64,000 bases of DNA from assembly GCF_016592435.1 (NCBI RefSeq), contig NZ_AP014545.1:2860693-2924692 (forward strand), read 5' to 3'. The notes below the pieces were generated by a model, which was not told the origin of the DNA, ran no database searches, and saw nothing but the letters and a program-made list of their open reading frames with translations. A program made the translations under genes and the position numbers. Source of the stretch: Amphritea japonica ATCC BAA-1530 (GTDB taxonomy: Bacteria; Pseudomonadota; Gammaproteobacteria; Pseudomonadales; Balneatricaceae). Position 1 is the stretch's first letter. Each line of letters begins with the position of its first letter. Positions 1-64,000 of the stretch are shown in pieces.

Positions 1-192
1 GAGGCGGTATCCGCGGTTATTGTACCTCGTGAAGGGGAAAGCTTAACTCGTGATGAGATAGCTAGTTTCTGTCGAGAGAACCTCACTAGCTATAAGCGCC
101 CTCGGAATATATTCTTAGCTGAATCACTACCGAAGAACGCGAGTGGCAAGATTCTTAAACGCGAACTTAGAGCAACTTATATCGACTCATAA
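1..192 (+). CDS. acyl-CoA synthetase (AMP-binding family), C-terminal fragment
   Basis: The window opens inside this gene; 63 codons are visible before TAA at 190-192. The fragment matches the C-terminal subdomain of the acyl/aryl-CoA synthetase (ANL) family. It carries the SYKRPR stretch and then LPKNASGKILKREL, the A10 motif whose lysine (in SGK) takes part in adenylate formation. Family knowledge: these enzymes activate carboxylic acids with ATP and CoA. Substrate class cannot be judged from this piece, but the beta-oxidation genes 4-9 kb downstream suggest fatty or related acids (inference). Confidence 0.85.
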   Translation, partial: EAVSAVIVPREGESLTRDEIASFCRENLTSYKRPRNIFLAESLPKNASGKILKRELRATYIDS

Positions 193-660
193 TAATCTGA
201 AATTTTTTGGCTATATCATACATTATTACTGAATGGATAACTTGCCTAGAAAATATCAGCTACAGCCAGAAAACATCAGATTTTTCACCTTTTCGATTGA
301 TAGAATGACACAAGGATGTGTCAATATTGGCAAAAAACACAAGAAAATCTTGCCATATTTCAGATATTTGACCTTTACTGTTCTATTCAAAGGTTCATAT
401 ACAATAACCCAAGCAGATGGCTGGCTTGTTAACATAGCGAAGAGGTCATTCACATGACCGGATAATCATTCCTAACGACACATAACGCAAGTATTCATAA
501 CGTTTTCCTCTCTCTTTTTCCTTCTAATTCGATTAATAATGTTGAATACCTCTTTATCATATAATTTTTAATCAAAGATGAATCGAACCACAAACACATG
601 CTTTGAAAATATTCTTTTATATACATAAAATATCAATTAAAAGTTATACGGGCGAAAATA
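193..660. other. A+T-rich intergenic region upstream of a LysR gene
   Basis: 468 bp without a convincing gene. An open frame at 233-457 has no ribosome binding site and no recognisable protein features, and an equally long frame lies antisense to it, so I do not call it. The right end holds the regulatory box at 614-638. Confidence 0.5.
614..638. promoter_or_regulatory. shared 25-bp box, copy 1 (upstream of LysR gene)
   Basis: A 25-bp segment centred on TTTTATATACATAAAA, 22 bp before the LysR start at 661. It matches 4231-4255, upstream of the nitroreductase gene, at 23 of 25 positions. The core is an imperfect inverted repeat (TTTTA-N6-TAAAA), compatible with a LysR-type site. The likely reading is autoregulation by the product of 661-1551 (inference). 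Confidence 0.45.
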
Positions 661-1551
661 ATGAAATGGAATGACATACGGTTTATTTTAGCTATAGCAA
701 ATCACGGTACGTTGCACGAAGCAGCTATCAATTTAAAAGTAAACCATTCAACTGTATGGCGGCGCATACAGTCATTAGAAAAAACCTTTTCAACTCAGAT
801 TTTTTTGGTCGACAGAAATGGATATAAACTGACTGAAGCAGGGGAAAATGTTATCGAACATGCGATAGCTATGTCAGCTAACATGGATGCAATAGAAAGA
901 GTAATTTCAGGCCAAAACAAAGAATTGAAAGGACTTATAAAATTAACAGCACCGGCAATTATAGCAGATGGAATATTACCTAAATTAATAAAAGAATTTA
1001 GAAAAGAGCATCCTGAAATTACATTTGAATTACTCGTAGAAAGTGCTTCATTGAGCTTGGATAAGCGTGAAGCAGACATTGCGTTCAGGTCTACAAATAA
1101 CATTCCTGATAATGCAATAGCTCACGAACTTGGCGTGACATGTTGGTCGTTAATGATTAAAAAAGAGCTTTATCAAGGGGAAAAATTAACTTTAGAGGAA
1201 TTAAAAAAATGGCCAATGATTGGATATATTAATTTTGATCCGACGGCTGCACAATGGTTTGAGGCTACATTTAAAGAGTCCATCAAGGTCGTATCATGTA
1301 ACGATGTTTCCCACGCACTTACTTGCGCTAGAGAAGGTTTAGGAGTCGCTCTTCTGCCTATTCCATATGAGTCATCTTTAACTTGTTTATATAAACTCCC
1401 TTCACACTTTGACATTAAGATGTGGCTCTTAACCCACAGGGACTTAAGAACCTCAGCTAGAATAAAAGCATTCTGGGATTTCATTTTAAAAAAACACAAG
1501 GAAAGTAACATATTAAAAATGGCAATAAACAGCTTAACCGATATCCGTTAA
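661..1551 (+). CDS. LysR-family transcriptional regulator
   Basis: 296 aa, the usual LysR length. The N-terminal winged helix-turn-helix spans about residues 1-60 (core AAINLKVNHSTVWRRIQSLE), and the effector-binding domain (LysR_substrate type) spans about 90-285. Third codon positions are strongly A/T, unlike genes after 12 kb. It faces a pirin gene tail to tail. A 25-bp box just upstream recurs before the nitroreductase gene at 3431-4084, so the two are likely one regulatory unit (inference). The effector is unknown. Confidence 0.85.
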   Translation: MKWNDIRFILAIANHGTLHEAAINLKVNHSTVWRRIQSLEKTFSTQIFLVDRNGYKLTEAGENVIEHAIAMSANMDAIERVISGQNKELKGLIKLTAPAIIADGILPKLIKEFRKEHPEITFELLVESASLSLDKREADIAFRSTNNIPDNAIAHELGVTCWSLMIKKELYQGEKLTLEELKKWPMIGYINFDPTAAQWFEATFKESIKVVSCNDVSHALTCAREGLGVALLPIPYESSLTCLYKLPSHFDIKMWLLTHRDLRTSARIKAFWDFILKKHKESNILKMAINSLTDIR

Positions 1552-1861
1552 AACAGTTCCTTTGAAAACGAAACGCTCTCCACATATTCCCTATTTTAAT
1601 ATAAGCCTCTGCAGGTTCTATCTAACACCTAACTTTAATATTGTCTGGGCTATGTATAGCACCAAGAGGCTAAAATTAGCCACAGTAAAGCAGAAAAAAG
1701 GAGTGAATGGTCATAATTGTAGCACACTAGAATTTATCACTAAGTTCAACAATGGCAGCCTTCGATATAACCTAAACCACATTAACAGCGTCAATTATTT
1801 ATTACATTAAGTAAGCATTGTCAGTTAAATAAATGAAAAAGTCCAATATTCAGCTGTATCA
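1552..1861. other. intergenic region between convergent genes
   Basis: 310 bp between the LysR stop and the pirin stop. A frame at 1562-1810 lacks a ribosome binding site and any family feature. I see no strong hairpin terminator. Confidence 0.5.
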
Positions 1862-2719
1862 CTACTCAATAGCACTGTAATTAATATCTCCATACTTACC
1901 TTTCTGGTAATCATTGAAAGCAGTGAAAATTTCTTTTTGGGTATTCATAATAAAAGGCCCTCTTGGGATAATCGTTTCTAAGTAAGCCTCTCCACCGTAC
2001 AAAAATAGATCGGTTTCTTCACTAGCTACAATGTTGACTGCACTTAAATTATCGGACAGGAATCCCTGTTGATTTGCTTGCAAAGATTCACCTGAGATAT
2101 CAACTAAACCAGAGGCTACATACACGGCGTACTGATCACTTTTCACAAGATTTATATTGATTGTATCGCCAGCATCCAGGTGAAGATGTAAAAGTAGCTG
2201 ACGACTCTCAGTTGCAATCGGCGACGTTAAACCTTCATATTCACCTACTATTACTTTCAGGTAACCTTGACTTGATTTTAAGTTACGCTTTGGCAACTCT
2301 TCATTTTGGACCGCTCGATAATCAGGTCGTTCCCCCTTTTCTTTTGAGCTGAGATTTAGCCAAAATTGCGCTCCAACAAACCGACCCTGAACTGGTTTCG
2401 CCCATTCATCGTGAACAATTCCATTGCCTGATTTCATCCATTGCACTCCTCCTGACCCAACATGCCCCTGGTGGGCACGACTGTCTAAGTGAGTAATCTC
2501 GCCTTGAATCAGGTAGGTTAGTGTAGAAATACCTCTATGCGGATGAGCAAAAGTACCGTCTGGTTTTGGTAGAGAGTCAGGTGTTATAAACTGATCAAAA
2601 TGGTCTAATAACACCCAATATCCTACTGGTGTTAATTTTTGTTGGGGCATCACTCTATTTACAATTAGATTACCAACTTGCTCTGATTTAGATGTGATTT
2701 TTGTTTCAAATAACGCCAT
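1862..2719 (-). CDS. pirin family protein
   Basis: 285 aa, a normal pirin length. The N-terminal cupin (about residues 20-130) carries the pirin metal-site pattern FAHPHRGISTLTYL and then H-D-E in NGIVHDEW; the C-terminal pirin domain follows (about 170-280) with the typical FIMNTQKEI. Family knowledge: pirins are iron-binding cupins, some with quercetinase activity and some acting as redox-sensitive regulators. It shares a neighbourhood with a nitroreductase and a DoxX-like protein, which fits an electrophile or redox stress role (inference). The window has a second pirin at 35290. Confidence 0.88.
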   Translation of the reverse strand: MALFETKITSKSEQVGNLIVNRVMPQQKLTPVGYWVLLDHFDQFITPDSLPKPDGTFAHPHRGISTLTYLIQGEITHLDSRAHQGHVGSGGVQWMKSGNGIVHDEWAKPVQGRFVGAQFWLNLSSKEKGERPDYRAVQNEELPKRNLKSSQGYLKVIVGEYEGLTSPIATESRQLLLHLHLDAGDTININLVKSDQYAVYVASGLVDISGESLQANQQGFLSDNLSAVNIVASEETDLFLYGGEAYLETIIPRGPFIMNTQKEIFTAFNDYQKGKYGDINYSAIE

Positions 2720-2825
2720 AACGTCCTCAATATAATAACCATTACTTCCTTTTTTGGATTTTTATCAACTCATAATTTATAAAACCACCTACAACATACC
2801 CACTATAAACAAGAAAAAACGCCCC

Positions 2826-3197
2826 CTAACTTTCGTTATTTATCTTATAACGAGAGTAGTAAGATATTATAAATATTATCATTAAGAGCAATGCTGGAAT
2901 ATTTTTTGAAAGAGGATCACCTAAAAAGAAATGCGATGCAAACGCTCCGACTATTGTAATAGCAATGCCTCCGTAAGCCCACTCTTGAAGAAACTTAACT
3001 TTTGTTTGATAAATACAAATAACAGCAATTATAAAGGCAACACCAATAATTATTGAGAAGTAATTTTGATAACCTAATCTAGACATATCTCCTTCCATTA
3101 GTCCTGCTAGATTAGCTATACCTGTACTAGTAAAAGCAAATGCTAATAAGCTTTTTGAAACATGATATACTTTATTCATATACTTCCTTATTAACAA
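2826..3197 (-). CDS. DoxX-like small membrane protein
   Basis: 123 aa with four predicted membrane segments (about residues 13-33, 43-64, 73-92 and 97-116). The pattern LGYQNYFSIIIGV, then LQEWAYGGIAITIVGAFASH, resembles the DoxX-like family (PF13564), whose members carry a conserved EWAY-G-GA-SH stretch between helices 2 and 3. The biochemical role of that family is not settled. The gene sits between a pirin and a nitroreductase on the same strand with gaps above 100 bp, so it probably has its own promoter; a Fur-like site lies at 3259-3273. Confidence 0.65.
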   Translation of the reverse strand: MLIRKYMNKVYHVSKSLLAFAFTSTGIANLAGLMEGDMSRLGYQNYFSIIIGVAFIIAVICIYQTKVKFLQEWAYGGIAITIVGAFASHFFLGDPLSKNIPALLLMIIFIISYYSRYKINNES

Positions 3198-3258
3198 TAA
3201 CTACATTACCAACTTAAAACCCTACACAATCAATAAGCCATTAACCCTAATACAACAA

Positions 3259-3273
3259 TGATAATGATCATTA
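3259..3273. promoter_or_regulatory. Fur-box-like site
   Basis: TGATAATGATCATTA matches the 15-bp Fur core TGATAATGATTATCA at most positions and contains the perfect palindrome TAATGATCATTA (3262-3273). It lies about 60 bp upstream of the DoxX-like start. The region is A+T-rich, so a chance match is possible. Confidence 0.3.
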
Positions 3274-3430
3274 GTATAAACATTATTATTTATATTAATA
3301 ATATCTTAAAGGGCTACATCTTTGATATCACCTATCAAAGATGCAAATCTCGAACAAAAGTCATAAGCAAAAAGATAATTTTGATACGAACAAAAAATTG
3401 GTAATAGATTGATAGTCTAATAATTTTTTA

Positions 3431-4084
3431 TTACTTGAACTCAGAAACTGCTTCAAAGTCGAGTCGCGGTAAACGAGGATAAACGCCAACACTATCACCA
3501 TGACCAATGTTAATTATAAAATTCACAGTTGAATTCGTACCGCCAAAGAATTCCTCGTTAACACCTTTTGGATCAAAACCTGACATAGGTGCTACATCTA
3601 ACCCAACCGAACGAAGTGCCATCATGAAGTAAGCGGCTTGCAATGTACCATTACGCTCTGCGTTTTCACGAGCCATTTCTGGGTTACTAGAAAACATAGA
3701 CGCGGCATCTGGAAAGATAGGAAAAACACGGTCCATATTCTTATAAAAATCCAGATCATTCGCTAAAATAGCCGTTAATGGTGCTGCGCTAGTCTTTTCT
3801 CTATTACTGTCAAGCATGTGTGGTACAAGTCGGTTTTCCTTTTCTTCACCACGTAAAAATACGAGCCGCATAGGCTGCATATTCATGCCTGTTGGCCCCA
3901 TTTTGGCTAGGTCATAGGCTTTTTTTAATAATTCATTAGATACTTGCTTGTCAGTCCATGCATTATGAGTATGAGCTTGCCCTAGAATTAAAGACATAGT
4001 ATCGATATCCGCGACAGTGATTCTCTCACGCAAGGCATTTACTTCTGCAATAGCTTCGGCTTGTCCTGGAAGAAATTGGGTCAT
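3431..4084 (-). CDS. nitroreductase family protein (RutE/malonic semialdehyde reductase-like)
   Basis: 217 aa. The motifs AKMGPTGMNMQPMRLVFLRG (FMN-binding N-terminal region) and ALRSVGLDVAPMSGFD match the RutE/HadB branch of FMN-dependent nitroreductases. Family knowledge: these use NAD(P)H to reduce malonic semialdehyde or quinone/nitro substrates. No other rut genes are nearby, so pyrimidine catabolism is not supported; a general electrophile reductase is as likely. The 25-bp box at 4231-4255, about 150 bp upstream, ties it to the LysR gene at 661-1551. Confidence 0.85.
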   Translation of the reverse strand: MTQFLPGQAEAIAEVNALRERITVADIDTMSLILGQAHTHNAWTDKQVSNELLKKAYDLAKMGPTGMNMQPMRLVFLRGEEKENRLVPHMLDSNREKTSAAPLTAILANDLDFYKNMDRVFPIFPDAASMFSSNPEMARENAERNGTLQAAYFMMALRSVGLDVAPMSGFDPKGVNEEFFGGTNSTVNFIINIGHGDSVGVYPRLPRLDFEAVSEFK

Positions 4085-4230
4085 TATTAATCCTCATTTC
4101 ATTTATGTAAGTTAATTAGTTGATTTGAATTTCATTACTTATCAGCTCAACAAATTTCATAAAAATATATATCTGAAATATGTCGATAGCTCGGGTGATG
4201 TCTTTAATAAGAATACATTTTGCACAAATG

Positions 4231-4255
4231 CTTTTATATACGTAAAATAGCAATT
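4231..4255. promoter_or_regulatory. shared 25-bp box, copy 2 (upstream of nitroreductase)
   Basis: Centred on TTTTATATACGTAAAA; 23 of 25 positions equal 614-638. It lies 147 bp upstream of the nitroreductase start. Two near-identical copies 3.6 kb apart, one before a regulator and one before a candidate target, suggest a common operator. Confidence 0.45.
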
Positions 4256-4398
4256 TATAATTGCAAGAACGCAATAAGCAAGAAACAAAAAATCTTACAA
4301 TTTATTTATTCCTAGAAAACCATCGCAGCTAAGTAACTCAATAAATACTAGCCCAGATCAAAAAAACTTCGAAGCTAACTACGCCTCTGAATAGAGTG

Positions 4399-4431
4399 TA
4401 TGCCGATAATGTCTTCGACATTATCGGCATA
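4399..4431 (-). terminator. strong hairpin downstream of fadB-like gene
   Basis: A perfect 15-bp stem (TATGCCGATAATGTC with its complement) closed by TTC, about 80 bp past the fadB stop at 4514. There is no clear T-run on the minus strand, so it may end transcription weakly or protect the 3' end. The rest of 4085-4513 shows no gene. Confidence 0.45.
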
Positions 4432-4513
4432 TTCCTTAAAATATTGCGGCAGCCAACCGCTCAACTCCGTAGAGTCATGGACTATAGGGTTCTGATGCCT
4501 CTAAAAATGGTGA

Positions 4514-6658
4514 TTAGTAGTAGCTTATGCTATCCGCTGCCATGATTCGCATATTAGCCGTTGGGCGGTAAGCTTCACCTAGAGTAGATGCGAGTCGATC
4601 ACCCCACTGGCACAAAGCAGTCATACCAACCTCATCCATCCATCGCACTACTCCACCACGAAACGCAGGGAATCCCAATCCCATCAGCAGAGCCATATCA
4701 GCCTCTGCAGGTGAATCCACGATACCCTCTTCCAAACAGCGCGCCATTTCAATTGCCATAGGAAGCATACAGCGGAATTCAATTTCCTCATCTGTCAGAT
4801 CAACCTTCGCAGACTGGCACTGAGCGATCATTGATGAAGTAGTATCGTCAACACTTTTCTGTGGTCGCCCTTTGGCATCTGGTAGGTACTGATAGAATCC
4901 TTTCCCATTTTTCTGACCGAACCGCTCAGCGGTATTCATATCATTCAGAATTGACTTATCCAATTGAGCCATACGATCCGGAAAGTCTTGAGCAAGTACA
5001 TCTATACAGTGACACAGAGTATCGATACCGATTACATCCGACAGATAAGCTGGGCCCATTGGCCAACCCCAAGCCTGCATAACTTGATCAATACGCTGAA
5101 AATCACCACCATCGTTGATGAGCTGTTCAAATCCTCGAAAATAGGGAAAGAGCACACGATTAACAAGAAACGCAGGACAATCATTGACAACAATAGGCTG
5201 CTTGCCCAACGCCAATGTATAAGCCACCAAATCAGAGATCGTTTGATCTGAGCTTTGCTCTGCACGTACGACTTCTACCAAGGGCATAGCGTGTACCGGA
5301 TTGAAGAAATGCAAACCTGCAAATTGATCAGGTCGTTTTAATGCACGTGCCAAGCGAGTGATCGAAATAGTAGAGGTATTACTGACCAACACCCCCCCTT
5401 CAGCAAGGTTATTCTCCAACTCTGCTAATACCGCCTCTTTAACTTTAGGATTCTCTACAACCGCCTCTACGATCACCTTGCTTCTATCCATATCTGAAGC
5501 TTCTAGGGTCGGTGTAATTGCTTTTAGAATGTCAGCCTTTTTCCCTTCAGTCATCCGTCCTAGGCGAACACGTTTTGACAATAGCTTATCTGCTTCAGTC
5601 ATCCCTAAATCCAAAGCTGATTCGCCAATATCCTTCATGACAACCTTAATACCCTTAAGTGCATTCTGATAAGCAATTCCACCGCCCATAATTCCAGCCC
5701 CAACAACAGTGGTCTTATCTAACGTTAACTTAGCATCTTTAGCATAAGCCCTGGCGACCTTCTTAATGTACTGGTCGTTCATAAAGTTTCCAATCAAAGC
5801 ACGTGACTGGGAAGTCGTTGCAAGAGCTGCACATACATTAGCTTCTTTCTCCAAAGCCTTATCAGAACTTAGCTGAGACGCTTCGGCAATAAGATCAATT
5901 GCAGCAGCAGGTGCAAGTAATTGAGGATTTCGGGCGCAAACCTTACCTTTAACTGCCTGAGCTAGCTGCTGAGCCTCTTCAGAGGATATGGAAAGAGCGC
6001 TGGCTTTAGCAATACGACCGATCTGTACCTCTTCAGAATGGTCAATAGCATAATTGAGGAGCTCCAATGCTACTTGGCGAAGCTCATTAACTTCCGCGAC
6101 TTTGGAGACTAATCCAGATTCCAGAGCTACTGGCGCTTTTTGCGGGGCTCCACTAGCTACCCACTGCAATGCAGTCTCCAAACCTACCAGACGTGGAGTA
6201 CGAACAGTTCCACCCCATCCAGGAAGAATACCCAACCCTGTTTCCGGTAGACTGATTACTGCCTTATCGGACATGACACGATAATCACAAGCCAGACAGA
6301 ACTCCAACCCGCCACCTAAAGCAAAGCCATTAATAGCTACCACTACAGGAAAAGATAGAGATTCTAAACGAGAAAAGTTGGTATTATTTATAGCAATGCG
6401 TGATTTTATCTGCTCTTCAGACAGACTAAAAATTTCTTTAAATTCACTTATATCCGCGCCAACGATAAAATCTGATTTAGCGCTAGTCACCAGCATTCCC
6501 TTGATGCCTTCAGCTTTCTCAATAACCTCCAGCGCAGCACTCAGCTCTACTACTGTTTCATTATTGAAAACATTGACACTTCCATCACGAACATCAAAAC
6601 TCAGTTCAATCAACCCATTATCCAATGCCTTAACGTTAAGCTTGCTTCCTATGTACAT
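4514..6658 (-). CDS. fadB: fatty-acid oxidation complex alpha subunit (FadB-like)
   Basis: 714 aa, the FadB/FadJ length. The N-terminal enoyl-CoA hydratase domain (about 1-190) has both catalytic glutamates, in GFALGGGLEFCLACDYR and LPETGLGILPGWGG. The 3-hydroxyacyl-CoA dehydrogenase NAD domain follows (about 315-495) with VVGAGIMGGGIAY and the catalytic histidine in GLHFFNPVHAMPL, then the C-terminal domain from PAFLVNRVLFPY. It hydrates enoyl-CoA and oxidises 3-hydroxyacyl-CoA. No fadA follows directly; the nearest thiolase (8504) is divergent. Seven G residues lie two bases before the ATG, an odd ribosome binding site. Confidence 0.92.
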   Translation of the reverse strand: MYIGSKLNVKALDNGLIELSFDVRDGSVNVFNNETVVELSAALEVIEKAEGIKGMLVTSAKSDFIVGADISEFKEIFSLSEEQIKSRIAINNTNFSRLESLSFPVVVAINGFALGGGLEFCLACDYRVMSDKAVISLPETGLGILPGWGGTVRTPRLVGLETALQWVASGAPQKAPVALESGLVSKVAEVNELRQVALELLNYAIDHSEEVQIGRIAKASALSISSEEAQQLAQAVKGKVCARNPQLLAPAAAIDLIAEASQLSSDKALEKEANVCAALATTSQSRALIGNFMNDQYIKKVARAYAKDAKLTLDKTTVVGAGIMGGGIAYQNALKGIKVVMKDIGESALDLGMTEADKLLSKRVRLGRMTEGKKADILKAITPTLEASDMDRSKVIVEAVVENPKVKEAVLAELENNLAEGGVLVSNTSTISITRLARALKRPDQFAGLHFFNPVHAMPLVEVVRAEQSSDQTISDLVAYTLALGKQPIVVNDCPAFLVNRVLFPYFRGFEQLINDGGDFQRIDQVMQAWGWPMGPAYLSDVIGIDTLCHCIDVLAQDFPDRMAQLDKSILNDMNTAERFGQKNGKGFYQYLPDAKGRPQKSVDDTTSSMIAQCQSAKVDLTDEEIEFRCMLPMAIEMARCLEEGIVDSPAEADMALLMGLGFPAFRGGVVRWMDEVGMTALCQWGDRLASTLGEAYRPTANMRIMAADSISYY

Positions 6659-6706
6659 AACCCCCCCATGTGACTCGTTATTGTGCTGATCAGATCGTTT
6701 ATCAAA

Positions 6707-7495
6707 TTAGCCTTTATACTGTGGAGGCCGATTTTCCAAGTAAGCAGCAACCCCTTCTACACCGTCCACTGAACGGCCCATTTTAGCAATAAGACGTGTC
6801 TCCAGGTCCATCTGAGTTTCTAGACCATTGAGATAGGTCTGATTCAACAGCTCCTTAATAGCGCCGTAAGCATTGGTTGGCCCTTTAGCAAGACCCGCTG
6901 CCAGCGACTGGGCTTCACTCAAGACATCCTCAGGCGCAACCAGTTTATTCACCAATCCCCACTCTAATGCCTCTTGGGCAGACAGTAATCGATTGGTAAT
7001 CATCAGTTCCTGAGTCTTACGTAAACCGATAAGACGAGGTAGAAAGTGACTGGCACTGCCATCCGGTGACAGACCAATACCAGAATAAGCCATTGTGAAC
7101 TTAGCCTTTTCAGAGGCCACAACGTAATCGCCAATCATCGACAAACTCAGGCCAGCTCCCGCTGCAGTGCCATTAACCGCCACGATCACAGGCGCTCTCA
7201 TATGTCGAAGACGGGTAATGGCAGAGTGTAGGTAGCCGGTAAGTTCTGTAAGCATTTCACTGATATTGTTACGGGACTCTGCAAAACTATTTATATCTCC
7301 TCCACCACAGAAAAAACGCCCCTGACCGGTGATAATGACCACCCGAACCGCCTCTGAACTCTCACATACAATAGCCGCGTTTAGCAGTTCCTTTGCAAGA
7401 GGAATATCAATACCATTGACATTATCCGGACGATTCAGCGTAACAGTAGCCACACCATCACTGATCTCGAATTTAATATTTTCATAAACCGTCAT
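6707..7495 (-). CDS. enoyl-CoA hydratase/isomerase family protein (PaaG-like active site)
   Basis: 262 aa, a single crotonase domain. The oxyanion-hole region is CGGGDINSF and NGTAAGAGLSLSMIGDYV. The first catalytic glutamate of hydratases is absent (Leu/Ser in GAGLSLS). The second position is aspartate in GIGLSPDGSASHFLPRL, as in PaaG-type and enoyl-CoA isomerases. An isomerase rather than a hydratase is therefore likely (inference from active-site residues). It lies 48 bp upstream of fadB on the same strand, so the two are probably cotranscribed. Confidence 0.87.
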   Translation of the reverse strand: MTVYENIKFEISDGVATVTLNRPDNVNGIDIPLAKELLNAAIVCESSEAVRVVIITGQGRFFCGGGDINSFAESRNNISEMLTELTGYLHSAITRLRHMRAPVIVAVNGTAAGAGLSLSMIGDYVVASEKAKFTMAYSGIGLSPDGSASHFLPRLIGLRKTQELMITNRLLSAQEALEWGLVNKLVAPEDVLSEAQSLAAGLAKGPTNAYGAIKELLNQTYLNGLETQMDLETRLIAKMGRSVDGVEGVAAYLENRPPQYKG

Positions 7496-8503
7496 AGTGA
7501 CTCCTGATTTCTATAAAAAATGCGTAAACACCCCTGAGTGCCTCAGCAAACAAGCAATATAGGTAATTTTTTTATACTTAAGGAACGATTTAGCACTTAC
7601 GCTTAGATGTTTTATTTATATCTGATGAATACATATTGTAGAGGCCCGATGCTGAAGAAAACTCGCATCTCAGGTCCTAAACTGACACAGAAACCCTAAA
7701 ATCAGGCCGCATTGGGTATTTCAGCCAATGTCCTCAAGTTCATTAAAACTCAGAGGTTTTGACTCTATCACTAGATATGCAAGAAATGGCTACGTGATCA
7801 AGACAGATATCAGTGATCTCAAGACAGATCTTAGCTTGAATGCATTCTCCTATATTTAGTTTTACTTATTTATTATCGTATTTTCAGGCATTTTTATCTG
7901 TGGGCGCACCATCACTATCTTTAGACAGCGTAATAGCAGAATAGAAAGAAGTAGCCGCTGAAATCGACTTTGTGCAGCTTTCTTCTATCTATTAATTGCA
8001 ATCGTTTACCTGTCATCTTCGAGTCATTTTTTGCAAAGACGTCTATTAATCACCAGAAACTGTCTCAATTCAGCTCTCGAACGACCTCAAAGGTATTTAG
8101 AATGACTTGTTCTGTAAGAAGTTTTTGCGTAGGCGACTCCTGTTCGAATACACACTCTTATAGATGCCCTGATGTTTACGTGAACAACACATAGTGCATG
8201 AAGCTCACTGTTATCACTGATCCATAATACGTTCTTACGATATCTCATAGTGTCGTTTCAACCTCGCTATAGGGTAGATTTTGCTGCTATCACACGAACA
8301 CGGTATGGAGTTCACGGCGCACCAAGACAAAAAAACCCACTAGTCATCACTGCGGTAGCGGTTGAAGTTTGAGGAGCAAGTGGGTGCCAGACAAGCACAA
8401 GAGAAACTGAGTACTTTCAGATTACACAATCGAAAGGTTCGATTCAGGTTCAATTAAAAATTTCTAAGAAAAACAAATGCTACAAGCGATAAAAGAGGTC
8501 TTT
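7496..8503. other. 1-kb gene-free region between divergent beta-oxidation genes
   Basis: No supported gene on either strand. Open frames such as 7970-8194 have no ribosome binding site or family signal. At 8335-8385 ACCCACT pairs with AGTGGGT around a 37-nt loop and is followed on the minus strand by seven T, so it may be the terminator of a lost minus-strand element. GTGCGCC occurs twice on the minus strand (about 7900 and 8316). The stretch may be decayed DNA as well as the promoters of 6707-7495 and 8504-9691. Confidence 0.4.
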
Positions 8504-9691
8504 ATGTCTAAGCAAGATTCAGTTGTTATTGTAAGCGGTGTACGCACACCAATGGGTGGATTTCATGGAAGCCTGGCGGCTGTTTCCGCACCTGAACTGG
8601 GCGCAATCGTTATTAAGGAAGTCGTTGAACGAGCAGGCCTTAAGCCTGAAGATGTGCAAGAAGTCATCATGGGGAACGTCTTACCTGCAGGTCTAAAGCA
8701 GGGGCCAGCACGTCAGGCGATGCGAAAAGCAGGCTTGTCTGATGCTACCGGCGCCTCATCGATAAACAAGCTATGCGGCTCCGGCATGAAAGCAACTATG
8801 CTAGCTCATGACCTCATTAAAGCTGGCACGAATGACATAATGATTTCTGGTGGCATGGAGTCTATGTCTAATGCTCCATACATCTTATCTAATGCTCGTA
8901 AGGGCTACAGAATGGGACATGGTGATAAGGTAATGGATCATATGTTCCTTGATGCGCTAGAGGATCCAGAAACCGGTGACCTGATGGGTTCATATGCACA
9001 GGAAGTTGCTGATAAAAGGAACATCAGCAGGGAGGAGATGGATAACTATGCGATTCAATCTCTCACTCGAGCTAAAGCAGCAATTGAAGCAGGTCAGCTA
9101 AAAGCTGAAATTATTCCCGTTACTATTAAATCCCGTCGTGGCGAAGTCGTTGTTAAAGATGATGAACAACCCTTCAATGCCAATATCGAAAAAATTCCAA
9201 GTCTTCGTCCAGCATTTACTAAAGACGGAACAATCACGGCTGCAAATGCCTCATCCATTTCGGACGGTGCATCAGCCTTATTGTTGATGAGAGAAAGTGA
9301 AGCAGAAGCTCGTGGACTGAAACCTGTTGCACGCATTGTAGGTCATGCTACCCAGTCTCAACACCCTAAAGAGTTCACCATAGCCCCTGTTGGGGCCATT
9401 CAAAATCTGTTTGATAAAACAGGCTGGACCAAGAAAGATGTCGATCTTTATGAAATCAACGAAGCATTCGCCATGGTAGCAATGATGCCTATTACTGATC
9501 TAGATTTAGATCCTGAAACAGTAAACATCTTTGGTGGTGCATGTGCTCAGGGCCATCCTGTTGGGTCGACCGGTTCCAGATTACTTGTTACCTTGATTAA
9601 TGCCCTTAAAGTCAAAGGAAAATCTAAAGGAGTTGCTGCGCTATGTATCGGTGGAGGTGAAGCGACAGCTATGGCAATCGAGTTAATTTAA
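8504..9691 (+). CDS. thiolase (acetyl-CoA C-acyltransferase)
   Basis: 395 aa from ATG 8504, preceded by AGAGG; an in-frame ATG at 8477 would add nine residues but has a poorer ribosome binding site. The active-site cysteine lies in NKLCGSGMKA (about residue 91), then NEAFA, the histidine in GGACAQGHPVGSTGSR and the second cysteine in LCIGGGEA. Family knowledge: thiolases cleave 3-ketoacyl-CoA or condense two acetyl-CoA. With the fadB-like and crotonase genes it would complete a beta-oxidation set (inference). Biosynthetic (PhaA/AtoB-like) and degradative use cannot be separated here. Confidence 0.92.
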   Translation: MSKQDSVVIVSGVRTPMGGFHGSLAAVSAPELGAIVIKEVVERAGLKPEDVQEVIMGNVLPAGLKQGPARQAMRKAGLSDATGASSINKLCGSGMKATMLAHDLIKAGTNDIMISGGMESMSNAPYILSNARKGYRMGHGDKVMDHMFLDALEDPETGDLMGSYAQEVADKRNISREEMDNYAIQSLTRAKAAIEAGQLKAEIIPVTIKSRRGEVVVKDDEQPFNANIEKIPSLRPAFTKDGTITAANASSISDGASALLLMRESEAEARGLKPVARIVGHATQSQHPKEFTIAPVGAIQNLFDKTGWTKKDVDLYEINEAFAMVAMMPITDLDLDPETVNIFGGACAQGHPVGSTGSRLLVTLINALKVKGKSKGVAALCIGGGEATAMAIELI

Positions 9692-10421
9692 GACCGGCAT
9701 GCGCTGGCATGATTAGTAGCGCATCGCTCTGTAACAAAAGCGATGCGTCACTAGGCCTGATTTCCTATGTCAGCCTCAGCTTTTCCTTATTTTGTATCTG
9801 ATCTGCATGTATTTCCGTGTAGCGTCATAGTGAATTTGGATGCTTGATTATCGTGTTGTCACCTCTCGACAAAGAGAATGGCACTATGAGTGGTGCCAGA
9901 TACAACCATTTCCTATCCAGAGTTTTATTTTGATAATCGCCCTTTCAATTAACAAAATTCAGCCTTTTTATGAGGCCGTGGTGCAACGATAGTTGAATGC
10001 ATACACCGAGAAGACTTAGCGAACATAAGAATCCGTAGCCTATCTTCTTAACAAAAGCATTGCCGATAAATACCGGCGCCCCTATACATGAATCTACAAA
10101 TAAATAACTAATCAATTGGAAAAACATCTGTTATAAATATTACTTCACTTTATAAAGACCATGCTACCAAGCGCTTCCCAGTTGATTCCGTTGCATAACT
10201 ATTAGATGCACCTTCATTGACCGAAAGCAGCACTGCTAGTACACAACAGATGAAACCGAAAAATCATTACCCCTGCCGCTCCCTGGAATCAATTAGTCAT
10301 TTTTGTGAAATTGATAATTTAGAGATACATGCCGATAATAAACTATGTAAAAAGAAGCTATATTATCGAATTCATAGTTACGCTAGGGTAGATATTAGTA
10401 ATAATCAAAGAGGTCTAAATC
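9692..10421. other. intergenic region between thiolase and AraC genes
   Basis: 730 bp. A hairpin at 9719-9748 (GCATCGCT pairing with AGCGATGC) lies 27 bp past the thiolase stop and may end it, though it lacks a T-run. A hydrophobic 60-codon frame on the minus strand (9945-10127) has no clear ribosome binding site and I leave it uncalled. Confidence 0.4.
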
Positions 10422-11474
10422 TTGGATACTGAGAACTTTCTGAACCGACGACTCAATACTATCCATCCAATCGCTTTAGTAGGTCTCTTGAAGGAGAAGG
10501 GATTTGGTCTCTCCCAGATACTGGCATTGACAAGCATTAATCCAGAACTTCTAAAAAGTGCAAACCACCAAATAACGTATAGTCAATACCGACAGCTTAT
10601 ACAAAATGCTATCTCGCTTACCAACAACCCAGCCTTGGGATTAGAATTCGGGCATCGCCTGAATATTTCAGGCTCGGGAGTTATTAATATGGGAATTATG
10701 GCGGCAAGTAACATTCATGATGCACTGCTATTTTGTGAGCGCACCACGGAGGTCATTAATCCGTCTGTTTCCTTTGTAATAAAACCAAAAGGTAGCTGCC
10801 TCACCCTGGAGATCATTGAGCGACTACCTTGGGGGGATACTGGGCACTTTATGGTGGATACCGCTTTTGCCGTACTTGCTAGCATTATCAATTTGCTAGA
10901 CCCTCTCATAATCCAGCAAATGAAATTCAACTTCATGCACCCCGTACAGGCGCCTCCTTCTTATTACCAAATCAACCTACCCGATGCAACAATCCAGTTT
11001 GAGACAAATACTAACAGTTTCAGTCTACCTCTTGATTCTAGTCAACGGAGCTTACCTACTTTTAATCCACAAACGGTTGAACAGGCTGAGAAAATTTTAG
11101 AAAAACAAATTCTTAGAATTCATGATAAAAGACTAGCTATCACACTACCTATCCGACAGATGATTCTGGAGAGTGAGGGGGAGATGATATCGAACGAAAA
11201 AGTTGCTCAACGCTTCAATATATCTTCAAGAACATTAAATCGTCGTCTGAAAAGTTTTGGCACATCATTTTCTGATATTGTTGCTGAGGTACGATACTCT
11301 GTTGCTCGCGACTTACTGAAGAACAGCTCAGATTCCATAGACCAGATTGCATACAAACTAGGGTACAGTGATTCATCGAATTTCAGTAAAGCTTTCAAGA
11401 TATGGAGTGATAAAACTCCCACTCAGTTTAGGGAATCCTCGGAAGATACTTCTAATAACAAATATGCTAGTTAA
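10422..11474 (+). CDS. AraC-family regulator with arabinose-binding-like N-terminal domain
   Basis: 350 aa. It starts at TTG 10422, chosen because AAGAGG (10408-10413) sits eight bases upstream. The N-terminal ligand-binding domain (about 20-210, PF12625-like) is followed by the two-helix-turn-helix AraC DNA-binding domain at about 240-340, with NEKVAQRFNISSRTLNRRL and DQIAYKLGYSDSSNFSKAF. This OruR/ArgR-like branch often controls fatty-acid or amino-acid catabolism. Downstream of the thiolase, it is a candidate regulator of the fad-type genes (inference). Confidence 0.85.
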   Translation: MDTENFLNRRLNTIHPIALVGLLKEKGFGLSQILALTSINPELLKSANHQITYSQYRQLIQNAISLTNNPALGLEFGHRLNISGSGVINMGIMAASNIHDALLFCERTTEVINPSVSFVIKPKGSCLTLEIIERLPWGDTGHFMVDTAFAVLASIINLLDPLIIQQMKFNFMHPVQAPPSYYQINLPDATIQFETNTNSFSLPLDSSQRSLPTFNPQTVEQAEKILEKQILRIHDKRLAITLPIRQMILESEGEMISNEKVAQRFNISSRTLNRRLKSFGTSFSDIVAEVRYSVARDLLKNSSDSIDQIAYKLGYSDSSNFSKAFKIWSDKTPTQFRESSEDTSNNKYAS

Positions 11475-11517
11475 GTATATTAATCCAAACCTTAGGCATA
11501 CTTGCACCTACACCTTC

Positions 11518-11547
11518 CCCCCAGACTTGCCATTGCAAGTCTGGGGG
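11518..11547 (+). terminator. 13-bp GC-rich hairpin after AraC gene
   Basis: CCCCCAGACTTGC and GCAAGTCTGGGGG form a perfect 13-bp stem with loop CATT, 43 bp after the AraC stop. There is no T-run (GTGTTCG follows), so it could be a terminator or a repeat-associated fold. Confidence 0.4.
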
Positions 11548-11684
11548 TGTTCGACGGGTACCGGCGACGGAATCCCCCGTAACGACGAAGGAGCGGAGAG
11601 GGGTGAGCCCCCCTGCCCTTAATGAAAATGGCTGTGGGAAGGGTCAAGCTGGAACGGAAAAATTACACAGTAATTTTGAGTAGA

Positions 11685-11711
11685 GCTTGATGCTTGATGC
11701 TTGATGCTTGA
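11685..11711. repeat. tandem 7-bp repeat (GCTTGAT)n
   Basis: Three full copies and one partial copy of GCTTGAT in non-coding DNA. Confidence 0.8.
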
Positions 11712-12054
11712 AACAGATATTGAAATGACGGGCGCGGCTCAGCGAGTCGCTAATTGAGTGCAACCTTTAAAGAATCAATGAATAGTGGTTTTTCTCGTCA
11801 ACCCAGCAGCCCGCACGATTGAGATACCCACCTCATAATCATAGCGTTGTGGATGATCATAACTAAATGATCCTGCACCTTTCAATTGATAGGTACTATT
11901 CAGGGTATGGATTAGCATATTCTGTAAATCAATTCCGCGTAGTAAATACGTGGAATCTCTCAACTGTCAGAGTTAAGTGTCACACTTGCGCATTATTGAA
12001 TATAGAAATAAAAGATAACTATAGGATTTAAAAAACAAACCAGAAAGGTAACGC

Positions 12055-12067
12055 TGAGGGAGGGATT
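12055..12067. repeat. 13-bp direct repeat of tRNA-Ser 3' portion
   Basis: TGAGGGAGGGATT is identical to 12218-12230, which is the acceptor/T-arm part of the tRNA gene. A copy just beyond the 3' end of a tRNA is the place for an attachment-site remnant, but no integrase is visible and 13 bp may be chance. Confidence 0.35.
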
Positions 12068-12166
12068 GCTCGTCGTTTCACTCCTCACCCCTTCGAGGCC
12101 ATCGTTGCAAGCTCCGATGCTGTCTCACTACGTTCGGCTCTCACCCTCACCTCAAATCTCAGACAC

Positions 12167-12196
12167 AAAAAAGCCCAGTCGTCAGACCAGGCTTTT
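12167..12196 (-). terminator. rho-independent terminator of tRNA-Ser
   Basis: Read on the minus strand: AAAAAGCC, a stem with two G-U pairs, TGAC loop, then GGCTTTTTT. It lies 15 bp past the tRNA 3' end. Confidence 0.75.
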
Positions 12197-12211
12197 TCGT
12201 TTTAAATTTGA

Positions 12212-12299
12212 TGGCGGTGAGGGAGGGATTCGAACCCTCGATACCTTGCGGTATACACACTTTCCAGGCGTGCTCCTTCGGCCACTCGGACACCTCACC
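12212..12299 (-). tRNA. tRNA-Ser (anticodon GGA)
   Basis: 88 nt including an encoded CCA. The acceptor stem is GGTGAGG/CCTCACC with discriminator G. The anticodon stem CACGC/GTGTG encloses CTGGAAA, giving anticodon GGA, which reads UCC and UCU. The long variable arm (ATACCGCAAGGTAT) is the class II mark of tRNA-Ser, and the T loop is GGTTCGAATCC. A promoter and terminator flank it, so it is a single-gene unit. Confidence 0.96.
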
Positions 12300-12330
12300 A
12301 GCTCTCCGATACGGATATCAGAGGCCGCGT

Positions 12331-12359
12331 ACTTTAATGGAATTCGGGGCTTAAATCAA
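12331..12359 (-). promoter_or_regulatory. sigma-70 promoter of tRNA-Ser
   Basis: On the minus strand, TTGATT (12354-12359) and TAAAGT (12331-12336) are spaced by 17 bp. The GC-rich discriminator that follows (ACGCGGCC) is typical of stringently controlled stable RNA promoters. Predicted start is about 25 nt before the mature tRNA. Confidence 0.55.
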
Positions 12360-12441
12360 ACATATGGAAAGCTTTTTAACGACTTTTTTAGGTTTCGTTA
12401 AAAACATTAACTGAGCACAGAATCTAAAGGAGAAAAAAGAA

Positions 12442-12473
12442 AACCCCGCCGCGGATCTCTCCACTGGCGGGGT
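12442..12473 (-). terminator. rho-independent terminator of ftsZ
   Basis: ACCCCGCC pairs with GGCGGGGT, followed on the minus strand by TTTCTTTTTT. It lies about 55 bp after the ftsZ stop. A second stem AAAAAGGTA/TACCTTTTT at 12486-12528 overlaps the ftsZ stop codon. Confidence 0.8.
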
Positions 12474-12526
12474 AAGTTTGGCTTTAAAAAGGTAAGGGAT
12501 GGGACATATCCCTAAGGGCTACCTTT

Positions 12527-13732
12527 TTAGTCAGCCTGACGACGCAGAAACGCTGGAATATCCAGGAATTCCATATCGTCGGTACCGGTTTTCTGTGTTT
12601 CAACAACAGGCTCCGGTTCTACAACCGGGTTATCCTGTGCGCGCACAGATTCGTTACGATTACGCATAACCGTTGGCAGTTCCAGCTGGCTGTAATCACT
12701 CACAGCACTGGCCGCCCGGCGAGAACCGACAGCCGCTGTAGTGGCATTACTCACTACCCGGATATCCTGTTCAGCAACACCGCCCAGACCAGTTGCAACA
12801 ACCGTCACTTTAATCTCTTCCGTCATTTCAGGATCGATAACCGTACCTACAACAACGGTCGCATTATCCGAAGCAAACTCTTCAATCACCTGACCTACAT
12901 CGCTGAATTCACCCAGCCCCAAATCAAGACCTGCAGTGATGTTCACCAAAATACCGCGAGCACCCATCAGATCAACATCTTCCAACAGAGGGCTGCGTAC
13001 AGCCGCTTCGGCCGCTTCAATCGCGCGATTATCACCGCGAGCTGAACCGGTACCCATCATTGAGGTACCCATTTCAGACATCACAGTACGTACATCGGCA
13101 AAGTCGACGTTGATCATACCCGGACGAATAATCAGGTCAGAAATGCCCTGTACCGCGCCTTTCAAAACATCATTTGCTTCATCAAACGCCTTCATCAGGG
13201 TGCAGTTTTTACCCAGCACCTGGAGAAGCTTTTCGTTGGGCACGATAATCAGGGAATCGACATTCTCAGATAGCTCTTTGATCCCCTCATCGGCGATCAG
13301 CATCCGTTTCTTTCCTTCAAACGGAAAAGGCTTAGTCACGACCGCAACAGTCAGAATACCCAGCTCTTTAGCAACTTCAGCCACAATAGGTGCAGCACCG
13401 GTACCGGTACCGCCACCCATGCCTGCCGTAATGAAAACCATATCCGCACCGCTGAGCATCTCAACGATCTGATCCCGGTCTTCCAATGCAGCCTGCCGGC
13501 CAATATCCGGATTCGCGCCCGCACCCAGCCCTTTGGTGATCTCACCACCCAACTGCAAAACGTTGCGTGAATCCATATGATTCAATGCCTGAGCATCTGT
13601 ATTGGCACAGAGAAATTCCACTCCGTCCACATCACTGGATACCATGTGCTGTACGGCATTACCGCCACCACCGCCAACGCCGATCACCTTGATGACCGCG
13701 TTCTGCGCTATGTTATTAACTAATTCAAACAT
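12527..13732 (-). CDS. ftsZ: cell division GTPase FtsZ
   Basis: 401 aa. FtsZ is the tubulin homologue that polymerises into the division ring. Visible features are the N-terminal GVGGGGGNAVQHM, the tubulin signature GGGTGTGAAP (about residues 105-114), the T7 loop NVDFADVRTVM, a variable linker from about residue 320, and the C-terminal DDMEFLDIPAFLRRQAD tail that binds FtsA and other partners. It follows ftsA by 144 bp on the same strand. Unlike most gammaproteobacteria, lpxC does not follow; a terminator and tRNA-Ser do. Confidence 0.97.
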   Translation of the reverse strand: MFELVNNIAQNAVIKVIGVGGGGGNAVQHMVSSDVDGVEFLCANTDAQALNHMDSRNVLQLGGEITKGLGAGANPDIGRQAALEDRDQIVEMLSGADMVFITAGMGGGTGTGAAPIVAEVAKELGILTVAVVTKPFPFEGKKRMLIADEGIKELSENVDSLIIVPNEKLLQVLGKNCTLMKAFDEANDVLKGAVQGISDLIIRPGMINVDFADVRTVMSEMGTSMMGTGSARGDNRAIEAAEAAVRSPLLEDVDLMGARGILVNITAGLDLGLGEFSDVGQVIEEFASDNATVVVGTVIDPEMTEEIKVTVVATGLGGVAEQDIRVVSNATTAAVGSRRAASAVSDYSQLELPTVMRNRNESVRAQDNPVVEPEPVVETQKTGTDDMEFLDIPAFLRRQAD

Positions 13733-13876
13733 GTCCCTTTCCTCCAGGTTCAGTGCCCAACCCGCACCTGTTGTATTGCGTTTTATTCATCTATTTTCTG
13801 TCACACCCAGCGAAACTGTCATTCGCCAACTTGTCAGAACCTTTTATTCTTTTAAAGAGGAGCCTTTCTAAAAGCT

Positions 13877-15121
13877 TTAGAAATTCCCCTGGAACCAGGA
13901 TTTCATCCGGTTCAATACATTTGGACGCTCGGCACTGTCGTCTTCTACAACAACCGCCTCGCCCACATGCTGATTATCCTGTTTGGCATACTGCAACAAA
14001 CCAATGCCCGTAGCGTAAATAGGGCTACAAAGGATATCTTCCATCCCCCTAACCCCTTTTGGTAACGCCAATCGAACCGGCATATGAAAAATTTCTTCCG
14101 CCAGCTCTACCGCCCCTTCCATCTTTGCGGTACCGCCCGTCAGGACAATACCCGCCGCGGCTAAATCTTCAAATCCGCTACGGCGCAACTCTGCCTGAAC
14201 CAGGGTAAACAGTTCGTCATAGCGCGGCTCAACAACTTCAGCCAATGCTTGTCGAGACAAGTCTCTGGCTGGCCGGTCTCCAACACTGGGAACCTTGATA
14301 GTATCTTCAGCGCTGGCCAGCTGAGCCAAAGCACAAGCGTACTTAATTTTAATATCTTCCGCGTGCGGCGTCGGAGTTCGCAGCGCCATAGCGATATCAT
14401 TGGTTACTTGATCACCGGCAATCGGGATCACCGCCGTATGGCGAATCGCACCACCGGTAAAGATTGCGATATCGGTGGTACCACCACCCATATCAACCAT
14501 ACATACGCCTAACTCTTTCTCATCTTCTGTCAGTACCGAATAGCTGGAAGCCAGCTGTTCCAGTACGGAGCTGTCCACCGCCAGACCACAACGCTGTACG
14601 CACTTTTCAATATTTTGTACGGCATTAACGGCGCCGGTTACCAAATGCACTTTAGCCTCCAGTCGCACACCGGACATACCCAGTGGTTCTCGGATGCCTT
14701 CCTGATTATCAATCACATATTCCTGCGGTAATATATGCAGGATTTTCTGATCTGCGGGAATAGCCACCGCACGGGCAGCATCAATCACCCGTTCCAGATC
14801 ATGCTCCATCACTTCACCATCACGCACCGCGACAATTCCGTGGGAATTCATACTGTTGATATGGCTACCGGCCACACCCACCGTGACCGAATGAATCTTG
14901 CAGCCTGCCATTAGCTCGGCTTCTTCCACCGCCCGTTGAATCGAGTGGACCGTGGATTCAATATTTACCACCACGCCTCGTTTTAAGCCGCGCGATTCAT
15001 GGGAACCAATGCCAACGATATCGATCGTGCCATCAAGGCCAACTTCGCCCACCAGACACACCACCTTTGAGGTGCCTATATCCAGTGCCACGATCATATT
15101 GCTCGTCATTGCCATATCCAA
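13877..15121 (-). CDS. ftsA: cell division protein FtsA
   Basis: 414 aa, actin-like ATPase that tethers FtsZ to the membrane. Visible features are the phosphate-1 motif MIVALDIGTSKVVCLVGEV, the 1C subdomain (about 85-165), the phosphate-2 motif CMVDMGGGTTDIAIF, the adenosine motif GIVLTGGTAKMEG, and a C-terminal amphipathic end (NVLNRMKSWFQGNF) that fits the membrane-targeting helix. The start at 15121 is the outermost ATG; ATG 15115 is nearly as good. ftsQ, normally adjacent upstream, is absent here. Confidence 0.96.
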   Translation of the reverse strand: MDMAMTSNMIVALDIGTSKVVCLVGEVGLDGTIDIVGIGSHESRGLKRGVVVNIESTVHSIQRAVEEAELMAGCKIHSVTVGVAGSHINSMNSHGIVAVRDGEVMEHDLERVIDAARAVAIPADQKILHILPQEYVIDNQEGIREPLGMSGVRLEAKVHLVTGAVNAVQNIEKCVQRCGLAVDSSVLEQLASSYSVLTEDEKELGVCMVDMGGGTTDIAIFTGGAIRHTAVIPIAGDQVTNDIAMALRTPTPHAEDIKIKYACALAQLASAEDTIKVPSVGDRPARDLSRQALAEVVEPRYDELFTLVQAELRRSGFEDLAAAGIVLTGGTAKMEGAVELAEEIFHMPVRLALPKGVRGMEDILCSPIYATGIGLLQYAKQDNQHVGEAVVVEDDSAERPNVLNRMKSWFQGNF

Positions 15122-15372
15122 CCAGTTTCACCTTAAATTTCCGTTTTAGTCTCAAAAACGGAATTGGCAGACCCTTTCTTACCAGCTCTGCACATTATCT
15201 AGTCAATTACGGATGTTTTTCATCCGATCAGTACGCTTTGTTTGCCGCAACCGATATTATTTACAACTAAAGCAAAAAATAAACCAAATAATTACTAAAA
15301 ATCGGTATTTCTTTTAAGACAACGCTTTAGCAATTAAATAATTTATTAAAAAACGCTCTATTTATCTATATC

Positions 15373-15386
15373 GGCAAATATTTGCC
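15373..15386. promoter_or_regulatory. palindrome upstream of ftsA
   Basis: GGCAAATATTTGCC is a perfect 14-bp palindrome; its half GGCAAATAT recurs at 15426-15434, preceded by GC. This is operator-like and about 250 bp upstream of ftsA. Confidence 0.4.
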
Positions 15387-15478
15387 ACCTTTAGCGCTAA
15401 ATACCCTTGCCGCTTCTGACTTTGCGGCAAATATACCATTTATTTACTTACCCCTCTATTTTTATCATATTTCGCAAC

Positions 15479-15494
15479 TTTTTTGTACAAAAAA
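15479..15494. promoter_or_regulatory. palindrome TTTTTTGTACAAAAAA
   Basis: A perfect 16-bp palindrome at the edge of the phased repeats. It could be a protein-binding site or a bend-promoting A/T-tract pair. Confidence 0.35.
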
Positions 15495-15504
15495 TATACA
15501 AAAA

Positions 15505-15635
15505 TCAATATTAAGTTTTGATTATTAATATACACTTCAATATTTAATTTTGACGTTTTTAAGATTTTTCAATATTTAATTTTGATGTTTTTTAGAAATT
15601 TCAAAATCTATTTTTGATTTTTCAAAAAAAATCAA
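15505..15635. repeat. four imperfect tandem repeats, 31-32 bp period
   Basis: Copies begin at about 15505, 15536, 15568 and 15600. The two central copies share TTCAATATTTAATTTTGA and a T-rich tail; the outer two are degenerate. A period of 31-32 bp is three helical turns, so the A/T tracts face the same side of the helix and should curve the DNA. Confidence 0.7.
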
Positions 15636-15708
15636 ATGCGAATATTGATATAAATTATTTCTAACTACTGAGAGATCAGAAGACAATTAACGCAGGAAAT
15701 AAATTGAC

Positions 15709-16380
15709 TCAACGGTCAGTAGAGTAACTATAACCCGCATCAACGCTACGCCAGTTCTGCAACGTTTCTGACTGCTCCAGGTAGTCTCTAATGCAGGTAG
15801 TACCATCTGCCAGGTAACTACTATCAAGAAAGTTATTCAGCACCTCATCCCCCTGAGAGGAGGCTGCCTGAAGACAAAAGGCAAGGTAACGGGGAAATGG
15901 CAGGATATCGTTGCGCCAGAGCGCACCGGTATAGTAGCGCCCTACTCTCAATTCATACTCAGCAGGGGTTATGCATTTATTCAGACGATACTCCGTATCA
16001 TCATAGCCGGTACACATACGGCCACGCCCCCGGATTTTATTGGAAACACCACCCTCTGTTACTACGCTTTCGAGCGGCAAAGTGTCGACCTCTATCCAGC
16101 GAAACCGATGCTCACGCTCATAGAGTTCAACAAAGTCTTCCGGGGAACACTCGAACTGACTACAGATAATCTCACAGTGATCAGCAGGCTCAGTAGAACA
16201 GGAAGCCAGTTCCCGACTCGTCTGATCAGCGCCATGACGACTCAGAAACACAACACCTACTTTATTAAAGATACGTCGATAACCGGGAACTCTAACTAAA
16301 CGAAAGTTTTGCAACGCTGGCACAGTCTGTCTGGCAGACGCCTCAGATAATAAAGAACCATAACCAATCACCGAGATCAT
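15709..16380 (-). CDS. gamma-glutamylcyclotransferase-like protein
   Basis: 223 aa. It begins MISVIGYGSLLSEAS, where GYGSLL is the substrate-binding loop of the GGCT/ChaC/AIG2 superfamily. The catalytic acid is probably one of the glutamates around LYEREHRFRWIEVD (about residue 90), but I cannot fix which. Family members release 5-oxoproline from gamma-glutamyl peptides such as glutathione. The start codon overlaps the rmuC stop (TGATG), so it is translationally coupled to rmuC, an unusual pairing. Confidence 0.65.
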   Translation of the reverse strand: MISVIGYGSLLSEASARQTVPALQNFRLVRVPGYRRIFNKVGVVFLSRHGADQTSRELASCSTEPADHCEIICSQFECSPEDFVELYEREHRFRWIEVDTLPLESVVTEGGVSNKIRGRGRMCTGYDDTEYRLNKCITPAEYELRVGRYYTGALWRNDILPFPRYLAFCLQAASSQGDEVLNNFLDSSYLADGTTCIRDYLEQSETLQNWRSVDAGYSYSTDR

Positions 16381-17909
16381 CAGTCGAGGATCTCAAGCTG
16401 TTCCGCATCCGGGTCTGATTCAGAGGCACGCTGAACCAGGGTTTTATCGAGTTCTTTCTTATTCTTCACGCCGAGCTTATGCAGTGAGGCAGCCTGGTTG
16501 ACCAGATTACCCCGACCACTACTAAGTCGCTTATGCGCCGTATCAAAGGCATTCTGGGTTCTTCCCAGATGACGACCCACGTCATCAAGTGATTCGACAA
16601 AGCCAACAAACTTATCGTGTAGCTCACCACCGCGGTGGGCGATCTCCTGGGCAAAACGGTTCTGTCGTTCGTAACGCCAGATATTATTGATCGTACGCAG
16701 GGTCACTAACAGTGTAGAGGGACTCACCAGAATAATATTGCGGTCATATGCAGAACTAAACAGATCTTTATCTTGTTGCAAGGCCAATAAGAACGCCCCT
16801 TCAACTGGAATAAACATCAACACGAAATCCAGTGAACGAACACCTTCCAGGTTTTGATAGGCTTTATCGCTCAAACCTCGCACATGGTTGCGAATCGATT
16901 GCAGGTGTTCCGCCAATGCGCGCTCTTGCTCTGCAACTTCATCAGTGGAGCAATACTGCTCATAGGCCGTCAGCGATACTTTCGCATCAACAATGACATC
17001 TTTATCATCTGGCAGCCGGATAATGACATCTGGCATATAGCGCTGCCCCTCTTCATTCAGAGAGACCTGTGTTTCATACTCATAACCTTTACGCAGACCT
17101 GATTGTTCAAGCACTCGTTCGAGTATGACCTCGCCCCAGTTGCCCTGAGTCTTGCTTTCACCTTTAAGCGCATTGGTCAGATTTACCGCATCAACACTCA
17201 TCTGCTGATTCAGCTCTTTCAGGTGGCTGATCTGCTCGTACAAAGAGCGGCGGTCTTTCGCTTCTTTATCGTAAACATCTTCAACTTTACGTTTGAACTC
17301 ACCCAGCTGATCTTTCAGAGGGGTTAACAAAGAGCCCAAAGAGTCTCTATTCGCAGAAGTAAACTTGGCTGATTTCTCTTCAAAGATTTTATTCGCCAGA
17401 TTCTGGAATTCAGATTTCAGCTGATCACGCGCTTCCGTCAACAGTTGTAGTTTTTCTGACTGCGATTCGCGCTCGCTTTCTAATCGACTTTCCAGTTCAG
17501 CAATACGTGCCTGCCGCTGGCTTAGCAGCCGTTGCAGGTTATCCAGTTGCTCCTGCTGCTCTGCCAGTTGTTCATCCTGATCAAACTTCTGGCATTCCAC
17601 TTGTTGCAATCGTACCTGATCCAGCTCCAACTCACGTACCTGAACGCTAATCTGCTGTACTTTCTGCTCCATATACTGATTTTTGTCGCTAGCGATACTT
17701 TCCTCTGCCTGATAGCGCTCCAGCCGATCCTGTATTTTCAGAATCTCTGCATCCTGTTGCTGCAGTAATGTTTCATGCCGATTTTTAAGCTTCAGTTTCA
17801 TTAACTGCATCAACATCAGACCAAACAACAAGCCTAGTCCCGCACCAATAATGGAACCTATAAGCGGGTCATTGAGTAATTCAGTCAGCTGAGCAGAAGT
17901 CATCGGCAT
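16380..17909 (-). CDS. rmuC: DNA recombination protein RmuC
   Basis: About 509 aa. RmuC limits inversion of short repeats and has a PD-(D/E)XK-like nuclease fold. The N-terminal membrane anchor is at about residues 15-35 (SIIGAGLGLLFGLMLMQLM), a long Gln/Glu-rich coiled coil spans about 40-170, and the RmuC core from about 190 has the nuclease-like DVIVDAKVSLTAYEQY. Candidate starts are ATG 17909 and ATG 17903; an in-frame TTG at 17915 is less likely. The next gene overlaps its stop. Confidence 0.92.
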   Translation of the reverse strand: MPMTSAQLTELLNDPLIGSIIGAGLGLLFGLMLMQLMKLKLKNRHETLLQQQDAEILKIQDRLERYQAEESIASDKNQYMEQKVQQISVQVRELELDQVRLQQVECQKFDQDEQLAEQQEQLDNLQRLLSQRQARIAELESRLESERESQSEKLQLLTEARDQLKSEFQNLANKIFEEKSAKFTSANRDSLGSLLTPLKDQLGEFKRKVEDVYDKEAKDRRSLYEQISHLKELNQQMSVDAVNLTNALKGESKTQGNWGEVILERVLEQSGLRKGYEYETQVSLNEEGQRYMPDVIIRLPDDKDVIVDAKVSLTAYEQYCSTDEVAEQERALAEHLQSIRNHVRGLSDKAYQNLEGVRSLDFVLMFIPVEGAFLLALQQDKDLFSSAYDRNIILVSPSTLLVTLRTINNIWRYERQNRFAQEIAHRGGELHDKFVGFVESLDDVGRHLGRTQNAFDTAHKRLSSGRGNLVNQAASLHKLGVKNKKELDKTLVQRASESDPDAEQLEILD

Positions 17910-17939
17910 CCCCAACAGAGAGTGTCACTATGTGTTTAC

Positions 17940-18290
17940 TTACCAGAAACGAAACAGCAATCCAGCCGAAATAAGCGTTAATGGCAGCATGATAAACAGG
18001 TTTACTTTATTACCAAACATACGCTGGGCAATACCAACCGACAGCGCCGGGAAGGTAAGAAAAATGCTACTCAGCGGAATCCACCACTCCAGCAAACGAA
18101 AACCGTAAGCTAAGGCACCAATCAGTGTCAGGGCGCCTATATTACCGGCCATAATCACCACCACCATGCCATTCTTGCTTTGCAAAAAAGCGGATTTATC
18201 TTCATCGGCCTGTTTATTCAGCTGCCCGGCACTCAACGCCAAAGACATAGACACAAAACCGGAAAAAAGAAACAGAATCAGCGGTTCCAA
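17940..18290 (-). CDS. small membrane protein, function unknown
   Basis: 116 aa with four hydrophobic segments (about residues 3-22, 43-65, 70-88 and 97-115). I do not recognise a named family. It sits just upstream of rmuC on the same strand (about 30 bp), so cotranscription is likely. Confidence 0.6.
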   Translation of the reverse strand: MEPLILFLFSGFVSMSLALSAGQLNKQADEDKSAFLQSKNGMVVVIMAGNIGALTLIGALAYGFRLLEWWIPLSSIFLTFPALSVGIAQRMFGNKVNLFIMLPLTLISAGLLFRFW

Positions 18291-18501
18291 GGTGATACTC
18301 CAGATTACTTATATATGAGAACTGATATTGTAAGGGATTTTTCAGTCTCAACCTATGGCATAAATAGATATGCGCTTTAAAAAATGCCTTATACTCAGAC
18401 CAAAGGATGGCGCATAGAGGCCTTTTGCCACATAACCGTCACCAGACAACTCATCAGACTGATCCACTCCTCAGCTGACTGATCACTCACCTGGACTCTG
18501 G

Positions 18502-18852
18502 ATGAAATACCTGATTCAGTTATTAACAATAAGCTTTTTGCTACAGCCTATTCCTCTGCTTGCAGACAAAACAAGGCAAAATCTACATAACATCCCTCAA
18601 TACGAGGTAATCGATGACAGCTATCAGGTATGCCTCTCTGAACAGCTCTATCGCCAATTACTAAACTTTTCACTCTACGGCGTTGGAAAACCGCCAACAG
18701 AAGGCTGTTTCAAGGCAAACAGCGGTGCAAAAGCGATTATCCTTCAGTGCCCGGAAAGTGATATTATCCTCTGCCAATTTCGCCTGGAATCCGGTGGTAC
18801 TAATACTATTGAGGTCTGGGCCAGTAAAGTGATGTTGAGAGAGATAGAATGA
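18502..18852 (+). CDS. secreted hypothetical protein
   Basis: 116 aa with an N-terminal signal peptide (hydrophobic core to about residue 20, likely cleavage after LLA). The mature part has four cysteines (in YQVCL, EGCF, LQCPE and ILCQF), fitting two periplasmic disulfides. I recognise no family. Its stop region overlaps the methyltransferase start by 4 bp (ATGA), so the two are coupled. Confidence 0.6.
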   Translation: MKYLIQLLTISFLLQPIPLLADKTRQNLHNIPQYEVIDDSYQVCLSEQLYRQLLNFSLYGVGKPPTEGCFKANSGAKAIILQCPESDIILCQFRLESGGTNTIEVWASKVMLREIE

Positions 18853-19490
18853 CCCAGTATCTGGTTGAAGAAGCTATTGAGGATTACGCTTTTATCCACA
18901 CCGGCGAAGAGCCCCCTTTGTTGCAGGAACTGATCGATAAAACCAACGAGAATATGGGCTGGCCACAGAAGCTCTCTGGCCGTCTGGTCGGACGTACGTT
19001 GAAACTGCTCAGCGCGATCCACCAGCCTAAGAATGCTCTTGAAATCGGTATGTTTACCGGTTATTCCGCGCTCTCAATTGCTGAAGGAATGCCAGATGAT
19101 GGCCGGTTGATCTGCTGTGAAACCAATCCCCGGGCCATTGAGTTTGCTCAGGGATTTTATGATAGAAGCGAACATGGGCATAAAATTGAAGTCATCTTTG
19201 GCCGGGCTCTGGAAACCATAGAGAAGCTGGATATTGAGCTAGACTTCACCTTTATCGATGCCGATAAACGTAACTACCTGAACTATTACAACCGGGTAAA
19301 AGAGATGACCCGTACAGGCGGACTGATCATACTCGATAACGTACTCTGGTCGGGAAAAGTCGTTCAGCCGGAATCCGATATCGATGACATTCTGGTTGAA
19401 ACCAATCGTGTGATCGCCCAGGACCCGGATATGGAAAACGTCTTCTTAACGGTACGGGATGGCCTGAACGTAGTCCGAAAAATCCGCTAA
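18849..19490 (+). CDS. class I SAM-dependent O-methyltransferase
   Basis: 213 aa, similar to the CCoAOMT-type O-methyltransferase family (PF01596). SAM motif I is ALEIGMFTGYSALSIAEGMP (about 60-79); the acidic residue of motif II is in LICCETNP; metal and SAM contacts lie in FTFIDADKRNY and LIILDNVLWSGKV. Bacterial members methylate catechol-type hydroxyls in a divalent-metal-dependent way. The substrate is unknown. Confidence 0.88.
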   Translation: MTQYLVEEAIEDYAFIHTGEEPPLLQELIDKTNENMGWPQKLSGRLVGRTLKLLSAIHQPKNALEIGMFTGYSALSIAEGMPDDGRLICCETNPRAIEFAQGFYDRSEHGHKIEVIFGRALETIEKLDIELDFTFIDADKRNYLNYYNRVKEMTRTGGLIILDNVLWSGKVVQPESDIDDILVETNRVIAQDPDMENVFLTVRDGLNVVRKIR

Positions 19491-19515
19491 CGACTTAAGA
19501 TAGGGCCACTCCACA

Positions 19516-19926
19516 ATGCGTTTTATCCTTCGTGCCAGTGCTAATGAGTTCAGAATAGAAGCCTGCAACAGCGAAACAGCATCCACTATTGCCGCAGAAG
19601 ATTATCTTATAGAAGATACCGATTCGCTTTTGCGGCTTTACGTAGCAACCGAACGCGACACGCCTCTGTTTAACGCTTTGCAAGCAGTGCGGAACACCGT
19701 TCTCGAAGACCTGGATGAAGTAGCCACCCCGGCAGAGGTCTATGGCCTGATACATTGGTTACTGAGTGATAAAGGTATCCGAGCAGAGGGAGCCTCACTG
19801 GAAGAAACGGCCGACCGTCTCAGCGATATTGATATTGCAGCCGACAGCGATCAGTATACAGATATCATCTTTCACCTGAAGGATGCGGTAGACCGGCTCT
19901 ACGAAATGGAACTGGACGACCTGTAG
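19516..19926 (+). CDS. conserved-looking acidic protein, function unknown
   Basis: 136 aa, acidic, without signal peptide or membrane segment. I do not recognise it. It lies 25 bp after the methyltransferase and 31 bp before ydbH, in the same direction, and codon use matches its neighbours, so it is probably real and in the operon. Confidence 0.6.
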   Translation: MRFILRASANEFRIEACNSETASTIAAEDYLIEDTDSLLRLYVATERDTPLFNALQAVRNTVLEDLDEVATPAEVYGLIHWLLSDKGIRAEGASLEETADRLSDIDIAADSDQYTDIIFHLKDAVDRLYEMELDDL

Positions 19927-19957
19927 CACGGGCGATTTTAAAAACAGGGAGGACACC

Positions 19958-22315
19958 ATGCGCAAACTGCTGATCGCGATCGTTCTCCTGCTGATGCTCA
20001 TAGGCAGTTTTTATGCTGCGCTACCCGTCATTGCCGAATACAGCGTACGCCAGGTACTCACCGACCATCAACTCAACGCCAGTTTTGATCTGAAGCGGCC
20101 CAACCTCGATCGTATAGAGATCAGCCAGCTCACGCTAAAAAAAGAGACTCCTGATAATCCTTTTACCCTTACCGCCGAGTCCATCAGCATTCGTTTTAAT
20201 CCCTGGCATTTTTTCAGCACACAGCGGATCGAAACTCTGGAGATTAAAGCGCTGACACTGGCTCTTAAGTTAGACCTGACACCCGATGACCAGCCATCAA
20301 CGCAGGATGAAGAAAGATCTCAGTTATCATTCCCACCGTTACCCTCCTACCTGTTCAATCAATTACCCGCCGAGGCGATTACTCTGCCAGATGTAGCCAT
20401 CAATATAGATATTGTCGGCAGCCCGCTCATCAGGAAACTAGCTTTTTCAGGCAGTATTAACACCCACAAAGACCGGTTAGCCCTTAAGGTTAATCAGATT
20501 GCAAAAGCACCTGCTACCCAGCTGTACCTGACCCTCAACAATCAGGACCAGGGACAACTAAGCATTGCGGTTAACCAGAACACCGTTGTCCAGAGCAACT
20601 TTAATCTATCGGCGGATACTCAACAGCTGGACGTCCAAAGCCAAAACAGGCTACAACTTGAACAACTTAAAGCCCTGCTAGAACAGCCTCTGATCGCTGA
20701 AATAGCGGCACCGCTGGATACCAACGTTCTACCAGACCTGTCTGGCACCGTCACAATACAAGGCAACAGTTTAATCCCTCTCAGCACTCCACCTCTCATG
20801 GCTGACCATCGATACCAGATAACCAGTGCCGCCACCGTTCAGAATCTCATACCGGAAATCAACCGGTTAAATGTGCAACAGGACAGCACACTTAGATCAG
20901 AAAATGGTAATTTCATTCTCAATATTCAACAACTTTCCGCCACCGGAGAGAGCCTCAACACCGGTGGAAACCCCGCCGTCAGCGCAGAAAGCATCCGCTT
21001 AGATCTGCAACAGCCGATACAACTTACCAGTTCACTGGATCAGCTGAGCCAGTCGGGTATTCAAAGCATTCACTGGCCTGATACTGAGTTACAACTAGTC
21101 ATCCAGCCCGTTACGATCAAAACTCAGGGACAACCTAACACCCTTATCAAAACACCACCGGTCAACATTAAACTATCAGCACTGATGCTGGCCGAAAACA
21201 GTGTTAAAGCGGAGCTAAGCGCTGACAATATTGCGGTACATTCTGGCCCTCTTCTGCTTCCCCTGATCAACCTGCATAACCGCGCAGTCATCACCCCTGA
21301 TAAAATCACCAATCGTTTTACTCTCGGCTTGCATGATCCACTACTGGACAGTGAGATCAAAATTACCGGAACAAGCCAGACTGAACCCAAAACTAACCAC
21401 AGCACCGCCAGCTGGAAAACATCGTTGCCGTTAACCGGCATCGAAAAACTAGCGCTACGATTTGTGCCGCAACTTCCTCCTGAACTCGTCTTCACCGACG
21501 GTGAGCTGCAACACAGAGGCTGGCTCGATCAGAATAATTCAGGGGTGGCGCTAAGATTCTTAAACAAGGTCAGAAATACCAGTCTTAGCTACGACCAAAC
21601 CCACCTATACGACATCAACGGCGGTTCAGAAACGGTTAAGAGCCATCGGGGTAAGCTGAGTGATACTGGACAACTAAAGATCGCCTTTATTGATGCAGGG
21701 GTGCCACTGGAGAACTTTTCCGGAAGCTATCGTTTCGAACAAAGCTCAACCGGAAAACGACAGCTGCAACTCGATAGTAGTCATGTAGACCTCTTAGGTG
21801 GAACAATCACCACCCTACCGGTCACTATAAACCCGGACGACCCTGTCTTTGACAGCGCCATCGCAGTGACCGGCATCGATCTGCAACAACTCATGGCACT
21901 GGAGCAGCAACAAGGGTTGACCGGCAGCGGCACCTTAAATGGACAGATGCCGGTTAGCTTTAAACAGGGACAGCTAAGCATTACGGATGGACAGATAAAC
22001 AGTACCCCTGAGGGGGGCTGGATCAGGTTTGATCCACCGCCGGCCTTTCTGGCGATGACTCAAACCACTCCGGCACTGGGAATCGTCTTTGATGCTATGC
22101 GAAATATGAAGTACCAGAGCCTGGGGATTGAACTGGACTATCAGCCGGACGGAACGGCGCTGCTAAAAACACATCTAAAAGGACACAATCCGGACTGGAA
22201 CAAAAGCCAACCGGTTGACTTAACAATCAATATTGAGGAAAACATCCCTAAATTGTTACAAGCCCTTCAATTTACTGATAAATTGACGGAAACACTTGAG
22301 AAGCGCTACCGTTGA
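19958..22315 (+). CDS. ydbH: YdbH family AsmA-like envelope lipid-transfer protein
   Basis: 785 aa. An N-terminal membrane anchor (about residues 4-24) is followed by a long beta-rich repetitive region and a C-terminal domain of the YdbH type (PF11739, about 560-780). Established knowledge: YdbH, TamB and YhdP are redundant bridge-like proteins moving phospholipids from inner to outer membrane in E. coli, and YdbH works with the lipoprotein YnbE. Here ynbE and ydbL homologues follow directly, which supports the assignment. RBS AGGGAGG lies upstream of ATG 19958. Confidence 0.88.
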   Translation: MRKLLIAIVLLLMLIGSFYAALPVIAEYSVRQVLTDHQLNASFDLKRPNLDRIEISQLTLKKETPDNPFTLTAESISIRFNPWHFFSTQRIETLEIKALTLALKLDLTPDDQPSTQDEERSQLSFPPLPSYLFNQLPAEAITLPDVAINIDIVGSPLIRKLAFSGSINTHKDRLALKVNQIAKAPATQLYLTLNNQDQGQLSIAVNQNTVVQSNFNLSADTQQLDVQSQNRLQLEQLKALLEQPLIAEIAAPLDTNVLPDLSGTVTIQGNSLIPLSTPPLMADHRYQITSAATVQNLIPEINRLNVQQDSTLRSENGNFILNIQQLSATGESLNTGGNPAVSAESIRLDLQQPIQLTSSLDQLSQSGIQSIHWPDTELQLVIQPVTIKTQGQPNTLIKTPPVNIKLSALMLAENSVKAELSADNIAVHSGPLLLPLINLHNRAVITPDKITNRFTLGLHDPLLDSEIKITGTSQTEPKTNHSTASWKTSLPLTGIEKLALRFVPQLPPELVFTDGELQHRGWLDQNNSGVALRFLNKVRNTSLSYDQTHLYDINGGSETVKSHRGKLSDTGQLKIAFIDAGVPLENFSGSYRFEQSSTGKRQLQLDSSHVDLLGGTITTLPVTINPDDPVFDSAIAVTGIDLQQLMALEQQQGLTGSGTLNGQMPVSFKQGQLSITDGQINSTPEGGWIRFDPPPAFLAMTQTTPALGIVFDAMRNMKYQSLGIELDYQPDGTALLKTHLKGHNPDWNKSQPVDLTINIEENIPKLLQALQFTDKLTETLEKRYR

Positions 22316-22383
22316 TGTAACTACAGGTAATCAAGCATTCAACGGCATTACTAACTTGCGCTACTATTGACGGAGAACAGCAT

Positions 22384-22584
22384 ATGTTTATGCCAAAAAC
22401 ACTACAATCGCTGACATTGTGCAGCCTGATTCTGACGGTGACGGCCTGCGCACCGACCGTTCAGGTCGCTGTTCCGAATGAGCCGATTACGATTAATCTC
22501 AATGTGAAAATTGAACACGAGATACTGATAAAGGTTGATAAAGAAATTGACAGTCTGTTAGAAGAAAACAGCGAACTATTCTGA
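22384..22584 (+). CDS. ynbE: YnbE-like outer-membrane lipoprotein
   Basis: 66 aa. The signal peptide ends in a lipobox LTVTAC (Cys about residue 22), followed by APTVQVAVPNEPITINLNVK, the typical YnbE sequence. In E. coli YnbE forms multimeric beta-stacks that engage YdbH C-termini to complete the transport bridge. GGAG sits eight bases before ATG 22384; a second ATG lies two codons in. Confidence 0.88.
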   Translation: MFMPKTLQSLTLCSLILTVTACAPTVQVAVPNEPITINLNVKIEHEILIKVDKEIDSLLEENSELF

Positions 22585-22595
22585 GGAGCGGTAAA

Positions 22596-22928
22596 ATGAA
22601 ACAGTTAAAAACAATTCTGACTTTCGCGACCCTGTTACTCAGTCTGGTTTTCACACCTGCCTGGGCAATTAGCCTGAGCGACGCTAAAAACCAGGGACTA
22701 GTGGGCGAACAGATAAACGGTTATCTGGGCGAAGTTAAAAGCAGCTCAGAGATCAGTGCGTTGGTGAAATCGATCAACAGCAAACGGCGGGCTGCATATG
22801 CCGCCAAGGCTCGGAAAGCAGGTGTCGATGTCAATATTATGGAATTACGAATCGGCGAACGACTGATTCAACGTGCGCCTGCCGGTCAGTATGTACAAAC
22901 CCCGGATGGGCAGTGGAAACGAAAGTAA
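22596..22928 (+). CDS. ydbL: YdbL family periplasmic protein (DUF1318)
   Basis: 110 aa with a signal peptide cleaved around PAWA (residue 24). The mature part ISLSDAKNQGLVGEQINGYL and the C-terminal IGERLIQRAPAGQYVQ are hallmarks of DUF1318/YdbL. Its E. coli homologue is encoded with ydbH-ynbE and has been proposed as a chaperone limiting YnbE multimerisation. It starts 11 bp after ynbE; RBS GAGGAG. Confidence 0.9.
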   Translation: MKQLKTILTFATLLLSLVFTPAWAISLSDAKNQGLVGEQINGYLGEVKSSSEISALVKSINSKRRAAYAAKARKAGVDVNIMELRIGERLIQRAPAGQYVQTPDGQWKRK

Positions 22929-22949
22929 ACCTTAAACCAGGACTGTAAT

Positions 22950-23471
22950 GTGAGCACCTTTGGAGTATCAGGTAAGCCCTCATATCGTTCGAATAATGCG
23001 CTGGGTTTTCTAATCTGCGCACTCAGCCTCACGGCAACAGAGCTCTATATAGAGCCCTATATAACCGAGGTAAATTGCGCCCTGTGCACTATTATCAGGT
23101 TGATACTGGTCATAATGGCAGGGCTGTTTCTGATCAGTTTTCTGCTCAATCGAAGTATGATTTTTCAGCGATTAGCAGCTGTCATACACTTGCTGCTGAT
23201 CACCAGTGGTATCATCACCGCTGTGCGAAGTCTGTTTGCTGACCCGGGCGATCTGTCGTCCGCCTGCAATCTAAGCAGTACAGCTCTACATGAGCAAGCG
23301 AGCGTCAACGCCCTCTGGACTACGCTCAACAATGCAGCCAACTGCCCCTATCCAGCCTGGCAAATTTATCAGCTGAATGTGGCCCACCTGTCACTCATCC
23401 TGATGCTGATATTATTAGTGGCGGTATGGAAAATACTGATTAAAAAACAACAGAGAAACCTGTTCTTCTGA
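22950..23471 (+). CDS. DsbB-like disulfide oxidoreductase
   Basis: 173 aa with four membrane segments (about residues 18-35, 45-65, 72-92 and 145-163). CALC in NCALCTIIR is the redox CXXC at the end of a helix, and two more cysteines about 30 residues apart in the second periplasmic loop (SACNLS and ANCPYP) mirror the DsbB relay. DsbB passes electrons from DsbA to quinones. The start is GTG 22950, because the nearby ATG is followed at once by a stop. It overlaps the next start (TGATG). No dsbA is nearby. Confidence 0.72.
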   Translation: MSTFGVSGKPSYRSNNALGFLICALSLTATELYIEPYITEVNCALCTIIRLILVIMAGLFLISFLLNRSMIFQRLAAVIHLLLITSGIITAVRSLFADPGDLSSACNLSSTALHEQASVNALWTTLNNAANCPYPAWQIYQLNVAHLSLILMLILLVAVWKILIKKQQRNLFF

Positions 23472-24559
23472 TGAAAAAAACTGCAATAGTCTTAGCTATA
23501 GGTGCCACCCTCTCAGCCCCCTTACTAGCAGCACCAGTAGCTCTCTATGGCGACTCTCATAACCCCGGCACTCTGACCTTTTATCTGGAAAATGATCTAT
23601 TCGCCGACACCGATCAGCAATACACCAACGGCATCCGCTTTTCCTGGACCTCACCCGACCTGAGCAGCTATCTGGATGATAAAAGTCTGCCGGTCTGGTC
23701 TCGCCGATATAACCGGTTTATTACCTCTCCGCTGGGACTATTTGACGATACTCCGCCAAAACAAAATGAGATCGTACGAAATCTGGTGATCACGCTGGGG
23801 CAACAGATGTATACCCCGGAAGACAACCTCCGTACGACCATTGATCCTGATGACCGCCCCTACGCTGGCTGGCTCTATCTGGGAATGGGCTATAACCTGA
23901 AACATAAGCAGCGCATGGATTCAGCGATCCTCAATCTCGGCATGGTTGGCCCTGCAGCAATGGGACAGGAAGCTCAGGACTTTGTTCACGACCTTCGCGG
24001 TATCGACAAGTTCGAGGGTTGGGATAATCAACTCAATAACGAGCTGGGCATTCAGGTTGTCTACGAACGAAAATATCGAATACCTGCCAAGAAAATTAAA
24101 GGAGCACTGGAGTACGACATTATCTGGCACGGCGGCGCCAGCCTGGGCAACGTTGCCACTTATCTGAATGCTGGTACCGAGATCCGGTTTGGCTGGTTTC
24201 TCCCGGATGACTTCGGAACCTCCTCCCTGCGCCCCGGTGGAGACAACAGTGCTCCGGGCAGCAACGACCCTCGTACCCAAAACACCACCGGGTATAGCCG
24301 TGACCAGAATTTTGGATTACATGGATTTATCGCTATCGATGGTCGCTGGGTGCTGCGGGATATCTTCCTCGACGGCAACACATTCAGCAGCAGCCACTCT
24401 GTGAATAAAGAAAATCTGGTTGGAGACCTCAGCATCGGAGCCAGTATGCTCGTCGAAGACTGGAAACTCTCCTACTCACGGGTTTTCCGTAGTAAAGAAT
24501 TTGCTACCCAGGGCGAAACCCACAGTTTCGGATCATTCTCAGCTTCGTATAGTTTTTAA
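23471..24559 (+). CDS. lpxR: LpxR-family lipid A 3'-O-deacylase
   Basis: 362 aa outer-membrane beta-barrel of the DUF2219/LpxR family, with signal peptide cleaved after LLAA (about 21). Visible motifs are LTFYLENDLFADTDQQYTNG (Asn-Asp of the active site) and DDRPYAGWLYLGMGY, a histidine in FVHDLRGI, and a terminal phenylalanine typical of barrels. In Salmonella LpxR removes the 3'-acyloxyacyl group of lipid A. Coupled translation with the DsbB-like gene and closeness to ydbH-ynbE-ydbL make an envelope-lipid operon likely (inference). Confidence 0.87.
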   Translation: MKKTAIVLAIGATLSAPLLAAPVALYGDSHNPGTLTFYLENDLFADTDQQYTNGIRFSWTSPDLSSYLDDKSLPVWSRRYNRFITSPLGLFDDTPPKQNEIVRNLVITLGQQMYTPEDNLRTTIDPDDRPYAGWLYLGMGYNLKHKQRMDSAILNLGMVGPAAMGQEAQDFVHDLRGIDKFEGWDNQLNNELGIQVVYERKYRIPAKKIKGALEYDIIWHGGASLGNVATYLNAGTEIRFGWFLPDDFGTSSLRPGGDNSAPGSNDPRTQNTTGYSRDQNFGLHGFIAIDGRWVLRDIFLDGNTFSSSHSVNKENLVGDLSIGASMLVEDWKLSYSRVFRSKEFATQGETHSFGSFSASYSF

Positions 24560-24574
24560 GAACATCGAATTAAT

Positions 24575-24653
24575 CACCACAGAGTACACCGAGGGCTCAG
24601 AGATATAACTTTCCTTTTATCTTTACTCTGTACTCTCAGTGATAAAAACTTTT
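24575..24653. repeat. CCACAGAG-type dispersed inverted repeat, copy 1
   Basis: CACCACAGAGTACACCGAGG on the left and CTCTGTACTCTCAGTG on the right form imperfect inverted arms. The same family occurs at 47068-47291 and three times at 55955-56246. Confidence 0.7.
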
Positions 24654-24717
24654 TCTGATAATCGCCATCACAAAACGCACCGAAACTAACTTCTCACTCT
24701 ATAGCTAACAGATGGAT

Positions 24718-24952
24718 ATTTTTTGTGGGAGCTGCTTTTAGCATCGACTGGATAGCCCGACTGCTATCTGAGGCTTTTCGGCGTGAGGGCACGCCTCCTA
24801 CAAAAATCGATACTCTCCACCCTCAGTCTCATCATTCGGAGGATGCTTTTGCAGGAGCGGCCCTCGCTGCTATTAAATTGCTGGGCTGCTATCTAAGGCT
24901 TTCTCGACGAGGGCACCTAAAGGGCATGCAAACGTGCCTCCTACAAGACTCA
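24718..24952. repeat. two diverged copies of a TGTAGGAG-ended repeat
   Basis: Copy 1 (24718-24807) and copy 2 (about 24845-24952) share CTGCTATCTRAGGCTTT, a CGA-GAGGGCAC segment and the end GTGCCTCCTACAA (CACGCCTCCTACAA in copy 1), with GGGAGC or AGGAGC at the left. The ends are complementary (TGTGGGAG and CTCCTACA). A third relative lies near 47200-47250. REP-like non-coding element. Confidence 0.6.
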
Positions 24953-24972
24953 ACCCCCAATATTTCAGGCAC

Positions 24973-24998
24973 AAAAAAGCCGGATCAGATGATCCGGC
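24973..24998 (-). terminator. rho-independent terminator of the copper receptor gene
   Basis: GCCGGATC and GATCCGGC form a perfect stem, followed on the minus strand by six T. It lies 28 bp past the receptor stop. Confidence 0.85.
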
Positions 24999-25025
24999 AA
25001 ACTAAGAAGGGATTCGGTTGATTAA

Positions 25026-27053
25026 TCAGAACGACTGCGTCACTCTGATCCAGGCGCTGCGGCCCGGCTCCGTTACCTGGAAAGGGTCCGGATTAACTGA
25101 GTCATCACGACTTTCATGTACGGTATAAGCCTTATCGGTCAAGTTATCCACACCCGCCAGCAAACTTAAACCGCTCTCAAACTCATACTGCGCATGCATG
25201 TTAACAACACCATAGCCCGGTGTTTTACGCACATCCTGACCACCGCAATTTGCGCTTCCGCTAAGGCAGATATCATGTTGACTGGCAACCAGCTGCCATT
25301 CAACACCCACTTGCAAACGATCTCTCTGATAGTCCAGCGAGGTATTCAGTTCCATTGGCGCGATACGCGACAGAGGCGTGTCATCATCCAGATTATTACC
25401 CACAGTCCAGGCCAGCGCGCTACCTAACTGCCAGTTTTCACCTAACTGATAACCTACATCCAGCTCAGCGCCGTAGAGTTCAGCAGAAACATTGCTATAG
25501 ATATCGCGGCTCTTCATACCCGCAGCAACCGTATTACGCAAAATGTAGTCATCCACCCGGTTATACCAACCGGTAGCCGACCAACTCATCGTCTCCAGAT
25601 TACCTTGCAGGCTGACTTCTAACTGATGATGCTTCTCTGGCTCCAGCTCAGGGTTACCTATCCAATCTCCACCCATCGTCATACGCGCCATATAACGCTC
25701 AGTCGCATCCGCTGTTCTCACACTACGGGACAGATTAGTCTCAACACTGTACTGATCATTCAGACGATGGGTCCAGCTGGCAAAGCCGCCCACATTATCC
25801 TCGCTGCGCTCTTCCCCTGCACCTGCTGGTGCGCCGGCCATAGCCCAGATAGCCTGAGGCGTCTGACCGCCAGCGACTTCATCCCGGCGGGTTGCTTCTG
25901 CAGTAATATGGTCATAACGGATACCCGCACGGACAACATCATCTTTACCTAATACTTTTTCACCTTCAACAAACAACCCTGTCTGATTGAGCTCAACACC
26001 TGGCCACAATAAGCGCGTTGCAACCCCTGCACTGTTCTGTAACTCAGCATCCCGATCGTTGTTTTGTATGTCCGCACCAAAGGTCCAGTCGATATCTGCC
26101 AGTCTGGCATCAAAGATCAAACGTAGCCCTTCCGTATCAGACGTCGAAGGCGCTTGCATCTGCATCATTCCAGCTGGGCGAAGGCTGTAATTATCCATAT
26201 TGTGCTTAACATCCGACTTATACAGTTCCAGCTGTACCTGTTGCAGAACACCTTGTTCAAATTCGTGGGTCAGCTTCAGGCGGGTTGTGTCGGCATCAGC
26301 ATAAGGGGAGTCCATACCCGCGCCAGCAAACAGCACATCATCCTCTTCCTGCTTTTCATAGCTAGCCTCTAGCGTCGTTGTATCAGTCAGACGATAACCA
26401 ACCAGTAGCGATTTAGACAGACTTTCGAAAGATGAACGTACTTCGTTACCGTCGCCGTCTTCGTAGTTATCCCCTTCTGCCTTGTGGCCGATAATCCGAA
26501 CGTAACCATCGTCGGAACCGGCAGCCAGATCGGCACCCAACTCATAACGATCGCCATTGCCATGGTAGCTGGCACTCAACTCACCGTTGTAACTCTTTCC
26601 ATCAAACTGCGGCCATTCACGTTCAAACAGAACAGTACCACCAGAGCCTCCACCCCCATAAACCACAGTACGGTTGCCTTTAATCACGGTGACGCTGTCA
26701 TAACTATCCACAGAGGTATACGAAGTTGGCGGATCCATCCGGTTAGGACAACCCCCATGAATGTATGCTCCATCCAGCAATATATTCAACTGAGTCTGAT
26801 TCTGCCCACGGATGATCGGGTCAATAGAACGCCCGCCCATTCGGATGCCGGATACACCACTGAGACTCTGAAGTAATTCACCACCATCAGTAGTGGGTGA
26901 TGCCTGTACTGCGCCGGTTTCACTCTGCAGAGTGTTTTCCACCTGAGGCAGGCCCGAGGTTATTTCGATAACCAGGGTTTTATCATCATGGCCAGCAAAT
27001 GCCGGGGCGGAAATAATGGCAGCAATCGCCAGCGATAAAGTTGTTTTGATCAT
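25026..27053 (-). CDS. oprC: TonB-dependent copper receptor (OprC/NosA type)
   Basis: About 675 aa from ATG 27053, where AAGGA precedes a clear signal peptide (cleavage after PAFA); in-frame codons upstream to 27161 look like non-coding. The plug domain includes ILLDGAYIHGGCPNRMDPP and the barrel ends in Phe. CPNRM gives the CxxxM and KHNMDNY the HxM pattern that form the copper site in Pseudomonas OprC, so the copper ligands appear conserved. The role is uptake of copper across the outer membrane. It diverges from gcvP. Confidence 0.9.
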   Translation of the reverse strand: MIKTTLSLAIAAIISAPAFAGHDDKTLVIEITSGLPQVENTLQSETGAVQASPTTDGGELLQSLSGVSGIRMGGRSIDPIIRGQNQTQLNILLDGAYIHGGCPNRMDPPTSYTSVDSYDSVTVIKGNRTVVYGGGGSGGTVLFEREWPQFDGKSYNGELSASYHGNGDRYELGADLAAGSDDGYVRIIGHKAEGDNYEDGDGNEVRSSFESLSKSLLVGYRLTDTTTLEASYEKQEEDDVLFAGAGMDSPYADADTTRLKLTHEFEQGVLQQVQLELYKSDVKHNMDNYSLRPAGMMQMQAPSTSDTEGLRLIFDARLADIDWTFGADIQNNDRDAELQNSAGVATRLLWPGVELNQTGLFVEGEKVLGKDDVVRAGIRYDHITAEATRRDEVAGGQTPQAIWAMAGAPAGAGEERSEDNVGGFASWTHRLNDQYSVETNLSRSVRTADATERYMARMTMGGDWIGNPELEPEKHHQLEVSLQGNLETMSWSATGWYNRVDDYILRNTVAAGMKSRDIYSNVSAELYGAELDVGYQLGENWQLGSALAWTVGNNLDDDTPLSRIAPMELNTSLDYQRDRLQVGVEWQLVASQHDICLSGSANCGGQDVRKTPGYGVVNMHAQYEFESGLSLLAGVDNLTDKAYTVHESRDDSVNPDPFQVTEPGRSAWIRVTQSF

Positions 27054-27394
27054 ACAGCGTTCCTTAGCAGTAACAGACGTAAGCTTAGCGCTATTGTAAG
27101 TTCTCCCTCTGCTGCTGGGGTGTGACAGGATGTCGCACCTGGGCGTGGCATATTGTCGCACCCTCCCTTCTTTATCACCCTCAACATCCTACTATCGGCA
27201 AACTTGTTTCCGATAAGGGAATATCGACTATTTTTTAATACAGCCCTCCACCAAAAAGCGGTATGATACGCGACCAAATTAGAGAGGCATTTAGTCTGGA
27301 TAGTTCGCCAGACCGATAAACCTCCAGATACATCACGCACGACTTGCTTACTTACATACAACTTTCAATTTTTGATCTTCGCAGGACACACACC
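27054..27394. promoter_or_regulatory. divergent promoter region, copper receptor / gcvP
   Basis: 341 bp. Two direct copies of TGTCGCACC (27130-27138 and 27153-27161) lie about 23 bp apart, upstream of the receptor, and could be operator half sites. A TATGAT hexamer near 27264 is a possible gcvP -10. I see no glycine-riboswitch pattern before gcvP. Confidence 0.35.
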
Positions 27395-30301
27395 ATGAGC
27401 GCAGATAACACCCAATCCCTGGCACAGCTGGAACAGACTGATGCATTTATCGGCCGTCATATTGGCCCCAACGCAACAGAACAACAAACGATGCTGGCCG
27501 CACTGGGACTCGAGTCCCTCGATCAGCTGATCGAACAGACTGTTCCGGGCAGTATCCAGCTGGACCAACCGATCAAGTTGGGCGAAAGCCGAACTGAAGC
27601 GGATGTGCTGGACGAGCTAAAGCAGATCGCGTCTAAGAACGTTGTGAATCGTTCGATGATCGGCATGGGCTACACCGACACTATCGTGCCGAATGTTATC
27701 CTGCGTAATGTCCTGGAAAATCCAGGCTGGTACACCGCCTACACCCCGTATCAGCCAGAGGTCGCTCAAGGCCGTCTTGAAGCCCTGCTGAACTACCAGC
27801 AGATGGTACTCGACCTTACCGGTCTCGACCTTGCAAACGCCTCCTTGCTGGATGAAGCAACCGCAGCAGCTGAAGCGATGACACTCTGTAAGCGAATGTC
27901 TAAAGCGCGCAAAGCCAATATCTTTTTAGTGGATGAAAACCTTCACCCACAAAACATCAGCGTGATTGAAACCCGTGCCGAACCGTTAGGCTACGAAGTT
28001 ATCGTTGGTGACCTGGACATTTTGATCGATCAGCATGAACCTTTCGGCGTGATCGCTCAGTACCCCGGCACCTACGGTCACGTAAAGGATCTGTCTGAAC
28101 TAATCGAGAAAACCCACGCGAAGAAAGCGCTCTTCTGTGCCGCGGCCGATATCATGAGTCTCGTAATGCTGAAGTCACCGGGCGAATTAGGCGCCGATGT
28201 TGTCTTCGGTTCCGCGCAGCGCTTTGGTGTTCCTATGGGTTTTGGTGGCCCTCACGCTGCCTTCTTTGCTACCCGTGATGCTTACAAGCGCTCTGTGCCT
28301 GGCCGTATTATCGGCGTCTCTGTCGATACCCGTGGCAATCAGGCACTGCGCATGGCGATGCAGACCCGGGAACAACATATCCGCCGCGAAAAAGCGACCT
28401 CTAACATATGTACAGCACAGGTATTGCTGGCCAACATGGCAGGCTTCTATGCCACTTACCATGGCCCTGAAGGCCTGAAGGCAATCGCTGGCCGCATTCA
28501 CCGTATGGCGGATATTCTGGCAACCGGTCTGGCAAGCAAAAACATTGAACTGACTAACAACACCTGGTTCGATACCGTTACGCTGAACCTGGGCGACCAA
28601 CGCGATGCGGCATACGACGCAGCCCTGACACTGGGTATTAACCTGCGTAAAGTTGGCGCTGATCAGCTCGGCATCACCTGCGATGAAAAAACCAACCGCC
28701 AAGATATCCTCGATCTGTGGCTGGCGATTCTGGGGGCAGACCACGGTCTGGATCTGGACGCGATTGATGCCGATTTAGTAACCAACGGCTCTGCTTCTAT
28801 TCCTGCTGAACTGGTCCGTACTTCAGCAATTCTGAGCCACCCGGTGTTCAACACACACCACAGTGAAACCGAGATGCTTCGTTACCTGAAGCGCCTGGAG
28901 AACAAAGACATTTCACTGACCCATGCGATGATCGCACTGGGTTCTTGTACCATGAAGCTGAACGCAACAGCCGAGATGATTCCGGTGAGCTGGCCCGAGT
29001 TCGGTAACATGCACCCGTTTGCACCGATTGACCAGGCTGCCGGTTATAGCGAGATGATCAACTCTCTGGAAGCGATGCTGATAGAGATTACCGGTTTCGA
29101 TGCCATCTGCATGCAGCCTAACTCTGGTGCCCAGGGTGAATACGCTGGCTTGCTGGCGATTCGTCACTTCCATATGGCCAACGGTGATGATCATCGAAAC
29201 ATCTGCCTGATTCCAAGCTCATCCCACGGTACTAACCCAGCCTCGGCCGCACTGGCCGATATGAAAGTGGTTATCGTCGGCTGTGATGACAAAGGCAACG
29301 TAGATGTAGCGGATATGCGAGCGAAAGCTGAACTGCATGCCGACAACCTCTCCTGTCTGATGATCACCTACCCTTCTACCCACGGTGTATACGAAGAAAG
29401 CATCCGCGAAATTTGCGAGATCATCCACCAGCACGGTGGTCAGGTCTATATGGATGGCGCCAACATGAACGCACAGGTGGCGATCAGTCAGCCGGGCGAA
29501 ATCGGCGCAGACGTGTCTCACCTTAACCTGCACAAAACCTTCTGTATTCCTCACGGTGGCGGTGGTCCGGGCATGGGCCCTATCGGTGTAAAAGCTCACC
29601 TGGCCCCGTTTGTGGCGAATCATCCGGTGCAGAAAATTGACGGACCTAAAGCTGAAAATGGTGCGGTTTCTGCAGCCCCCTGGGGTAGCGCCAGCATCTT
29701 GCCGATCACCTGGGTTTATATTGCTTTAATGGGACAGCCGGGGCTGCGTAAGGCAACGGAAGTCGCTATTCTGAGTGCTAACTATCTGGCGAAGAAACTA
29801 GGTGAACACTACCCGGTTCTTTACACCGGGCGTAATGACAAAGTAGCGCACGAGTGCATCATCGACCTGCGACCGTTAAAAGACTCTTCTGGTATCTCTG
29901 AAGAAGACGTTGCCAAGCGTCTGATGGACTACGGTTTCCATGCTCCAACGATGTCTTTCCCAGTAGCTGGCACCCTGATGATTGAACCAACTGAATCTGA
30001 GCCACTAGCCGAACTCGACCGCTTCATCGACGCGATGGCTGCTATCCGCCAGGAGATCGCCGATGTTGAAGCCGGCACTCTGGATGCAGAAAAAAATCCG
30101 CTGAAAGGAGCACCACATACACTGGAAGATCTGATTGATCCCAACTGGGACCGCCCGTACTCAGCAGTACTGGGAGCCTTCCCTCTGGATTCAGTCAAAG
30201 CCAATAAGTTCTGGCCAACCGTCAACCGTATCGACAATGTTTACGGCGACCGTAACCTGTTCTGTGCCTGTCCTTCGATTGAAAGCTATTCAGAAGAGTA
30301 A
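27395..30301 (+). CDS. gcvP: glycine dehydrogenase (decarboxylating), P-protein of the glycine cleavage system
   Basis: 968 aa from ATG 27395, chosen because AGGA sits eight bases upstream and FIGRHIGPN begins the conserved sequence; this length fits single-chain GcvP. The PLP lysine is in [20 protein letters not shown] (about residue 717). The protein decarboxylates glycine and passes aminomethyl to GcvH. gcvT and gcvH, usually in one operon, are absent on both sides, and a terminator follows, so gcvP is a single-gene unit here. Confidence 0.96.
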
Positions 30302-30348
30302 ACTTTTTATCTCTGGGTAATTTAAGTTAGAAACTGACGGTTACGATA

Positions 30349-30378
30349 AAAAAGCCCTGCTATTAAGCAGGGCTTTTT
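30349..30378 (+). terminator. rho-independent terminator of gcvP
   Basis: AAAAAGCCCTGC and GCAGGGCTTTTT with loop TATTAA, 47 bp past the gcvP stop. The symmetrical A/T tracts allow function on both strands. Confidence 0.88.
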
Positions 30379-30577
30379 AGTTATCTCGAGAAGGTATTTA
30401 AGAAGAGGTGAACAAGTGAATTCAAACCATCTGAGAGCCCAGTAACAACTAAGGCTTTCTTTTGAACTCGAGATTTCTCCGTAGACTTTCCTACAGTAGA
30501 AATCCCCCACTAATAGCTTCATTTTAGTGGAGGAAAAGTGTCATTTTTGATGACTCTTTATTGTCGTTAACCCAATA

Positions 30578-30976
30578 TTAAAACTGTGTTAACCAGAGAG
30601 TACCGACTGGGTGCAAGGTATAGGTCGCTGCTTTCTTTTCAACCAGAGGCATTCCATCCAATATTTCTTTAGCCTCTTCATCTGTTTTTGCTTTGATAAA
30701 AAACATGACTCTTGCTGTATCACCTTTATGTACAACGTCATGTGTTTTTTTACTATCGATATATACATTTTCAATAGTGCCATTTTTCCACAACTCAAGC
30801 ACTTCTGTTGAATGAGCGGCGATCGTATTGTTGAAAAGTTCAGCATCATCGGTATCTATAGACCACACAACAGCATAGGTCGTTCTTGCAGCTGTATCTT
30901 CTGCAAATACTGAAGATATTGAAAAGAAACCAAGCAACATAACTGAACAAATATAAGTAAGTAATTTTTTTCTCAT
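30578..30976 (-). CDS. secreted small protein, YciI-like fold suspected
   Basis: 132 aa with a clear signal peptide (cleavage near VFAED, about residue 25). The mature part reads as a small alpha/beta protein (TTYAVVWSIDT, then ARVMFFIKAKTDEEAKEIL and HPVGTLWL), reminiscent of YciI/muconolactone-isomerase dimeric barrels. This is a fold-level guess and no enzyme function is claimed. A weak stem (CCACTAA/TTAGTGG, 30507-30530) lies downstream. Confidence 0.65.
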   Translation of the reverse strand: MRKKLLTYICSVMLLGFFSISSVFAEDTAARTTYAVVWSIDTDDAELFNNTIAAHSTEVLELWKNGTIENVYIDSKKTHDVVHKGDTARVMFFIKAKTDEEAKEILDGMPLVEKKAATYTLHPVGTLWLTQF

Positions 30977-31074
30977 GATGACTCTCTCAGGTTGATTAAC
31001 GTTATTGAAATAAATCTAGATTAAGTTTTTCTTTGGCCTTCTATGGCATTTATTCTCCGTTGTTTTATTAAGAA

Positions 31075-31842
31075 TTATTTATCCCACCACTCATTTTGGA
31101 TCTGAGCGAGCGTGAAACTTTTACGGTCTTGGGCACGTTGGTAATAACTTGCCAATAGTGGGAAATCATTACCGTTAATCCAGTCGATATAGCCCAGCAG
31201 ATCGAGCCTCGATAGCACCACTGTCCATATAACGTCAGCCAGTGAATAGATATCGCCCAATAGGAACGTGTTGCCGTTCATCTGTTTTTCAGCAAAAGAA
31301 AGGGACTCAAAAGCGCTTTGCTCAATGTCCTTAATGCGCTTTGCATCCACCCTGAACGTTTTGCTTTTATCCGATCTATCAGCACAAGCAAGATAGCGGC
31401 TTCTAAGCTCAGGATGCTGTTCAGCAAGTAACAACGACTTATTGATGCGGGCATCCAGAATCTTCTCAGACTTTTCCATGGAGGGATGGCGTGCATAACT
31501 GAGAATCTGAAGATCAACCTCGTCAGCCAGATCAATGAGCTTATCCATTAACTGGATATCATTCTTATTGGTTGGCAACAGTGACTTACCATCAGGCAAT
31601 GCTGCAATAAACCGAATAATTCGGGCTGAATTAGTGACTACTTTTGTTTCGGCATCGTGGCATTCAAGCGTGGGGATAACACCATTGGGGTTTAATTTTA
31701 CATACCATGGTTCAAGCTGCTCTTGCTCTCGTACAATGTCGATTACATTAGAAGACCAATTTAAACCCTTCTCCTCTAATGCAAGGCGAACTTTCATTGA
31801 ACAGACCGACAGTGGATGATGATGCAGCGTTAATGAAGACAT
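31075..31842 (-). CDS. glutathione S-transferase family protein
   Basis: 255 aa. The N-terminal thioredoxin-like domain (LTLHHHPLSVCSMKVRLALE, about 4-23) has the cis-proline region NPNGVIPTLE; the C-terminal helical domain spans about 95-250. Ser/Cys in PLSVCS is the probable glutathione-contacting position. Substrate unknown. It is followed upstream on the same strand by cytochrome b561 (54 bp apart), suggesting joint transcription. Confidence 0.85.
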   Translation of the reverse strand: MSSLTLHHHPLSVCSMKVRLALEEKGLNWSSNVIDIVREQEQLEPWYVKLNPNGVIPTLECHDAETKVVTNSARIIRFIAALPDGKSLLPTNKNDIQLMDKLIDLADEVDLQILSYARHPSMEKSEKILDARINKSLLLAEQHPELRSRYLACADRSDKSKTFRVDAKRIKDIEQSAFESLSFAEKQMNGNTFLLGDIYSLADVIWTVVLSRLDLLGYIDWINGNDFPLLASYYQRAQDRKSFTLAQIQNEWWDK

Positions 31843-31895
31843 CGCGTTAACCTCAAGTAGCTAAAAAGTTGATAAAGAATAGTTGTCTAAAGTAC

Positions 31896-32462
31896 TTAGA
31901 CGCGTGGCTTTAACGGCACCATTCGGGGAAGAACATCGGCTTCGGGCGCGTCCAGAAAGCGGTGCTTAAGCGCTCCGGCAACATGCATGAAGATCGCCGC
32001 CATCAATGTGTAAACTAAAATCCAATGGGCTTGCTTAGCCAGGCCTGCCATCTCTATATTTTTATCAAATAGCTGTGGCAGCTCGACCAGACCAAACATG
32101 CTGACGGGAAAACCTGCAAAGTTAGTCATGGCAAATCCGCTAAAGGGAATCGCGAGCATTAATATATAAAGAGAAGCGGTGACGATACGCGAGAGTGCCC
32201 GTTCCCAAGCGGACAGAACATCTGGCAACGAAGGTGAACGGTTGATGCGGCTCCAGATCAAACGAAGAATGGCAAGCTGCATGAAGATGACACCAAAAGA
32301 TTTATGCACCCCCATAATCTGCAAACGACTGGGATCTGACTTATCCAGCCCCGTCATATAGGTACCGACTGAGACAAGTACTATCAACATCAGGGCCATT
32401 CCCCAGTGAAGCCATTTGGCAAATTTTCCATAGCTCTGCTCGTCAACCTGTACTGTATTCAT
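31896..32462 (-). CDS. cytochrome b561 family membrane protein
   Basis: 188 aa with four membrane helices (about residues 17-35, 48-66, 87-108 and 142-163). Haem-ligand histidines are expected in FAKWLHWGMAL, GVHKSFGV and, in the last helix, AAIFMHVAGALKHR. These CybB-type proteins move electrons from quinol or superoxide. It diverges from a LysR gene across an operator-like region. Confidence 0.9.
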   Translation of the reverse strand: MNTVQVDEQSYGKFAKWLHWGMALMLIVLVSVGTYMTGLDKSDPSRLQIMGVHKSFGVIFMQLAILRLIWSRINRSPSLPDVLSAWERALSRIVTASLYILMLAIPFSGFAMTNFAGFPVSMFGLVELPQLFDKNIEMAGLAKQAHWILVYTLMAAIFMHVAGALKHRFLDAPEADVLPRMVPLKPRV

Positions 32463-32471
32463 AAGTCACCT

Positions 32472-32541
32472 CCATAAGAATTTTGTTAGCACCTAAAGCT
32501 TGGTGAAAACCGCATGAACCAAGCTTATTGTGTTCTTATGG
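32472..32541. promoter_or_regulatory. nested inverted repeats between cytochrome b561 and LysR genes
   Basis: Outer arms CCATAAGAA (32472-32480) and TTCTTATGG (32533-32541); inner arms AAGCTTGGT (32496-32504) and ACCAAGCTT (32518-32526). All four are perfect. They fill the 129-bp divergent promoter, as expected for binding of a tetrameric LysR regulator. Confidence 0.5.
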
Positions 32542-32591
32542 ATTGATATATAGTCTATGGGAGAACTCATTGTTCTCTGACAGGCGCTAAT

Positions 32592-33479
32592 ATGAATACT
32601 TTAACGTTGATGGAAACTTTTGCAGTCGTTGTGGAAACAGGCAGCTTTACAGCGGCAGCAGAACAACTAGGACTCTCCAAATCGTTTGTCAGCAAACAGG
32701 TCTCTCTGTTGGAGCAAGACCTTGGCGCTCGCTTGCTATACCGCACCACACGCAAGCTAAGCATGTCAGAGGAAGGTTCTCAGTTTTACAATCACTGCAA
32801 ACTCATCATGGCTGAGGCGGAGAGTGCCCGTGCCGAAATAATGGACAGCCAAAGCGCTCCACGGGGAAAAATCCGTATAACGCTACCTCAAAGCCTCATA
32901 ATTTCAGGCGTCAGCCAGCTGCTGATTGAGTTTCAACATAAATATCCCGATATCGATCTGAATGTCATTGCCAGTGGGCGGGTTGAGGATCTGGTGGAAG
33001 AAGGTATCGATATCGCTCTGCGAGTCGGTCAACTGGAAGATTCCAGTTTGTTATCCCGCCGGTTGGCAGAGTGCACTTTCCAGGTGGTCGCCTCTCCCCA
33101 ATATATAGAAAAGTGGGGAGAGCCAACTCAACCGGTCGATCTGACACAACACAATTGCCTGATCTATGGTGATTCAAAATCGAACCGTGCCTGGCCTTTT
33201 CGGATGCCGAGTGGTGAATCAATCACGGTAAAAGTAAAAGGCCGCCTAATCAGTAATGACGGGACGTTAGTTGTCGATGGAATATTAAATGGCCTGGGTA
33301 TCGGCTTTGGTCCCAGTTTTTTGTTCAAGAAACAGGTTGAAGAAGGTGCTTTACAGTTATTGCTCACCCAATATTATCAACAACCCACCTCTATATCGGC
33401 ACTCTACCCGCTCAGTCGCAATTTACCTCGACGGGTAAGGATATTGATTGATTTTTTAGCTGAGCGTTTATCGGCCTAA
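32592..33479 (+). CDS. LysR-family transcriptional regulator
   Basis: 295 aa. The winged helix-turn-helix is at the N-terminus (FTAAAEQLGLSKSFVSKQVS, about 17-36) and the effector domain spans about 90-290, of the CrgA/DhlR-like subgroup (GKIRITLPQSL, then VEEGIDIALRVGQLEDSSL). It is divergent from the cytochrome b561/GST genes, so it likely controls them (inference from layout and the inverted repeats in between). Confidence 0.9.
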   Translation: MNTLTLMETFAVVVETGSFTAAAEQLGLSKSFVSKQVSLLEQDLGARLLYRTTRKLSMSEEGSQFYNHCKLIMAEAESARAEIMDSQSAPRGKIRITLPQSLIISGVSQLLIEFQHKYPDIDLNVIASGRVEDLVEEGIDIALRVGQLEDSSLLSRRLAECTFQVVASPQYIEKWGEPTQPVDLTQHNCLIYGDSKSNRAWPFRMPSGESITVKVKGRLISNDGTLVVDGILNGLGIGFGPSFLFKKQVEEGALQLLLTQYYQQPTSISALYPLSRNLPRRVRILIDFLAERLSA

Positions 33480-33545
33480 AGCACTATTCTGTATAGCAAT
33501 GTCCTGAGTAACTCAAAGAGAACTCCTGAATACGACAAATAAACA

Positions 33546-33887
33546 CTACTCTTCTATCGAGTTATTACCTGAGTCCTCGTTTAGCTCCTCGTTAACATAG
33601 CGCTGAATATATTTTCGACCATTACTGATTGTTTTATAAACCCAGAAGCAGAAGAGTGCACCCACAGGTATAAAGATAATCTTGAACTCGGGAAATAACA
33701 CTGACAACAGAATAGTCAATATTAACGCAACCAAGATAGCCCATCTTCCTCGTTGCTGAACATTGATTTGCAAAGCTTCAGCCTGAGCCGAACTGGTGAT
33801 CCCCGACTGTACTAATGAAGCACGTAGAGATTCATACTCTTTCTGACGGCGCTTTTTGGTACGTCCAAGGGGGTCGAGTAAATTCAT
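33546..33887 (-). CDS. small membrane protein, function unknown
   Basis: 113 aa from ATG 33887 (MNLLDPLGRTKKRRQKEYES); an in-frame ATG at 34001 would add 38 residues that look unconserved. Two adjacent hydrophobic segments (about residues 50-68 and 70-86) sit between a basic N-terminus and an acidic C-terminus. I recognise no family. Confidence 0.5.
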   Translation of the reverse strand: MNLLDPLGRTKKRRQKEYESLRASLVQSGITSSAQAEALQINVQQRGRWAILVALILTILLSVLFPEFKIIFIPVGALFCFWVYKTISNGRKYIQRYVNEELNEDSGNNSIEE

Positions 33888-34112
33888 AGAGTAGCTCTTG
33901 GGTTGGATTGAAATAAAAGAGATTTCAAAAGCGTCTTCCGTTGCTTTAGCCTTCTGTGAATATAGCAGTCTCCGGATAGGGTATGCCCCCTTCACCATCA
34001 CCTAAATTACATAGACTGAATCTCGATGGGTATCATACTTTGTAAAGTGCCGGGGGAATACTCTAACAGCAGAAACATAGGTTTCTGATCGATAGATATT
34101 ATCTTAATACGC

Positions 34113-34207
34113 TCAGACCTCCTGCTTTAAAACAGACCCTGGAATTCTATTGAGATCTCGAAGTGAGTTACAGGTTCACCATGAGAACATGTATGGCGAG
34201 CACTACG
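34113..34207 (-). pseudogene. decayed 3' end of a VWA (CoxE-like) gene
   Basis: 32 bp (34143-34174) are identical to 38264-38295, the 3' end of the intact VWA gene, and weaker similarity extends on both sides. In the matching frame it reads CNSLRDLNRIPGSVLKQEV and then stop, against CNSLRDLNRILGSVLKHEA in the intact gene; further upstream it is interrupted by stops. It is a fragment of a duplicate, with no gene body. Confidence 0.75.
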
Positions 34208-34273
34208 CCGGCCTTTTTTACTTCGATTTAAGCTATAACATTTATCAATGGATGACCCTGCCTTTCCTTTTTG

Positions 34274-35179
34274 TTATTTAACTTCCCAGGGGGCATCTGG
34301 AGTCGTTGACTCAACCACATGATCGATAAAGGTTCTGACATTCCGGGCTAAATGTTTATGGGAGGGATAAATAATATAGATGCTTTGTTCAGGGGCTGAG
34401 TGGTCAGCTAATACCTGAATTAACTCTCCGCTTTTTAACGAGTTCATGACCAATGGATGAGGTACCTGAGCGATTCCCATACCGTTATGGGCTGCTTCAA
34501 CAACTAATTTCATATTATCTACTGCATATCGTCCTCTGACGGGAATCGAAATTTCTCCTTCATCAGTCATAAACCGCCAGTATTGATTTTTTAAGCTTCT
34601 GCCCATGATGACGCAGTCATGCTGACTCACATCATCAGGGGAGTTCGGCCTGCCAGCTTTGTCGAGATATTCAGGACTGGCACAGAATATACTCTGTTTG
34701 GGGCCAATACGACGGGCAATAAGGCTGGAGTCCTTCAGCTCGCCGCTGCGAAACGCAATATCAATGCGCTCTTCGATAAGGTCCACATAACGGTCTGTTA
34801 CTTCCAATTCTATCTGCACATCTGGGTACTGCCGTAGAAAGCCATTGATCCAGGGCTGCAAATAGTTGACGGCAAAATCCGTAGGCGAGGTGACCCTTAA
34901 CAGACCCGTGGGCATCGATCTGGATTCACTCGCCAGCGTAGTTGCTTCTTCAATGCTTGCCAGACTCTGCTGGCAATCTTCAAAGTACTGCTGACCAATG
35001 TCGGTCAGATGCAGTTTTCGCGTTGATCTTTGCAGTAACCTCACCCCAAGAGCATCTTCAAGCTTCTGTACTTTTCGGCTCACCGTCGTTGAAGGCATAT
35101 TCAGTTGTTTGCTGGCGCCAACGAAACTTCCCGCCTCAACAACTTTTACAAAAACATAAACCTCATTGAAATCAATCAT
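34274..35179 (-). CDS. LysR-family transcriptional regulator
   Basis: About 301 aa from ATG 35179 (MIDFNEVYVFVKVVEAGSF); an ATG five codons earlier is possible. Helix-turn-helix FVGASKQLNMPSTTVSRKVQ, then an effector domain of the CrgA-like group (GLLRVTSPTDFAVNYL). It is divergent from the pirin/isochorismatase genes at 35290-36779, which are its likely targets. Confidence 0.9.
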   Translation of the reverse strand: MIDFNEVYVFVKVVEAGSFVGASKQLNMPSTTVSRKVQKLEDALGVRLLQRSTRKLHLTDIGQQYFEDCQQSLASIEEATTLASESRSMPTGLLRVTSPTDFAVNYLQPWINGFLRQYPDVQIELEVTDRYVDLIEERIDIAFRSGELKDSSLIARRIGPKQSIFCASPEYLDKAGRPNSPDDVSQHDCVIMGRSLKNQYWRFMTDEGEISIPVRGRYAVDNMKLVVEAAHNGMGIAQVPHPLVMNSLKSGELIQVLADHSAPEQSIYIIYPSHKHLARNVRTFIDHVVESTTPDAPWEVK

Positions 35180-35289
35180 TAAACAACTACTCATAAATAT
35201 GGGATAGATAAACCCAACTATACCATCTAATCAAGTAGTCGAATATCAAATACCATGGGGCCATCGCTAACATTCAGGAGGATCAACAA

Positions 35290-36132
35290 ATGAGCCGCTC
35301 AATCCTAGAAATCAGAAATGGTCACCAGCACGGTCCGATTACCAGTTTTATCAACCAGAAGAATGTTAAGCAACTCAACCCTTTTGTGCTTTGGGATCAC
35401 TTCCAGACAGAAGGTCTGGCAGGCACTACAGGGTTTGGCTTTCATGGCCATTCAGGGGTAGCCACTATTTCTTACCCCGTGATCGGCGACATCATCCACG
35501 AAGATACTGATGGTAACAAAGGTAAGCTAGAAGCCGGTGGTGTGCAGTTAATGGCGTCTGGTGCCGGTGTTTTACATAAAGAAACCGTCTATCCCAATCA
35601 GGGTGTTACCGATGCTTTCCAACTGTGGACTCTGTTACCTCAGGACGAAGTCGAAATGGGTCCGGTATCCTATTCACTGGCGCAGAAAGAGCAGGCTCCG
35701 GTTGTTACGACACCGGTGAGCAAGACGAAGATCTTGATAGGGCAGCATTCAGGGGCATTCAGTCCTGCCAAACACAGTGTCGATATTGCCTATCTTGAGG
35801 TCAATATTACACCTAATGGTACATGGCAACATGCTGTTGAGAAGGGCCAGACCAGCGGCTTTATTTATGTTCGCTCAGGTGAAATCTCCCTCAACAAAAA
35901 TTTACTTAAAGCAAACCATCTAGGGGTACTTAACCAATCAGACGATGATCTTAGCCTAACAGCAGGTGACTCGGGTGCTGTCATTATGGTTGCTTTAGGG
36001 CAGCCCCTTGACCAATCCATTATCAGCTCTGGCTCATCGATGCATTCGAGCCAGGAACGCTTGAACCTAGGTTCTCACAACATTCAGCGTTTAACCAAAG
36101 CGCTTGATGCAACACCAAACAAAGCAATTTAA
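35290..36132 (+). CDS. pirin family protein
   Basis: 280 aa. N-terminal pirin cupin (about 15-125) with FGFHGHSGVATISY and GAGVLHKE, carrying His-His...His-Glu metal ligands. RBS AGGAGG upstream of ATG 35290 is strong. Followed 53 bp later by an isochorismatase-family gene and preceded by a divergent LysR gene, a common bacterial arrangement. It differs clearly from the pirin at 1862, so the two are not recent duplicates. Confidence 0.87.
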   Translation: MSRSILEIRNGHQHGPITSFINQKNVKQLNPFVLWDHFQTEGLAGTTGFGFHGHSGVATISYPVIGDIIHEDTDGNKGKLEAGGVQLMASGAGVLHKETVYPNQGVTDAFQLWTLLPQDEVEMGPVSYSLAQKEQAPVVTTPVSKTKILIGQHSGAFSPAKHSVDIAYLEVNITPNGTWQHAVEKGQTSGFIYVRSGEISLNKNLLKANHLGVLNQSDDDLSLTAGDSGAVIMVALGQPLDQSIISSGSSMHSSQERLNLGSHNIQRLTKALDATPNKAI

Positions 36133-36185
36133 GTCTGACCACGCCTGAAAATGACTCAGCACTTAATCAAATACCGAGGTCTATT

Positions 36186-36779
36186 ATGAAATCACCATTA
36201 TTCACACCTGAAAATTCCGCTATGTTATTGATCGATCATCAGGTAGGCACTATGGGGTGGGTCGGCTCCGCAAGTCTGGAAGAGATTAAAATGAATACGA
36301 TTGCGCTGGCACGTGCTGCTGATGCGGTAGGTATGCCTTTGATCCTAACTTCCAGCATGGAAGATCAGGCACAGGGACCTCTATTTGAGGAGCTGCAACT
36401 GGCAGTGCCAGACGCTTACGCGAATCGTGTATTGCGAGGAGGAGTTGTCGACTCAATGAAAGATGAGGGGTTTGCCAAAGCAGTAACAAATACCAAACGT
36501 AAAAATCTTATTATCGCCGGTATTACTACAGATGTTTGCGTGGTGTATCCCGCAATCACTGCCGTATCAGAGGGCTACAATGTACAGGTTGTAGTTGATG
36601 GTTCAGGCTCACCGACTCAGACCGCCGATGAAACAGCGTTGCGCCGCATGGAAAGCAATGGCGTGACATTAACAACGACTAACCAGTTGATAGCAGAGCT
36701 TGCTCAAGACTGGAGTACAGAAAATGGCCAAAAACTGATGCAGGTATTATTTGAAGAAATTTTGTCAAAACAACACTGA
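36186..36779 (+). CDS. isochorismatase-family cysteine hydrolase (YcaC-like)
   Basis: 197 aa. Catalytic triad candidates: Asp in MLLIDHQVGTM (about residue 17), Lys in the central region, and the nucleophile Cys in GITTDVCVVYPAITAVSEGY (about 118). YcaC-like members are octameric hydrolases of unknown substrate. Probably cotranscribed with the pirin. Confidence 0.88.
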   Translation: MKSPLFTPENSAMLLIDHQVGTMGWVGSASLEEIKMNTIALARAADAVGMPLILTSSMEDQAQGPLFEELQLAVPDAYANRVLRGGVVDSMKDEGFAKAVTNTKRKNLIIAGITTDVCVVYPAITAVSEGYNVQVVVDGSGSPTQTADETALRRMESNGVTLTTTNQLIAELAQDWSTENGQKLMQVLFEEILSKQH

Positions 36780-36882
36780 TCGTTATTGGGGCAATACGTA
36801 AATGTCGCCTACCGAGGTCTTCTCATTAAATTAACCAACTTCATTTCATAGTCTCATTTGATTACAGGTAATTAGAAATATG

Positions 36883-36908
36883 AAAGGCCGCTCATTAAGC
36901 GGCCTTTT
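36883..36908. terminator. bidirectional terminator between isochorismatase and rsgA genes
   Basis: AAAGGCCGCT and AGCGGCCTTTT form a stem between convergent genes, with A/T tracts on both sides. Confidence 0.8.
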
Positions 36909-36917
36909 CATCACAGA

Positions 36918-37961
36918 TTAACTGCCTTTTTTACGTTTCCTTGATTCATTTTGTACCGACCTGTAAAAACGACCCAGCGCCCGGTCTTTTTCCCGTTTCT
37001 CTGCGAGACTGGCACTATTGTGGGCCTGCTCACGCATCAATTTAAGGTAATTCGACAATCGACGCTGATCAATCTGAGACGCTTTAAGTGCACTCTGCAC
37101 AGCGCAACCGGGCTCCGAATTATGCTGACAGTCGCTGTAACGGCACTGTTCAATCAAGGCACTAATATCGGCAAATGCCTCTTCCAGGCCTGCTTCACAA
37201 TCGGTCAGCTGTAACTCACGCATACCCGGAGTATCAAGCAACACACCTCCACCAGGCATCAGATGCAATGTGCGGGAAGTGGTTGTATGACGTCCTTTGT
37301 CATCTGCACTGCGAGCTGCGGCGGTTTGCTGGGTCGACTCCCCCAGTAAAGCATTCACTAATGTAGACTTACCCACACCAGATGAACCTAATACCGCAAC
37401 ACTATTACCCGAGCGACACCAGGGAAGTAAAACCTTTGCGCTACTGACATCAAGCCCATTAACCACTTCAACCATCAGTAATGGATCAAGGGCCTGTACC
37501 TGCTGCAAATAACTGCCCGGATCATCACAGAGATCAGGCTTGGTTAAAACCACCACCGCATCTGCGCCCGCTTCTTTAATCAGCGCAAGATAACGTTCAA
37601 TGCGATTAAGGGAAAAATCCTGATTCAGTGAAGTGGTAATAAAGACAGTATCGATATTACTGGCAATTAGTTGCTCGGATACTTTACTGCCCGAAGCCTT
37701 ACGCGAGAAGCGAGACAGACGTTCCAGCAGACGATAAAACGTTCCGTCCTCATGCAAAAGGACCCAGTCCCCCACCGTTAGAGCAGGTATTTTGGACGTA
37801 TGAGGCAAGCGCCGCTGACCTTGCTCGCTATACAGCTCGAGATGTGAGCGATGCTGCGCGATAACTCGGGCAGGCAGGTATTGAGTACATTCTTCTAATG
37901 AGAGTTGTTGCTGAAAAAAAGGTGACCACCCCAGTTGGGACAGTGAATAAATTGTAGTCAT
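36918..37961 (-). CDS. rsgA: ribosome small-subunit-dependent GTPase RsgA (RsgA2-type)
   Basis: 347 aa. RsgA proteins help late 30S assembly, acting as GTPases on the subunit. An OB fold (about 30-100) precedes a circularly permuted GTPase: G4 LTKPD (about 138), then G1 GSSGVGKSTLVN (about 192), then G3 LLDTPGMREL. The C-terminal zinc site is CRYSDCQHNSEPGC. The N-terminus (LGWSPFFQQQLSLEE) resembles the second RsgA of vibrios. RBS AGGGG lies five bases before ATG 37961, right after a hairpin; regulation appears to involve the leader described next. Confidence 0.92.
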   Translation of the reverse strand: MTTIYSLSQLGWSPFFQQQLSLEECTQYLPARVIAQHRSHLELYSEQGQRRLPHTSKIPALTVGDWVLLHEDGTFYRLLERLSRFSRKASGSKVSEQLIASNIDTVFITTSLNQDFSLNRIERYLALIKEAGADAVVVLTKPDLCDDPGSYLQQVQALDPLLMVEVVNGLDVSSAKVLLPWCRSGNSVAVLGSSGVGKSTLVNALLGESTQQTAAARSADDKGRHTTTSRTLHLMPGGGVLLDTPGMRELQLTDCEAGLEEAFADISALIEQCRYSDCQHNSEPGCAVQSALKASQIDQRRLSNYLKLMREQAHNSASLAEKREKDRALGRFYRSVQNESRKRKKGS

Positions 37962-38063
37962 AGAAACCCCTGACGCTTACATAAGTAGCGTCCGATAAAT
38001 AATCATCGGGGGCTAAATTGCCCCGGTTTATAAACCGGGCAGAGAAATCAGGTTATACGGATT
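37962..38063 (-). promoter_or_regulatory. attenuator-like structured leader of rsgA
   Basis: Read on the minus strand after the leader ORF. Element 1 CCGGGCAG (38072-38079, inside the ORF) can pair with element 2 CTGCCCGG (38035-38042). Element 2 can instead pair with element 3 in the palindrome CCCGGTTTATAAACCGGG (38022-38039). Element 3 can pair with element 4 GCCCC (38009-38013) across AATTTA. Element 4 is also complementary to the GTPase SD AGGGG (37967-37971). A last stem GACGC/GCGTC (37972-37992) abuts that SD. Confidence 0.6.
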
Positions 38064-38099
38064 TCAGCGGACTGCCCGGAAGGTTTTAACTACAATCAT
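38064..38099 (-). CDS. leader peptide MIVVKTFRAVR
   Basis: Eleven codons and TGA. A very strong Shine-Dalgarno GGAGGG (38105-38110) lies five bases before the ATG, far better than chance for so short a frame. The ORF encodes pairing element 1 of the leader in codons 7-10. Its position 103 nt before the rsgA start and behind a consensus-like promoter marks it as a translated regulatory leader, not a functional protein (inference). Confidence 0.6.
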   Translation of the reverse strand: MIVVKTFRAVR

Positions 38100-38138
38100 C
38101 TTTACCCTCCAGTGTTAAATAAGTCATTTACGCAATTA

Positions 38139-38166
38139 AATCTATCAGAAGCCATTCGCTTGTCAA
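38139..38166 (-). promoter_or_regulatory. sigma-70 promoter of the rsgA leader
   Basis: Minus strand: perfect -35 TTGACA (38161-38166), 16-bp spacer, -10 TAGATT (38139-38144). The transcript would start near 38131 and carry a leader of about 170 nt before rsgA. Confidence 0.6.
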
Positions 38167-38233
38167 GCAATGAGACAGCGTCGTTGTTCTGAAGCAGTAC
38201 TACCGAATAGATGTGATTGGGAATCGAGCCGAA

Positions 38234-39607
38234 TCAGGCCTCGTGTTTTAAGACAGAGCCTAAAATTCTATTGAGATCTCGAAGTGAGTTACAGGCTTCA
38301 ACATGGGAACAATAGGGGGCGTACTTACGCATAATAGAGTCGCCACTGTCCCAGCTAACCGGTACTTCCGGGTTGAGCCAAAGCACTCGCTGACTACGGC
38401 GATAGATCTCTTCCCATAGCGCTATATTGCCATCTTCATTATTATTGCGGGCATCACCCAGCATAATAACGGTGGTACGGTTATCGATATCTGCAAGGGC
38501 CATCGTCTCAAAATCACTCAGCGCTCTGCCATAGTTGGTCGGTTTACTCCCCCAGGTATGCAGGACTTCAGCCAACCCTTGCTCCATATCCTTCTCTTCA
38601 AACAACTTCGTTACTTCAGCCATATTAGATGAAAAGACGAACGATCGAACATTCGGCAGAACGTCTTGCAGCGAGTATAAGAACAGCAGAAGAAACCTCG
38701 CCACCTTACTCACTGAGCCGCTGACGTCGCAGAGCACCATCACCTTAGGACGCTCAATCCGGGTTGATTTCCACTTAGTATGAAAGAGAAAACCATCATA
38801 TGCGGCATTAGCTGTGATGGTACGTCTGACATCCAGCAAGCCACGCTTAGTAATACGTCGTCTGCGACTGTGCATACTGGCTAATCTTTTCGCCGCTTTG
38901 CGGACCAGTTCACCCATCAGCTTGTAATTACGCTGATCAATGCTGGTCAGGCTGATTTTTTGTAGATTACCTTCGCGTCGCTTATTTGGTTCATTTTGAT
39001 TCAACGCCAGAAATTGCTGTTCGAGGTAATCACGAACTTGCTGCTGCAATCTGGCTCGACGCTGCTGTAGCAGTGAGAGTATCGCACTGCTTTCCTCACG
39101 TTCAGCCAGTGCGGCCAGTTCCTGCTGCAACTCACCATCACCTAACGCCTGCATAACCCGATAACTCACCATAGGTACCTGAGTCATAAAGGTTACTTCC
39201 TGAGCACCAGAGGCGCCTGCTGCACTGGCTATCATTACCTGCATTCCAGCCATATCGCCGCTGATCAACTGCTGCGCCAGGGGTGACTCAAGACTGTTAA
39301 TAGCGTCCGGCAGTGGCTCTGACAGTGGCGCGGCCATCGTTTGACCAGTATCCTCAGACGTTGCTGAATTATCCGTACTGAACTGGTTATGACTGTTGAA
39401 GTACTGATCAAAAATCTGATCAAAAATCAGTCGATGCTCCAGGCATTTAGACAACGTCATCCCCAGAGACTGTTTCAGCAGAGGCGCATTATCAATACCA
39501 ACTAACTGTGCTGCTCTTAAGCCGTCGAGGGTTTCTGCCGAAGAAATTGGCAAACCGGCTTGTCGCAGTGCGTGGATAAAATCGCCTAATACTTTTTGCA
39601 TGATCAA
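38234..39607 (-). CDS. VWA domain-containing CoxE-like protein
   Basis: 457 aa. The C-terminal half is a von Willebrand factor A domain (about 285-450) with the MIDAS motif DVSGS in VMVLCDVSGSVSKV and VIMLGDARNNN. The N-terminal half is Gln/Leu-rich helical. CoxE-type proteins work with MoxR AAA+ ATPases as metal-insertion or maturation chaperones; the moxR gene lies 18 bp upstream. No client enzyme is nearby. A decayed copy of its 3' end lies at 34113-34207. Confidence 0.87.
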   Translation of the reverse strand: MIMQKVLGDFIHALRQAGLPISSAETLDGLRAAQLVGIDNAPLLKQSLGMTLSKCLEHRLIFDQIFDQYFNSHNQFSTDNSATSEDTGQTMAAPLSEPLPDAINSLESPLAQQLISGDMAGMQVMIASAAGASGAQEVTFMTQVPMVSYRVMQALGDGELQQELAALAEREESSAILSLLQQRRARLQQQVRDYLEQQFLALNQNEPNKRREGNLQKISLTSIDQRNYKLMGELVRKAAKRLASMHSRRRRITKRGLLDVRRTITANAAYDGFLFHTKWKSTRIERPKVMVLCDVSGSVSKVARFLLLFLYSLQDVLPNVRSFVFSSNMAEVTKLFEEKDMEQGLAEVLHTWGSKPTNYGRALSDFETMALADIDNRTTVIMLGDARNNNEDGNIALWEEIYRRSQRVLWLNPEVPVSWDSGDSIMRKYAPYCSHVEACNSLRDLNRILGSVLKHEA

Positions 39608-39625
39608 TGTCGACCGGCAGGTCGA

Positions 39626-40570
39626 TCAGCTTCCCTTTGTCGCGACTTTAAGAAGATTATGAATCTCGGGTTCTACCGCTTCGATGTCATCCTGAAACTT
39701 TAATAACAGATTCAGTGTCGTTTTTACCCACTCATGGTCAAGATTATCGACATTGAGCAATAACAGCGCCCGGGCCCAGTCGATAGTTTCGCTAACCGCG
39801 GGGACTTTTTTCAAAGACATATCCCGAAGCTCGCTGATAAATTCAACCAACTGATGCTTAAGCTTGTCATTCAGTTCGGGGACCTGAGCGGTAATAATCT
39901 TCTGCTCTATCGCCTTCGATGGAAAAGGAATATAGAGATGCAGGCAGCGTCGCTTCAATGCATCACTAAGCTCACGGGTATTATTACTGGTTAAAAGCAC
40001 CAACGGCTTAGACTTCGCTTTGACCGTGCCCAGTTCCGGAATAGAAATTTGATAATCGGATAGCAGCTCCAGCAGAAACGCCTCAAATTCCTGATCTGCT
40101 TTATCAATTTCATCGATCAGAAGAACGGCACCATCCTCCGTCCGTAATGCTTCCAGTAGCGGGCGTGGCTCAAGGAATTCATCTGAATAAAAGATATCGC
40201 CAAACTGATGTAAACGGGAAACTGATTCATCCAGCCCTTTAGCACCCCGCATCACATCACCCAGCTGATCTTTCAATAACTGGGTATAGAGCAACTGCTT
40301 GCCGTACTTCCATTCATATAGCGCCTTGGCTTCATCCAACCCTTCATAACACTGCATGCGAATCAAAGGAGCCGACAGCAGATCAGAGGTTTTCTTCGCC
40401 AACTCGGTTTTACCCACACCCGGAGGGCCTTCGACTAAGATTGGTTTCTGCAGGTGGCACGCCAGATACACCGAGGTGGCGATAGCATCGCTACAAATAT
40501 AGCCCAGGGCTTCAAACTGCTGTTTGATGGTATCGGGGGAATTGATTTTGTCCTGATTTCGAATAATCAC
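39626..40570 (-). CDS. MoxR-family AAA+ ATPase
   Basis: 314 aa. Walker A VEGPPGVGKTELAKK (about 42-56), Walker B VLLIDEIDKADQEFEAF, sensor-like LLTSNNTRELSDALKRRC. MoxR ATPases remodel client enzymes together with VWA partners, here the next gene. The two-gene operon is divergent from the rhlE-like helicase. Confidence 0.92.
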   Translation of the reverse strand: MIIRNQDKINSPDTIKQQFEALGYICSDAIATSVYLACHLQKPILVEGPPGVGKTELAKKTSDLLSAPLIRMQCYEGLDEAKALYEWKYGKQLLYTQLLKDQLGDVMRGAKGLDESVSRLHQFGDIFYSDEFLEPRPLLEALRTEDGAVLLIDEIDKADQEFEAFLLELLSDYQISIPELGTVKAKSKPLVLLTSNNTRELSDALKRRCLHLYIPFPSKAIEQKIITAQVPELNDKLKHQLVEFISELRDMSLKKVPAVSETIDWARALLLLNVDNLDHEWVKTTLNLLLKFQDDIEAVEPEIHNLLKVATKGS

Positions 40571-40764
40571 CGGAGGCCTCTATTTTTTGACGTGCTTCGA
40601 TTGTAAGACCGTCGCAGCCAAGAAGATAGGGTTAACCCCTAGTAAATATTTACTCAGAGCCCAATTGATCTCTGTTACATACCGTAATTTAAGCGCTTGC
40701 TGCTATAATCAGCCCCATTATTTTCACTTGTCCCTAATGCTGACAACAACCTATCCGAGCCTCT

Positions 40765-42090
40765 ATGACATTTTTAAACCTTGGGTTATCTAACCCGATT
40801 GTACAAGCGATTGAAGACTCGGGTTATAACGCCCCTACCCCGATCCAGACACAAGCGATTCCTATCGTTCTGTCGGGTAAAGACCTCATTGCCACTGCGC
40901 AAACCGGCACCGGTAAAACCGCCGCTTTTGTTCTACCGATATTAGAAAATTTTAATCAGGAACGTACCTTACGGGGTAAACGGATACGCGCGCTTATTCT
41001 TACGCCTACCCGTGAGCTGGCTGTTCAGGTTGCGGCTAGTGTTGCTATGTACAGCACACACCTTAATCTAACCTCTATGGCTGTCTATGGCGGTGTTAAT
41101 GCTGAGCCTCAAAAAGAGCGTTTAATCGAAGGTATTGATATTTTAGTAGCCACGCCGGGCCGGCTGCTTGATCTGGCCCATCAGCGGGCACTGCATTTTG
41201 ATGAGCTTGAAGTACTGGTTTTAGATGAAGCTGACCGAATGGTCGATATGGGCTTTGGGGAAGAGATCCGTAAAATCATTGACCGCTTACCTGATGCCCG
41301 CCAGAACCTGCTGTTTTCAGCCACAATGAGCGATGATGTGCGCGCCCTCGCTGAAGGGTTTTCTGACAGTAAAATGAGCACCCCAGCTGTTGAGCTATCC
41401 ATTTCACCAAAAGCTACATCGGCATCCACGATAAACCAGTGGTTAATCACCGTTGATAAAGACACTAAGTCCGCATTACTCAGCCATCTGATTAACGAGC
41501 AACAGTGGGATCAGGCACTGATCTTTATAGAGAAGAAACATGCGGCCGCCAAACTGGTTGTCCAACTGGCGAAACGCGGAATTAAAGCGGAAGCTATCCA
41601 CGGGGATAGAAGCCAGATTATGCGGGAAAAAATTCTGGCCGATTTCAAATCCGGTAAACTGCAATATTTAGTAGCCACCGGAGTCGCTGCCCGGGGTATC
41701 GATATTGGCGAGCTGAGTCGCGTGGTTAATTACGACCTGCCCTTCAAACCCGAAGAATACATCCATCGTATTGGCCGTACTGGCCGTGCGGGGGCCTCCG
41801 GTGAAGCGATATCCTTTGTTGCCCTGGGCGATTTTAAGAACCTCTGCGCTATTGAAAGCCGGTTAGATCATATAATTGAGCGTAAAGAGATTGAAGGCTT
41901 TCCGGTCAGAAAAGTCGTACCGGTTTCCATTTTGAATTACGTGCGAAAGAGCAAGCCGCCTGAACCTAAAAGCCGCACCAGAACCAAAGCTGACGCAAAA
42001 CCTAAAAGCAGATTATCCCGCAATACGTCCGCCGAAAAGCGCAAGGACAGTAAAGACGAGAATCGGGTGAACAGACATATCTGGGGATAA
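40765..42090 (+). CDS. rhlE: DEAD-box RNA helicase, RhlE-like
   Basis: 441 aa. Complete motif set: Q motif YNAPTPIQTQAIP, I AQTGTGKT, Ia PTRELAVQV, Ib TPGRLLD, II VLDEADRM, III SAT, V ATGVAARGIDI, VI HRIGRTGRAG. The C-terminal tail (about 395-441) is short and basic. RhlE-type helicases act in RNA decay and ribosome assembly, notably in the cold. The subgroup call (RhlE vs SrmB) is from overall pattern. A hairpin CGCTTGTTTG/CAAACAAGCG (42119-42151) follows. Confidence 0.9.
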   Translation: MTFLNLGLSNPIVQAIEDSGYNAPTPIQTQAIPIVLSGKDLIATAQTGTGKTAAFVLPILENFNQERTLRGKRIRALILTPTRELAVQVAASVAMYSTHLNLTSMAVYGGVNAEPQKERLIEGIDILVATPGRLLDLAHQRALHFDELEVLVLDEADRMVDMGFGEEIRKIIDRLPDARQNLLFSATMSDDVRALAEGFSDSKMSTPAVELSISPKATSASTINQWLITVDKDTKSALLSHLINEQQWDQALIFIEKKHAAAKLVVQLAKRGIKAEAIHGDRSQIMREKILADFKSGKLQYLVATGVAARGIDIGELSRVVNYDLPFKPEEYIHRIGRTGRAGASGEAISFVALGDFKNLCAIESRLDHIIERKEIEGFPVRKVVPVSILNYVRKSKPPEPKSRTRTKADAKPKSRLSRNTSAEKRKDSKDENRVNRHIWG

Positions 42091-42118
42091 GAAACTGAAT
42101 ACTTGAATCCGGACACTG

Positions 42119-42151
42119 CGCTTGTTTGAGGTTCGACAAGACAAACAAGCG
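42119..42151 (+). terminator. hairpin downstream of helicase gene
   Basis: Ten-base perfect arms around a 13-nt loop, 28 bp after the stop. No T-run, so termination is uncertain. Confidence 0.4.
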
Positions 42152-42205
42152 TAGCGCTCCGACAAACCCAGTGATCAGACTAGCAAAGCGATCAGACTTC
42201 AGCTT

Positions 42206-43024
42206 TTAACCGCCCAATATCATCCGGGTAAAGATAGATTTTTGATAAAGACGCGCGGGGATTTTATCGGCAATCGTCTCATGAAGTGCCGGCAATTTGG
42301 ACCAGTGAACACCCTGTTTATGGTGATGCGCAGTATGGTAGCCAAGGTTACCCGTCAGCCGATTGAAAAGCGGATCCAGATTATTGAAGGACGCTTCAAA
42401 TTCATTTTGCGTATCCAGGCCGGAATGATGTTCGTATGTCACATAGGCAGTGAACAGCAAGCTGGTGATCATCGGCAAGACAAACAACATTAGTCCTGCA
42501 ACCGGATTATACCAAACCAGCATGGCAACGATCGTAAAGGTGATCGCGGTATAAATAAGAAAGGGAGTTAACTGCTTAGGGTGTTTTTTCCCCACTTGGT
42601 AACCCCGTGTATAAGCGGTCAGAGCGACATTAAGCGTGTATTCAATCACACCCATTCGCGTTCCGTCTTTGCGCTTCCATCGACTCTCATCCTGTTCCTG
42701 ATCGAGAAAGTTCAAATGATGGCCTAACACGTGGTGCAGACGCCAAAGGTGTGTTGTAACCCCGGTGTGCAAGGCGTAAACAAATTCTAACCCGCGATTA
42801 AGAGCAGTCTGTCTAAAGGTAAACAGATGTTGGTGGTGGTGATTCCAGGCACAAATAACGCCCTTTGGCAGTAACATCAACAAATAGTAGCCACTCAGGA
42901 TCACTATATTGTTGACGGTAAAGTATAAAATAAAATCAATAACAGTCAGTGTTAGAACAAGAAAGACAGGCCAGCGATCTTCTTTATATCTAAAACCACT
43001 CCAACTATTTCGTTTTTTAGGCAT
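42206..43024 (-). CDS. fatty acid desaturase family protein
   Basis: 272 aa membrane protein with the three histidine clusters of the di-iron desaturase/hydroxylase superfamily: HHHQH (about residue 63), HHVLGHH (about 95) and HTAHHHKQGVHW (about 238). Helices flank them (about 17-52 and 155-190). Members introduce double bonds or hydroxyls into acyl or alkyl chains. The substrate is unknown. Confidence 0.85.
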   Translation of the reverse strand: MPKKRNSWSGFRYKEDRWPVFLVLTLTVIDFILYFTVNNIVILSGYYLLMLLPKGVICAWNHHHQHLFTFRQTALNRGLEFVYALHTGVTTHLWRLHHVLGHHLNFLDQEQDESRWKRKDGTRMGVIEYTLNVALTAYTRGYQVGKKHPKQLTPFLIYTAITFTIVAMLVWYNPVAGLMLFVLPMITSLLFTAYVTYEHHSGLDTQNEFEASFNNLDPLFNRLTGNLGYHTAHHHKQGVHWSKLPALHETIADKIPARLYQKSIFTRMILGG

Positions 43025-43374
43025 TCACTTCACACATATTTACAGTAAAAAAAGCAATATTTATCAGCATGTTAATAAAAAAACTACTGCCTCTCTTGCA
43101 CCTGACTTCTCTTATCCTGGCGGTTCAACAACGCGCTTATCCGAGGCCACACCAATGAGATAACATCTCAATTTCGCAGCAATAACACGGATGATAAGAA
43201 AGCTAAAATTGGATGAGAAGATAAAGCAAAAACGGGGTGCTGTATATAAGCAAATAGAGGGACAATTCTCAGCGCCCCTTAAGTGAGGCGCGCTACACAT
43301 TTGTTGCCAGTCTGAAATAACAAAAGTCGTGGCTGTTATTCTGGAATTAAACAGGTCTGAAACCAACTATACTT
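43025..43374. other. intergenic region
   Basis: 350 bp; no supported gene, strong hairpin or repeat seen. It contains the promoter of the desaturase gene. Confidence 0.4.
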
Positions 43375-43929
43375 CTATTTCAGTGCTGCATTTTCTGCCT
43401 CAAATAACGCAAGCGCCTTCTCCACATCATAAACACCTTCGTTCAGGCTCATGGGGTCCCACTCACTTCTATCAAGTTCAAAGAAGTTACCACCATAGAC
43501 ATGAATAGCACCGGTGAATTCAGACGTCGGATTTGTCACGGAATGAACGATATTCTTACCGAGCTTAGCGACTTCAGTCGCCGCTATAGACTGAGCCCCT
43601 GCCGCCTCAATTTTTCCGTTTTTGTCGTCCTTTAGGCGACGCCAAAAAATATTGTCTTCCCGCCCGGAGTAAACGCCAATAATGGCCCAGGTATTATGAT
43701 TGTGAGGCATTAATGTCATCTTCGGTGCCCAGACCACATTAACGATTGTCAGGCTATCCGAGACATATAACTTTTCAATCATGGCGCGCTTTGGTTCACC
43801 AATCGCCGCCATAACGCCTTTATAATCCTGCACAGCACTTTGAACTAATTCAGCGATCACCTCTTGCGGCTTATCCCCTTCCACAGCTGACTTACAATCA
43901 GCAATAAAGCTTTCTAAATTAAAACTCAT
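43375..43929 (-). CDS. cysteine dioxygenase-like cupin protein
   Basis: 184 aa from ATG 43929; an in-frame TTG at 43947 is weaker. The cupin metal site is visible as MPHNHNTWAIIGVYSG (two His) and a third His in KNIVHSVTNP, with the aromatic HVYGGNFFELDR after it, as in thiol dioxygenases (PF05995-like). These use Fe(II) and O2 to oxidise cysteine or 3-mercaptopropionate. Exact thiol substrate not determinable. Confidence 0.78.
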   Translation of the reverse strand: MSFNLESFIADCKSAVEGDKPQEVIAELVQSAVQDYKGVMAAIGEPKRAMIEKLYVSDSLTIVNVVWAPKMTLMPHNHNTWAIIGVYSGREDNIFWRRLKDDKNGKIEAAGAQSIAATEVAKLGKNIVHSVTNPTSEFTGAIHVYGGNFFELDRSEWDPMSLNEGVYDVEKALALFEAENAALK

Positions 43930-44225
43930 TTTCTGAAATACCCTCAAAACATAACAGTTAAAGAAACAACAAGGGCATCGTATATCTTGAAAATTCCCGA
44001 CACCCAGCTGGAAAAACTGAAAAACTGATCGTTTAACTATTGATAACGCTCTATCACCTATCCTTAGCCTGTGGTCGCCAGATGATCTCCTTGGCTAATT
44101 GATATAATCATTGCATAGCTTTAGCTCACAGACAATTCGCTCTTAATTCTGGATCAAATTAATAGGCCAAATCATGTGAAAACGCGGTCAGCTTAGGGGT
44201 TTACAATCACACCAGATAATATGCT

Positions 44226-45116
44226 TCAAACCCCGGACTTAAAAGTTTCCACAAGGTGATCGATCAGCGCCCGAACCCGGGCTGAAAGGTGACGGCTTTG
44301 GGGATAAACCGCGTAGAGCGAAATAACGGTCGCTTCCTGCTCTTCGAATAGAATCCTCAGCTTGCCAGTCTCGACATAGGGCTTAATCGCATAATAGGGA
44401 CAGAATACGATGCCCAGGCCGGTGGCACCCATCTGAGCGATCGCTTTCGGGCTGTTTGCATGGAATGAACCACTCACCCGTACCGATACCGGCTCGCCTT
44501 CAACACAAAATGGCCAGGGGCTCTGATCCGCATTAATGCGCATCTGTAAGCAGTTGTGCCGTGACAGATCTGCCGGGCGCTGAGGCTCTCCTACTCTGGA
44601 GATATAGTCAGGCGATGCGGCCACCACCATACGCATATCCATGAGTTTGCGTGCGACCAGGCTGGAATCATTCAAGGGGCCAAATCGAATGGCCAGATCA
44701 AAGCCTTCTTCCACGACAGGTACATAGTGATCTGCCAGCTGTAATTGAATGGTGACATCAGGGTGCAAAGGTTGAAAATGACTTACCGCATCGACCAGAT
44801 GCGTACTACCAAAACCCGTCGGGGCCGTTATCCTGATTGACCCAGCCAACGTGGACTGCCGGGTCTGCACGACACCTTCCAGCTCATCAAACTGTTCTAG
44901 CAGGGGCACACAACGGGTAAAGTAAGCCTCTCCGGTTTCAGTCAGCGTGACACTTCGGGTAGTCCGGTGAAATAACTGAGCGCCCAGCTTTTCTTCAAGC
45001 TGGCGTACATACTTACTGGCCAGCTTAGTGCTTATCTCGAGCTGCTTTGCCCCGGCGGTAAAAGAGCGCTGCCGGGCTACCGCAACGAAGGTACGCATGC
45101 CCACAATGGTATCCAA
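44226..45116 (-). CDS. LysR-family transcriptional regulator
   Basis: 296 aa. Helix-turn-helix FTAGAKQLEISTKLASKYVR, effector domain of the CrgA-like group (GSIRITAPTGFGSTHLV). Divergent from the GST gene at 45269 with a perfect inverted repeat (45165-45183) in the shared promoter. Confidence 0.9.
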   Translation of the reverse strand: MDTIVGMRTFVAVARQRSFTAGAKQLEISTKLASKYVRQLEEKLGAQLFHRTTRSVTLTETGEAYFTRCVPLLEQFDELEGVVQTRQSTLAGSIRITAPTGFGSTHLVDAVSHFQPLHPDVTIQLQLADHYVPVVEEGFDLAIRFGPLNDSSLVARKLMDMRMVVAASPDYISRVGEPQRPADLSRHNCLQMRINADQSPWPFCVEGEPVSVRVSGSFHANSPKAIAQMGATGLGIVFCPYYAIKPYVETGKLRILFEEQEATVISLYAVYPQSRHLSARVRALIDHLVETFKSGV

Positions 45117-45164
45117 TTCAAAACCCCTTCACTTAAAACAGCTCTGGCAAGTAAACCCGACAAC

Positions 45165-45183
45165 TATCTACATTTTGTAGATA
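45165..45183. promoter_or_regulatory. inverted repeat TATCTACA-TTT-TGTAGATA
   Basis: A perfect 8-bp inverted repeat between divergent LysR and GST genes, 49 bp from the LysR start. The likely operator of that regulator. Confidence 0.55.
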
Positions 45184-45268
45184 AAGATTCAATAATACCG
45201 GATATTGTCCATTAACCGTACCCTATCTAGACTAACTCCATCATCAAACAGATCGGATAGGTTACAAA

Positions 45269-45889
45269 ATGTCTAACACAGTTCAGATTTACGCTTTCCC
45301 ATTATCAGGCCACGCACATCGGGTTACTCTGTTTGCGAGTCTCGCAGGCATTCCCCATGAGGTAATCAATGTCGACCTGCCCGCTGGCGAACACAAACAA
45401 GCCGAGTTTCTTAAGCTTAATCCTGCAGGACAGGTACCCGTTATTAAAGATGCGGATGTAGTGTTATCTGATTCAAATGCGATTCTGGTCTATCTGGCAC
45501 GAAAGTATGCACCAGCTTACCTCCCTACAGATTACGTGCTGGAAGCCGAAGTGCAGAAGTTTCTTACCCTGGCGGCAGGTGAAATAGCCTTTGGCCCCTG
45601 TGCTGCCAGGCTGATTACCGTATTTAATGCGCCACTTGACCCTGATTTTGCCCAGACAACGGCGACAAAGGTTTTAGGTAAACTGGAAACGCATTTAGAC
45701 AATCGAGAGTTTTTAGTGGGCGATAGCATCACCATCGCCGATGTCGCTATTTATAGCTACGTAGCCCATGCACCTGAAGGCAATGTTTCGCTGGACGCTT
45801 ATCCCAATGTGCAACGCCTGCTTAAAAATATTGAAGCACAGGATGGCTTCACACCGATGCCCACCACGAACATAGGGTTGCGTGCCTAA
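45269..45889 (+). CDS. glutathione S-transferase family protein
   Basis: 206 aa. Thioredoxin-like N-terminal domain with IYAFPLSGHAHRVTLFASLA (Ser near residue 13 as likely glutathione-activating residue), cis-Pro region NPAGQVPVIKDAD and SDSNAILVYLARKY; C-terminal helical domain with VGDSITIADVAIYSYV. Probably induced through the divergent LysR regulator (inference). Confidence 0.9.
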   Translation: MSNTVQIYAFPLSGHAHRVTLFASLAGIPHEVINVDLPAGEHKQAEFLKLNPAGQVPVIKDADVVLSDSNAILVYLARKYAPAYLPTDYVLEAEVQKFLTLAAGEIAFGPCAARLITVFNAPLDPDFAQTTATKVLGKLETHLDNREFLVGDSITIADVAIYSYVAHAPEGNVSLDAYPNVQRLLKNIEAQDGFTPMPTTNIGLRA

Positions 45890-46035
45890 CCGCTTACGCG
45901 CTTACGACTGGCATCCCCTGCTCTAGCCGGTCTCAGGTTCATCTTTAAAGTGGTGAATCTGAGTCAGACTGGCTCTGCTCTTATGAAATGCCCAACCGCT
46001 TAACAACACCCACTAGCAGTCTCTCAGGTGACACT

Positions 46036-47007
46036 ATGCAAACTCCACATAACCGATACGCAACACAAACACCTTTTCATACCGGTGAAAAGGTGATGCA
46101 AGCCCGTACCGGCATGAGCGAACGGATGGACAGCATCGGTGGGCAGATTATCCGCTCATATATGCCGGACCAGCATCGACAGTTTTTCTCAAAACTGCCC
46201 TTTATGGTCATCGGTAGTATTGATCAACAGGGCCAGCCATGGGCGTCTGTTATTGCAGGTAAACCCGGCTTTATCGCATCCCCCAGCCCGACGGCACTTG
46301 AATTTATGACTCAGGCGATAACAGGTGACCCATTACAAAATAATATACAGGTTGGCGCCCCACTGGGGCTGTTGGGGATTGAACTACCTACCCGCCGCCG
46401 CAACCGCATGAACGCTCATATCAGCCACGCATCGGATAGCGGTTTCTCAATAACCGTTGACCAATCGTTTGGTAACTGCCCTCAATATATACAGACCCGC
46501 TCCGTTACCTATACTCCACGTCAACAATCGGCCATCAATGACAACAACATTACTCACTTCTCAACCCTGGATGAGAGTGCGCAGCAGTGGATTGCAGAGA
46601 CCGATACATTCTTTGTCTCCAGTTATGTCCCCTCAGACAACAGCCCTGACACTGAAGGTGTCGATGTATCCCATCGAGGCGGACAAGCGGGCTTTATCAA
46701 GGTGCAGGGAGACACCCTCACCATTCCGGATTTCTCGGGGAACTTCCTGTTTATGACACTGGGCAACTTTGTCATCAACCCCAAAGCAGGACTGCTATTT
46801 ATCGATTTCCAGAGCGGTAACCTGATGATGCTGACCGGCAGCGTAACCATACTTGCAGAAGGAGACCCTGAAATAAGAGATATACAGGGCGCTGAACGGG
46901 GCTGGACCTTCACACTAGAACACGGCGTGCGAATAGAAAGCGCACTCCCTTTTCAATTTGAATTCGGTGAATACTCACCAAGAAGTTTAGCAACGGGACG
47001 TTGGTGA
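46036..47007 (+). CDS. pyridoxamine 5'-phosphate oxidase-family flavin-binding protein
   Basis: 323 aa from ATG 46036, preceded by AGGTG at five bases; an in-frame ATG at 45988 is less supported. The split-barrel flavin domain is visible in KLPFMVIGSIDQQGQPWASV and FGNCPQYIQTR, and a second barrel segment has FLFMTLGNFVINPKAGLLFI. Longer than PdxH and lacking its C-terminal signature, so it is not the vitamin B6 enzyme. It follows the GST gene by about 150 bp and may belong to the same response. Confidence 0.8.
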   Translation: MQTPHNRYATQTPFHTGEKVMQARTGMSERMDSIGGQIIRSYMPDQHRQFFSKLPFMVIGSIDQQGQPWASVIAGKPGFIASPSPTALEFMTQAITGDPLQNNIQVGAPLGLLGIELPTRRRNRMNAHISHASDSGFSITVDQSFGNCPQYIQTRSVTYTPRQQSAINDNNITHFSTLDESAQQWIAETDTFFVSSYVPSDNSPDTEGVDVSHRGGQAGFIKVQGDTLTIPDFSGNFLFMTLGNFVINPKAGLLFIDFQSGNLMMLTGSVTILAEGDPEIRDIQGAERGWTFTLEHGVRIESALPFQFEFGEYSPRSLATGRW

Positions 47008-47067
47008 TTTAGTGCACAGACCGCTCATTGAGAGGCCTTTTTTTGATGGCTTTATTTAAGAACGATA

Positions 47068-47291
47068 CACCACAGAGAGTGATTTTGTTTCATTGATCTC
47101 AATTCAGCATCAGAATATCAATTACTCTGACCCCATTGATTCTTGTGCCCTCTGGATACCTGTGGCAATTAGTTATTCCCTACATGCTGATGGTTTTATC
47201 GCGACGGGGTACCCAGAGGGCATGCTAGCGTCACTCCTACAAAAAACCATGTAGCTCATCCCCCTCTGTGCTCTTAGTGTCCTCTGTGGTG
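47068..47291. repeat. CCACAGAG-type dispersed repeat, copy 2, with family-B segment inside
   Basis: CACCACAGAG (47068-47077) and CTCTGTGGTG (47282-47291) are perfect inverted ends around about 200 bp. The interior holds a segment ending CACTCCTACAAAAA (47231-47246), related to the repeats at 24718-24952. No gene inside. Confidence 0.6.
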
Positions 47292-47299
47292 AACCGCCG

Positions 47300-50200
47300 T
47301 TAGGCCACCCGATACTCCGCACCCAACTCACTAATCCCCAGCCCACTCTTTTTAACCACCCTGAGCTGAACTGGAATTCGCTCTTTCATCGCTTCGATAT
47401 GGCTGATGACACCGATCATTTTGCCGGAGGCGTTGAGGTTATCCAACGCATCGAGGGCTATATCCAGTGTTTCACTGTCTAGCGTGCCAAAGCCTTCATC
47501 CAGGAACAGGGAGTCGATGCTGGTTTTATGACTGACTAGATCAGAGAGCGCCAACGCCAATGCCAGACTCACCAGAAAGCTTTCGCCACCGGACAAGGTT
47601 TTGGTATCCCGTTCGATATCACCCTGCCAGGTATCTAATACACTGAGCTCTAACCCGGCATCTTGCTTACGTTTCAGCAGGTATCGACCATGCAGGCGTT
47701 CCAGTTGCTGGTTAGCCAGATGGACCAGATTATCCAGGGTCAGGCCCTGGGCGAACTTACGGAATTTATCGCCTTTCTGTGAGCCGATCAGTGAGTGCAG
47801 GTATTGAATATCATCGTAATGTTCGGTGTACGCTTCAATCTCATCGAACAGCGCCTGCTGATCTTTTCGGCGGTTCTGGTCTGAGGCTAGCTCGTTACTA
47901 ATCTCTCCAACCCGTCTTGCCAACTGTTCCACAGTGTTATTCAGTTCGCTGATCTGTGCTTCGATATCCTCTTTGGGGATTTTCTGGTATTCCACTGCGA
48001 GTGGGTTTTCCTGTACGGTTGTCAGCGCCTGCTCTGCGTTATCCAGCAATGCTTTAGCCTGTGCGAGTTCGCTATCCAGCTGCCGCTTCTTATCTTGTAG
48101 CACTTTGCGTTCCGGCTCTGACAGCAGAGCCTGCTGGAATGCCTCTTCGGTGCGAAACGGGCTGTCTGACAATGCGGTTAACCAGCTGGACTTTCGCGCT
48201 TCCAGACGGGTTTGTGACACGTTAAGCGCTTGTTGCTGGTTGTTCAGCTCCGCGAGCTGGGCTTTATGCGCGCTGGATAACTGGTGACTGCTCTCCTGCG
48301 CTGTTTTATGAGTAGCCTCAGCAGATTGCAGCTGAGCCTGGCTCTCTGTGCGCGCCTGGCTAACAACCTTCTCACCAAAAATTTCACTACGCTGAGTTTT
48401 CAATCGTTGAAGTGACTCACTCAACAGTTCCCGTTCCTGCTGCAATTGTGTCAGTTGTTTTTCAAGGCCCGTCAGCTGCTTCTCGCAGTGAGTCTGTTCG
48501 AGACTAAAGCGATTAAGATGGCTAGTGAGCTGTTCTTTCTTACCGCTAAATTCGTCCCACTGTTTTGCATCCAGCTGTTTGGCTTCTAACCATTCTTGTA
48601 GCTCTTCTGACACCGGTGGACGGTAGCCCTGCTCGGTTAGCTGTGCAGTAAACGACTCGCGCTGAACAATGACCTGCTCTGAGCGTTTGGCTTTATCTTG
48701 TTGGACTTCAAGCAGACTCCTGGAGAGGTTAGTTATCGCCTGCTCACTCAACTCAAGTCTGTTTTTCAGTTGTTCTGCACTGCGCAATGCGTTATCCCAT
48801 TGCTGTTTGGCATCGTCTCTCTGCTTGTTCAGCGCTTTAAGTTGCTGAATCGCATCCGCAGACTGTTGTCGCTTTACCTGTTCCGCGGCTTCGTACTGTT
48901 GCAGGCTTTGACTATCGCTAATTGGAAAGCTGAGATTCAAAGCTCTTGTGATTTGCTGCCACTGCTGCTCTAAAGCGGACTGTTCAGTCTTTATCGCACT
49001 TAACCGTTGCACTAATTCCTGCAGATGACGCTCAACTGAGGTCAATGCGGCAGCAGTATCCTGCCCCTGTTCTTTGATAGCGTTGAGCTCCTGCTCGGCT
49101 GCCTCTCTGTCTTTAATGGCCTGAGACAGGTCGGATACTTCGCCCGTCAGCCTTGGATGATCATGGGAGCCACACAGAGGGCACTCCTCTCCGGCCTGAA
49201 GGTCGGCCCGGAACTGGGCTAACTGTTCATCCTGGGTGACGAGTTTGCTTAGCGCCTTTACCAACTGCTCCTGTTTTTTATACTGGGCTCGTAACTGATC
49301 TCGTGTCTGCTTGACTGTTTTTTGTCGGGCCTGCTCGCTCTTTTCGGTTGCCTGCTTTTCCTGCCGTTCTGTATCAAGCTGCTGCCAGCGGTGACTGAGC
49401 GGCTGCAGTTGAAGCAACTGGGTGTAACTGGTATTCAACCGCTCCCGTTGCTGCTCTAACGTATCAATATCCCCCTGCTCGCTTGCTGCAACTGAGGCAC
49501 CATTTGCCTGCTGCCAGACCTGTTCTAGTTTGCCTGTTTCCGCCATAGCAGCTTGATACTGTTTATCATCTGCAGCATGTGAGTTCTGCTGCTGAGTCAG
49601 CTGTTGCTGAAGACCGGTTGTTTTGTTGATCAGCTGGGTTAACCCAGCCTCTTCCAGCAGAATCTGTTCGGCCTGTATTTGCCACTGACCCAGGTACTGT
49701 TTTAATGACCCGTCGGCCTTGTGCTGCAGCAGATATTGATCAACCACTTCGAGCTCAACAACCTCAGTTTTAATCTGCTTGTTAAGCGAGGTTAACTGCT
49801 GTTGGTCGACATCTCTTTTCGAAACAATCTCTTTAATACTGTTATCTTTATCGTTGAGCCTTAGCTGTTCAGCGCTGATATTCTGATCCAGCGGAACCAC
49901 CTGATCATTGATCAGCAGCTCTTGCTGTTCATGCTGCTTTTTGGTTTCTTCGAGTAATACTCGCTGCTGATCGAAGCTGGCAGCGGCAGTCTCCATTTGC
50001 ACTTTTACGCCCTGCTCTGATATCTGCTTTTCGTTATAGAGCTTTTCACTGTTATCACGCTGTAACTGAGCTTCCTGCAGTAACGTAAATGGGATTCGCA
50101 ATTGTTCTGCCGGTTCACTCTGCTGTAAGCGCAGCAAAGCGGGTTGTGCCAGGGTTTGCTGCTCTTTGACCGCTTCTAAGCGCTCAGTGTTAGCGATTAT

Positions 50201-50974
50201 CTCTTGCAACCCACGATCATGCTGTTGCCACCAGTTTAAGTGAGCACTGGAAGCTGAAACGTTGATCTTATGTTCAGCCTGTTGCTGCTGAAGCAGGGTT
50301 AACTCTTCCTGTAATTGTTGTTTAGCCTCACCAGTGAGCAACTGTACACCTTTGGCCTGAGAGTTCAGTTCTGCCAGCTTTTGCTTAGCCTCAGCAAAGT
50401 GCAGGTGCACCTGCTCAGAGATCCGCCCATAGATCTCGGTGCCGGTTAACTCTTCTAACAACTCTGCTCGCTCGGCTTCTTTGGCATTCAGAAAAGCGGC
50501 AAACTCCCCCTGGGAGAGCAGCATCGATTTGGTGAAACGGGAGAAATCCAGGCCAGTGATACGTTCAATCGTTTCGTTTTTTTGCTTTATCTGGGTTGCC
50601 AGCACATTGCCCGTAACAACTTCAGCCAGCTCAACATCTGCCTGTTGCAGATTGCCGTCTGACTTACCTCGGGAACGCCGCATGCTCCAATGGGCACGAT
50701 AGGCTTTGCCCTTCACTTCAAACTGCACTTCAGCGGAGCACTCAGCGGTGCCACGGGTCATAATTTCGTTGGTTGACGCCGAGATCTGGCCTAAGCGGGG
50801 CGTCTGATGGTAAAGCGCTACACAGATCGCATCGAGCAAGGTGGTTTTACCTGCTCCCGTCGGCCCGGTGATCGCAAACAGGCCGTTATCCACAAAGGGG
50901 GATTGAGTGAAGTCGATCTTCCACTCGCCTTTCAGAGAGTTCAGATTTTTGAACTGGAGGCTTAATATCTTCAT
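47300..50974 (-). CDS. sbcC: exonuclease subunit SbcC
   Basis: 1224 aa SMC-like ATPase of the SbcCD (Mre11-Rad50) nuclease, which cleaves hairpins and processes blocked ends. Walker A GPTGAGKTTLLDAICVALYH (about 38), two long coiled coils, the zinc hook CPLC in ECPLCGSHDHP mid-protein, the ABC signature LSGGESFLVSLALALALSDL and Walker B SLFLDEGFGTLD near the C-terminus. Overlaps sbcD by 4 bp (ATGA). Confidence 0.96.
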   Translation of the reverse strand: MKILSLQFKNLNSLKGEWKIDFTQSPFVDNGLFAITGPTGAGKTTLLDAICVALYHQTPRLGQISASTNEIMTRGTAECSAEVQFEVKGKAYRAHWSMRRSRGKSDGNLQQADVELAEVVTGNVLATQIKQKNETIERITGLDFSRFTKSMLLSQGEFAAFLNAKEAERAELLEELTGTEIYGRISEQVHLHFAEAKQKLAELNSQAKGVQLLTGEAKQQLQEELTLLQQQQAEHKINVSASSAHLNWWQQHDRGLQEIIANTERLEAVKEQQTLAQPALLRLQQSEPAEQLRIPFTLLQEAQLQRDNSEKLYNEKQISEQGVKVQMETAAASFDQQRVLLEETKKQHEQQELLINDQVVPLDQNISAEQLRLNDKDNSIKEIVSKRDVDQQQLTSLNKQIKTEVVELEVVDQYLLQHKADGSLKQYLGQWQIQAEQILLEEAGLTQLINKTTGLQQQLTQQQNSHAADDKQYQAAMAETGKLEQVWQQANGASVAASEQGDIDTLEQQRERLNTSYTQLLQLQPLSHRWQQLDTERQEKQATEKSEQARQKTVKQTRDQLRAQYKKQEQLVKALSKLVTQDEQLAQFRADLQAGEECPLCGSHDHPRLTGEVSDLSQAIKDREAAEQELNAIKEQGQDTAAALTSVERHLQELVQRLSAIKTEQSALEQQWQQITRALNLSFPISDSQSLQQYEAAEQVKRQQSADAIQQLKALNKQRDDAKQQWDNALRSAEQLKNRLELSEQAITNLSRSLLEVQQDKAKRSEQVIVQRESFTAQLTEQGYRPPVSEELQEWLEAKQLDAKQWDEFSGKKEQLTSHLNRFSLEQTHCEKQLTGLEKQLTQLQQERELLSESLQRLKTQRSEIFGEKVVSQARTESQAQLQSAEATHKTAQESSHQLSSAHKAQLAELNNQQQALNVSQTRLEARKSSWLTALSDSPFRTEEAFQQALLSEPERKVLQDKKRQLDSELAQAKALLDNAEQALTTVQENPLAVEYQKIPKEDIEAQISELNNTVEQLARRVGEISNELASDQNRRKDQQALFDEIEAYTEHYDDIQYLHSLIGSQKGDKFRKFAQGLTLDNLVHLANQQLERLHGRYLLKRKQDAGLELSVLDTWQGDIERDTKTLSGGESFLVSLALALALSDLVSHKTSIDSLFLDEGFGTLDSETLDIALDALDNLNASGKMIGVISHIEAMKERIPVQLRVVKKSGLGISELGAEYRVA

Positions 50975-52350
50975 GCGCCCTGCTCCGGATTTTCAACTTC
51001 CGACAGTATCTGCTGGAACTGCTCTTTTATCCTGCCCAGACGCAACTGCTCCACCTCACCTTCGAAGCTCTCCAGTTCCAGTCGCTTAGCAAAGACATCA
51101 TCGGGCGTTAACTCTGCCAGAGTTTCACGTGCGGTCTGGGTTAACGATTGCTTAGCGGTATTACGTGTACGCCGCAGCTGCAATACTTCAAAGGAAGGAA
51201 TGACTGTCTGCTCTACTACCTGTTCTAGGGACTGCTCTAGGGACTGCTCTAGGGTCTGCTCTAGGGTCTGCTCAACGCTCAACCCTTCGATCAGTGTCTG
51301 AATTCGTTGCGGCAGATCCGCCAGATAGTCCTGCAGTTCAACCTCTATACAGAGCCAAACCGATTTAGTCTGCGGCGTATTTTCATGGGTATTAGCATCA
51401 AACGCTTTCAGCTGAGATTCGATGCTGCTGAGATCCCCTTTTATCACCGCCATCGGTTGAAACCTTGGCACTTCAAGGGGAGTAATAGCGACCCTTTCAG
51501 CCTGGTCAAACTCCACTAACAACACCTGCTTAGTGGTTTTCAGTTCATCAAAGCTCAGTGGAATGGGCGAGCCGCTATAACGGATATGCTCTGATTTGGC
51601 GACCATCTGTGGCCTGTGGATATGTCCCAGGGCAATATAGTCCGCCGGGGGAAATCCATCCGCCGCAAAACCATCCAGGCTTCCGATATAGATATCACGC
51701 ACCGAGTCTGACTGACTCACGCCCAACGCCGTGAGATGGCCGGTAGCGATGATCGGTACACTCAACTGCTTCTCTTCTCTGACAGCCAGTGCTGCCTGAT
51801 ACAGCTGATGATAATGCTGCTTAATCGCCTCGCCTAATGCCTGGCGCTTTTCAAGACCCGATTCGCCGGCACGACTCTGTATAACATCGCGGGGACGGAT
51901 AAAGGGTATCGCACAGAGAATGGCTCCGGTGTCACCCGCACGGTTTTTTAGCTCAATGATTTGAGTATGGGTCGGTTCAGATCTGACTGTATCCTCTGTT
52001 ACTTCAGTGGAAACAGCACTCGGGACAACATTAGCAACGACGTGCGTATTAAGGCAGGCCACCAGCTGTTTCGATTCATTCAGGGTCGATACTGAATCGT
52101 GATTGCCACCCAATACCACCAGCGTGCAATTCAACTGACTGATAGCGACGATGAACTGGTTATACATCTCCCGTGCATAGCTCGGCGGGGTGCCGGTATC
52201 AAAGATATCACCAGCGACGATGACTGCATCGATATCATGGGCAGCGACCTGCTCCAACAACCAGGCGAGAAATGCCTGATGCTCCGCTTTGCGGCTTTTG
52301 GTAAAAAAGCTCTGACCCAGATGCCAGTCAGACGTATGTAGGAGTTTCAT
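50971..52350 (-). CDS. sbcD: exonuclease subunit SbcD
   Basis: 459 aa metallophosphoesterase subunit. Motifs in order: LHTSDWHLGQ, VIVAGDIFDTG, VVLGGNHDS, ATGHL, ALGHIHRPQ. The C-terminal half contains an unusual run of four-residue units (LEQT/LEQS) encoded by the 12-bp repeats at 51220-51267, making it longer than E. coli SbcD (400 aa). Confidence 0.95.
   Translation of the reverse strand: MKLLHTSDWHLGQSFFTKSRKAEHQAFLAWLLEQVAAHDIDAVIVAGDIFDTGTPPSYAREMYNQFIVAISQLNCTLVVLGGNHDSVSTLNESKQLVACLNTHVVANVVPSAVSTEVTEDTVRSEPTHTQIIELKNRAGDTGAILCAIPFIRPRDVIQSRAGESGLEKRQALGEAIKQHYHQLYQAALAVREEKQLSVPIIATGHLTALGVSQSDSVRDIYIGSLDGFAADGFPPADYIALGHIHRPQMVAKSEHIRYSGSPIPLSFDELKTTKQVLLVEFDQAERVAITPLEVPRFQPMAVIKGDLSSIESQLKAFDANTHENTPQTKSVWLCIEVELQDYLADLPQRIQTLIEGLSVEQTLEQTLEQSLEQSLEQVVEQTVIPSFEVLQLRRTRNTAKQSLTQTARETLAELTPDDVFAKRLELESFEGEVEQLRLGRIKEQFQQILSEVENPEQGA
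51220..51267 (-). repeat. in-frame 12-bp tandem repeat in sbcD
   Basis: Four units of CTGYTCTAGGGW in a row, encoding repeated LEQ-T/S. Because the unit is a multiple of three, copy-number change keeps the frame. Confidence 0.9.
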
Positions 52351-52520
52351 TCAGATCGTCCGTAACCATAAAAATACCGCTAGACTATCACAATGATCAC
52401 TCCCACTTGATCGATTTCTACCTTAAAATAACAACCTGCTGTTAAATGACAGAACCTTCAACGGTTATGCACCTTTCACAATTTTAATACCTTACCAACC
52501 AGACATCAGGACACCAGTTA

Positions 52521-53156
52521 ATGCCTTTTGATATTACAGCGGTTATCAGCATCATGGGGCTCTCGGCGGTAGCAGTCTTCGCCGTTTCGGGCGCTCTGGA
52601 TGCCGCCCGTCAGAAGATGGATATTCTGGGATTGATGCTGATAGGTACGGCAACGGGTCTGGGCGGTGGCACTCTGCGTGATGTACTGCTTGGGAAACTG
52701 CCGGTATTCTGGATACAAGAGCCCGTCTGGATCATTATCTGCCTGGTCGCTTCAGCCGTTACCTACTTTATTGCGCCCAAGCTGGCTTCGCGAACACGTG
52801 CCCTGATCTGGATGGATGCGGTTGGTATAGCTCTGTTTGCCGTTGTCGGCACAGAGATCGGCCTGAAGTTTGGTACGTCACCTCTGATTGCGGTCTGTAT
52901 GGGGGTTATGACCGGAAGCTTTGGCGGTATCGCCCGTGACCTGCTCTGTGGCAGCAACCTGACACTGATGAATGAAGAACTCTATATCACACCGATGCTG
53001 GTCGGTTCCGTTACTTATCTGATACTCAATACCTTAAGCCTGCCCTACAGTTATGACCTGATTGGGGGTTTTATCGTAGCGTTTAGTCTTCGAGCGCTGG
53101 CCATTCAGTTCAATATTAAACTGCCAAATATGTATCGTAAGCATCAAGACTCTTAA
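52521..53156 (+). CDS. TRIC-type cation channel family protein (UPF0126/YicG-like)
   Basis: 211 aa, seven hydrophobic segments. Duplicated glycine-rich signatures GTATGLGGGTLRDVLLG (about 45-62) and GVMTGSFGGIARDLLCG (about 131-148) define the UPF0126 family, prokaryotic homologues of trimeric intracellular cation channels. Some members have been linked to amino-acid (glycine) transport; specificity here is unknown. Confidence 0.88.
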   Translation: MPFDITAVISIMGLSAVAVFAVSGALDAARQKMDILGLMLIGTATGLGGGTLRDVLLGKLPVFWIQEPVWIIICLVASAVTYFIAPKLASRTRALIWMDAVGIALFAVVGTEIGLKFGTSPLIAVCMGVMTGSFGGIARDLLCGSNLTLMNEELYITPMLVGSVTYLILNTLSLPYSYDLIGGFIVAFSLRALAIQFNIKLPNMYRKHQDS

Positions 53157-53185
53157 GTTTTTAATAGCCCATCAGTGACAATCAA

Positions 53186-53212
53186 AAAAGGCGAACACAG
53201 GGTTCGCCTTTT
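53186..53212. terminator. bidirectional terminator
   Basis: AAAAGGCGAAC and GTTCGCCTTTT between convergent genes. Confidence 0.85.
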
Positions 53213-53248
53213 ACATCACCTTTCTACTTAATAAGTGACTTTACCTGC

Positions 53249-54064
53249 CTACCACTCGTTCAACACCGCCCCGGGGAAGTGTTCCCTTAATACCCGATTC
53301 TGAAACTGATCATTAAAGCGGCAATTAATAATGATAATAAATCGCTCGAATGGCTGACTCTCGTCCTGTGGTTGCAGACTCCCTACGCTGTGGTATATCT
53401 GATCATCCCTGATATGCAAAATCTCTCCTGGTGCAAGATCCGCTGAAATAATCTCATGCTGCCCCTGTTTATCAAACGATAACGAGCTGGTCGCACCCCT
53501 CACATTTTCCCGGTTGATCACCAGTACACTGAGAAACTTACTACCATCTTTATGGATACCCTGCCCCTGCAAAGGGTCGGTTAATTTATCTCCCCGCACA
53601 CCGTTTATCTGCATCAGAATCGGTTCACCCGGCTGAATATCCCACAGATCGGCCCAGCCTTTAATAAACGCGGTGACATCGTCCCGCTGAATAAATGGCT
53701 CTTCCAGAGGCGCATAGTGGCGTATTTTATCGGCCATCGTTTCAGCGTCATTGAAAGCACCAGCCTGTGCCATCGGGCAACCGGCTAACACGCGGGGCTC
53801 ACCTGATTGATCCAGATAAAACCAGGACATCCGCTTCCAGCGAGTTTCCACATAGGGGTCGCGGGGAAGCTGGTCCAGATAAGGTAACCAGCCTTGCAGA
53901 TCTATTTGGGTATCGACATCGGTTCGACTCCAGTTACCCAAACGTATTTCTTCATACACCCGGGTATCCCAATAACGCCTTTGACGTTGATGAATAATCT
54001 GCTGAGCCGTTAGTGGCTGTGGTGGATGGTTTTGCGGGACGTTATTTGCTATAAAAGTTCCCAT
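53249..54064 (-). CDS. 2-oxoglutarate/Fe(II) dioxygenase (PF10014-like)
   Basis: 271 aa from ATG 54064 with AAGGAG upstream; TTG 54085 is the alternative. The HxD of the iron site is in GQGIHKDGSKFLSVLVI, the distal His in DQIYHSVG, and a likely 2-oxoglutarate-binding arginine in FERFIIIINCR. The pattern resembles the 2OG-Fe dioxygenase family that includes bacterial isoleucine hydroxylases. An amino-acid hydroxylase is plausible, not shown. Confidence 0.75.
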   Translation of the reverse strand: MGTFIANNVPQNHPPQPLTAQQIIHQRQRRYWDTRVYEEIRLGNWSRTDVDTQIDLQGWLPYLDQLPRDPYVETRWKRMSWFYLDQSGEPRVLAGCPMAQAGAFNDAETMADKIRHYAPLEEPFIQRDDVTAFIKGWADLWDIQPGEPILMQINGVRGDKLTDPLQGQGIHKDGSKFLSVLVINRENVRGATSSLSFDKQGQHEIISADLAPGEILHIRDDQIYHSVGSLQPQDESQPFERFIIIINCRFNDQFQNRVLREHFPGAVLNEW

Positions 54065-54295
54065 AATAGTGTCACTCCTTTGCAAGGGTTAATAGCTGCT
54101 TTTTGCAGCCCATAAGACAAGAGGCTCAGCATTATCCGAACCTCTCAACTCTATTTGTAGCAATTAAAACGATCGTTTAGAAATGCTATCGTTTATTCAG
54201 TAAATACCAGCTGGATTGAGATCCAGATACGGACTTGCCTAATCGAATGTATCTGAACAACTTTTCAGCAGCGTTTCTCACTAAGGAAGAAAGAG

Positions 54296-54796
54296 ATGGA
54301 CTTCATTGAAACCCAACATTCAGGATGCACACTGAGGCGTGGTACACCGGATGATGCAGCGATGGTTGTCGACTACATGAGAAAGCTCGGCGCTTATCAG
54401 AAGATGCTGGATAAAATAACCGCCACTGAAGCTGACATTCGTCAGCTACTAGTCGATGATAAAGGTGAGGTTATTTTTGCCGAACTTGAGGGCGAGACCG
54501 TCGGGTTTATCTATTTTTACCAAAGTTCCTCGGCTTTCACCGGGCAATCAGGATTGTATATTGATGCTTTCTTCATCGACCAACATGCTCAGTCAAAAGG
54601 ACTGGGCAAAATAATGATGGCGTATATGTCAAAACTGGCACTACAGCGCAAATGCCAACGCCTGGAATGGGGTTGTCTGGACTGGAACGAATCCGCCATC
54701 AGCTTTTACCGGAATATGGGCGCTAACAGTGTGGATGAAATGACAATCTACCGGTTCAGTCAGGAGCAACTGGTCATCAACGCATCGCAGTTTTAA
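54296..54796 (+). CDS. GNAT-family N-acetyltransferase
   Basis: 166 aa. Acetyl-CoA binding motif A in IDQHAQSKGLGKIMMAYMSK (Q-x-x-G-x-G/A), followed by RLEWGCLDWNESAISFYRNMGA (motif B), as in spermidine/diamine acetyltransferase-like members. The start ATG 54296 follows AAGAAAGAG. Confidence 0.9.
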   Translation: MDFIETQHSGCTLRRGTPDDAAMVVDYMRKLGAYQKMLDKITATEADIRQLLVDDKGEVIFAELEGETVGFIYFYQSSSAFTGQSGLYIDAFFIDQHAQSKGLGKIMMAYMSKLALQRKCQRLEWGCLDWNESAISFYRNMGANSVDEMTIYRFSQEQLVINASQF

Positions 54797-54881
54797 GCTT
54801 TCAATATCATCCGCTATCCCTTTGGTTCACCACGACGAAGGGGTACACTGAGGCTCTATTTTCGAGGCGATTAAATACAGC

Positions 54882-55946
54882 ATGAGCTTGGACAAAAACT
54901 CCCCACTAAAACAACCAACAGGTGTCGAGAGTAAATCATCGTCTACCGTTGTCGGTGGTTGGTCTGTTGCTGTCGGGCGGGCGCTGGATTCACTGGGCTA
55001 CAATGGCAATCAACTGCTACAGGATGCCGGGGTGGATCTCTCGCAAAAGCGCGATACCGATATTCGCTTCAGCTCTGATCATACCCGCTCTCTTTGGGCG
55101 CTGGCATTAGTCGAAACGGGGCAAGAAGATATCGGTTTACAAGTAGCCCGATATGTCTGCCCAACCACTTTTCATGCACTGGGCTTCTCTCTCTGGGCCA
55201 GCAATAGCTTACTCGACGCACTGCAACGAATGGTTCGATTTGAAGTGTTACTCAATGATGGCTGTAGTCTGTCACTGAGTCAGTCAGGCCCGGATAGTTT
55301 AGCTTTCTCGATGGATATTAAAGAGTCTGATCATCAGCCATTGGTTGTTGCGGAGGGCATCGACTATTTTCTCGGTGCGATAGTCAAAATGTTCCGCGAC
55401 ATGTCTGATCAAAGCTTCTCCCCCCTCTCGGTAAAATTTTCCCGGATTGCACCCGCCAACCCTGAGTTGTGGGAAAACTACTTTCAATGCCCTGTCAGTT
55501 TTGGTGAATCCAGTAACACCCTGGAGCTGAGCGCTGCGCAACTGAATGAACAACTGCCGACAGGTAATAGTCTGCTGGCTGAACAGAATGACAAGCTGGT
55601 TGAAGACTATCTGCAACGGTTACAGATGGCTGATTTGACGGGTCAGGTACGAAACACACTGATCGATCTGATGCCCTTGGGGTTAACGACGTTAGACGCG
55701 GTCGCTACGGAGTTAAATATCGTGCCCCGTACCCTGCAATATAAACTCACCCAGTCAGGCACGACAATTCAAAAATTACGTGATCAGATTCGTGAAGAGC
55801 TGGCCCGCAAGTATCTGCAACATTCCCGACAGAACATTACCCAGATCGCTTACTCGCTGGGTTTCTCTGACCCGGCCCATCTCAACCGGGCCTTCAAACG
55901 CTGGACCGGAGAGACACCCACTGCGTTTCGCGCCCGTCACCTTTAA
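54882..55946 (+). CDS. AraC-family regulator with arabinose-binding-like N-terminal domain
   Basis: 354 aa. N-terminal ligand domain (about 30-225) and C-terminal AraC DNA-binding domain (about 250-350) with DAVATELNIVPRTLQYKL and ITQIAYSLGFSDPAHLNRAF. Same architecture as the regulator at 10422 but not closely similar in sequence. The target is unknown; the next gene in the same direction is a ring-cleavage dioxygenase 450 bp away. Confidence 0.87.
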   Translation: MSLDKNSPLKQPTGVESKSSSTVVGGWSVAVGRALDSLGYNGNQLLQDAGVDLSQKRDTDIRFSSDHTRSLWALALVETGQEDIGLQVARYVCPTTFHALGFSLWASNSLLDALQRMVRFEVLLNDGCSLSLSQSGPDSLAFSMDIKESDHQPLVVAEGIDYFLGAIVKMFRDMSDQSFSPLSVKFSRIAPANPELWENYFQCPVSFGESSNTLELSAAQLNEQLPTGNSLLAEQNDKLVEDYLQRLQMADLTGQVRNTLIDLMPLGLTTLDAVATELNIVPRTLQYKLTQSGTTIQKLRDQIREELARKYLQHSRQNITQIAYSLGFSDPAHLNRAFKRWTGETPTAFRARHL

Positions 55947-55954
55947 AATATCAT

Positions 55955-56246
55955 TTACCACAGAGAACACTGAGGACACCGAGATAAAGCATTAACTCTT
56001 ATCCAAGTCCTTCCTCTGTGCTCTCGTTGTTCTCCGTGGTGAAAACCTCTTACTCACAGATTTCACAACCTAGAATACCGAGATAAATCATTGGCTCTTT
56101 CCTGAAGCCCTTCCTCTGTGCTCTCTGTGTCCTCCGTGGTAAAAATAGTCTTTTCCCTCTGGAAGCACCGGGCTCTCTAAGCCAAATTCATTCAGGTTTT
56201 ACTAAACGCTTTTCTCTGTGCTCTCTGTGTCCTCTGTGGTGAAACG
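55955..56246. repeat. array of three CCACAGAG/CTCTGTG repeat units
   Basis: Three units of roughly 95 bp end at about 56044, 56146 and 56246, each with a right arm CCTCTGTGCTCTC-GT-TCYNYGTGGT. Unit 1 has a full left arm ACCACAGAGAACACTGAGGA; left arms of units 2 and 3 are eroded. The region 55947-56393 contains no gene. Confidence 0.75.
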
Positions 56247-56393
56247 CTCTCTAATGTCTTAAATGGTAAAAGCTTTGCTTTAAATGGCAAAGGTACTCAG
56301 CCAGCCCTCCGTATACTCACTTCCTATCGAAACGGCTTCGCTTTTGCGAGCCGCACAATCAGACAACAAAAAAACACGTAATTGAGGTGAGTG

Positions 56394-57281
56394 ATGGGCG
56401 AAGTAGTACTAGCAGCGAAAGTGACACATGTTCCTTCTATGTTTATTTCTGAACAGGAAGGTCCTCTAAAGGGTATCCGCGATGCCGCCATCGAAGGCCT
56501 GCGCAAGATTGGTGACCTGTGCCGTGAACGTGAGGTAGATACTATTGTTATTGCCGATACCCATTGGCTGGTAAACGCAGGGTTCCACATCAACGCCAAG
56601 CCTGACATGTCCGGTGTATTCACCAGTACTGAGTTCCCTCACTTCCTGAACAATATGGAATACAGCTACACCGGCGACCCTGAATTGGGGCAGCTGATCG
56701 CTGAAACAGCCACCAATAGCGGTGTCACCACCCTTTGCCACCATGAAATCGACACGCTGGAAATACAATACGGAACCCTGGTTCCACTGCGTTATATGGG
56801 CATCGACAAAGACATCAAAGTCGTTTCTATTGCTGGCTGGATGTACGACGCTGACCTGGAAGAGTCTAAGGTTGTCGGTGAAGCTATCCTTAAAGCGGTT
56901 AAGAAGTCTGGCAAGCGGGTTGCCTTCCTGGCAAGCGGCTCTCTCTCTCACAGAATTCCACCGAATAAAGTTGTCGGTGATTACCTGTTCAAGATTAGTC
57001 GCCCTCTGAATCAGGAGATCGATCTGATGGTGATGGATATGTGGAAGCAGGGCCGCACTAAAGACTTCCTGGATATCATGCCAAAATATGCGGAAGACTG
57101 TTCCGGAGAAGGCGGGATGCATGATACCGCTATGCTATTCGGCCTGCTGGGCTGGGATAAGTATGAAGGTGAAGCAGAGATCATGACCGAGTACTTCCCA
57201 AGCTCGGGCACCGGGCAGTGCAATGTTGTCTTCCCGCTGATGCCCTCAGACAAGCCTGATACCACCGTTCACCCGGTATAA
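56394..57281 (+). CDS. hpaD: 3,4-dihydroxyphenylacetate 2,3-dioxygenase-like extradiol dioxygenase
   Basis: 295 aa from ATG 56394 (GAGG six bases upstream). Class III (LigB-fold) extradiol dioxygenase: KVTHVPSM (metal-binding His near residue 12), DTHWLVNAGFHI (second His), ASGSLSHRIPP (catalytic His) and a metal-binding Glu further on. HpaD opens the homoprotocatechuate ring. No other hpa genes flank it, so the pathway partner genes must be elsewhere. Confidence 0.85.
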   Translation: MGEVVLAAKVTHVPSMFISEQEGPLKGIRDAAIEGLRKIGDLCREREVDTIVIADTHWLVNAGFHINAKPDMSGVFTSTEFPHFLNNMEYSYTGDPELGQLIAETATNSGVTTLCHHEIDTLEIQYGTLVPLRYMGIDKDIKVVSIAGWMYDADLEESKVVGEAILKAVKKSGKRVAFLASGSLSHRIPPNKVVGDYLFKISRPLNQEIDLMVMDMWKQGRTKDFLDIMPKYAEDCSGEGGMHDTAMLFGLLGWDKYEGEAEIMTEYFPSSGTGQCNVVFPLMPSDKPDTTVHPV

Positions 57282-57300
57282 AGCTAAAAATAGGTGTGAA

Positions 57301-57334
57301 TAAAACCTGATAGGGCTTCCTGCATCAGGTTTTA
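57301..57334. terminator. bidirectional terminator
   Basis: TAAAACCTGAT and ATCAGGTTTTA between convergent hpaD and ABC transporter genes. Confidence 0.85.
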
Positions 57335-57355
57335 TTCTCTTCAATTCACCTCAGT

Positions 57356-58126
57356 TCACTCTGCGTCATAACAGTCTTGTTGCCTGTCACCCTCCAATAA
57401 GCCTGAATGTTCACTGAGCATCTGCGCTTTCCATTGCAGAAAAGCACTGCCCTCGCTAAGCCGGGGCCTTTGAATATCAACCACCTTATCCAGCACCACC
57501 TTTCCCGGAGCAGATGAAAGAAACAGAACCCGATCGGCCAGTTGAATCGCTTCATTAAGATCATGGGTAACAAATACAACCGTCGGCTTATGCTCTTGCC
57601 AGAGCTCTAGCAACAAATCACGCAGGCGCTGCGCATTAGGTGCATCCAGCGAAACAAAAGGTTCATCCAGAAGCAACAACTCAGGTTGCGTCAGAAAAGC
57701 GCGGGCAATGCTCACCCGGCGCTGCATACCGCCGGAAAGCTGTTTCGAATAACTGGCAGACTTCCCGCTCAACCCCACCCGGCCCAATATAGCCTCTATC
57801 TGCGTATCACTGACTTTCGGCATCACCAGACGCAAGTTTTCAGCGACGGTCAGCCAGGGCATCAGTCGGGGCTGCTGAAAGATATAGCCAATTTTACAAG
57901 GGGGCCTGTCCTCCATAGAGTGACCGTTGTAAAACACCTCGCCGGGATCACTTTTTTCCAGCCCTGCAATCATATTCAACAGCGTACTTTTGCCTGCACC
58001 TGAAGGCCCCACCAGAGCCACAAATTCGCCTTTAGAGACGCTAAAGTCTAACCCTTCCAACACTCGTTCCAGGCTGTTTGGGTAAACTTTACTCTGAATA
58101 GATATATCAAGACTGACCATAACCAC
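57356..58126 (-). CDS. ABC transporter ATP-binding protein (NitT/TauT type)
   Basis: 256 aa. Walker A GPSGAGKSTLLNMIAGL (about 39), Q-loop FQQPRLMPW, signature LSGGMQRRVSIARAF, Walker B LLLLDEPFVSLD, switch His in FVTHDLNEA. The start overlaps the permease gene by 20 bp. Third gene of a binding-protein/permease/ATPase operon. Confidence 0.92.
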   Translation of the reverse strand: MVMVSLDISIQSKVYPNSLERVLEGLDFSVSKGEFVALVGPSGAGKSTLLNMIAGLEKSDPGEVFYNGHSMEDRPPCKIGYIFQQPRLMPWLTVAENLRLVMPKVSDTQIEAILGRVGLSGKSASYSKQLSGGMQRRVSIARAFLTQPELLLLDEPFVSLDAPNAQRLRDLLLELWQEHKPTVVFVTHDLNEAIQLADRVLFLSSAPGKVVLDKVVDIQRPRLSEGSAFLQWKAQMLSEHSGLLEGDRQQDCYDAE

Positions 58127-58871
58127 CCCGGGCGATGTAACGATCCAGTGGCCGCATAATCACCCCTTCGATAACTAAGATGATTGCAACAAAAGCCAGT
58201 GTATAAGCCAGAATACTGGCAATATCAAAAAACTGAAAGAAGGTGCCTAGCTGAAAACCCACACCATCACTTCGCCCCAATAATTCAACGACCAAAACAA
58301 TCTTCCAGATCAAGGACAGCCCGGAACGGGCTGAAGCCATAATGAAGGGGTACAGTTGGGGTAGATAAACTTTGAAAAAATAACGACACCGTGACACCTT
58401 AAACACTCTGGCGACGTCGAGCAGATCACGATCAACTACCCTCGCCCCTTCGCGCACCATCACGACTACAGTGGGGATTTTATTAATAGCCACGGCGGCA
58501 ATGGCTGATGCTTCGACCAGGCCAAACCAGACATAACAAAGGATGATGGTAACCAGAGCAGGAATATTAAGCGCAATCACCAATAGAGAATCAAAAGCCG
58601 AGTTCAGGCGAGCAAAAGCCCCCATCATCACACCAATCAAGACTCCCAGCATCATTGCGATCATAAAACTGACCGTCACCCGCATCATAGTCACCAGCAA
58701 ATGATGCAACATATCACCGTCAAACAGATGGAGGTGTAAGCTGGTAAACACCTGAATCACACTGGGAAAATTATGACTCTCCAGCAGCATTGCTGAAGAC
58801 TGCCACAGCAGAAAGAGCACCAACAGTGGCAGTGCTCCAAACAGCATTGCTTTCAGTCGATGCACAATCAT
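58107..58871 (-). CDS. ABC transporter permease (NitT/TauT type)
   Basis: 254 aa with six predicted helices and the inner-membrane signature region EGARVVDRDLLDVARVFKV (EAA-like loop, about 138-156). Start codon overlaps the binding-protein stop (TAATG), indicating coupled translation. Confidence 0.9.
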   Translation of the reverse strand: MIVHRLKAMLFGALPLLVLFLLWQSSAMLLESHNFPSVIQVFTSLHLHLFDGDMLHHLLVTMMRVTVSFMIAMMLGVLIGVMMGAFARLNSAFDSLLVIALNIPALVTIILCYVWFGLVEASAIAAVAINKIPTVVVMVREGARVVDRDLLDVARVFKVSRCRYFFKVYLPQLYPFIMASARSGLSLIWKIVLVVELLGRSDGVGFQLGTFFQFFDIASILAYTLAFVAIILVIEGVIMRPLDRYIARGGYGQS

Positions 58872-59941
58872 TAATTCACACCTATCTGAATCACGCCCTC
58901 TTCAGCATCGGGCAACCAGAACAGTGATCGGTCCAGTGTGTTTGCACCGCCTGTGAGTTCATCACCCCCCTCTCGGGCCATAATTGCGTAAAGCTTTTCT
59001 AGTGCGTCGAGTTCATCCATACCAAACTGCTGCTGGACACCTGCACGGTAACCCTCTTTGAGTGCTGCAAAAATCTGATCATCTTCAGCCCGGGTCAAAG
59101 GTCGGATCTGTTGCCATTCCCGGTCGGAGTTCAGCAGAATCTCCCGTGCATCCCTGGAAGCTTTAAGAAAATTACTCAGTAGCGCATTATTCTCCTGCCG
59201 CCATGCTTCAGTAAAAACCCAGCCTACTAACGGAACTTGTCGATTAACGCCTAATCCGTTCATCATCTCCTGAACACTGATAATCTGCCTAAAACCTTTC
59301 GCCTTGAGTCTGGCACTGTAGTGCCAAAAATTAAGAATCAGTGGGAGTTTGTTGTCATACATTAACTGGTTTAGCAGGGGTGGTGCGGCGAATACCGGTT
59401 CAACCGATTGAGCAAGATCCTGATCAAGTGTTTGCTTAGTATAGGCTTGTAGCAACAACCAGCTCTTATCAACAGAGCCTCCGGCAATTCCCAGCCGCTG
59501 ACCTTCAAGATCTTTAATTGATCCAACCGAGCTATTCGACTGGGCATAGAGCCCACCAGCAGCGGCAGAGACAGGGGAGAAGCCAAACATTCTGTCATTG
59601 AATCGCTGGCGATTAACCCAAACCCAGTCACTGTAGATAATATCCACAGCACCACTCTGTAGGGATATAGCACTGGCGTTCTTGCCACCGACTGGAGTTA
59701 CATCAAGGGAGAAATGGTATTTTTTATCCAACTCATGGCGGCGAATAACATCCATTTCCCAATTAACAGTACCAAACTGCAGGACAGCCACACGGACAGT
59801 AGGTACAGGACTTGCCAACACAGGAGTAACCCACGACAAAGCGGCCGCTGAGCTTAAAGCGACAATCATCGCTTTAAACTTCACCCGGGGGCTCAGAGCA
59901 AGTAAACCGTTCAAGATCATAGCTAGCATAACGCTTATCAC
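58871..59941 (-). CDS. ABC transporter substrate-binding protein (NMT1/NitT-like)
   Basis: 356 aa with an N-terminal export signal (hydrophobic stretch to about residue 43, cleavage near VLAS). The mature protein starts VRVAVLQFGTVNWEMDVIRR and has DIIYSDWVWVNRQR and GIAGGSVDKSWLL, typical of the NMT1/SsuA-like fold for small anions, sulfonates or pyrimidines. GAGGTG precedes ATG 59941. Ligand unknown; the nearby ring-cleavage gene does not prove an aromatic ligand. Confidence 0.85.
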   Translation of the reverse strand: MISVMLAMILNGLLALSPRVKFKAMIVALSSAAALSWVTPVLASPVPTVRVAVLQFGTVNWEMDVIRRHELDKKYHFSLDVTPVGGKNASAISLQSGAVDIIYSDWVWVNRQRFNDRMFGFSPVSAAAGGLYAQSNSSVGSIKDLEGQRLGIAGGSVDKSWLLLQAYTKQTLDQDLAQSVEPVFAAPPLLNQLMYDNKLPLILNFWHYSARLKAKGFRQIISVQEMMNGLGVNRQVPLVGWVFTEAWRQENNALLSNFLKASRDAREILLNSDREWQQIRPLTRAEDDQIFAALKEGYRAGVQQQFGMDELDALEKLYAIMAREGGDELTGGANTLDRSLFWLPDAEEGVIQIGVN

Positions 59942-60066
59942 CTCATTCCCTCTCAGGTTATGAATGTGTGCGATTTGAGAAACAAGCTAATAGATTAAGG
60001 CAACACTTCACCGAAGCACTTTAAACCCTGATATTGGGCCAGCTATCGGCAAAAAATTGAAAGATC

Positions 60067-60100
60067 CATTGCTTGAATCATCATCGATATACAAGCAATG
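60067..60100 (-). terminator. hairpin downstream of the M23 peptidase gene
   Basis: CATTGCTTG and CAAGCAATG form a 9-bp stem; on the minus strand the sequence after it is T-rich (CTTTCAATTTTTT). It lies 37 bp past the peptidase stop. Confidence 0.55.
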
Positions 60101-60136
60101 ATCTCACGTGAGGAAACGGGTTAGCATAGTACTTAG

Positions 60137-61483
60137 TTACTGTTTTTCAGCCAGTGCCAACTGCTCTGCCATCTGGGTTTTCAGAGCAGCAACCTGCTTT
60201 TTGAAGGCATTGCGCTTTTTACGGGAGATCGTCTGCACCACAGGAATAGGTGCTGTCATCGCATTCACCGGGCGGCCATTGACGTGCAATTCATAATGCA
60301 GATGCGCACCGGTTGAACGCCCTGAATTACCCGAAGCAGCAATCTTCTGACCACGGGAGACTTTCTGCCCTTTACGTACGTAGGCTCTGCTCAGGTGGAG
60401 ATAACGTGTTTTGTACTTACGGCCGTGTTTTATCTCGATATACAAACCCGCATAGCGATGTTTAATCACACGGGAGACAACACCATCCCCCGCCGACAAC
60501 ACAGGGGTACCTGTGCGTACAGAAAAGTCGGTTCCATTATGGGGCCGCACCAGTCCGGTAACAGGGTGTTTACGCTTAGGATTAAAGCTTGAAGAGATGC
60601 GATAGCGTTTCTGCAGCGGAATCCTTTGAAAGGCCTTCTCTAAACTCTCACCCTCGGCATCAAAATAGTTATCATCAAAGAGAAATGCCGACTGTTTACG
60701 AATAGCGCCATCATAGACAAAACCTTCGATAACACTGTTACCGGTATAGACGCCATAAACATACTGTCGGGATACTGATAACTGAAACTTATCCCCGGCA
60801 CGCAGGTGACTTCTGAAATTCATCCGTTCTTTCAACAGACTGGTGACCTGATAAGCTTCAGCGATCCGTGCACCTGCCCTCTTCATCGATCTGGGCAGAT
60901 CACCCTCTACCGTGCCACTGATGATCTCCCGGCGAAAACCACCCTTTTCGATAAACTCTTCATATTCGAAGTCGCCTTTTTTACTGCGATCAAAGAGCAC
61001 TTTATAGGTAAGACCAGAGCGAAAGATAAACTGCTTTAGCTTACCCGCATCATCAAAGTTAAATCCCAGTTTATGACCCGGCTGAATAGTATCCAGCGCC
61101 AGAATATTTAGATCGGCTTCCATCAATTTGTACAGCGTAGGCTGAGAGATGCGCAGATGATCGAAGATAGTGCTAAGCGTATCGCCCTTCTGCACCACAT
61201 AACCTATTTCAGGCTCAAGGTCTTGTGTCTTTTTACTGCCTGGACCAGCTATCTCTTCAGCGGCAGAAACATCCGTATTCTGAAGGTTGAGTTCCAGCGT
61301 GCTTCTGAACTGACCCGGCGAGACAGGCACGGCAGAGCTGTTATCCGACAGCATTAACGAGACGACTAATATAAGCGAAGCGCAACCCAGCAAAATACGG
61401 TGCGGCGTTGGCAGGTGACTCAGCAAGGTACAGGCTGTGCTAAAAAACGACTTCAGTCGTGAAGTGATATCCTCAGTTTTCAA
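60137..61483 (-). CDS. M23 family murein endopeptidase with LysM-like domain
   Basis: 448 aa. Membrane anchor at about residues 29-45 (ILLGCASLILVVSLML), OapA/LysM-like segment VVQKGDTLSTIFDHLRISQ (about 96-114), and a C-terminal lysostaphin-type M23 domain with zinc motifs PHNGTDFSV (HxxxD) and AHLHYELHVNG (HxH). MepM-like enzymes cut peptide cross-links of the cell wall to allow growth. All zinc ligands are present, so it should be active, not an EnvC/NlpD-type activator. Confidence 0.9.
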   Translation of the reverse strand: MKTEDITSRLKSFFSTACTLLSHLPTPHRILLGCASLILVVSLMLSDNSSAVPVSPGQFRSTLELNLQNTDVSAAEEIAGPGSKKTQDLEPEIGYVVQKGDTLSTIFDHLRISQPTLYKLMEADLNILALDTIQPGHKLGFNFDDAGKLKQFIFRSGLTYKVLFDRSKKGDFEYEEFIEKGGFRREIISGTVEGDLPRSMKRAGARIAEAYQVTSLLKERMNFRSHLRAGDKFQLSVSRQYVYGVYTGNSVIEGFVYDGAIRKQSAFLFDDNYFDAEGESLEKAFQRIPLQKRYRISSSFNPKRKHPVTGLVRPHNGTDFSVRTGTPVLSAGDGVVSRVIKHRYAGLYIEIKHGRKYKTRYLHLSRAYVRKGQKVSRGQKIAASGNSGRSTGAHLHYELHVNGRPVNAMTAPIPVVQTISRKKRNAFKKQVAALKTQMAEQLALAEKQ

Positions 61484-61687
61484 ACGCTGCCACTCTACCT
61501 AAATACTATTTAACTATTTCAGAACCCCATTGGCTGATGCTGTGACCACCATCGGAGCTTAATGTTCAGTTGGATTATGCCTGAATCGGGATAGAATTTC
61601 CCCCGCCAGTTAGTGGTATTCTCACTTTCTGCTACAATGCGCCGCTCTTATTAAGTGTTTTAAGTCCAGTGTTTCGGAGAATCTGCT

Positions 61688-62443
61688 TTGACTCAATTTC
61701 GTCCCTGTATCGACCTGCATCAAGGCCAGGTAAAACAGATTGTTGGTGGTAGCCTGAATGATCAGGGTGCTGAGACAAATTTTGTCAGCCAGTATGATGC
61801 GGAGCACTATGGAAAACTGTACCGCCAGCACAACCTGACCGGGGGCCATGTCATCGCCCTGGGGCCTGGCAATAAGGATCAGGCACTCAAAGCGTTATCG
61901 GCATGGCCAGATGGGCTGCAGTTCGGCGGAGGGGTGAATAATACCAATGCCGCTGAGTTTATAGAGGCAGGCGCGTCTCATGTCATCGTTACCTCTTTCC
62001 TGTTTGATAACGGGGAATTTAGTTGGCAGCGGTTAGAACAGATCAAAGCGATTACCGGAAAAGAGCGTCTGATTCTGGATCTGAGCTGCCGGCGAACCGA
62101 AACCGGATGGAACATCGCCACCGATCGCTGGCAAACCATCACTGGTACTCAGGTTAATGCGGAAACACTGACAGAGCTCAGTCAGCACTGTGCAGAATTT
62201 CTCATCCATGCCGCAGATGTCGAAGGCCTGCAATCGGGCATCGATGAAGAACTGGTTAAGTTATTAGGTGAAACCTGCCCTATCCCAGTCACTTACGCCG
62301 GTGGCGCCCGCTCACTTGACGATCTGAAGCTGGTCGATCAGCTCTCCAATGGTAAAGTCGATCTGACTATTGGCAGTGCCCTGGATATCTTTGGTGGCAA
62401 CGGTGTAACTCTGGAGCAGTGTATTGCGTGGAATAATCGCTAG
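61688..62443 (+). CDS. hisA: HisA-like ProFAR isomerase of the eukaryotic (His6) type
   Basis: 251 aa, TTG start at 61688 with GGAG eight bases upstream. (beta-alpha)8 barrel: FRPCIDLHQGQVKQIVGGSL, VIALGPGN, GGGVNNTNAAEF, ILDLSCRRTETGWN, FLIHAADVEGLQSGIDEELV, PVTYAGGARSLDDLKLVD and GKVDLTIGSALDIFGGN. From memory these align with yeast His6 and plant enzymes far better than with E. coli HisA. Expected reaction: ProFAR to PRFAR in histidine synthesis. No other his gene is near; the next gene overlaps it by 20 bp. Confidence 0.82.
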   Translation: MTQFRPCIDLHQGQVKQIVGGSLNDQGAETNFVSQYDAEHYGKLYRQHNLTGGHVIALGPGNKDQALKALSAWPDGLQFGGGVNNTNAAEFIEAGASHVIVTSFLFDNGEFSWQRLEQIKAITGKERLILDLSCRRTETGWNIATDRWQTITGTQVNAETLTELSQHCAEFLIHAADVEGLQSGIDEELVKLLGETCPIPVTYAGGARSLDDLKLVDQLSNGKVDLTIGSALDIFGGNGVTLEQCIAWNNR

Positions 62444-63035
62444 CGTTATTTTATTTGCCCTGCTGATTTCGGTTGGCGGATGCAGTGAGCAGGCTGAACT
62501 TCGCTATATTCAGCCTGGCAGCACCATACTGGCCTTTGGTGATAGCCTGACTCAAGGGGTCGGCAGCACTGACGGTGGCGATTATCCCAGCCAACTGCAA
62601 CAGCTCAGCGGGCGTAAAGTAATCAATGCCGGTATCTCTGGAGAGGTCAGCGCCGAAGGCTTACAGCGGTTGCCTGAACTGCTCACCCGATACCAGCCTG
62701 CCCTGCTTATTCTTTTAGAAGGCGGCAACGATATACTTCGCAATCAGAATAAAGCACAGCTCAAACAAAATCTGGCTCAAATGATTGGGCTAGCCCAGCA
62801 ACAGAATACCGATGTTATTCTTATCGCAGTACCAGAGAAAAAATTATTCTCTAACAGCGCACCGTTGTATCAGGAACTGGCCGAAGAGTATCAACTGATT
62901 ATTGAGCCTGAGCTCATTGCCGAGCTATTACGCAACAACCAATATAAATCAGACCCTATTCACTTCAACAACCGGGGTTACCAACAACTAGCGATAAGGA
63001 TCAACAACCTGTTGAAAGAGCATAACGCTTTATAA
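62424..63035 (+). CDS. SGNH-hydrolase (TesA-like) lipoprotein
   Basis: 203 aa, TTG start at 62424 inside the hisA-like gene. A signal peptide ends in VGGC (Cys about 20), so a lipoprotein is likely. SGNH blocks: FGDSLTQGVG (catalytic Ser), NAGISGEVS, LEGGNDIL (block III GxND) and DPIHFNNRGY (catalytic Asp-His). TesA-type enzymes are esterases/thioesterases of broad specificity. Overlap with hisA implies coupled translation. Confidence 0.85.
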   Translation: MRGIIASVILFALLISVGGCSEQAELRYIQPGSTILAFGDSLTQGVGSTDGGDYPSQLQQLSGRKVINAGISGEVSAEGLQRLPELLTRYQPALLILLEGGNDILRNQNKAQLKQNLAQMIGLAQQQNTDVILIAVPEKKLFSNSAPLYQELAEEYQLIIEPELIAELLRNNQYKSDPIHFNNRGYQQLAIRINNLLKEHNAL

Positions 63036-63113
63036 TAAATGGAATTTTTCCAGTTATCAGTAGTCATATTTTTTGAATAAAGCTTATTATGTCCCGGATT
63101 TCTTTATAAACCT

Positions 63114-63551
63114 ATGTCAGATAAATTCATGTTCTTAAGAATCTTTCCTGTTATTTTTGGTGCAATTTTAACCACCCAGTGTCACTTAGTCAGTGCGCAA
63201 GAAAGTCAGGAAAGTATCACTATTAATCAGCAGACCCTGGCTGGTTTTCGTCAACTTTCAATACGGGTTCTATCGGCCTACAAAGTCCAGCCTCACTATA
63301 TTGGCTCAACTGAAAAGTGGCACCTGTTCCTGAAAAAAGAGTCACGCCAGGCGGTTGATAAAGCGTTCAGTTCCATCTTCGGTTATAAAATACCGGCAGA
63401 GGGTTCCAGCATCGAAAATGGCTGGAGCCTTAACATGGGTGTTGATATCAATCCTGACAATTGCCCTGAAGTTACTCAGTATAAAAAAGATAAGACGGGA
63501 TTCACTTTACCCGCACTCCCCTCCGTGAAAACTCAGTGTCTCTCCCGCTAG
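63114..63551 (+). CDS. secreted hypothetical protein
   Basis: 145 aa with a signal peptide (cleavage near VSAQE, about residue 28); ATG 63129 is an alternative start that gives a more compact signal. Two cysteines near the C-terminus (NCPE and TQCLSR) could form a disulfide. I recognise no family. Confidence 0.6.
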   Translation: MSDKFMFLRIFPVIFGAILTTQCHLVSAQESQESITINQQTLAGFRQLSIRVLSAYKVQPHYIGSTEKWHLFLKKESRQAVDKAFSSIFGYKIPAEGSSIENGWSLNMGVDINPDNCPEVTQYKKDKTGFTLPALPSVKTQCLSR

Positions 63552-63562
63552 AACGGAAATAA

Positions 63563-63588
63563 AAAAAAGCCGCATAATGCGGCCTTTG
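63563..63588. terminator. bidirectional terminator
   Basis: GCCGCA and TGCGGC with A/T tracts on both sides, between convergent genes. Confidence 0.75.
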
Positions 63589-63614
63589 GTCCCCTTCTAA
63601 ATAAGATTGCTCAA

Positions 63615-64000
63615 TCAAATATCAGGCAACCTGCGGCCAAGAATTCGTTGTAACGTGCCATCTTTCGTCACTAAATGATGCTTCACGGATGCCGCTACAT
63701 GAAGTGCGACAGCAGCCATCATAACGTTACCTCCCAGACCATGCATGACATGGCCAAGCTCTCCCAGCAACTCATTCTCATCACCACTGGCGATCAGTTC
63801 AAATCCAAAAACGGCAACGGCGTGACCGCCACCAACTGACATCAGAATGCCGGAAACGGGCATCATCACCGTACCCGCCAACAGAATTACGTGAACAACC
63901 GTCGTCACTTTTTCCTGCCATGCAGCAACCGGCGTCAGACGTTCAGGCAAACGATTACGGATGCGCCATACCAGACGATATAGTGCGACAACCAGTACCA
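63615..64000 (-). CDS. cytochrome b561 family protein, C-terminal part (runs off window)
   Basis: About 128 codons are visible and the frame stays open to 64000 (LYRLVWRIRNRLPERLTP precedes the first possible internal start), so the N-terminus lies outside. Histidines in KVTTVVHVILLAG and VALHVAASVKHH are the expected haem ligands of helices 3 and 4. Same family as 31896-32462. Confidence 0.82.
   Translation of the reverse strand, partial: VLVVALYRLVWRIRNRLPERLTPVAAWQEKVTTVVHVILLAGTVMMPVSGILMSVGGGHAVAVFGFELIASGDENELLGELGHVMHGLGGNVMMAAVALHVAASVKHHLVTKDGTLQRILGRRLPDI

Follow-up and report, generated by a model that had tools for sequence, protein, structure and literature searches.

Among the described systems most similar to the locus reported here is hflXr of Listeria monocytogenes with its leader rli80 (Duval et al. 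2018, PMC6310831). There, too, a duplicated ribosome-associated GTPase is preceded by a short leader ORF and mutually exclusive folds, a separate housekeeping copy stays uninduced, and expression tracks ribosome stalling; both induction and resistance have been demonstrated experimentally. Unlike our locus, hflXr belongs to the HflX family, is controlled by transcription termination instead of masking of the Shine-Dalgarno (SD) sequence, and has a 14-amino-acid leader with an RLR motif. In Escherichia coli, the toiL upstream ORF of topAI-yjhQ gates the SD of the next gene, and its inducing stalls include those at or near the start codon (Baniulyte and Wade 2025, PMC12121999). However, toiL is a simple ORF:SD hairpin that responds to stalls along the whole ORF and precedes an unrelated gene, whereas in the leader described below five or six segments act as a relay, and the predicted ON zone is limited to codons 1–3. 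The erm, vga(A), vmlR and cplR attenuators also use a drug-stalled leader ribosome that shifts exclusive stems, exposing an SD or antiterminating (PMC9226507, PMC10201436, PMC12121999), and stalls at the start codon are the presumed signal for vmlR, vga(A) and cplR (PMC9226507, PMC10201436; discussed in PMC12121999). These attenuators control methyltransferases or ABC-F proteins in Gram-positive bacteria, whereas our leader has a conserved M-I-V opening, precedes an RsgA paralog and is found chiefly in marine Gram-negatives.

For RsgA itself, the Streptomyces coelicolor RsgA/EngC pair SCO6149/SCO5211 is listed among paralog pairs whose WblC-activated member differs in transcription from its paralog under tetracycline (PMC7157823). 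This control is exerted by a transcription factor, and membership of the induced copy in the RsgA2 clade defined below is unassigned. Leader control of RsgA or its paralogs was not found in the open literature searched (subscription literature lay outside the search), in agreement with the first-pass annotation of this DNA, which knew of no such case.

The window, the whole stretch of 64,000 nucleotides analyzed here, carries the following features, listed in the direction of transcription with their supporting evidence in brackets:

38139..38166, minus strand: σ70-type promoter TTGACA-16-TAGATT with TGN ahead of the –10 region (extended –10) (sequence)
38105..38110, minus strand: leader SD GGAGGG (invariant in 20 leaders)
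38064..38099, minus strand: leader ORF MIVVKTFRAVR, 11 codons plus stop (sequence and conservation)
38076..38112, minus strand: helix P0, CUGGAGGGU (38112-38104) paired with ACCUUCCGG (38084-38076) (leader fold and covariation)
38072..38079, minus strand: element 1, CCGGGCAG, within the leader ORF (sequence and covariation)
38035..38042, minus strand: element 2, CTGCCCGG, partner of element 1 or element 3 (folds and covariation tests)
38020..38026, minus strand: element 3, CCGGGGC, partner of element 2 or element 4 (folds and covariation tests)
38009..38013, minus strand: element 4, GCCCC, partner of element 3 or the rsgA2 SD (state-specific window folds)
37972..37992, minus strand: hairpin GACGC...GCGTC immediately 5′ of the rsgA2 SD (covaries)
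37967..37971, minus strand: rsgA2 SD AGGGG (sequence and window folds)
36918..37961, minus strand: rsgA2, encoding an RsgA-type circularly permuted GTPase of 347 amino acids, paralog of canonical RsgA (profile scores, tree and motifs)

The promoter, both SD sequences, the leader ORF and elements 1–4 had all been named in the first-pass annotation and are present, on the minus strand. Helix P0, which includes the leader SD and shares nucleotides with element 1, had escaped it. The arrangement is genuine and far from chance: the leader fold has a z-score of –5.1 against dinucleotide shuffles, with none of 200 folding equally well, and the pattern GGAGG-N4-9-ATGATTGTN occurs only once in the entire 3.83-Mb genome. 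Conservation in relatives, described below, settles that it is real. Close relatives carry a matching promoter ∼67 nt 5′ of the leader ATG, as revealed by comparison of upstream regions. No Rfam family scored above its gathering threshold for the leader in the window and 20 related loci; the only Rfam matches were to a tRNA, within the window, and to an SRP RNA, at related loci. As a separate observation, the 5′ neighbors on the same strand (38234-40570) encode a VWA (CoxE/MadC-like) protein and a MadB-like AAA ATPase, which score under the curated Mad cut-offs and have no evident link to rsgA2.

The downstream gene had been described as an RsgA-type GTPase. This holds at the level of the superfamily, but the protein is a paralog and not canonical RsgA, which is encoded at another site in the same genome. 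It passes the RsgA superfamily model TIGR00157 (144.7 bits, cut-off 100) and PF03193 (150.3, cut-off 30) and misses the canonical RsgA equivalog NCBIfam NF008931 (159.1 bits, cut-off 360). In a tree of 50 proteins, the sequences that we term RsgA2 form one clade and the canonical sequences the other, with 100% support. The phosphate-binding loop reads GQSGVGKSS in canonical RsgA and almost always GSSGVGKST in RsgA2. Because G1, the switch histidine (GRHTTT), DTPG and the Cys-rich zinc-binding motif align with solved RsgA structures, RsgA2 is likely to be an active 30S-binding GTPase, with both activity and binding inferred from these motifs. Ten of 14 genomes checked via named loci contain two RsgA-family genes; a single one was seen in two alphaproteobacteria, one actinobacterium and one chloroflexote. 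Among named relatives, an Amphritea is nearest (95% protein identity). Two rsgA2 copies with equal match scores occur in one relative (G571:C2:139955-140986 and G571:C2:982413-983444), and in Pontibacterium (L024 and L065) the rsgA2 match lies in two frames near a short tandem repeat, such that the gene may be broken; the leader is intact there.

Conservation of the ORF and of stem complementarity in relatives had been set beforehand as the test that could refute the attenuator. Short leader ORFs precede the RsgA2 orthologs of Amphritea, Aliamphritea, Marinobacterium, Neptuniibacter, Neptunomonas, Pontibacterium, Thiodiazotropha and Thiohalocapsa, and also those of Agarivorans, Vibrio, Gilvimarinus, Alteromonas, Marinobacter, Microbulbifer and Photobacterium; two alphaproteobacteria likewise have one. 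These ORFs usually open with M-I-V. Among 58 unique leader ORFs, codon 2 is ATT in 42 and Val3 is present in 54, encoded by GTA, GTT, GTC or GTG in 38, 11, 3 and 2 cases, respectively. Since Val3 is kept through all four synonymous codons, this pattern of codon usage indicates that the peptide, and not the RNA alone, is under selection. The leader SD, start, stop, length and residues 1–3 are all conserved with synonymous codon change, from which translation itself is inferred.

A covariance model of the leader yielded six hits in 369 gammaproteobacterial genomes: its own locus, four strong hits and one weak 26-nt match. Each of the four strong hits lies 5′ of RsgA2, and the possibility that the leader also serves other genes was dropped on this basis. 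None of 20 upstream regions of canonical rsgA contains a leader ORF of this kind. The leader is widespread but not universal, because by our own tally about 27 of 72 RsgA2-bearing genomes from an order-wide draw show a recognizable ORF. At two loci (L126 and L127), rsgA2 lies in an operon directly 3′ of another gene and has no leader ORF.

The stems are conserved by compensatory change. In an alignment of 26 leaders, helices 1:2 and 3:4 and the last hairpin together contain 17 double-changed cells compared with 3.8 ± 1.5 in shuffled alignments (0/500), and this signal collapses when the helices are slid. Examples are CCGGGCAG/CUGCCCGG, CCGGGUUA/UAACCCGG, CCGAGCA/UGCUCGG and UUCAGGCAG/CUGCCUGAA for 1:2, and GACGC/GCGUC, GACGU/ACGUC and GGCGC/GCGCC for the last hairpin. 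P0 also covaries (6 double-changed cells, 1.2 in shuffles, 0/500), for example GUUAGG/CCUAAC and CGGAGGGC/GCCCUUCG. Helix 2:3 is nearly invariant and covaries only weakly. For the pairing of element 4 with the rsgA2 SD, no covariation was found; its bases are nearly invariant, and it is therefore neither supported nor refuted by this analysis. The shuffle counts are not corrected for relatedness and are therefore supporting evidence, not proof. With both ORF and stems conserved and the stems covarying, the refutation by non-conservation fails. The elements, their conservation and covariation and the M-I-V identity of the peptide are established at the level of sequence comparison.

We then asked how the rsgA2 SD behaves as a ribosome moves along the leader. 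Its opening energy was computed with a ribosome at each leader codon for 38 non-redundant leaders of <75% identity; these folding energies leave out co-transcriptional kinetics. The SD opens most easily with the P site at codons 1–3, and the energy required climbs at codon 4. Opening costs on average 2.21 kcal/mol more at the stop codon than at codon 3, with a positive difference in 35 of the 38 lineages (absent in L054, L141 and L145); eight shuffled sets of the same leaders give means of –0.50 to 0.11 kcal/mol and 14 to 24 positive leaders. The step from codon 3 to codon 4 alone amounts to 1.36, versus at most 0.10 in shuffles. In a nucleotide-by-nucleotide scan, the SD is open for a first free base at nt 16–23 of the ORF and shut at 24–26. 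Given the usual ribosome edge, this modeled open band corresponds to codons 1–3 and coincides with the conserved M-I-V.

The window was also folded in separate ribosome states (first free nucleotide ∼20, 23, 26 and 47). With a late ribosome, 2:3 forms and the rsgA2 SD is bound by element 4, which reproduces the OFF state proposed in the first-pass annotation. For the early ribosome, 1:2 and 3:4 form as had been proposed, but the SD is only partly freed. The complementarity of element 4 to the SD is thus realized as a pairing in the late-state fold and still lacks covariation support. Overall, the proposed chain of mutually exclusive stems matches the window folds state by state and extends to 35 of the 38 lineages but not to shuffles. 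Besides the conserved short ORF, two further criteria for a leader-peptide attenuator are fulfilled: there are mutually exclusive stems, one of which uses ORF sequence (1:2 versus 2:3, 3:4 versus 4:SD), and SD access changes with ribosome position. The latter, like the ON/OFF energetics as a whole, is demonstrated by computation only.

In the absence of a ribosome, leader codons 2–8 pair with the rsgA2 SD and start in the minimum-energy fold of the window. This fold allows an alternative explanation, namely a two-state switch as in toiL/topAI of E. coli (PMC12121999), in which the leader ORF masks the rsgA2 SD and start, any stall within the ORF opens them, and the 1:2:3:4 chain is secondary. 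We consider such a switch unlikely: the start-region part of the pairing is lost in divergent leaders, 1:2 covaries, and opening depends on where the ribosome stalls, being shut from codon 4 in 35 of 38 lineages. The ribosome-free state is clearly closed in 23 of the 38 lineages.

Since nearly all leaders open with Ile and Val codons, they could also be read as amino-acid-starvation attenuators in the style of the ilv operon, sensing Ile/Val (or Arg) codons. This appears even less plausible to us, as Ile codons occur just once and Val codons once or twice, without any run, codon 4 is variable (Val, Ala, Ile, Leu, Phe, Met, Thr or Ser), and rsgA2 is not a biosynthetic gene.

Several other candidates were discarded. 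Intrinsic termination was dropped for the window leader, in which a check for intrinsic terminators found no U-tailed hairpin ahead of rsgA2. The idea that the leader start and the rsgA2 start codon form a conserved duplex, as they do in the ribosome-free fold, was abandoned because divergent leaders do not keep it. Coupling by termination and reinitiation is considered unlikely, as the leader stop and the rsgA2 start lie 102 nt apart in the window; in most relatives the gap is 76–150 nt.

The RsgA2 clade also contains other leader architectures. At four loci (L063, L082, L149 and L178), element 2 pairs straight with the rsgA2 SD. Of 14 Bacillaceae RsgA2 loci examined, 12 show a transcription-attenuator version in which a leader ORF is combined with a U-tailed terminator; the 5′ arm of this terminator contains GGGCUGUG, the complement of the ORF-internal CACAGCCC; at one locus (L117) this pair is altered and complementarity is kept. 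The Bacilli thus retain the leader ORF without the gammaproteobacterial fold, and element 1 lies inside the leader ORF in every architecture. That the same logic recurs with unrelated sequences strongly suggests that this regulation is important to the RsgA2 clade.

Ribosomal proteins and assembly factors frequently regulate their own synthesis through RNA mimicry, and the leader is highly structured, but binding of RsgA2 or another factor to an RNA with a merely incidental short ORF remains the least credible explanation, given that the ORF retains its start, SD, length and first residues through synonymous change, that element 1 is ORF-internal in every architecture, and that Bacilli keep the ORF and not the fold.

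Further RsgA2 loci were noted in passing. In a chromosome-like Listeria monocytogenes sequence (L211:2160-2500), the RsgA2 gene adjoins pnp and has a short leader ORF, MAIVKMENLIINTGVFYL; a downstream GCTCC could pair with the rsgA2 SD GGAGC, making this a possible attenuator of the direct type. On a Lysinibacillus plasmid (L213:2492-5978), the neighborhood of RsgA2 is resistance-like, with a predicted fosfomycin-resistance gene and a metG carried on the plasmid beside it. Plasmids of Vibrio (L208:5143-8593) and Shewanella (L209:5143-8029) share a GNAT–HTH–rsgA2 cluster without an M-I-V leader. A conjugative Streptomyces plasmid (L212:2300-4869) carries, behind a Tn3 transposase, rsgA2 with a candidate leader ORF 5′ of it, followed by a fused methyltransferase/acetyltransferase gene.

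We propose, with good but not full confidence and without expression, toeprint or ribosome-profiling data, that the leader is a ribosome-position-controlled translational attenuator that turns RsgA2 on when ribosomes stall at the leader start. A ribosome reaching the stop of the 11-codon ORF would cover element 1, so that 2:3 pairs and element 4 occupies the rsgA2 SD (OFF). Without a ribosome, P0 would hold element 1, or the leader ORF would pair with the rsgA2 SD, and the window is predicted to be OFF as well. A ribosome stalled with its P site on codons 1–3 (M-I-V) would melt P0 and leave element 1 free to form 1:2, then 3:4, and the rsgA2 SD would be released (ON). RsgA2 is thus probably made only upon stalling on the first three leader codons. 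The cue is inferred to be a translation stress under which ribosomes halt at initiation or shortly thereafter. Ribosome-targeting antibiotics, the best-known cause of such arrest, are a likely example by analogy to HflXr and toiL; alternatives could be slow initiation, cold or assembly defects. The role of RsgA2 is equally inferred, in that it may act on 30S subunits during such stress, and the feedback on ribosome biogenesis put forward in the first-pass annotation is an inference as well.

Taken together, the mechanism suggested in the first-pass annotation is well supported by comparative and computational evidence, while experimental proof is absent. It is refined here by the paralog clade, helix P0, the ON zone of codons 1–3 and several independent architectures. 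Conservation of the arrangement across many bacteria suggests an undescribed response to ribosome stress. In a broader reading, for which we see the case as evenly balanced, RsgA2 would be a widespread, unrecognized class of ribosome-stress or antibiotic-response GTPases, the 30S counterpart of HflXr, repeatedly recruited under differing leader-peptide attenuators (SD relay, direct SD masking or terminator), with the M-I-V leader sensing arrest in the first three codons.

If the proposed attenuator is confirmed, a clade annotated everywhere as plain ribosome-assembly GTPases would represent a regulated response to stalled ribosomes. The conserved M-I-V leader would then offer a means of studying arrest within the first codons, with the directly testable prediction that the switch is ON solely for stalls at codons 1–3. 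Maturation of the 30S subunit would be tied to drug or translation stress, just as HflXr ties ribosome splitting to it.
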